DNA from: a virus
Virus record (IMG/VR): IMGVR_UViG_3300034012_002607
Span: 1-25,115 of that record
Length of the DNA: 25,115 nucleotides
Direction: 5' to 3' (one strand)
Positions 1-25,115 of the stretch are shown piece after piece (positions within the stretch are counted from its first letter, which is position 1; the number at the start of each line of letters is the position of its first letter). The notes beneath the pieces are model-generated. The model worked only from the letters and a program-made list of their open reading frames with translations. It was not told the origin of the DNA and made no database searches. The position numbers and the translations under genes were made by a program.

Positions 1-159
1 AGCAAAATCCTCTTCTTCTGCTACCCCGAAGAAAAATCCGCCTGGGTCCGAGCCGCCAAGCCCGAAAAACTCAGCGCCTGGATCCGCCGCCAACTCAACA
101 CCGCCACCGGCCGCCCCGAACGCCCCGACCCCGAGGAATGGCGACAAATCCGCAAGTAG
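1..159 (+). CDS. hypothetical protein, C-terminal fragment
   Basis: An open frame enters from the left edge and stops with TAG at 157-159, leaving 52 residues. The peptide is rich in Lys, Arg and Trp and contains ILFFCYPEEKSAWVRAAK and LSAWIRRQLN, which look like a small helical DNA-associated or regulatory protein. I do not recognise the family. Codon use is strongly C-ending, as expected of real coding sequence in GC-rich DNA. It stops 1 base before the first arm-type repeat of the attachment site, so it lies on the far side of attP from the integrase and is probably a phage gene. The start lies outside the window. Confidence 0.5.
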   Translation, partial: SKILFFCYPEEKSAWVRAAKPEKLSAWIRRQLNTATGRPERPDPEEWRQIRK

Positions 160-160
160 C

Positions 161-183
161 AAGTGGCCTCCAAAGTGGCGACC
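161..183 (+). repeat. Left-arm pair of integrase arm-type repeats
   Basis: Two direct 11-mers, AAGTGGCCTCC (161-171) and AAGTGGCGACC (173-183), sit 12 bases apart. They share the consensus AAGTGGYGWCC with three more copies at 283, 391 and 403, all in the same orientation. Short direct repeats on both sides of a tRNA-derived core, next to an integrase gene, are the usual picture of arm-type binding sites for a tyrosine integrase. The assignment to integrase binding is inference. Confidence 0.65.
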
Positions 184-223
184 TTAAACATAAGTCAATA
201 ATAATGAACGAACCAACCACAAA

Positions 224-265
224 CTACGGATCAGAAGGTTTGAGGTTCGACTCCTCATGGCTGCA
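224..265 (+). other. attP core: 3' part of a tRNA-Arg(ACG) gene
   Basis: The segment reads as the 3' part of a tRNA: anticodon loop CTACGGA (224-230, anticodon ACG), anticodon-stem 3' strand TCAGA (231-235), variable loop AGGTT (236-240), T arm TGAGG-TTCGACT-CCTCA (241-257) with a perfect 5-bp stem, acceptor 3' strand TGGCTGC (258-264) and discriminator A (265). No CCA is encoded. The 5' strand of the anticodon stem, D arm and 5' acceptor are absent upstream. Identity starting at the anticodon loop is typical where an integrase crosses over in that loop. Phage DNA with arm-type repeats lies on both sides, so this is best read as attP. The whole stretch 160-418 has no gene. The AT-rich tract at 184-212 could be a bend or host-factor site but has no good match to a known consensus. 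Confidence 0.75.
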
Positions 266-282
266 CTCCCCCTCTTCTCTTA

Positions 283-293
283 AAGTGGCGTCC
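283..293 (+). repeat. Single arm-type repeat right of the core
   Basis: AAGTGGCGTCC, the same orientation and consensus as the pairs at 161-183 and 391-413. It lies 18 bases to the right of the tRNA-derived core, on the integrase side. Confidence 0.6.
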
Positions 294-390
294 TTGCGCC
301 GTTTTCCCTCTGTAGCACTCAGAAGATTGCTGCTTGTTGGGTTTTCGAGGGCTTGCAATGCTTGCGCGATTTGCTTTGTTTTTCGGGTCG

Positions 391-413
391 AAGTGGTGTC
401 CAAAGTGGTGTCC
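391..413 (+). repeat. Right-arm pair of integrase arm-type repeats
   Basis: Two identical 11-mers AAGTGGTGTCC at 391-401 and 403-413, again 12 bases apart like the left pair. They end 5 bases before the chosen integrase start at 419. Integrase bound here could cover the start region of its own gene, so autoregulation is possible; that is inference. Confidence 0.65.
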
Positions 414-418
414 CTATT

Positions 419-1513
419 ATGAGAAAACATGGCGAGATTTCGGTCGATTGGATTGCGGCGAAAAATACTTGGTATTTCCGCGTCCAGGTAGATGGCGAGC
501 GGGTGAGCAAGAGCACGGGCGTGCATGTGCACTCGGCGGCGGGGAAGGCGGCGGCGCTGGTGAGGGCTAAGGCGATTGCCTTGGCGCTGGCTACGGCGGA
601 CGAGCACAAGATTGCTGCGGTGGTGAAGCGGCCGGGCTTTGCGAAGTGCGGCGAGGTGGCGGAGATTTACAAGGAGCATGGACCGGCAGCCTCGAAGACG
701 AAGAGCCTAAGCCGGTTTGCGACTTTTGTGCGGGAGGTGACAGAGCGGCAGGACTGGCAGGAGCAGAGCACGCACCTGGTGCTGACGGCCTCGGCGATGC
801 GGGGATGGATTGAGGCCCAGAAAAAGGCGGGGCGCTCGGAGAGCGGCATCCATACCGATGTTCAGACGATCAAGAGCGTGGTGGCCCGTAAAAGATTTTA
901 CCTGTTTGAAAAATTGAAGCTGCCGAATCTGACGGATTTCTGGGCGGTGTCGGGGGGCTCGGCAACGACGGAGGGTTATCAGCCTATCGACCGCGAGGCG
1001 CTCCGGCGTATGGATCGGGCGGCGAGGATCCCGCTGCGGCGTCAAAATGCTCGGGTCTGGGCTATCTATTGGCTGATGCGCAAGGCGGGCTTGCGCAATG
1101 ACGAGGTGCAATATCTCAAGTGGAGCTGGGTGGATTGGCAGGAGGATGGCACGGCGGACCTGGTATTGATTAAGCGCGACGACTGGGCTCCCAAAGGCCG
1201 GAGCGGCCGCGTGCCGATGCGGGCGCGGTTGCTGCGGTTGATCCAAAAGGCGCTTGCAGGCGAGAGCGAGTATGTGATTCCCAGGACAAGCAAGACGGAG
1301 GCTTTTGACCTGACGCATTACGGCATCAATGAATTTGTGAGGCTCTACATTCCTGACGGGGAGAAGGGCGCTTACAACCTGCGTAAAGAATACGGCGCTC
1401 AGATTGCGGCGAGGGATGGCATCGAGGTGGCGAGCCGGTTACTGCGGCACAGGGACATCCAGACCACATTTAATCACTACCACAATCTCATCAACCGCCC
1501 GAAGCCGCTTTAG
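419..1513 (+). CDS. int: Tyrosine recombinase/integrase
   Basis: The 364-residue product catalyses site-specific recombination between attP and a host tRNA-Arg gene. The N-terminal part (about 1-70) is a beta-rich arm-binding-type domain, followed by an alpha-helical core-binding domain and the C-terminal catalytic domain. Catalytic residues seen are R226 (in GLRNDEV), K259 (in APKGRSGRVPM), R322 in YNLR, H344 (in RHRDIQTT) and the nucleophile Y354 (in FNHYHN). The first His of the usual HxxR box is Tyr here, a substitution that occurs in active family members. An in-frame ATG at 353 would add 22 residues, but that stretch overlaps the arm-type repeats and is not integrase-like, so I chose 419. 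No clear ribosome binding site precedes either start. The stop codon overlaps that of the convergent 2089-residue gene. Confidence 0.93.
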   Translation: MRKHGEISVDWIAAKNTWYFRVQVDGERVSKSTGVHVHSAAGKAAALVRAKAIALALATADEHKIAAVVKRPGFAKCGEVAEIYKEHGPAASKTKSLSRFATFVREVTERQDWQEQSTHLVLTASAMRGWIEAQKKAGRSESGIHTDVQTIKSVVARKRFYLFEKLKLPNLTDFWAVSGGSATTEGYQPIDREALRRMDRAARIPLRRQNARVWAIYWLMRKAGLRNDEVQYLKWSWVDWQEDGTADLVLIKRDDWAPKGRSGRVPMRARLLRLIQKALAGESEYVIPRTSKTEAFDLTHYGINEFVRLYIPDGEKGAYNLRKEYGAQIAARDGIEVASRLLRHRDIQTTFNHYHNLINRPKPL

Positions 1514-4500
1514 CGTTGCTTGTAGTATTGGCTTTCTTGGACGAGGGAGCGGATGGCGCTTTGGGCGCTTGAGCGGTTGCCGAGTTCCATGGATGTCTCC
1601 ACTTCGTCCATGGCGTTTCGATAGGCTCGGTTCCACATTCCGAGCTCTTGGTATCTAAATTCTTCGCGCTCGCTGCGTTGTTCGCTGCGGGTTTTGAGGT
1701 AGTTGTATTCGGTGCGGAGCCCGTTGACGAAATCTGGCAGCGAGAGGCGCACCTTAGCCATGTCGCGCTCGTCGGCCTGGTTCAGCTTCAGATCGTTTTG
1801 GTAAACTCCCCTGTCGCTGATCTTGAGAAATTTGTTCAGCACCGGCGTGGCGCTGATTGTCATTTCGGTGAGGGTGTCGGCCTCGGTGTCGTAGTTGAAG
1901 AAGTTTGTGATGCCGGTTGCGCCGAGCGTCCAGCCGAGCATGGGCTTGGTTGCTTCCCATCCCCCGGCGAGCCATTGATCCTCGGAGAGGATGTTGCGGT
2001 TGCGGAAATTATCCCTCGGGTTTCGGCCGGCCAAGAAGGTTGTCCAGTTTTGGCCGACCTCGATGAGCGTGTTTTGCCCTGGCACTTGCGAGCTGATGCC
2101 TGCGAAGACATCGCCAAGCTGCGGCGCGGTGGGGTCGCCTTTGGCGGAGCGGATCGAAGCGCTTAGGACTTTGCCGACGACGCCATTGATGACGCGCAGC
2201 CCTTCATCTTGCGGCAGCCGGAGGTAGGCTGTCTTGCCGCCGGTGTCGCCGGTGGAGACATTCCCCAGGGGAAGGACGGCAAAGTTGGTCATGTCCCAGT
2301 TCGGCACGCGGGAGTAGAGTTTTTGCAGTTCTTCGCCGAGGACGCCTTCCTTGGCGAGTGTTTGCAGCACGGCTATGAGGCCGCCGCCGGTGAAGAGCCA
2401 GGCGAGCCACCATTCCTTGGCGTTCATGTTGCGCTCGGCTCCACGGAAATTGCGCTGGAGCGATTCGTAGGACCGCAGAAAAATGTTGAGAAACGGCACA
2501 ATGGCCCCGGCTGATGAAGCGTGGCGGCCTTTCTTGTAGTAGTTGGGGATGCCGATGTGGTTGCGGATCGTGTTGGCGGCTTGCGGTGCGGGCATTCCCA
2601 TATCCTTGACGAGCACCTTGTAGGCCGACGCCTTGGGAAGCATCTGGAGAATCTGCCCGGCAAACTCGATGGCTTTAAGCGGGGCCATGAGGGCTCGCAC
2701 ATAAACATTGCGCGACTTCTGGTCTTGGAGGTGAAACTTGCGCAGGATGGCATCGATGCTGTCATCATTACTCCCCATGGGGCCGCCAAAGGCCGAGTGA
2801 GGACCCCCTGTCGCGGCGCTTTCGATCATTTCGCGCATAAGTTGCGTCTTGCCCACATCTCCTTGCGCCCAATCGATGGACGCTCCCCAAGCTTCGGGGT
2901 CGAGGAGGCGCATGACAAACCTTGCGCGGCCTTTGATGCCTCCTGGCATGTTGGTGAGTGACCTTTGCAAGTCGCGGAGGGGAGACATGAAAAGCTGGAA
3001 GGCCGGGTTGTAGCGAATGATGGCCCCATAGACGAGGCGTTGAAACCCCGTCGAAAGCAGGCGCAGGATCGCATCGCGCTCGGCGGGGGATTTGTCTTCC
3101 CACATGGCGGCGTAGCGTTTGGGGATATGAGCGCCCACACGCTGGCCATTTACTTTCCACTCCACCATAGACAATGCCGAATTTTTGGGAGGCTGCGGCT
3201 CCATGGTTTTGCCGTTGTATTTCATGGGCGCAGTGGTGACGAGCTCGGGCGAGGTTTGCCTGATTACCCGCACGGCTTCTCGGGTGAACCTGTTGTTCTG
3301 CGCGGCGCGGTGGATACTTATGACTTTGAGCACCGTCTGCTGGAGAGGGTCGGCGATTTCCTTGAAGGTGCCTACCTGCTTGCGGATCGTTGAAGGAAGA
3401 TACTCTTGGACATATTCGAGCGGAGTGAACGCGGCGTAGTTGTCCTTGTTTGTGCTGATCGTTTTCCACAGCTCTGCTGAAAAAAGGCCGGACTGATTGG
3501 CGTCTTCCATGATGGAGTAAATCACATCACGAAACCCGCTTACTGCGGTTTCCAGCGCGGCGTAGCCCTCGGGACCAAGCGTTGCTTGCAGCCTGGCAAG
3601 CGCCTCCCTTGCCGTCCGGTCTGTCTCGCCGCCGGGGTTGAACATGACTGCGCGGCCGGTCTCTCCGACGACTTCCATTTGCCCGTCGATCTCTCGGGTT
3701 ACTTCGAGGCGCTCATTGGCGATGCGGTGGTATTTGAGGAAGATGCCGAAGTTTTCGCGGGCTACACCGGCCGCATCGAGGCTTTGGTAGAGGCGGCCTA
3801 TGTCGGCCAGCTTCTCTTGGAGTTTACTTTCGGCAAGCGGATGCTCCTCGGTGAACCAGCGGATGCTGTCCTCCTCGGCTGGCGTGATCTTCCCGGCAGC
3901 GCGAGCCTTTGCGGCAGAATCAATGATCGGCTGGTAGATATTCCAATACTGGTCTTTGAGATTCTCCCACCATCCAGTGAGGCTGGCGCGGCGGGCTTGA
4001 GCGGCGGCGCTTTTGCTAATGAAAATCTCAGCACCGGCTTTGAATGCCTCCATGTCTCGGGCGAGGCGTTTATCCAGCACGGCGTCGCGGCCTTTGCTGA
4101 TGCGGTCGTAGATTTCTGCCAGCTTGGCTTTGACTTGGGGGCGGGAGTCGAGGTTGTTCCAGAAGGTATCGTAGAAAATGGGGGCGCGGGCTTTGAGGTC
4201 GGCGGGGCTGTTGAGGAGGACGCTCATGGCGTCGGCGAAGAGTTCCTCGGAGCTGAAGCGGTAGGCGAGGTGCTCGGGGGTGGCGCGGGTAATGTCGAAG
4301 GGCTTCCACCATTTGGTCAGGTCGATGAGTTCTTGGCGGATGTATTTGAGGTCGGCCACATTTCGGGCGTTCATCTCGCTGCGCATGGCGGCGTGGAATG
4401 CTTCGCGGAGTTCGTCTTGGGTCGGCTCGCGGCCGCCGACGGTCTGCGTTTCCTCGCGGGTGTTGGTGCCGATTTGAGCGCCTTGAACTTGGAACTTTGC

Positions 4501-7500
4501 CAGGCGGGCGTCGAGGATTCCCTTCATAGCCTGCTTAACGATGTTGGCTTTGGTGGCTCCGTCCTGCCGGGCGAACCAATCGTAGAGTTCCGGCCATTGC
4601 TCGCGGGCGTCGAGGCCGAAGAGTCCTTTGACGATCTCGGGGGTGACTCCGCTCTGTGCGTAGATGGGCTCGTTGACTATCACCTTGCGCACCTCGCCTT
4701 CGAGGGAGGCGCGGAGGTCTGCCTCGGCTTTTGTGCGGATGGCTTCCCGTTGCTTACTGGTGATGGGTTGCTGGCTGTAGGCCCAGCCTTCCACCGGCGC
4801 GGGGTTAGGATCGAGCGGGATGCTTTGCTTGAGCGTTGGGTTTCCAGAAATGATTCCCAGGAGATTCCCCTTCTCCATGCGGAAGTCATCCATGAATTGG
4901 ATATTATGCCCGATCTCGTGCATGAAGGTCATCATGGCCGAGGCTTCGCCACCGGCCTTGATGAGGTCGGGGTGCAGGGTGATGACGCCTTGGCCGTTCG
5001 GGCTGAAGCTCCCCAGCGCATTGCGCTTGCGAGGAATTTGCACCGTGGGGCTGCCGCCGGAGAGGGCTTTGACAAACTCCACGGCCTCGGGCATCTCGAC
5101 CACCGGCACCTTGTCCAGGCCGCCGAGGATGAGCGGCATGGTCCAGGTGCCATTCATGGCACGCACTACGCCCACGGCGTCGGGGTAGTCGGCAAAGACC
5201 TGGGCGTCATTGTAGGTGTTGAGCGCGGGCTTGGGGATGGTGGCCGCTGCGGGCATGACCGGCCCTTGCGGTCCGGCGTCGGCAAATGCCATTTTGGTTT
5301 GTCCCTTTTGCGCTTCCTCGTAGGCCGCTTGTTGGCGCTTGGCTTCGTCGGCTTCGCGTTGAATTGTTAGGCTGTCATCCAGCACCGGGCGGTCGAGGCT
5401 GAATGGCATTTCGGACGGACTAAAGATATTGCCGGAAAAAGGATCGTTCTGCTTGGCAGGGGCAGGCGTGTCGATGGGTTCGCCAAAGAAGTTGTCTATG
5501 TCGCCGGTGGGCGGGGCGGCGAGCTCGGCTTCCTGCACCCACATTTGCGTGCCGTCTTCCACTTTCTGGAGGCCAAATTTTGAACCGTCTTGGAGGGAGA
5601 TGGTAAATGTCTCGGGGTCGATGGCTTTCACATTGAGCCACTCGTCGCCGATCTTCACCTTGTCGCCGATTTGCAGCGAGCTTGCAGAGATGGGTTGCAG
5701 CTTCGCTTTCTTGGAGTCGGATGGATCGAGGGCGTGCTTGGAGAAATTGTCGTATTGCTTCTGGAGCTTGTTGTATTCGGCTTCTTGCGGGTCGCCATCC
5801 TTGAGCTGCCGGTAGCTATTCACCTCGGCCATGTAGGCGTTGAAAAGGGCGTCGGGAGATGGGTCAGAGATAACGCGGTCGCGGTAGAGTTCCTCGGCGC
5901 GGACATCGTAGGGCTTGCCGGTGGAGCGGTGCGTCTCGGCAAAGTGCCTGCCGGTGCGGCGTATCTCATTCCAGTTGTCATTCTCCCCGCCTGCTTTGCC
6001 GCTGGCGCTGGGGCGCATTGGGCTTTCTTGCAGCGCGGAGAGGACAGGAAACATAGCGGGATCGTAGGATATGCGAGGGAACCTGCGCTTTGGCTTGGAA
6101 ACAGAGGCCCCCTCCCCGCTGATCAATTCGGGTGAGCCTGTTGATGCAGGCGCTCCACTTGCGGCGGCTGGGGCCGTAGAGGTGTTCGGGGGGATTTCGG
6201 TTGCGGTCGAAGGGTCGAAGGTCTCGGGCGGGTTAACCTGTGGGTTAATTGCGGCCGGTGCTGGTAGGGCTTGAATCCCCTCGGGGCCGGGCAGGGCGTT
6301 GCTGCCGCCTTGGAAGGCTGGCGCTGCGCCGCCTCGGTTGAGGAACGCTTGGCCGGTGTAGGCGGCAGGTTGGCCTTGGAGAGGGATGGCGGCTTGGGGA
6401 TTCTCGGTGGCGTAGGGTATGGCGGGCTGGCTTGGGCGGGGGGTAAAGCCTGCGTCGGCGAGGGCGGCTTGCTGGAAGCGGGGGTTGATGATCTCGGTGG
6501 TGTCGAGGAAGCGGAAGCCTGCGGCGTCCACGGTGGCGCGGCGGATGGCTTGGGCGTCGATGAGGCGTTCGTCGGCGCGGAGGGTTTGCACCGCTTGGCG
6601 CATGACATTGTAGTCCTCGGCTTCTTGTCGGCTGGCGCGGCCGGTGCGGACTTGGTTCTCCAGGGTGACAAGCTCCTCGGGTGCGTAGGTTTTATTGCGA
6701 GCCTTCACGCCGATGCCTGCGGTGAGTGCGCCGAGGGTGCCGGATATGGCGGTGCTGGCGGGGTCAAACTCGGGGCGTTGCGGCGGCTGCTGGCCTGTCT
6801 GGCGGTATTGCTCGGCGGCGATGAGGGGGTTGATCTCGGGGTGGATGAGTTTATCCAGGCCGATGTTGGCGGCTTGGATTGCGACATCCGTTCCCACGCC
6901 TATGGCTGCTCCGGTGCCGAGGGCTCCGCTGATAAATTTGGCGGCTTCGGCTCCGCCCTTTTCGGCGCGGATGAGGTTGGCGGCGTTAGCCAGGCGCGAG
7001 ACCGAGACCGGAGTCGGGGCGAGGATCGAGACGAGTTGGCCGGCGGAGTTGTAGCCGGGGGCGAGTTGGTTCGCGGCGTAGAAGCTATCCAGTAGTTCGC
7101 TCTCCTTGGCTGAGGCTTCGAGGGCTTTGTCGTAGGCCGCTCCTGTGCCCAGGGCGGCGGCTGTGCCTCCGGCAATACCGGCAACCACTGCACCAGGGCC
7201 GGTCGGGATGGTGGCGGCGGCGGTGGCCGGGCCTGCGACGATGGCAGCTCCCGTCTGCATGGCTCCCTTGAGAAGACCGGAGGCGGCGGCTTTGGCTTCG
7301 GGGTAGGCACCGGCGCGGCGCTCCAAGTCGCGGCGGGCGGCGGTGGCTTTCTCGACGCTTGGTATGTAGCTCTGGCTGGCTTCGTCCCATTGGTCCACCG
7401 TGCCTTTGAGGAGTTCGGTGTAGTTGGTGGAGTCGATCACGCCGAGGTTCCACATTTGCTCCACTGCCATGTTGTAGCGGGCGGGGTCGATGTAGAGACG

Positions 7501-7779
7501 GCCATCGAGGGTCTTCCACGGCGTGCTGCCCTGGGGGAAGATACCTTCTTTTATGCCTTGGTCGTCGGCGGCTTGGCCGTTGCGTTCGGCATCGCGCAGG
7601 AAATCAATCGCCTCGTCCGGCTGAGGCACGGCGGATGGCACGGCGGATGGGAGCGCGGGATCTTCCTCGACCAATACAGCAGAGGAAACATCAAATTCCT
7701 CAAGAGGAACGGCGGTGGTGGGGTCAAACGCCGGGGCATCCTCTTCGAGAAGGACGGCTGTGGAGGGATCGAAACTCAT
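1510..7779 (-). CDS. Giant polyvalent phage protein with HExxH metalloprotease and LPD38-like region
   Basis: This 2089-residue protein is the last gene of the late operon and probably an ejected internal virion protein. The N-terminus has repeats of the type FDPSTAVLLEE, and FDPSTA recurs further in near residue 525. Residues about 170-215 and 285-310 are Gly/Ala-rich and hydrophobic and could insert into membrane. A small beta-rich, SH3-like stretch lies near 690-760. A zinc-protease motif MTFMHEIGHNIQF has H954, E955 and H958. The region near 1560-1790, with RYNPAFQLFMSPLRDLQ, resembles large polyvalent protein-associated domain 38, known from giant phage proteins thought to enter the host with the DNA. 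A hydrophobic segment follows near 1790 (WLFTGGGLIAVLQ). An ATG two codons earlier (7785) exists, but the ATGA overlap with the preceding stop favours 7779. Domain names are from recognition and were not searched. Confidence 0.88.
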   Translation of the reverse strand: MSFDPSTAVLLEEDAPAFDPTTAVPLEEFDVSSAVLVEEDPALPSAVPSAVPQPDEAIDFLRDAERNGQAADDQGIKEGIFPQGSTPWKTLDGRLYIDPARYNMAVEQMWNLGVIDSTNYTELLKGTVDQWDEASQSYIPSVEKATAARRDLERRAGAYPEAKAAASGLLKGAMQTGAAIVAGPATAAATIPTGPGAVVAGIAGGTAAALGTGAAYDKALEASAKESELLDSFYAANQLAPGYNSAGQLVSILAPTPVSVSRLANAANLIRAEKGGAEAAKFISGALGTGAAIGVGTDVAIQAANIGLDKLIHPEINPLIAAEQYRQTGQQPPQRPEFDPASTAISGTLGALTAGIGVKARNKTYAPEELVTLENQVRTGRASRQEAEDYNVMRQAVQTLRADERLIDAQAIRRATVDAAGFRFLDTTEIINPRFQQAALADAGFTPRPSQPAIPYATENPQAAIPLQGQPAAYTGQAFLNRGGAAPAFQGGSNALPGPEGIQALPAPAAINPQVNPPETFDPSTATEIPPNTSTAPAAASGAPASTGSPELISGEGASVSKPKRRFPRISYDPAMFPVLSALQESPMRPSASGKAGGENDNWNEIRRTGRHFAETHRSTGKPYDVRAEELYRDRVISDPSPDALFNAYMAEVNSYRQLKDGDPQEAEYNKLQKQYDNFSKHALDPSDSKKAKLQPISASSLQIGDKVKIGDEWLNVKAIDPETFTISLQDGSKFGLQKVEDGTQMWVQEAELAAPPTGDIDNFFGEPIDTPAPAKQNDPFSGNIFSPSEMPFSLDRPVLDDSLTIQREADEAKRQQAAYEEAQKGQTKMAFADAGPQGPVMPAAATIPKPALNTYNDAQVFADYPDAVGVVRAMNGTWTMPLILGGLDKVPVVEMPEAVEFVKALSGGSPTVQIPRKRNALGSFSPNGQGVITLHPDLIKAGGEASAMMTFMHEIGHNIQFMDDFRMEKGNLLGIISGNPTLKQSIPLDPNPAPVEGWAYSQQPITSKQREAIRTKAEADLRASLEGEVRKVIVNEPIYAQSGVTPEIVKGLFGLDAREQWPELYDWFARQDGATKANIVKQAMKGILDARLAKFQVQGAQIGTNTREETQTVGGREPTQDELREAFHAAMRSEMNARNVADLKYIRQELIDLTKWWKPFDITRATPEHLAYRFSSEELFADAMSVLLNSPADLKARAPIFYDTFWNNLDSRPQVKAKLAEIYDRISKGRDAVLDKRLARDMEAFKAGAEIFISKSAAAQARRASLTGWWENLKDQYWNIYQPIIDSAAKARAAGKITPAEEDSIRWFTEEHPLAESKLQEKLADIGRLYQSLDAAGVARENFGIFLKYHRIANERLEVTREIDGQMEVVGETGRAVMFNPGGETDRTAREALARLQATLGPEGYAALETAVSGFRDVIYSIMEDANQSGLFSAELWKTISTNKDNYAAFTPLEYVQEYLPSTIRKQVGTFKEIADPLQQTVLKVISIHRAAQNNRFTREAVRVIRQTSPELVTTAPMKYNGKTMEPQPPKNSALSMVEWKVNGQRVGAHIPKRYAAMWEDKSPAERDAILRLLSTGFQRLVYGAIIRYNPAFQLFMSPLRDLQRSLTNMPGGIKGRARFVMRLLDPEAWGASIDWAQGDVGKTQLMREMIESAATGGPHSAFGGPMGSNDDSIDAILRKFHLQDQKSRNVYVRALMAPLKAIEFAGQILQMLPKASAYKVLVKDMGMPAPQAANTIRNHIGIPNYYKKGRHASSAGAIVPFLNIFLRSYESLQRNFRGAERNMNAKEWWLAWLFTGGGLIAVLQTLAKEGVLGEELQKLYSRVPNWDMTNFAVLPLGNVSTGDTGGKTAYLRLPQDEGLRVINGVVGKVLSASIRSAKGDPTAPQLGDVFAGISSQVPGQNTLIEVGQNWTTFLAGRNPRDNFRNRNILSEDQWLAGGWEATKPMLGWTLGATGITNFFNYDTEADTLTEMTISATPVLNKFLKISDRGVYQNDLKLNQADERDMAKVRLSLPDFVNGLRTEYNYLKTRSEQRSEREEFRYQELGMWNRAYRNAMDEVETSMELGNRSSAQSAIRSLVQESQYYKQR

Positions 7780-8777
7780 TCCCAAACTCCATTGCCACGG
7801 TAGGTTTTCACATTTCCCTTGGCATCTCGGTAAGGTTTTCCGACTTCGAACTTGTCAGGGGTAGGCATGGGGTTTGGACGAGGTGTCGGCGAGGGCGTGA
7901 GGCTGCGCGTGGGGGATGGCGTAGCCTGTGGCGTGGGAGCGGGTTGCGAGGCGGCCGCTGCGCTTACCGAGTTGGTTGGGTCGATCTTGCGGATCTTCTC
8001 GCTTTGAAAATCCGCATCCTTGAGCAATCGCGCTTTAACCTTCTCTGGGTTTTCTCCTCCAAAAAAACTATCTGAAGGAACCCACATTCCATTTTCGTTT
8101 TGGGTCACTTTCTTATTAGACGGAATAGCGTTGACTTGATTCAACTCGTTTTGGATGCGCTGAAGCTCGATGTGCGCCTGGTTAAATTGCACTCGGTTGT
8201 CTTCCGAGATTTTAGGCTTACCAGTTACAGCGGAGCCTGAGTATTTATCGTAAACTTGGAATGATTCTCCGGTGAGGGGATCAATAGCTCGCAAGCCGTC
8301 AGCCGTTTCCCTGATCTCGCGTTTGACCGGCTCCGGTTGTTTATCTGCTTCAATTCGATGGCCATTTGCAAAATACACCGTGCGGCCATCGGGCAGGGCT
8401 ACGGTTTGGACTTGGTTGGCGCGGGAGCGTTTCACGCTGTCCTGGTAGATGCGCACAGCATCACCGGCACGCATCTTGCCTCCGGTAGCCATGGCAGCAC
8501 GGACAACTTCCTTCTGGTGCGGAGACATGGCCGCCCACTGCTCTTTGCTTGTAATACGAATGCGTTTCCCTGCGGCAAGCTGTGCAGCCAAGTTGTCTAA
8601 CGGCTCCTCTTCCTGCCCGTCCATGGCATCCATCGCGTTGCCGAGAGGTTGCTGTGCTGTGGCAGGCTCGTTGGGAACGACAGCCATGAGCGCGTTGCCG
8701 GTTGGAAGGATGCCGTTCGGGTCCGTGTCCGCCGACGGAAGAGGGCCGGAGTAATCGCTTTGTGAGGGGGAGGCCAT
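7776..8777 (-). CDS. Hypothetical virion protein with Pro/Thr-rich linker
   Basis: The 333-residue product is not a family I recognise. The N-terminal 60 residues look disordered. The middle (about 70-240) is mixed alpha/beta and charged, with helical segments such as AHIELQRIQNELNQV. Residues about 270-305 form a Pro/Thr/Ser linker (TPSPTRSLTPSPTPRPNP). The C-terminus ends in a small aromatic module, FEVGKPYRDAKGNVKTYRG, that looks like a binding tag. It lies between a probable ejection protein and the giant polyvalent protein, whose ATG overlaps its stop (ATGA), so coupled translation and a shared role in the ejectosome or tail are likely. No Shine-Dalgarno sequence is visible; the start is preceded by AATATCCCC. 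Confidence 0.8.
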   Translation of the reverse strand: MASPSQSDYSGPLPSADTDPNGILPTGNALMAVVPNEPATAQQPLGNAMDAMDGQEEEPLDNLAAQLAAGKRIRITSKEQWAAMSPHQKEVVRAAMATGGKMRAGDAVRIYQDSVKRSRANQVQTVALPDGRTVYFANGHRIEADKQPEPVKREIRETADGLRAIDPLTGESFQVYDKYSGSAVTGKPKISEDNRVQFNQAHIELQRIQNELNQVNAIPSNKKVTQNENGMWVPSDSFFGGENPEKVKARLLKDADFQSEKIRKIDPTNSVSAAAASQPAPTPQATPSPTRSLTPSPTPRPNPMPTPDKFEVGKPYRDAKGNVKTYRGNGVWE

Positions 8778-8799
8778 GGGGATATTTTACTGACGGGTG

Positions 8800-9354
8800 T
8801 CAATCCTGCCAAATGTCAATACCATCGGCGACCTCCACCGAGAGGGCTGGATTGGAACCGCCGCCGCCGAGGGCAGCTTTCTGGCGGGCTACTTGGACAG
8901 CGCCGTCGTATTGAGCTTTTTGACGAGCCAGCTCCATGTTGTTGTTGCCGATTCTTTCCACTACCGTAAGAGCGCCTAAGAGTTCGTTAGGTTTGTTTTT
9001 GTATTTCTCTCCGATGCCATCGAGCATTTGCAAATCGAGCCCAAGTGCGTTGGCATTCTGCTTGTAAGAATCCAGCATTCCCGCAGCGGTTTCGTATTTG
9101 ATGGCCTGAGCTCTCACATCATCAAGCGTTTTGCCTAATCCCGGAACAGCATTACCTTTGGAATCCGTAATCATCCCCGAGGTATTGGTTTTAGTGACCC
9201 CCCCCAGAACGCCGCCGATTGCGCTGGTGGCTCCTTGCATGATTCCATTGGCCAGGGCTTCGTTGCCAGCGGCTTTGATTTCGGCGCTGCGGGTTTGGTA
9301 TCCAGCGGTGATTTGGCCGGAGTTGTCGTTGACGGTGGGGTTGTAGTTAAACAT
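8800..9354 (-). CDS. Probable internal/ejection protein
   Basis: The 184-residue product has a Gly/Ala-rich, weakly hydrophobic stretch (about 37-53, GIMQGATSAIGGVLGGV), then long helices rich in Ala, Gln and Lys, including AQAIKYETAAGMLDSYKQNA. Size, composition and position next to a 328-residue Ala/Gln-rich protein and the giant polyvalent protein resemble the ejection (pilot) protein cluster of P22-like phages. No sequence family is recognised, so the role is inferred from context. It starts 6 bases after the stop of the CxxCxxCC gene. Confidence 0.75.
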   Translation of the reverse strand: MFNYNPTVNDNSGQITAGYQTRSAEIKAAGNEALANGIMQGATSAIGGVLGGVTKTNTSGMITDSKGNAVPGLGKTLDDVRAQAIKYETAAGMLDSYKQNANALGLDLQMLDGIGEKYKNKPNELLGALTVVERIGNNNMELARQKAQYDGAVQVARQKAALGGGGSNPALSVEVADGIDIWQD

Positions 9355-9360
9355 GGGCGT

Positions 9361-9657
9361 TTAGGTGGTTGGGAGGTTTTTGGATCGGCGGGCTTCTATG
9401 CAGAGTGGGCTGCCTGGCTGGAAGGCTCGGCAGGCATTCGGACGGTGTTCGTAAATTGCGCAGGCGACTCCTCGGCCCACCTCGCCACGGAGGGCGATGC
9501 AGCGTCCGCAGGGGTCTGTCTTGAGGAGGGGGTAGTCGGTGCGGAGGTAGTCGGCAGGGATGCCGGTGGCGTCGGAGCGGTCGCGCCGGAGCACGGGCCA
9601 GCTCCAACGGTGCGAGCAACATGCGCCACACCGTTGACAGTCGTATTGGGATTCCAT
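9361..9657 (-). CDS. CxxCxxCC (YkgJ-type) cysteine-cluster protein
   Basis: The 98-residue product opens with a classic cysteine cluster, DCQRCGACC, with C7, C10, C13 and C14. Further cysteines follow in DPCGRCIAL, GVACAIYEHRPNAC and SPLCIEARR. This is the pattern of the zinc- or iron-chelating UPF0153/YkgJ family (Pfam CxxCxxCC), whose biochemical role is poorly known. The ATG at 9657 comes just before the cluster; upstream sequence in this frame is unlike the family. Its first 262 bases lie inside the 3' end of the PAPS-reductase-like gene in another frame. Both products are cysteine-rich, and the pairing suggests a joint metal- or sulfur-related step; that is inference. Confidence 0.8.
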   Translation of the reverse strand: MESQYDCQRCGACCSHRWSWPVLRRDRSDATGIPADYLRTDYPLLKTDPCGRCIALRGEVGRGVACAIYEHRPNACRAFQPGSPLCIEARRSKNLPTT

Positions 9658-10490
9658 GTGGGTTTGAAGCCTTGCTCTGGGATGGAGTTGTCTTCGTAGG
9701 GGGCGAGGTGGGCGATGCTGTTCACCTCGCTGCGGAGCTTGGGGCACCACACGGGGGCGGTGAGGTGGCGGTTCACGCAGTTCCAGCAGATGGGGTAGTA
9801 GTCGGCGTTGTGGGATTTATCCTGCTTGTGGCCCCACTTGCCGGAGGCGCGGTCGTAGCGGGTGGGGTCCATCGGCACGCCCTCGGCTTCGAGGTAGTCG
9901 AAGATGTCGTCGTCGGTCCAATGCCGCATGAGGAAAAGCTGGGTCGGGCTGTCATCCACACGGCGCACATCCTGGGCGAGCGGCACGCCGCCTTTGATGA
10001 GATCGACATCGGCGCTCTTCTGCCCGTGGAATGCGGCGTCCCACGGCCAGTTGAACGAGCCGGTGGGGCGCTGGAGGACATCGGTGAGTCCGCAGAGGTA
10101 GGGCTCGCCTTCCTTGGGGTGCTCGGTGCCGAGGCTGAGGACGAGGGCGCTGTGGTGGCCCCATTGGTAATACTTGAGGAAATCGAAACGGGGTTGGCCG
10201 GTCTCGATGTCGAAGCCGTCTTGGATGGCGATGCGGCCGGGAGCGTAGTCGTAGATGGTCAAGTCCCACTCGCGGGCGAGGAGATCGCTGTGGGCGTAGC
10301 GGTGGCGGAAGCGGGGTTCGCGCCACTGCACGCAGGGCAGCCGCACGCCGAGCTTGAAGATGAGGAGGTGCAGCATGGCGGTGCTGTCCTTGCCTCCGCT
10401 CCAGAGGACGACGGGGTTGCGAAACTCCCGCAGCCAATGCTCGGCACGGGTCAGGGTTTCATCGACGAGGTTTTGCAGGTGTTGGTTCAT
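9396..10490 (-). CDS. PAPS reductase/PP-loop ATPase family protein (CysH-like)
   Basis: The 364-residue product has a PP-loop, VVLWSGGKDSTAMLHLL, with SGGKDS at residues 31-36, which binds ATP pyrophosphate in the PAPS reductase/adenylyl-sulfate superfamily. Later motifs include MRHWTDDDIFDYLE, typical of these enzymes, and a cysteine pair YYPICWNCVNRH with VWCPKL, which could bind a metal or Fe-S cluster. Phage copies are usually thought to act in nucleic-acid or cofactor modification rather than sulfate assimilation. The recognisable domain ends near residue 277. The last 85 or so residues are a Pro/Thr/Ser/Ala-rich tail that is the out-of-frame reading of the CxxCxxCC gene, so the frame may once have stopped earlier. 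It starts by TAATG overlap with the upstream gene. Confidence 0.88.
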   Translation of the reverse strand: MNQHLQNLVDETLTRAEHWLREFRNPVVLWSGGKDSTAMLHLLIFKLGVRLPCVQWREPRFRHRYAHSDLLAREWDLTIYDYAPGRIAIQDGFDIETGQPRFDFLKYYQWGHHSALVLSLGTEHPKEGEPYLCGLTDVLQRPTGSFNWPWDAAFHGQKSADVDLIKGGVPLAQDVRRVDDSPTQLFLMRHWTDDDIFDYLEAEGVPMDPTRYDRASGKWGHKQDKSHNADYYPICWNCVNRHLTAPVWCPKLRSEVNSIAHLAPYEDNSIPEQGFKPTWNPNTTVNGVAHVARTVGAGPCSGATAPTPPASLPTTSAPTTPSSRQTPADAASPSVARWAEESPAQFTNTVRMPAEPSSQAAHSA

Positions 10491-11476
10491 TAAATAGCAA
10501 GAGCGGTCATGCCGAGGACCATGCCGCCAGCGGCCATGCCGGAGCCCATCATGGAGTTTTGCGATGCGCCTGCGGTGGCGGCCCCTTGGATTTGCGCTCC
10601 GCGCAGAGCGGCTTGGTTGTTTTGGAAGCTGTTGTAGCGGGAGTCCAGCATGTTGGCGTTGAAGCTGGCGACATTCCCGGCCATCTGGTTGGCGGAGTTG
10701 TAGGTGTTGCCGATCATCTGGCCGCTTTGGCCGAGGGTGCTTGAGCCCATGCCAGCGCCGGGAGCGAGGGCGCGAGCGTAGGGGTCAACCGTCAGATTGG
10801 CTCCGGCCAGGGCGGTGCGGAGGTTGGCTTGGTTCTGTCGCGTGTTGGCGCTTTGGCCGAGGATGGTGCCGACCATGCCGATGCGGTTAGCGCGATTGCC
10901 GACGAGCATTTGATTGGTGCTTCCGGCAAAGTTGCGGCGGTCGGCCTCGCGCTGGCTGGCGTAAGCGTCGCGGTTTAGGATTTCGGCAGCAAGGGCTCCA
11001 GTTCCGACTCCAAGGCCACGGGCGGACATCCCGGCGCGGGCTTGCTGGGCGGCTTGGCGCTCCTGCTCGAGGCTGAGGCTGCGGCCGAGCTGGAGATCGC
11101 GGAGGGCTTGGCTGCCAAGCTCGCGCTCGATGTCGGTGCCTTGCAGATCGCCAGCGGCTTGGTAGCCGAGCTGCTCAGTGTAGTCGCCGATGCGGCCGAG
11201 TTGGGTAGCTTGGTCTTCGGCAGCGATGAGCTGGTCGGTGGCGCGGCGGGTGTAGGCGTTGTTGTTTCCTGCCAGGTTGTCGGAAAGTTTGCTTATCGTT
11301 CCGAGTTGGAGGGCTTCCTGTTTAGGGTATGCCTCGAGCTGCGCGTTGATTTGGTCGCGGAATTGAGCTTGGGCCGCCGCGCTGGATTGCCCCATGAGTG
11401 CATTGTAGTCAATCGGCTGCGCCTGTGGTGGCGGCGTCTCTTTCTTGGGTTTGCTGCCCCCTCCTCCGCCGCCCAT
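10490..11476 (-). CDS. Probable internal virion/ejection protein
   Basis: The 328-residue product begins with a Gly-rich, then Pro-rich leader (MGGGGGGSKPKKETPPPQ), followed by long Ala/Gln/Asn-rich helices through most of its length. It ends in a hydrophobic Gly/Ala/Met segment (MAAGGMVLGMTALAI) that could be membrane-active. Similar compositions are common in phage DNA-ejection proteins such as those encoded after the tail genes of P22-like phages. I see no catalytic motif. It is coupled at both ends by TAATG overlaps: with the 121-residue gene upstream and with the PAPS-reductase-like gene downstream. Confidence 0.78.
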   Translation of the reverse strand: MGGGGGGSKPKKETPPPQAQPIDYNALMGQSSAAAQAQFRDQINAQLEAYPKQEALQLGTISKLSDNLAGNNNAYTRRATDQLIAAEDQATQLGRIGDYTEQLGYQAAGDLQGTDIERELGSQALRDLQLGRSLSLEQERQAAQQARAGMSARGLGVGTGALAAEILNRDAYASQREADRRNFAGSTNQMLVGNRANRIGMVGTILGQSANTRQNQANLRTALAGANLTVDPYARALAPGAGMGSSTLGQSGQMIGNTYNSANQMAGNVASFNANMLDSRYNSFQNNQAALRGAQIQGAATAGASQNSMMGSGMAAGGMVLGMTALAI

Positions 11477-11841
11477 TAGGACACCCTCCCTTCAACGAGA
11501 CCAACGCGGCGGGCGAGTTTGGCCCATGGGTAGGCGTGGGGTTGGAAGGAATTGCGGCGGTGCCAGATGGCCCACTCTTGGGGGTGTGTGGCTACGCGGA
11601 GAAATTCGCGGACTGGGTTCGCGTGGCCGACCGAGGCGGCGAGCTCGACGAACCAGGCGTTGGGGGGGAGGTCGTAGGTCATGGTGTTAGTGTCTGGGGA
11701 GTAGTGGACTTCGTGGGCGAGGAGGAAGACTTGCGGGGTGTTAAAAACGAGGCCGTGCGCCATGTGCCAGGCGAGGAGGGACTCGAAGGGTTCGGTGGTG
11801 TGTTCGTCATGCCAGTTGCGGGCGCGTTCCCAGGGGAGCAT
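11476..11841 (-). CDS. Hypothetical protein, 121 residues
   Basis: The start is the ATG at 11841, which shares its A with the tail collar stop (TAATG). An open frame upstream of it overlaps that gene and is spurious. The product is rich in His and Trp (NWHDEHT, AWHMAHG, AIWHRRN) and predicted soluble, with no signal peptide or clear catalytic motif. I do not recognise the family. It sits between the tail collar gene and a probable ejection protein, so a virion-associated, chaperone or modification role is possible. Translation of the next gene is coupled through TAATG at 11476. Confidence 0.75.
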   Translation of the reverse strand: MLPWERARNWHDEHTTEPFESLLAWHMAHGLVFNTPQVFLLAHEVHYSPDTNTMTYDLPPNAWFVELAASVGHANPVREFLRVATHPQEWAIWHRRNSFQPHAYPWAKLARRVGLVEGRVS

Positions 11842-12536
11842 TAGGCTTTGATGCAATACAACATGGCGATGTTGCGCGGGCGGGTTTCGGTGTCTCCAGC
11901 AGGGGATTGGCTGCTTGTAGTGAAACCGTGCTGGTGGCGGGCAGAGGCACCAGAAGTGGTATACATTTGGCCTCCAGCCCAAGCTACAGCCCCGCCAAGG
12001 TTGCCTTGCTGGTTTTGCCCAGAACTGGGGCCTACATTTTGGTGCGTATGATCTGGCGAGTCATTGCCAGTAGTTCCAGAATGCGTATGGCTGATCACTC
12101 CATCCGCTTGCTTGGCTCCAAAAGTGCCAGCGGCAACGCCATCGCTATTCGTGCCTGATCCTCGGACGAAATAGCCACGCAAGTCAGGAAGGGTAAATGT
12201 GGTGCTACCATCGCCAGCACCGTAAGTTGTCCCGATGGCTGCAAAGAGAGCGGCAAAGGCCGTGCGAGACACTGCCGATCCATTGGCTGCGAGCCATCCA
12301 CTTGGCGCGGTGTTCATGGCAAACGGCATGATGGCTCCGGTCGGCACAAGCGTGACGCTGGAGTTGAGCTTTTCCTGCGTGACCGCTCCGTTTGCAATTT
12401 TTGCCGTAGTCACATTGGCATCAACAATATCAACCGTAACTATGTTTGAGACTACTGGCGTAGCCGCCGAGTTGAGCTTTGCTGGGGTAACGACTTCTTC
12501 GTTTGTAAATGTGTAGCCTGGGGTGACGGTTGCCAT
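11841..12536 (-). CDS. Tail collar domain protein
   Basis: The 231-residue product contains an unmistakable phage tail collar domain at about 67-120: GAIMPFAMNTAPSGWL, then SRTAFAALFAAIGTTYG and FTLPDLRGYFVRG. The C-terminal part has His-rich turns (ISHTHSG, DHTHQN, RHQHGF) and the typical ending RPRNIAMLYCIKA. Such proteins form fibre tips or receptor-binding parts of the tail. The N-terminal 60 residues (VTPAKLNSAATPVV and a TTAKIANGAVTQEKL repeat) are an attachment and trimerisation stalk. It lies directly after the tail hub gene. Its start is preceded by a CTTAAAA heptamer and CTCC rather than a Shine-Dalgarno sequence. Confidence 0.93.
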   Translation of the reverse strand: MATVTPGYTFTNEEVVTPAKLNSAATPVVSNIVTVDIVDANVTTAKIANGAVTQEKLNSSVTLVPTGAIMPFAMNTAPSGWLAANGSAVSRTAFAALFAAIGTTYGAGDGSTTFTLPDLRGYFVRGSGTNSDGVAAGTFGAKQADGVISHTHSGTTGNDSPDHTHQNVGPSSGQNQQGNLGGAVAWAGGQMYTTSGASARHQHGFTTSSQSPAGDTETRPRNIAMLYCIKA

Positions 12537-12545
12537 GATTTGGAG

Positions 12546-12552
12546 TTTTAAG
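12546..12552 (-). repeat. Single CTTAAAA heptamer before the tail collar gene
   Basis: TTTTAAG on the + strand (CTTAAAA on the coding strand) ends 9 bases before the ATG at 12536, followed by CTCC. It is the same heptamer found in four-unit arrays at 16900, 17303 and 19977. Confidence 0.5.
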
Positions 12553-14628
12553 TTAGTTCAGCGTGCGGGTTTCGGTGCTCACCGGCCCGTTGATTGTCGC
12601 CTCGGCGGTGAGGGTGCGGAGGATGGGGCGGCCGGAGGTGGTGCGGAATCTCAGGTCAAGGGCGGTTGCCTTGCAGCGCAGCGGGGCCTTCAGTGTGTAG
12701 TCCTCTTGGTCGGCGGTGGTGTTGACCAAGGAGGCGATCTGGAAATCAGCGTCGAAATCTGTCGTCACCGCATCGAGTGTGCAGGCGCTCCCGGCGGGCA
12801 GGACGACGCTGGCTTTGGTGCGGGTCAGGCGTTTGGCGTTGAGGCTGCCCCATCCGTAGCGGCGGGTCAGGAGACTGCCCAGGACAGGGGTGCTGCCGAG
12901 GCCGCTTTGGGTATCGTCCGCGCCGGTCTCTTGCTCATCGAGGAGGAAGAGCTTGCCGGTGGTGGTGGCGGCGAAGAGGCGGCGCTGTGTGCCGTAGTCG
13001 GAGACGAGTAGGCGGTTCAGCGGGAATCCGTAGATGTCTTTGGTCTCCCACTGCTGGTTCAGCATGTTGAAGGCGAAGAGGGCGTTCGGGTCGGTGCTGT
13101 TGCCGAGCGGCACGGCAAGGTAGTAGCGGTTCGCAAAATAAATGCCGTTGCTCAGGTGCGCTGCCGGTGCGTTGATCTCGGCGATGAGATCGGCGATGGG
13201 GTCCGAGAGTGTCTGCGTGCTGCCGCGCAGTTTGAGGTCAAATTGATTGTCCAGCCGGTAAACTCCGTTGTCGCTGAGGAAAAACACATACACACCTGCG
13301 GTGGCAATGCTGCGCTTGGCCGAGCAGCCGATCTCGTCGGTGAGGAGTTGCAAGCTGGAACCGGCGGGGTCAATCGAGACGCCATCCGCGCCGATGGCCG
13401 CCGTGGCGAGCCAAATGGATTTGCGGCAGAAGACGAGAACTTGCCCCTCGGCATAGGGGTGCAGGGCCACGATGTAGTCATTCGAGCCTGAGTTGGCGCG
13501 GAATGCCTTGCTCACAGGGTCGTAGGTCTCGGCGTCGAAAACATCCGAAATCAGCACCTCATCGCGGTTGCGGGCGATGACGAGTTGGTTGTTGTAGTAA
13601 GTCGCCGTGCTGGTGCTGGGCAGGCGCGAGTAGGTCACGCCCAGCGGATGTGAGCCCTGCGCAACGCGGGCAAAACCATTTGCCAGAATGCCGTCCCACA
13701 CCAAAGCAGGTTGGACGCGCTGGGAAATAATCGTGCCGCTGGCAGAAGCCGCCGTGGCGGAGGGAACAGAAAACGAAAACTGCGTAGAGGAAAGCCGCGT
13801 CACCTCAAAGTCGGCGAGATACCCGGCCTCCCCTGCCCCGCTGATGCGCACCACCTCGCCGGTCTGGTAAGGGTGAGTGCCCAGCGTGGTGGCTATGGCC
13901 GTGCCGCTCGTCTGCGTGAGCGTCTGGAGGCGGATCAGTGACTCCTCGCGGGTGCGCAACAGGTAGAGCTTGTCGAAGGCTTGGATGATCTCGATGTCAT
14001 CGCCAGCGACCAGCGTGTCGGTATTGGGAAGCTGGATCGTCTGGAGATTCGCGCCGTCGCGCCAGAGGTAAACAGAGTTCGGCCCGGCAAGAACGATGTA
14101 TTCGTTGGAATTATCCAGGCGCGGCGAGGAGTAAATGCCAGCGCCGATGATGCCGCCGGTGTAGGTCGTTTGAACTATGGGCCCCTTGTTGGCCACAAGC
14201 GTTCCGGTGGCGTTTGCGCCGGGGTCGGCAGCCATCGTGTAGGTGAAGGTATTTGCGCCGGTGGCCGTGATATAGAAGTCGCCATTGTATTGCGCAGGCG
14301 AGGCACCGCGAATGTTGAGGCGGTCTCCATCAGCATAGCCATGCGCGGCGAGAGTGGCCGTGGCCGTGAGGTTGCCGCTGCCTCCGCGAGTCAGTGAGGA
14401 GATTGTTTTGTCCGTGCCGAGCTGGAAAGGAACGGTCAGCGCCTCGCCAATGTAGCCGATGGATTCACCAAGCCGCTTCGCGCCTTTGCGCGTCTGGGCG
14501 ACGCCTCGGTCGAGGCGCATGTTTTCACAATACTGGACCATGCCCGGCTGGAGTTGCAGCGGGTTGAGGCGGGAGGCCATGCCGAGGAATCCGGCGTCGC
14601 CTTCTACGATTGTTTGGTCGTCGGGCAT
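12553..14628 (-). CDS. Tail hub/beta-propeller protein, P22 gp10-like
   Basis: The 691-residue product opens with a segment that is common in short-tailed phage tail-hub (packaged DNA stabilisation) proteins: MVQYCENMRLDRGVAQTRKG. Repeated strands typical of a beta-propeller follow (YIVLAGPNSVYLWRDG, DNGVYRLDNQF, KLFLLDEQE). Two inserted modules, near residues 77-145 and 232-302, have the form HGYADGDRLNIRG ... ANTFTYTM and THPYQTGEVVRISG ... STQFSFSV, which resemble the small beta domains known as E1-FCCH-like in phage proteins. The role is closing the head after packaging and forming the tail channel. The start abuts the preceding stop (TAGATG). The assignment rests on recognised pattern and position. 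Confidence 0.82.
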   Translation of the reverse strand: MPDDQTIVEGDAGFLGMASRLNPLQLQPGMVQYCENMRLDRGVAQTRKGAKRLGESIGYIGEALTVPFQLGTDKTISSLTRGGSGNLTATATLAAHGYADGDRLNIRGASPAQYNGDFYITATGANTFTYTMAADPGANATGTLVANKGPIVQTTYTGGIIGAGIYSSPRLDNSNEYIVLAGPNSVYLWRDGANLQTIQLPNTDTLVAGDDIEIIQAFDKLYLLRTREESLIRLQTLTQTSGTAIATTLGTHPYQTGEVVRISGAGEAGYLADFEVTRLSSTQFSFSVPSATAASASGTIISQRVQPALVWDGILANGFARVAQGSHPLGVTYSRLPSTSTATYYNNQLVIARNRDEVLISDVFDAETYDPVSKAFRANSGSNDYIVALHPYAEGQVLVFCRKSIWLATAAIGADGVSIDPAGSSLQLLTDEIGCSAKRSIATAGVYVFFLSDNGVYRLDNQFDLKLRGSTQTLSDPIADLIAEINAPAAHLSNGIYFANRYYLAVPLGNSTDPNALFAFNMLNQQWETKDIYGFPLNRLLVSDYGTQRRLFAATTTGKLFLLDEQETGADDTQSGLGSTPVLGSLLTRRYGWGSLNAKRLTRTKASVVLPAGSACTLDAVTTDFDADFQIASLVNTTADQEDYTLKAPLRCKATALDLRFRTTSGRPILRTLTAEATINGPVSTETRTLN

Positions 14629-15117
14629 CTACTTTCTATTCTGAGGATGCTTGTCAAGTAGGCTGCGGATGGCGGCTACGCTTAGGCGCATGCGGTTGTT
14701 TGTGCTGAACAGGTCTTTGATGGCGCTGGCGGTTTTGTGCGGGTTCGCAAGGATTTTGTTTCGCACCTTGGGCAGCAGATCGTCGGGGATGCCGGGGATG
14801 GAGTCGGGGGTTTTGTCAGAAACTTGTGGGCTTTTTTCCGACAACTTGGCAGAGGATTTGGCGGGCTTTGGGGTGCCGGGCTCGATGATGCGGTAGCAGG
14901 TGACTTGCACGGGGCGCATGGTGGCGGCGTCCCAATCGCTGAACTTTTTAGTCTCGATGTCGCGGGCTTCGATGGCGTCGCGCAGGAGGTCGTGGACATT
15001 GCGCTCGGGGCAACCGAGTTGGCGGGCGGCTTGCTGGCGGGTGAGCCATCCTTGGTTTGCGGGGATGCCGTATTTGAGGGCTTTGTGCTTGAGGGCGATG
15101 GCGGCGAGTTTGTTCAT
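14629..15117 (-). CDS. Putative winged-helix/HTH DNA-binding protein
   Basis: The 162-residue product has a helix-turn-helix-like N-terminus, about residues 24-60: GWLTRQQAARQLGCPERNVH, then LLRDAIEARDIETKKF, which continues like a small wing. A Lys/Ser/Pro linker follows (PKPAKSSAKLSEKSP), then a C-terminal helical domain (about 115-162) with a second HTH-like stretch TASAIKDLFSTNNRMRLSV. A DNA-binding protein here, between lysis and tail genes, could be a regulator or a packaging accessory protein. It starts by ATGA overlap with the metallophosphoesterase and ends directly at the start codon of the tail hub gene. Confidence 0.72.
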   Translation of the reverse strand: MNKLAAIALKHKALKYGIPANQGWLTRQQAARQLGCPERNVHDLLRDAIEARDIETKKFSDWDAATMRPVQVTCYRIIEPGTPKPAKSSAKLSEKSPQVSDKTPDSIPGIPDDLLPKVRNKILANPHKTASAIKDLFSTNNRMRLSVAAIRSLLDKHPQNRK

Positions 15118-16100
15118 GCGGACTTAGGTTTGAGGAGGAGACTGGCGTAGCTGGTGCCTTCGTTGATGGTGACATTCACCATTTGGAAGTTGCCGGTCTT
15201 TTTGCTGATGAAGCGGACGAGGTAGCCGTGCGTCCACTCGGTGGGGCGGGTGTTGGCGTAGAGGGGCTGGCGTTTGCACAGGCAGCCGGGGTTCCATGCG
15301 GAAATGAGGCCGACGCCTGGGAGGTGCATGGGCTTGTAGGCGGCGCGGTGCGTGTCGAAGAAAACGATATTCGCAGCGGCCTTGGCCATGGCTTGCCCAG
15401 CGGCATCGCGGGCGTTGCTGATTTTGTGAACGAAAAACGCCTTGTCGATTTTGACCCAGCCTGGCGTGTCGCAATCGCCGTGGGTTTTGCCTTGGTGGTA
15501 GTAGCGGATGCCTCGGTCTTTGAGCCTCAACACATGCTCGGGGCAGAAGGTGCGGCGGAGCAGGTCGGTATCCTTGTGGTGCGCGAGGCGTTGGGTGAGC
15601 GCCCATCTCTCGACGCGCCATTCGTGGTTGCCTTCTACATAATGAACCTCGGAGGGCGAGGCGGCGGCGAGGATTTGGTCGAGCAGGGAATTGCTGACGG
15701 CGATGTCGTCCTCGTAGGAATCCTCGGTCTCGGCGACATAGCCGAGCGTGTGGTGCTCGGCGAGGAAGCCGCCGCAGTCGATGAAATCGCCGCCGATGAT
15801 GAGTCGGTCGGGGTTGAGGGATTTGAGATCACCGAGGAAAGCAGCCATCGCGGCGGGGTCGTGTTTGTTGCCGTGGACATCGGAGAAAATGACTTCGATG
15901 ATGTCGCCGGTTCCGGCCTTCGATGTGGCGGGCGTGACCTTGCGCGGGGCTTTGGTGAAACGCGAACGCTCCAGAGCCTTGATCGTTTCGGCGTGGGCGC
16001 GGCGCTCGGCTTCGAGCTGGGCGCGGGCTTGGGCTGCTTCGTTCTGTGCGGCGGTGACTTGGCTGGCGTGAACGATGTTTTGCAGTTTGTTGGTTTTCAT
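15114..16100 (-). CDS. Calcineurin-like metallophosphoesterase
   Basis: The 328-residue product has a coiled-coil N-terminus rich in Ala, Gln and Glu (about 10-50), then a metallophosphoesterase core. Metal ligands seen are D74 and H76 in FSDVHGN, D105 in GGDFIDC, N158 and H159 in EGNHEWR, and later His in GKTHGD and FDTHRAA. Members of this fold hydrolyse phosphoesters in proteins, nucleic acids or nucleotides; the substrate here cannot be told. The start at 16100 is set by the ATGA overlap with the upstream gene. A longer frame upstream is Arg-rich antisense-like sequence and was dropped. It may be phage cargo acting on host RNA, DNA or signalling. Confidence 0.88.
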   Translation of the reverse strand: MKTNKLQNIVHASQVTAAQNEAAQARAQLEAERRAHAETIKALERSRFTKAPRKVTPATSKAGTGDIIEVIFSDVHGNKHDPAAMAAFLGDLKSLNPDRLIIGGDFIDCGGFLAEHHTLGYVAETEDSYEDDIAVSNSLLDQILAAASPSEVHYVEGNHEWRVERWALTQRLAHHKDTDLLRRTFCPEHVLRLKDRGIRYYHQGKTHGDCDTPGWVKIDKAFFVHKISNARDAAGQAMAKAAANIVFFDTHRAAYKPMHLPGVGLISAWNPGCLCKRQPLYANTRPTEWTHGYLVRFISKKTGNFQMVNVTINEGTSYASLLLKPKSA

Positions 16101-16348
16101 TCTTCGTCCTCCTCGTCTTCGTCTTCGGTTTCGTAAGGCCACAAAATTTCGTCGGCCTCGCGGCACAGGGCGCGGGCGGCGTAATCGTTGCCGAATTTTA
16201 GATCCATGTAGAAAGTCTCGCCCTCCGCTTCCCAACTCACGATGCAGAGGCCGACATCGAAATGCTCGGCGAGGAGCTGCCGGACTTGGAGCAGCACGGC
16301 CTCGCGGTCTTTGGGTGGGGAGGTTTTGGGTTTGCGCAGGCGGCTCAT
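16097..16348 (-). CDS. Hypothetical acidic-tailed protein, 83 residues
   Basis: The start at 16348 overlaps the lysin stop by ATGA and the stop overlaps the metallophosphoesterase start by ATGA. The N-terminus is basic (MSRLRKPKTSPPKDRE), the middle is a small alpha/beta unit (LLAEHFDVGLCIVSWEAEGE) and the C-terminus is a run of Glu/Asp. The family is not recognised. Coupling on both sides supports a real gene. Confidence 0.75.
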   Translation of the reverse strand: MSRLRKPKTSPPKDREAVLLQVRQLLAEHFDVGLCIVSWEAEGETFYMDLKFGNDYAARALCREADEILWPYETEDEDEEDEE

Positions 16349-16893
16349 GCGTTGCCCTCCTCGACGAGTAGGTAGGGGATGGTCTTCTGGTTGGCGCGGT
16401 CCATCTCGGAATAGACGAGAGCGACGAACGCGGGCCATTGGCTGGGGTGGATCGTCTGGCAGCCTTCGCTGCTGGTAGTGCGGGTGCCGCCCTTGTGGAT
16501 GTTGATTGCGATGCCCATCGAGTCGCCTTCGCCGTCGCGGGTCACGGGGAGTTGTTCGCCAGGCGTGGCGGGGCGGAGGGCGGGGTAGCCGCCGCCAGGC
16601 TTTAAGAGACCGTGCTTGCCTTTGCGGTAGCGATGCACGCCGGGCTTGAGGACGGCGATGCCTTTGCGCTTCACGCTGGGATCGGTATTCGCATTGAAGG
16701 TGGCGTAGGCGTTTGGGCTGATGAGAAAGATGGCGTCGTCATAAATGCCACGGTCGTTCTCGCCCGGCTTGCCCATGGTGTCGCGGTAGTAGCCGCGAAT
16801 GCCCACCAGAGCGACCTCATCGGCCACGCGGGCTTTTGTCAGCAGGGCTTGCGTCTTGGACTTGGCTTGTTGTGGTCGGCTCGGGGGGAGCAT
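16345..16893 (-). CDS. Probable endolysin/YkuD-like murein enzyme
   Basis: The 182-residue product carries near its C-terminus NIHKGGTRTTSSEGCQTIH. This matches the HxG ... S-x-GC signature of YkuD-type (L,D-transpeptidase fold) enzymes, with the cysteine as likely nucleophile and a conserved His before it. A region VGIRGYYRDTMG near residues 30-41 is also typical of a widespread prophage family that I recall being associated with lysis genes. No signal peptide is seen, so export would depend on the holin. It follows the holin, a small membrane protein and a lipoprotein, which makes a lysis cassette. Whether it cleaves or makes peptidoglycan cross-links cannot be told. The start is preceded by a four-unit CTTAAAA array. 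Confidence 0.7.
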   Translation of the reverse strand: MLPPSRPQQAKSKTQALLTKARVADEVALVGIRGYYRDTMGKPGENDRGIYDDAIFLISPNAYATFNANTDPSVKRKGIAVLKPGVHRYRKGKHGLLKPGGGYPALRPATPGEQLPVTRDGEGDSMGIAINIHKGGTRTTSSEGCQTIHPSQWPAFVALVYSEMDRANQKTIPYLLVEEGNA

Positions 16894-16899
16894 CAGGAG

Positions 16900-16927
16900 T
16901 TTTAGGTTTTAAGTTTTAAGTTTTAAG
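16900..16927 (-). repeat. Four-unit CTTAAAA heptamer array before the lysin gene
   Basis: On the + strand there are four units, TTTTAGG then TTTTAAG three times. It starts 6 bases upstream of the ATG at 16893, with CTCCTG between (coding strand), exactly where a Shine-Dalgarno sequence would sit. Confidence 0.75.
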
Positions 16928-16933
16928 TTCTCC

Positions 16934-16958
16934 CTCTGTGCTCTCTGTGTCCTCTGTG
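16934..16958 (-). repeat. CACAGAG period-9 repeat
   Basis: Three CACAGAG units (coding strand) at 16952-16958, 16943-16949 and 16934-16940 have a period of 9, and the set directly adjoins the heptamer array. Repeats of this type are dispersed in intergenic DNA of many environmental bacteria from my recollection. It sits just after the lipoprotein stop. Confidence 0.65.
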
Positions 16959-16959
16959 G

Positions 16960-17124
16960 TTATTTATCCTTGAGGGCGGGCAGCTCGGGGAGGGTGTAAG
17001 AAAACCTGCCGTAGTCCGTTTCGAGACTGACGCCGAGCGTGGTGCAGCCGGTGAGGAAGGAGATGGTCAGAAAAATATAGCCGAGGAGCAGGGCGCTTGC
17101 GGCGACTTGGGCGGGGCTGGTCAT
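16960..17124 (-). CDS. Small lipoprotein, possible Rz1-like spanin component
   Basis: The 54-residue product has an N-terminal hydrophobic signal (about 8-26, ASALLLGYIFLTISFLTG) ending in a lipobox LTGC with C27. A short mature part follows with Tyr, Pro and Leu (LPELPALKDK). The size and lipobox match the outer-membrane lipoprotein partner of a spanin pair, or a phage lipoprotein of superinfection-exclusion type. The start at 17124 overlaps the preceding stop by ATGA. It lies in the lysis cassette between a small membrane protein and the lysin. A Gram-negative host is implied if it is a spanin. Confidence 0.7.
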   Translation of the reverse strand: MTSPAQVAASALLLGYIFLTISFLTGCTTLGVSLETDYGRFSYTLPELPALKDK

Positions 17125-17288
17125 TTCTTCTCGTTGCGGAAAATCTCTACCAGGGCGATTGCCGCTGCCACGGCGCTGCCGATAGCTTCCCAATGTTGTG
17201 GAGAGAGGCTCAATCCGGCGAGGCCGCCGAGCACGGCGAGGCCGCGAAAAGTGGACGGTTGTTTTAGGTGCGAGAGGAATTTATTCAT
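17121..17288 (-). CDS. Small membrane protein of the lysis cassette (holin-like)
   Basis: The 55-residue product begins MNKFLSHLKQPSTFRG, followed by a hydrophobic stretch LAVLGGLAGLSLS, a short turn PQHWE and a second hydrophobic stretch AIGSAVAAAIALVEIF, ending in FRNEKK. Two short membrane passes with a basic tail fit a holin-like or accessory membrane protein. Its stop overlaps the lipoprotein start (ATGA), which supports coupled expression. The start is preceded by a heptamer array and a C-rich leader, with no Shine-Dalgarno sequence. Confidence 0.7.
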   Translation of the reverse strand: MNKFLSHLKQPSTFRGLAVLGGLAGLSLSPQHWEAIGSAVAAAIALVEIFRNEKK

Positions 17289-17302
17289 GGGGGAGGGAGG
17301 GG

Positions 17303-17330
17303 TTTTAAGTTTTAAGAATTAAGTTTTAAG
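17303..17330 (-). repeat. Four-unit CTTAAAA heptamer array between two membrane-protein genes
   Basis: On the + strand the units are TTTTAAG, TTTTAAG, AATTAAG, TTTTAAG. The array begins 14 bases upstream of the ATG at 17288 and contains the stop codon of the upstream holin gene (TAA at 17326-17328). The third unit is the variant, as in the array at 19977. Confidence 0.75.
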
Positions 17331-17511
17331 GGTCGTGCGGCGGGCGCTTCTTGTTGAGGATGGCGTAGAGCGAGGCCACGCCGACCGCGATGCCGACTAG
17401 GAGCGAGGCAATGCGCAGCCAGGCTTCGATCTCGGGAAGCATCGACACCCCGAGCCCCGTCGCCGTAGCGACGAGGCCGGTGAAGCTGGCTGTGGCTTGG
17501 TGGGTGTCCAT
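17326..17511 (-). CDS. Holin
   Basis: The 61-residue product has two predicted membrane segments, about 10-25 (FTGLVATATGLGVSML) and 31-52 (RIASLLVGIAVGVASLYAIL), and a basic tail NKKRPPHD. That size and topology match class II phage holins, which form the membrane lesion that releases the lysin. An upstream ATG in this frame overlaps the preceding tail-fibre gene, so 17511, 2 bases after that stop, is preferred. It opens the lysis cassette (holin, membrane protein, lipoprotein, lysin). Confidence 0.78.
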   Translation of the reverse strand: MDTHQATASFTGLVATATGLGVSMLPEIEAWLRIASLLVGIAVGVASLYAILNKKRPPHDP

Positions 17512-17513
17512 TG

Positions 17514-19295
17514 TTAGCTTAGCGCGGCGGCGAGTTGGGCTCCGGTGGTGGCCACGGTCGAGCATTGCGCGAGGCGGTCGGTCTGGAGCAGGTCGGTCTT
17601 GGCCTTGATGGCCGAGATGTTCGCGCTTGGGATGTCTCCGGTTGCAGCGGGCGAGGCGGGGAGATTGTCGGTCTTCGCTTTTATCGCGGCGAGCTGGGTG
17701 CTGTTGCTGTCGATTTCAGCGCGGATCGATGCTGCGCTTGGCACGGTTGGCGCGTTGGTCAAAGTATCGACCACGCCGCCGGTGATTTCGCGGGAGGCAG
17801 CTGACCAGACGGCGCTGGCGATTTCACCCTCGGTGGGCACATCGGGCGCGTTGGTGAGAGTTGTGACCGTGGCGAGCGTGCCGTTGGGGGCGAGCCTGCT
17901 TGAAACGGTTGCATCGAGGTTGTCCAGAGCGCCAGCGCGGGAGGTGGTGAGACCTTGCGCCGTGAGAGCGGATTGAACATTGGCGGTAGTAAGGATTGCT
18001 GTGCCGAAGCCTGCATCTACGGGGACTCCCAGACTAACCGACCCTGCGGCCGGGACTGCACAGGTGCCGGTGAGGTTGCCGCCTCCGTAGCTCACGCCGC
18101 TGCGGACATTGGCGGCGATGGGGTTGCCGAATGAGCCGTTGTCTGCGCCATACATGGTGAAATACGAATCGGTTGTGCCTGCGAGGGCGTAGCGTGTCTG
18201 GCCGAGAGTGGGGGCTGTGCCGAGACGCCACTTGCCACCGCTAACTGCTTTCCAGCCGCTCCAGTGGTCGAGGAAATCGCCGCTCAGGCGGACATCGGCG
18301 GCGGTGTTGGAGATGGATACGGCGTTTGAGAAGGCCGATGCGGTGAAAGTGCCTTGGCTAATGATGACCGTTCCGGTCAAGATGCTATTTAAGGCAAAGC
18401 ATGTGACATTGTTTCCAGCCATAAATGTGCAAGGCGCGCTCACATTAACCGAGCCAGTTGAGGTGTTTTGAAAACAGTGGCTGCTGGACCCGGCGCTCCC
18501 GGCTGTGAATGTGCAGGACGCGCTGACATTGACCGCTCCGGTTGAGGCGTTGTTAAGGGCGAGGGCGGTGCCAGACCCCCCGGCTGTGAATGTGCAAGAC
18601 GCGCTGACATTGACCGTTCCGCTTGAGGCGTTGTTGAAAGCTGACCCCGTGAATCCGCCTGTGAATGTGCAGGACGCGCTGACATTGACCGTTCCGGTTG
18701 AGGCGTTGTTAAGGGCGAAGGCGGTGCCGTTGCTGCCTCCCGTGAATGTGCCATTTCCCAGAGTGCAAGTCGTGGTGCCTGCATAGTTGCACCCATGCGC
18801 TCCTGCCGCCGATCCTCCCACGACGCGCAGCCCGTCCAGAGTCAACGCGGTCGCGCCGGTAACCGAGAGGCAGGTGGTCGTGCCTGCGCGGAGGTCGGTG
18901 GTGATGGTGAAGGGCGAGGACATGGCAAACGATCCGCCGCCGCCTGTGGCTCCTGCGGCGGTGTTTGAGGCAGTGGTGAGCGTGGCGAGAGCGCGGGCGG
19001 TGCCTGTGCCGGTGCCTGCGCCGGTGGCGAGGAATATCGTGCCTGCGGTGTTAGAGGCTGCGCCGATGCCGGTCCATGAGGTGGTGCCGACGAAGAGGAT
19101 TTCATACCACTGACCAGCGACGAAAGAACCGGCGTTGACGGTGGGGTTGTTGGCTCCGCCGATGTTGATGTTTTGGTTGATCGTGACATTAAATCCATTG
19201 GCGTAAACGGTGTCGCCGTTGCCGGGGAGGACGCCGCCGTTCCATGTGCTGGTCGATGACCAGTTGCCGTTTGCGATAGCGCGTGCTGTGGCCAT
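17514..19295 (-). CDS. Beta-helical tail fibre/appendage protein with internal repeats
   Basis: The 593-residue product starts with STSTWNGGVLPGNGDTV, a form often seen at the start of phage appendage proteins. A module near 60-105 (YEILFVGTTSWTGIG, ATGAGTGTGTA) recurs in many phage structural proteins. Residues about 165-310 form a tandem repeat of 25-28 residues with the core NVSASCTFT, each unit with one Cys, as expected of a right-handed beta-helix. The C-terminus (about 450-593) is Ala/Thr-rich with repeats such as LTNAPDVPTEGEIASAVW and LAAIKAKTDNLPAS, which suggest a trimeric stalk or coiled coil. The likely role is host recognition or surface attachment. A depolymerase is possible, but no catalytic motif is seen. 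Confidence 0.82.
   Translation of the reverse strand: MATARAIANGNWSSTSTWNGGVLPGNGDTVYANGFNVTINQNINIGGANNPTVNAGSFVAGQWYEILFVGTTSWTGIGAASNTAGTIFLATGAGTGTGTARALATLTTASNTAAGATGGGGSFAMSSPFTITTDLRAGTTTCLSVTGATALTLDGLRVVGGSAAGAHGCNYAGTTTCTLGNGTFTGGSNGTAFALNNASTGTVNVSASCTFTGGFTGSAFNNASSGTVNVSASCTFTAGGSGTALALNNASTGAVNVSASCTFTAGSAGSSSHCFQNTSTGSVNVSAPCTFMAGNNVTCFALNSILTGTVIISQGTFTASAFSNAVSISNTAADVRLSGDFLDHWSGWKAVSGGKWRLGTAPTLGQTRYALAGTTDSYFTMYGADNGSFGNPIAANVRSGVSYGGGNLTGTCAVPAAGSVSLGVPVDAGFGTAILTTANVQSALTAQGLTTSRAGALDNLDATVSSRLAPNGTLATVTTLTNAPDVPTEGEIASAVWSAASREITGGVVDTLTNAPTVPSAASIRAEIDSNSTQLAAIKAKTDNLPASPAATGDIPSANISAIKAKTDLLQTDRLAQCSTVATTGAQLAAALS
18421..18780 (-). repeat. Internal tandem repeats of the tail fibre gene
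   Basis: Five units begin near 18421, 18505, 18586, 18661 and 18742, spaced 75, 81 or 84 bases, all multiples of three. The second to fourth are nearly identical over about 45 bases (GTGAATGTGCAGGACGCG and GACATTGACCG on the + strand), the first is diverged and the last is partial. They encode the Cys-containing beta-helix units. Confidence 0.8.
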
Positions 19296-19298
19296 GGC

Positions 19299-19580
19299 TT
19301 AGAGTCCTTTCTCGACGATGAATTGTTGGAGGGCGGATTGGATCGCGCCCACGGTGGCGAGTGTGGCTTCGTCGGCATGAGCGAGCGAGCCGAGGCGGAT
19401 GGACTTCGCGTGGGCGGGCTGGGTCTCGACCATGCCGTCTTCGATGCGGAGCGGGGTGAGGTTCATCACTACCGATGCCTCTGGCTTGCCTTCCCCGTCA
19501 TAGCTGCCAGAGATGATGAGATTGAGGGCGTAGCGGTCGTATTGCTTTGAGTCGATGCTGGATGGTGCGGATGCGATCAT
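19299..19580 (-). CDS. Hypothetical structural protein, 93 residues
   Basis: The start at 19580 avoids the 34-base overlap that the upstream ATG (19634) would make with the preceding gene. The product has a beta-rich centre (QYDRYALNLIISGSYDGEG) and a helical C-terminus (ATVGAIQSALQQFIVEKGL). I do not recognise the family. It lies between two tail-fibre genes, so a tail or fibre accessory role is likely. The leader is A-rich and has no Shine-Dalgarno sequence. Confidence 0.72.
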   Translation of the reverse strand: MIASAPSSIDSKQYDRYALNLIISGSYDGEGKPEASVVMNLTPLRIEDGMVETQPAHAKSIRLGSLAHADEATLATVGAIQSALQQFIVEKGL

Positions 19581-19600
19581 GGTGTTTGGATTTTTTGGGT

Positions 19601-19969
19601 TTAAGAAAATTGGAGGGAGGTTTTGGAAGACCACTGCCCGACTGCGGATTGCTCGGAGGAGACATTGCCTGCGGCGTCGGTGGTGATTTTGTAGATGGTC
19701 CAGGCGGTGGCGTCCTCGGCTGGGCCGCTTGAGGGGTAGTCGGCCCAGGCGAGGCGGCCCATGTAGAGGGTGGTGCCGTCGGTGGCGGAGAGTTGCAGGT
19801 AGTCGCTGGGGTCGCGGGGGCGGGCGAGGCGGAAGACTTCTCCCAGGTGGTCTTTGGAATACATGCGCCGGTCGGCGAGGTTGAGGGCGAGGCTCCCTTC
19901 GGCCACTTGCGCGGCGGTAGGGACTCGGCCGGGAACCGTGGAGCGGAGGAGCTGGATGACCGTGGCCAT
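19601..19969 (-). CDS. Tail appendage protein with tropism-determinant-like N-terminus
   Basis: The 122-residue product begins IQLLRSTVPGRVPTAAQVAE, then GSLALNLADRRMYSKDHLGE. This is the short beta unit at the N-terminus of many phage fibre or tropism proteins (major tropism determinant N-terminal type), which attaches them to the tail. A second small domain rich in Trp and Tyr follows. The start is preceded by a four-unit CTTAAAA array and CTTCTCC. It could act as a fibre connector for the neighbouring fibre proteins. Confidence 0.72.
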   Translation of the reverse strand: MATVIQLLRSTVPGRVPTAAQVAEGSLALNLADRRMYSKDHLGEVFRLARPRDPSDYLQLSATDGTTLYMGRLAWADYPSSGPAEDATAWTIYKITTDAAGNVSSEQSAVGQWSSKTSLQFS

Positions 19970-19976
19970 GGAGAAG

Positions 19977-20004
19977 TTTTAAGTTTTAAGGATTAAGTTT
20001 TAAG
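19977..20004 (-). repeat. Four-unit CTTAAAA heptamer array before a tail appendage gene
   Basis: On the + strand the units are TTTTAAG, TTTTAAG, GATTAAG, TTTTAAG. The array starts 7 bases upstream of the ATG at 19969. The third unit is again the variant, as at 17303. Confidence 0.75.
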
Positions 20005-20023
20005 CAGGGGCCCCGTGGAGCGA

Positions 20024-20045
20024 TGGCGCGGGCTGGACCGCGCCA
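20024..20045 (-). other. GC-rich hairpin in a gap between tail genes
   Basis: TGGCGCGG (20024-20031) and CCGCGCCA (20038-20045) form a perfect 8-bp stem with a 6-base loop. A GGGGCCCC palindrome follows at 20007-20014. There is no T-run, so it is not a standard intrinsic terminator. It may stabilise or slow the transcript. Confidence 0.4.
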
Positions 20046-20063
20046 CCGCTGTGGGGAGGGAGG

Positions 20064-20081
20064 GGAACTTTAGAAAGTTCC
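20064..20081 (-). other. Perfect inverted repeat over a stop codon
   Basis: GGAACTTT (20064-20071) and AAAGTTCC (20074-20081) are perfect 8-base arms around AG. The stop codon of the tail fibre gene (20070-20072) lies inside. The 2-base centre suits a dimeric protein site more than an RNA loop. Confidence 0.4.
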
Positions 20082-21158
20082 TCCATCGACGGTGATGTCG
20101 TCGATGGTGACACCGCTGATGCTGCCGCCGGTGATGGCGACATTGTTCGCGGCTTGGACGGCGATGCTGCCGAGGCCGAGCGTGGTGCGGGCATCGGAGG
20201 CGGAGGCGTCGTCGATGAGGCTGCGGCCGTAGCTGGAGAGGTCAGCAGTGCTGAACTGATCCGCGCCGGTGGCGTAGATAACCTTGTCGGCGGCTACGGT
20301 GACTCCTGCGAGGGCGGCGAGGGTGCCGTCGTAAGCCTGGACATTGGTGCCAATGGCGAGGCCGAGGTTTGTGCGGGCGGCCGAGGCGTCGGTGAGGTCG
20401 CTGAGGTTGCTGGACTTGACCAATTTTGTGCCCAGGGCAGTGGTCACGGTCGTCGCGTAGTTCGCGTCATCGGCGATAGCGGCGGCGATTTCGTTCAGCG
20501 TGTTGAGGAGGTCGGGAGCGCCGTCAACGAGGTTGCTGACTGCGGTGTCCACATAGCCTTTGGTGGAAGCGTCGCTGGAGGCCGAGGGCTCGGCGAGGCC
20601 GGTGATCTTCTGGCTGTTGAGCGAAACGGACGCGGTTGGCGCGGCCATTTGGTCGAGGCGGCTGGAACGAACCTGGGTGTCGAAGTCGGAGACTTTGGAC
20701 GCGGTGAGCGTGGGGATGTCGCTGGCTTCGAGGTTTGCGCCAACGGTGACGCGGCCTTTGGCGTCCACGGTGACTTTGGTGTGCGTGCCTGCGGTGACGC
20801 CGCTGTTGGCCAGGGTGGCGGAGATGGAGGCGTTGGCCGAGCCGTTGAAGGCAGAGGCTGTGCCTGTGACATCGCCAGTGAGCGAGATGTCGCGGGCGGT
20901 CTGAAGCGCGGTGGCTGTGCCTGCGTTGCCGGAGACGGAGCCTGTGATGGTGTCGGAGAAGGTTTTGACGCCTGCGACGGTCTGTGCGCCGTCGAGCATG
21001 ACGACTGCGCCACGGCCTGCCACCTTGTCTATCGTGGTGCCATTTCCGAGGTAGAGAACCTCGTCTACTTTGTTATACGCTGGCTCACCTGCGAGCAGGG
21101 TGGCTGGGGCTCCGGCTGCGCCGGAAAGTCTGCGTTTGATGCGAATGTTTGAGGGCAT
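20070..21158 (-). CDS. Tail fibre protein
   Basis: The 362-residue product starts with a tropism-determinant-like attachment unit ([20 protein letters not shown], then [18 protein letters not shown]). A long Ala/Thr/Ser/Gly-rich shaft follows, with fibre signatures such as [39 protein letters not shown] and [20 protein letters not shown], which are common in tail fibres. The tail end ([28 protein letters not shown]) is also typical. The likely role is adsorption. The leader has AT-rich sequence (ACATTAAATAAT) and no Shine-Dalgarno sequence. Confidence 0.85.
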
Positions 21159-21198
21159 ATTATTTAATGTTTTGGGGGGTTGTTACTGCGGGGTGGTC

Positions 21199-21465
21199 CT
21201 AAAACTCACCGCCGTCTGTTGAGGCGGAGATGGGTTCGTAGGAAAGTGTGTCTGGGTCCCAACGATGGGGGATGTTGGAATCTTGCGGAAAGTAGATGCG
21301 GGCTACGGTGCCGGGGTTTGGAAAGTCTTCGAGGGTCGGGAAGGCTTGAACATCGTCAAAGTCGTCTGGGATCATCGCGCCGGAGATTTGACCCGAGGAG
21401 TCGAGCTGGGGCAGAGCGATATTCTGCGCCGCGCCGGAAAAGGGGTTGAAGAAAACCTGCGACAT
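21199..21465 (-). CDS. Hypothetical protein, 88 residues
   Basis: The start codon directly follows the preceding stop (TAAATG). The product opens MSQVFFNPFSGAAQNIALPQ and has Pro- and Asp-rich segments (IPDDFDDVQAFPTLEDFPNP) and an RIYFPQDSN beta strand. It is probably a small virion or fibre-base protein. The family is not recognised. Confidence 0.68.
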   Translation of the reverse strand: MSQVFFNPFSGAAQNIALPQLDSSGQISGAMIPDDFDDVQAFPTLEDFPNPGTVARIYFPQDSNIPHRWDPDTLSYEPISASTDGGEF

Positions 21466-21762
21466 TTACGCGTAGGGCGGGAATTTGATCTCGACGCTGC
21501 GGATCTCCGCGTTGTCGGCGGTGGGGGGATTGGCACCGAAATAGGTATTGATGATTCTGGCTACCGAGGTGCTGCCAAAAGTGAACTCCACATAGTTCGT
21601 GTTGTTCGTCGCGGGGGAGGTGAAACGAACATTTTCATACTTGGTGTAAGCAGGAGTCGGAAAACCTGTGCTCACCCGCAGAGCCCCATCTGGTGTGGCT
21701 TGGACGGGCTGGACAATGCCAGCGGTGTTGCGAGCGGCGATCTGAATGGTGGGGTTACTCAT
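21466..21762 (-). CDS. Hypothetical protein, 98 residues
   Basis: The product is beta-rich, with MSNPTIQIAARNTAGIVQPV, a DGALRVSTG turn, and YVEFTFGSTSVARIINTYF. It resembles small head-decoration or tail-tip proteins in composition, but I do not recognise the family. Its leader (21763-21801) is AT-rich (AATTAAATTAACGAC) and has no Shine-Dalgarno sequence. Confidence 0.68.
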   Translation of the reverse strand: MSNPTIQIAARNTAGIVQPVQATPDGALRVSTGFPTPAYTKYENVRFTSPATNNTNYVEFTFGSTSVARIINTYFGANPPTADNAEIRSVEIKFPPYA

Positions 21763-21801
21763 GTCGTTAATTTAATTATGGTGAAGGGTGTCAAGGGGTG
21801 A

Positions 21802-22749
21802 TTATTGGAAGCTGGCGGAGTAGCGGCGGACCTCGCCTTTGCGCAGCCAGGCGTCGTCCATTCGCTGTTGCAGGATGCCTTCGGCGCGGGCGAACTGGTA
21901 GGTGGCCTTGTCCATCTGGCCGTCCTCGGAAAGCGTTTCAGCGAGGGCGTAAAACTTGAGGTAGTCCGCGAGGAATGCCGGGATGCGGTGGCGTAGCCAA
22001 TACTCCTCATTCGTCGGGAGATTGCCGGTTGTGTCAGCGATGGCCTCGTAGCAATCGCCGGTGCTGTTGTAGTAAACGATGTCGCCAGCGGAGTAAGCGG
22101 TGGAGGAGTTGAAAGCGGTCGAAGTGAAGCGGGGCTGAGGCAGTGAGAACTCGACCCAGACTTGGCCGGAGATGTAATCCGTATCGGTGATGAGGATGCG
22201 GTCTTCGGTGACGACAAAATCCAACGAGAGCGTGACGCGGCCTTCGTCGGGCTTGATGTCATAAACCTTCAGCACATTGCCAATCGCCTTCTGACCTGGA
22301 GCCAGCAGCGGGATGTAGGGGATGAACTCCTCGGCAGGAGCATTCGTGCTCGTCTCGATGTAGGTCGCGGTCGTGCGGTCGTTCCACGCGACATCTACGG
22401 CGGTGTCGATATTCAGCATATCGCCCGCAGCGGTCGTGGTGACGCGCTTGATGCGCCACACAGGGTCCGCAAATTGCGAGCCCTGCAAGGCACGGCCGAT
22501 GTAGGATGTCGTGCCGACATAATCGCTCTCGTAGGTATAAAGCCCCGGCGCATAGCCATCGCCCACCGGCGTGCGGGCCTCGGTGAGATAGACATCCGGC
22601 CAATCGAAAAATGTCCAAGCCGTCGCGGCAGCGGTGGTGAGATACTCCGCGAGAGCCGTGGCTTGCGAGGCCATGAGCGGCTGGTCGGGATCGATGCCCA
22701 TGCGGGAGATCACGCCATCGCGGACGGTGCGGTAGGGGGTGGCTTTCAT
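21802..22749 (-). CDS. Head-tail adaptor (connector) protein
   Basis: The 315-residue product begins by ATGA overlap with the portal stop. Its two ends are helical: PLMASQATALAEYLTTAAA near the start, and AFLADYLKFYALAETLSEDG with ATYQFARAEGILQQRMDDAW at the end. This layout is common in adaptor proteins next to portal genes of short-tailed phages. A 35-residue insert near 217-251 (AYSAGDIVYYNSTGDCYEA, then NEEYW) looks like a small chitin- or carbohydrate-binding type module of the CBM5/12 form. The function is inferred from position and pattern. Confidence 0.68.
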   Translation of the reverse strand: MKATPYRTVRDGVISRMGIDPDQPLMASQATALAEYLTTAAATAWTFFDWPDVYLTEARTPVGDGYAPGLYTYESDYVGTTSYIGRALQGSQFADPVWRIKRVTTTAAGDMLNIDTAVDVAWNDRTTATYIETSTNAPAEEFIPYIPLLAPGQKAIGNVLKVYDIKPDEGRVTLSLDFVVTEDRILITDTDYISGQVWVEFSLPQPRFTSTAFNSSTAYSAGDIVYYNSTGDCYEAIADTTGNLPTNEEYWLRHRIPAFLADYLKFYALAETLSEDGQMDKATYQFARAEGILQQRMDDAWLRKGEVRRYSASFQ

Positions 22750-24839
22750 TGCGGGCCTCCTTGTTGCAACGCTGGCAGTGTGCCTTGGCGGCCGATCTGG
22801 GCGTTTTGCTGTTGCTGGAGTTGGAAGTTGAACCCCTTCATGCGGGCATCGATCATGTTCCGAAAAATCTCATCCTGCTGGTAGCGCTGCTGCACGGCGG
22901 GGTTGGCTTGGATGATTCCTTGCAGGACTTGGGCGCGGAGCTGGTGGTTTTGCCCCTCGGCGGGTAGCTCGGGCTCTGTGCCTGCGGCAATCTTGGTGTA
23001 GGCCAGTTGTTCCTCGTTGGCCTCGATGGCGGCAGCGGGGCCGGGGTCGCGGACCAAAATATCGGCGAGGTTTGGATCCACGGCGGCCATGATGAATTTG
23101 ACGAGCCCGGCGCGGTCGATGACTCCGGCGACATCCATCGGCACGATGGCTTGGGAGATGTAGTTCAGCTTCACGCCGAGGGCTTCGGCGTCGAGGTTCT
23201 TGGCGTCCCAATCAATGATGAGGTCGAACTTGCCTTGGATGCTTTCGCGGTCGGCTTGGAAGGGGAGAGCCTGCCCGCCTGAGACGCGGAGGATTTGCAC
23301 CGGCAGCATGTATTGCTGCATGAGTTGATAGGTCTGCGTGACGATGGCTTTGAAGTCGCGGAGCCAGCGATCAACCGTGTGCTGGGTGACGAGGGCGACA
23401 TAGTTGGGATCGACTCCCTCGCCTGCCATGCCGAAGTATTCATTCACATCGCGGCGCACGGCGCGTTCGATCTCGATGGTGCCTTGGTCAAACGGTGGGG
23501 GCTGCATCCAGCCAAACTCATTTGGGCGGCGTTCGGGTATTTGCACGGCGGGGCCGAGCACGATGTCCAGTTTCCCCCTATTGCTCGGTATGCGCATTGG
23601 GGGAAGTATGGCGATACCGGCGCGATCAGTGCGGTAGTCGCGCTGGGTCTTGATTTCGGCCTGCATCGTCGAAACGATCTCGGGGATGCCACGGGCTTCG
23701 AGGATGCACCGACTCACGCGCTCGCGGGCCAGCTCGATGAAGGGATACTCGCCGTGTGAGTAGGGGGAAATCTCTTCCTTGGCGAAGATGTCCACATTTG
23801 GGTGCATGACGCGGCACATGACCTTTGTCGCGCCGGTCTTCTCATCCGTCTCCTTGCTGTAAACATGCCAGATTTCCACCAGGTCGCGGTGGTCTTGCCA
23901 GAGGATGCTATCGCGGCGGTTGTGGTTTTGCTGCGAATAGACGGGCCAGAGGCTTGCGCCTTTGTGGTTTTCGGCCTTCTCGTAAAATTCGTAGGGGTAG
24001 CCTTCGGTGAGCGTGCGTTCCTCCAGCTCCTCGCAAGTCACCATTTCGCGGCGGGCGATCCAGGGTGCGCGTTGCAGGTCGTAGGTGGCAGTGGGGAAAA
24101 TGATGTCGTTGAAAGGCTCCAACGCCGTCCACTCGGGCTTGCTCTCGAAAATGTAGGGCTCGGTGTATTCGACGGTGCCGCCTTCGCGGAGTTTGCGGAT
24201 ATTGGCGGCCGTGCCGGTGCCGGGGGCGAATTGCTCGGCCATCTCGATAGCCACTTCCTCTTGGAGCGGGTCAAGAATTGCGCCGATGAGCATGGCAAGC
24301 GGAGAGTTTGGGTCGCCCTGCTCTTGGGCCATGAGGATGATGTCTTCGAGGCTGACGGATTTTTCCTCGATGCGGGTTGTCGTTTTCCAAAACACGCCCA
24401 TGATGGCGAGGCCGTAGGTGGCGCGGATGTTGAGGGCGAGTTCGAGTTCGCGCCGGAGGTCGGAGGCGCAGTGGGTGAAGAGCATCCACTTCAGCACAGA
24501 CTCAGCGGCGGTGCGGGACATGGCGTCGGTGGACTCTACCGGCATCATTTGCAGGCGGGCGGCGAAGGTGGAGGTGAGGCAAAGCTGGGTCTCGCGGTTG
24601 CAGACCAGATCGGCAAGGCGGATGCGGCTGTCGCTCGACCCATTCCATGGAAATGGGTTTTTGCCCAGATTTTCAGCCCACTTCTTGCCATCCGAGGACT
24701 GCCCGTCCCAGAGCGACATGCGGGTGTCGTAGTTCCGGCTGCGCACGGCGGAGAACCAACTGCCATCGGTGGCGGCTTCGGTGAGCTGGCCTACCCAATA
24801 CTTCGTGTCGCGGTCTGGCTCGTCGTCGTAGGACTTCAT
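22746..24839 (-). CDS. Portal protein, P22-like
   Basis: The 697-residue product forms the DNA entry and exit ring of the head. Portal-like features include the N-terminal SRNYDTRMSLWDGQSSDGKK and NGSSDSRIRLADLV, the central VEIWHVYSKETDEKTG, then SPYSHGEYPFIELARERVSR. Next come EIVSTMQAEIKTQRDYRTDR, AVRRDVNEYFGM and TVDRWLRDFKAIVTQTYQLM, which resemble P22-type portals. The C-terminus is Gln-rich (FQLQQQQNAQIG), which may be a barrel or flexible end. A GTG at 24914 would extend it by 25 residues into the small coupled ORF; I chose the ATG at 24839, which forms an ATGA overlap. It is coupled to the adaptor downstream. Confidence 0.85.
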   Translation of the reverse strand: MKSYDDEPDRDTKYWVGQLTEAATDGSWFSAVRSRNYDTRMSLWDGQSSDGKKWAENLGKNPFPWNGSSDSRIRLADLVCNRETQLCLTSTFAARLQMMPVESTDAMSRTAAESVLKWMLFTHCASDLRRELELALNIRATYGLAIMGVFWKTTTRIEEKSVSLEDIILMAQEQGDPNSPLAMLIGAILDPLQEEVAIEMAEQFAPGTGTAANIRKLREGGTVEYTEPYIFESKPEWTALEPFNDIIFPTATYDLQRAPWIARREMVTCEELEERTLTEGYPYEFYEKAENHKGASLWPVYSQQNHNRRDSILWQDHRDLVEIWHVYSKETDEKTGATKVMCRVMHPNVDIFAKEEISPYSHGEYPFIELARERVSRCILEARGIPEIVSTMQAEIKTQRDYRTDRAGIAILPPMRIPSNRGKLDIVLGPAVQIPERRPNEFGWMQPPPFDQGTIEIERAVRRDVNEYFGMAGEGVDPNYVALVTQHTVDRWLRDFKAIVTQTYQLMQQYMLPVQILRVSGGQALPFQADRESIQGKFDLIIDWDAKNLDAEALGVKLNYISQAIVPMDVAGVIDRAGLVKFIMAAVDPNLADILVRDPGPAAAIEANEEQLAYTKIAAGTEPELPAEGQNHQLRAQVLQGIIQANPAVQQRYQQDEIFRNMIDARMKGFNFQLQQQQNAQIGRQGTLPALQQGGPQ

Positions 24840-24952
24840 GCGAGGAGAGAGTTGCCAGAGGCCGCTTTTAATGCGGTTACGGCCAGCGCGTATGAAATGA
24901 CCAGGGAAACACACCCCGCCGCAATGCGTGAACTGGCAAAAAGATTTGTCAT
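24836..24952 (-). CDS. Tiny membrane ORF between the terminase-like gene and portal
   Basis: The 38-residue product starts by ATGA overlap with the preceding stop and ends by ATGA overlap with the portal start. It has a hydrophobic centre (AAGCVSLVISYALAVTALKA), possibly a single membrane segment. Exact 4-base overlaps at both ends are the pattern of the neighbouring real genes, so it is a plausible small gene. It might instead be only a re-initiation bridge. Confidence 0.45.
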   Translation of the reverse strand: MTNLFASSRIAAGCVSLVISYALAVTALKAASGNSLLA

Positions 24953-25115
24953 GCTGCTTTGAGGCCCGGCATGAGGAGCATGGTCTTGCCTGTGCCGCCG
25001 CAGCGCACGACGCACTGGGGGTAGTTTCGCTTGAACCATGGGATGAAGTCTGGGTCGTTCCAGCAACCGGGGAGTTGCCAGTTCCAGAAGTGGTAAATCT
25101 GAGGGTCGATGGAGA
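24949..25115 (-). CDS. Possible terminase large subunit, C-terminal fragment
   Basis: The open frame runs off the right edge. The last 55 residues include YHFWNWQLPGCWNDPDFIPW and end in RCGGTGKTMLLMPGLKAA. The sequence itself gives no family that I recognise. Terminase is proposed only because it directly precedes the portal and is coupled to the next gene. GGTGKT resembles a P-loop but lacks the first Gly of the Walker A spacing and lies at the C-terminus, so it is not evidence for an ATPase. Confidence 0.4.
   Translation of the reverse strand, partial: SIDPQIYHFWNWQLPGCWNDPDFIPWFKRNYPQCVVRCGGTGKTMLLMPGLKAA

Follow-up and report, generated by a model that had tools for sequence, protein, structure and literature searches.

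Tandem arrays of the heptamer CTTAAAA lying just upstream of start codons in a phage genome and its relatives are putative leaders for translation initiation of a non-Shine-Dalgarno (non-SD) type, a reading drawn from sequence comparisons to which we assign a probability of about two-thirds. The window, i.e., the whole 25,115-base stretch that was analyzed, is IMG/VR virus record IMGVR_UViG_3300034012_002607, and its arrays are read on the minus strand, which is the coding strand.

The original prediction of three four-unit arrays and one single unit 6 to 14 bases before start codons was borne out, with spacers of 7, 14, 6, and 9 nt, far beyond chance. Array A (19977..20004, minus strand) consists of the units CTTAAAA, CTTAATC, CTTAAAA, and CTTAAAA, followed by a 7-nt, G-free, pyrimidine-rich spacer, CTTCTCC (19970..19976, minus strand), and by the ATG at 19969 of gene A (19601..19969, minus strand), whose 122-aa product has an N terminus akin to phage tail-fiber/baseplate proteins (PHROG 1699, E value 3.6e-11). 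Array B (17303..17330, minus strand) reads CTTAAAA, CTTAATT, CTTAAAA, and CTTAAAA and is separated by 14 nt (CCCCTCCCTCCCCC) from the ATG at 17288 of gene B (17121..17288, minus strand), encoding a small hydrophobic protein of 55 aa (PHROG 8494, function unknown). Its first unit provides the TAA stop codon of the preceding gene (17326..17529, minus strand), which codes for a small membrane-like protein, holin-like by eye, with no family match. In array C (16900..16927, minus strand), three CTTAAAA units and a final CCTAAAA are followed by the 6-nt spacer CTCCTG and the ATG at 16893 of gene C (16345..16893, minus strand; 182 aa; PHROG 3000, function unknown, E value 2.2e-11). The lone CTTAAAA unit (12546..12552, minus strand) lies 9 nt (CTCCAAATC) upstream of the ATG at 12536 of a tail collar fiber gene (11841..12536, minus strand; PF07484, E value 3.4e-25; PHROG 523), and some relatives have a full array at this place.

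All 10 copies of CTTAAAA in the window lie on the same strand; 1.16 would be expected, and 100 shuffles gave at most 4. None of 300 Markov-simulated windows produced an array with two units or more. Two details of the prediction had to be amended. A variant unit is indeed common to two arrays, A and B, but it is the third only on the plus strand and the second on the coding strand, and its two versions, CTTAATC and CTTAATT, are one base apart rather than identical; array C has no unit of the CTTAATY type. The CTCC described as usually following the array is present in the spacer, but it is a property of this pyrimidine-rich spacer and not of the array, because array-less orthologues of the gene starting at 16893 retain it (..AACTCCCCATG). 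Other elements adjoin the arrays. Just upstream of array A is a 13-bp, GC-rich hairpin (20019..20050, minus strand; z = -5.07). One of its pairs is exchanged between C-G and U-A in 9 of 23 sequences, and another changes between G-C and G-U. Upstream of array C lies a second repeat of three 9-mers of the CACAGAGGA type (16932..16958, minus strand), a 26-mer of which was found in 57 viral contig stretches among the matches listed.

The arrays recur widely in viral contigs. Over 100 stretches of viral contigs carry the exact 28-mer CTTAAAACTTAATYCTTAAAACTTAAAA, and a scan with the pattern CTTAAAACTTAANNCTTAAAACTTAAAA matched at least 119; among the matches listed, the free NN was TC in 66 and TT in 62 of 144 copies, and nearly all copies directly preceded the ATG of many different genes. 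An ATG-initiated open reading frame (ORF) began within 30 nt downstream on the same strand in 168 of the 187 viral arrays of two or more units among the matches listed, and on the opposite strand in 18/187, counts taken over phylogenetically related and hence nonindependent sequences, with start codons assigned by a simple rule. The spacer between array and ATG was mostly 5 to 10 nt, with a mode of 6 to 8 nt. Taken over viruses and hosts, the downstream ORFs fell into 42 unrelated gene families. Comparison of the 15.5- to 20.5-kb region with INPHARED phage records yielded nothing beyond short unrelated matches.

Orthologues at the three loci revealed how the leader varies at a given gene. At locus A, where orthologues were picked by protein A alone, 64/80 carried the full four-unit array and a further 8/80 had a point change or three units, while AAACTNN heptads replaced the array in three array-less orthologues. 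The array showed 98% pairwise identity, as opposed to 84% for the 5′ flank and 76% for third codon positions, although homogenization between copies could partly account for the 98%. At locus B, the array was present in 17/57 orthologues, always in four copies, and absent from 40/57. In all 17 array-bearing orthologues, the upstream stop codon lies where the array begins, 34 to 46 nt before the AUG. By contrast, 36 of the 40 array-less ones have an upstream ORF, taken as the longest open frame, with a 4- or 8-nt overlap at the start. The array thus accompanies separated genes and is missing where the genes overlap. At locus C, arrays were found in 24/43 orthologues, and the other 19 have a short leader or a different heptamer array (CTTTCCG, CCTTCCG, CTTTCCC, ATTTCCG). 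Absence of the array upstream of orthologous genes, which the original prediction took to speak against a role, was therefore frequent at two of the three loci (40/57 at B and 19/43 at C) but not at A (64/80 with the full array). As loci B and C often lack it, the array is dispensable, and since array-less orthologues have overlapping genes, some other heptamer, or a leader that is shorter, it represents one solution and not an obligatory one.

Array genes differ from others in their initiation context. The host 16S rRNA ends in GGATCACCTCCTTTCT, a canonical anti-SD, and host SD use is weak (20% versus a background of 9.5%), in agreement with the 10% given for Spartobacteria (PMC10783764). An SD-like motif was found before 1 of 56 array genes, compared with 110 of 571 others. 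Array leaders contain less G (7.7% versus 22.4%) and are unstructured, with a minimum free energy of -4.6 kcal/mol compared with -13.7 kcal/mol for the others. Full-length ribosomal protein S1 is encoded in five of six host genomes.

Among bacteria, the phage form of the array is almost wholly limited to one family. It was found in 7/26 genomes of Terrimicrobiaceae (Verrucomicrobiota), the family to which M30B24 belongs, and in 1 of 388 genomes sampled across the phylum, that one being M30B24 itself; outside the family, it occurred in one Competibacteraceae contig (L135). Arrays of pure CTTAAAA are present in many phyla, with a weaker start association (39/140 versus 13/140). The portal-like protein of the window has relatives of 73% and 71% identity in two Terrimicrobiaceae genomes, compared with at most 33 to 35% in the phylum sample, and the phage group therefore probably infects that family. 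In one of these two genomes (G412), neither the genome nor the part of its prophage-like region that was examined contains the array. A same-strand ATG ORF starts within 30 nt of 29 of the 43 Terrimicrobiaceae arrays, as opposed to 7/43 on the opposite strand; 14/43 are not located before genes (for example, L477, L481, and L482). A search for the array before start codons of host and related phage genomes, proposed with the original prediction, thus detected it in both, with a same-strand ATG bias. The host targets, named from their N termini by eye, include groEL, where the array sits directly after groES, rpsD, tsf, argS, der, pilT, metF, and chorismate mutase-like and exbD-like genes. Arrays number approximately 120 per Mb in the window but 2.5 per Mb in the 400 kb of host DNA examined; it is therefore likely that they have been copied from gene to gene as well as between host and phage.

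Leaders of three orthologous host genes have a 7-nt periodicity. In 21 to 22 Terrimicrobiaceae genomes, the main peaks for groEL, tsf, and rpsD were at lags 7 (z = 11.5, 3.8, and 12.2, respectively) and 14 (z = 9.6, 6.0, and 9.3). The units differ by species at one gene, e.g., CTTAAAA, CTGAAAA, TCTCAAA, or GAATTAG. In three rpsD leaders, the SD-like AGGAAAGG replaces the heptads; an SD-like motif is found in none of 13 rpsD leaders with high lag-7 periodicity versus three of the nine others. In groEL leaders, the second unit CTTAATY and the total length are kept in several species, the other units vary mainly between C and T, and G is scarce (1.1 per 40 nt). Of the 271 genes called in a 400-kb portion of one host, a single one is preceded by a strong heptad leader, and such leaders are thus not a general initiation signal. 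Neither gene starts in 400 kb of host genome G001 nor those phage genes that lack CTTAAAA arrays showed a clear rise of the lag-7 signal; therefore, the heptads mark a subset. We also considered an all-frame stop insulator, since a TAA repeated every 7 nt closes every reading frame, and rejected it because the heptads CTTCATC, CTTTCCG, and TCTCAAA occupy the same position without stops.

An initiation leader can account for these features. The array in the mRNA would form approximately 28 nt of unstructured, A-rich, G-free RNA, mostly 5 to 10 nt before the AUG, in place of an SD. The 30S subunit would land on it, most plausibly via S1, and the gene would therefore initiate independently of the upstream gene. 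Terrimicrobiaceae, an SD-poor lineage, may use heptad leaders before core genes, and their phages the same leader form before tail and other genes, with repeats arising by tandem duplication and dispersal and being selected for initiation. Of the readings originally offered, the A/U-rich, S1-type enhancer is the best supported, by orientation, the modal spacing of 6 to 8 nt, loss of SD, low structure, conservation exceeding that of third codon positions, and occurrence in front of host core genes. We infer that the array raises initiation and that S1 is its reader. The known preference of S1 is weak and leaves the 7-nt period unexplained, which counts against the leader reading; the period might reflect a favorable unit having been duplicated in tandem, or it could itself be read. 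A stronger version, in which the heptad periodicity is the signal, would make the array a ribosome-recruitment element of tandem 7-nt units recognized by a repeat-binding factor, used before Terrimicrobiaceae core genes, adopted by phages, and related to the TAACTGA heptamers through a CTNAWAA core. We regard this version as unlikely.

We consider it likewise unlikely that the arrays are a short repeat, dispersed or selfish, that recombination, slippage, or some mobilizer has spread and that sits before starts only because the gaps there tolerate it. The dispersal postulated in the original mobile-repeat reading is real, as one 28-mer precedes many unrelated families. Dispersed CACAGAGG 9-mers lie nearby, arrays adjoin repeated GC-rich sequence at host loci L477, L481, and L482, the pure arrays of many phyla are less tied to starts, and the TAA of the unit, by stopping all frames, would exclude the array from genes. 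Tolerance alone, however, predicts neither a single orientation with a near-fixed spacer, nor 98% identity in fast-evolving phages with four units in nearly all copies at A and B, nor heptamer swaps at the same gene. No mobilizer or insertion sequence with visible target duplications was seen; at B and C, array-less alleles differ from array alleles by more than the array, with no target duplication by eye. That the array genes form a regulon, controlled through a specific site by a complementary small RNA or by an RNA-binding protein that reads the heptads, appears rather improbable. Such a site would fit the occurrence of one sequence before host and phage genes that are not related, the almost constant number of units at loci A and B, and the conservation of the variant second unit, and S1, Csp, or CsrA-like readers have been proposed for TAACTGA repeats (MacGregor 2015, PMC4679880). 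However, the unit differs between species at the same gene, the targets have no obvious common function, many orthologues lack the array, and no candidate regulator was identified.

A promoter of transcription, such as one for phage late genes whose mRNA would have little or no leader, might be expected to appear as an A/T-rich island in GC-rich DNA, uniformly oriented upstream of genes, as the arrays do. This is nevertheless very unlikely, given that a sigma-70 promoter scan gave a match at none of the arrays, that they lie inside gene clusters and at locus B overlap the previous stop codon, that they precede varied host genes, including groEL directly after groES, and that their spacing is tied to the AUG. 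Least probable of all is a role as a phase-variable repeat or as a linker for recombination where genes meet in mosaic phages: arrays are located at gene borders, and phages show mosaicism at loci B and C, but copy number is constant (four in nearly all A orthologues and in all 17 at B), and host arrays also precede conserved core genes.

In many bacteria, the anti-SD is intact but SDs are rare, which raises the question of what guides their ribosomes. The array system offers a discrete, portable candidate signal common to host housekeeping and phage genes, with natural alleles at the same gene that carry the array, another heptamer, an SD, or an overlap. If the proposed reading is true, the arrays would provide a testable non-SD signal, could serve to express genes in Verrucomicrobiota, and would allow uncultured phages to be assigned to a host family.

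Among known systems, the cyanobacterial short tandemly repeated repetitive (STRR) heptanucleotides are also 7-nt tandem units dispersed in the genome; to our knowledge, they have no tie to start codons. T7-like phage-specific promoters are dispersed in phages only and lie upstream of transcription starts, whereas the array sequence also precedes host core genes. We found no relevant paper on the exact repeats in the open-access literature. With A-rich/S1-type regions, the arrays share an unstructured A-rich leader, an SD-poor host, and an intact anti-SD, but those regions are a base bias, whereas the arrays are discrete tandem heptamers. AU-rich 5′-untranslated region enhancers are described in Escherichia coli (Komarova 2005, as cited in PMC5397173). 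Non-SD, S1/A-rich initiation in Bacteroidetes (PMC6847099, PMC5397173) likewise involves an SD-poor lineage with conserved CCUCC and low structure, and the A-rich stretch of the arrays spans -12 to -15, the place of S1 domain 4 (PMC6847099). The Kozak-like A at -3 of Bacteroidetes is missing in three of the four window starts (spacers CTTCTCC, CCCCTCCCTCCCCC, and CTCCTG) and present only in CTCCAAATC.

The closest parallel is the TAACTGA heptamer of Beggiatoaceae, some cyanobacteria, and Bacteroidetes (MacGregor 2015, PMC4679880). Both are 7-nt direct tandem repeats in the range of two to six copies, lie in forward orientation just before starts (168/187 versus 18/187 for our arrays among the matches listed), and precede genes that mostly lack an SD despite a canonical anti-SD; some sets are split by related units, core genes are among the targets, and the RNA is predicted to be unstructured (PMC4679880). 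CTTAAAA differs from TAACTGA at two of seven positions in the best register (CTGATAA, the rotation read from C), and the CTGAAAA arrays of G001 differ at one of seven. With two mismatches to CTGATAA, the arrays may work like the TAACTGA class but are not members by sequence. The largest TAACTGA class ends 1 nt before the start, in contrast to the 6 to 8 nt of pyrimidine-rich spacer here, and the repeats come from other phyla, with no phages described in the available text (PMC4679880); for the CTTAAAA arrays, orthologue comparisons are at hand. Without being the same repeat, the arrays extend the TAACTGA-type heptamers to phages and to a new phylum, with a form specific to one family and with evidence from orthologues.

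Immediately upstream of array A, the four-unit CTTAAAA leader of a tail-fibre/baseplate-related gene, the minus strand of the window carries a strong GC-rich hairpin (20019-20050; z -5), which is kept across 23 aligned relatives with one base pair changed on both sides. This hairpin may represent a processing or attenuation site. Three 9-mers of the CACAGAGGA type lie upstream of array C, the equivalent leader of another gene (16932-16958, minus strand). Among the viral contigs searched, 57 stretches contain the 26-mer CACAGAGGACACAGAGAGCACAGAGG, a variant of which is found near the host array at locus L244, and this 9-mer/26-mer element looks like a second family of dispersed repeats.

At three loci of the host-family genome G001 (L477, L481, L482), CTTAAAA arrays are followed, instead of by genes, by repeated sequence whose end is GGGCGAGCAAAGCGAG or close to it; the two together are a composite dispersed repeat. 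Pure four-unit CTTAAAA arrays directly precede ATG in viral contigs L086 and L120, which apparently belong to a different phage group. Start-preceding leaders made of other heptamers (types CTTTCCG, CTTCATC, TCTCAAA) were observed at loci L033, L013, L058 and L462, and in some Terrimicrobiaceae tsf leaders (L428-L432) a TCCGACCGA-type repeat of ~9 nt replaces the heptamers.

The window also contains an imperfect tandem repeat of 75-81 bp (18498-18728, minus strand) within the 593-aa gene at 17514-19295. An integrase-like ORF identified by eye at 353-1513 on the plus strand, opposite the structural genes, suggests that the phage is temperate.
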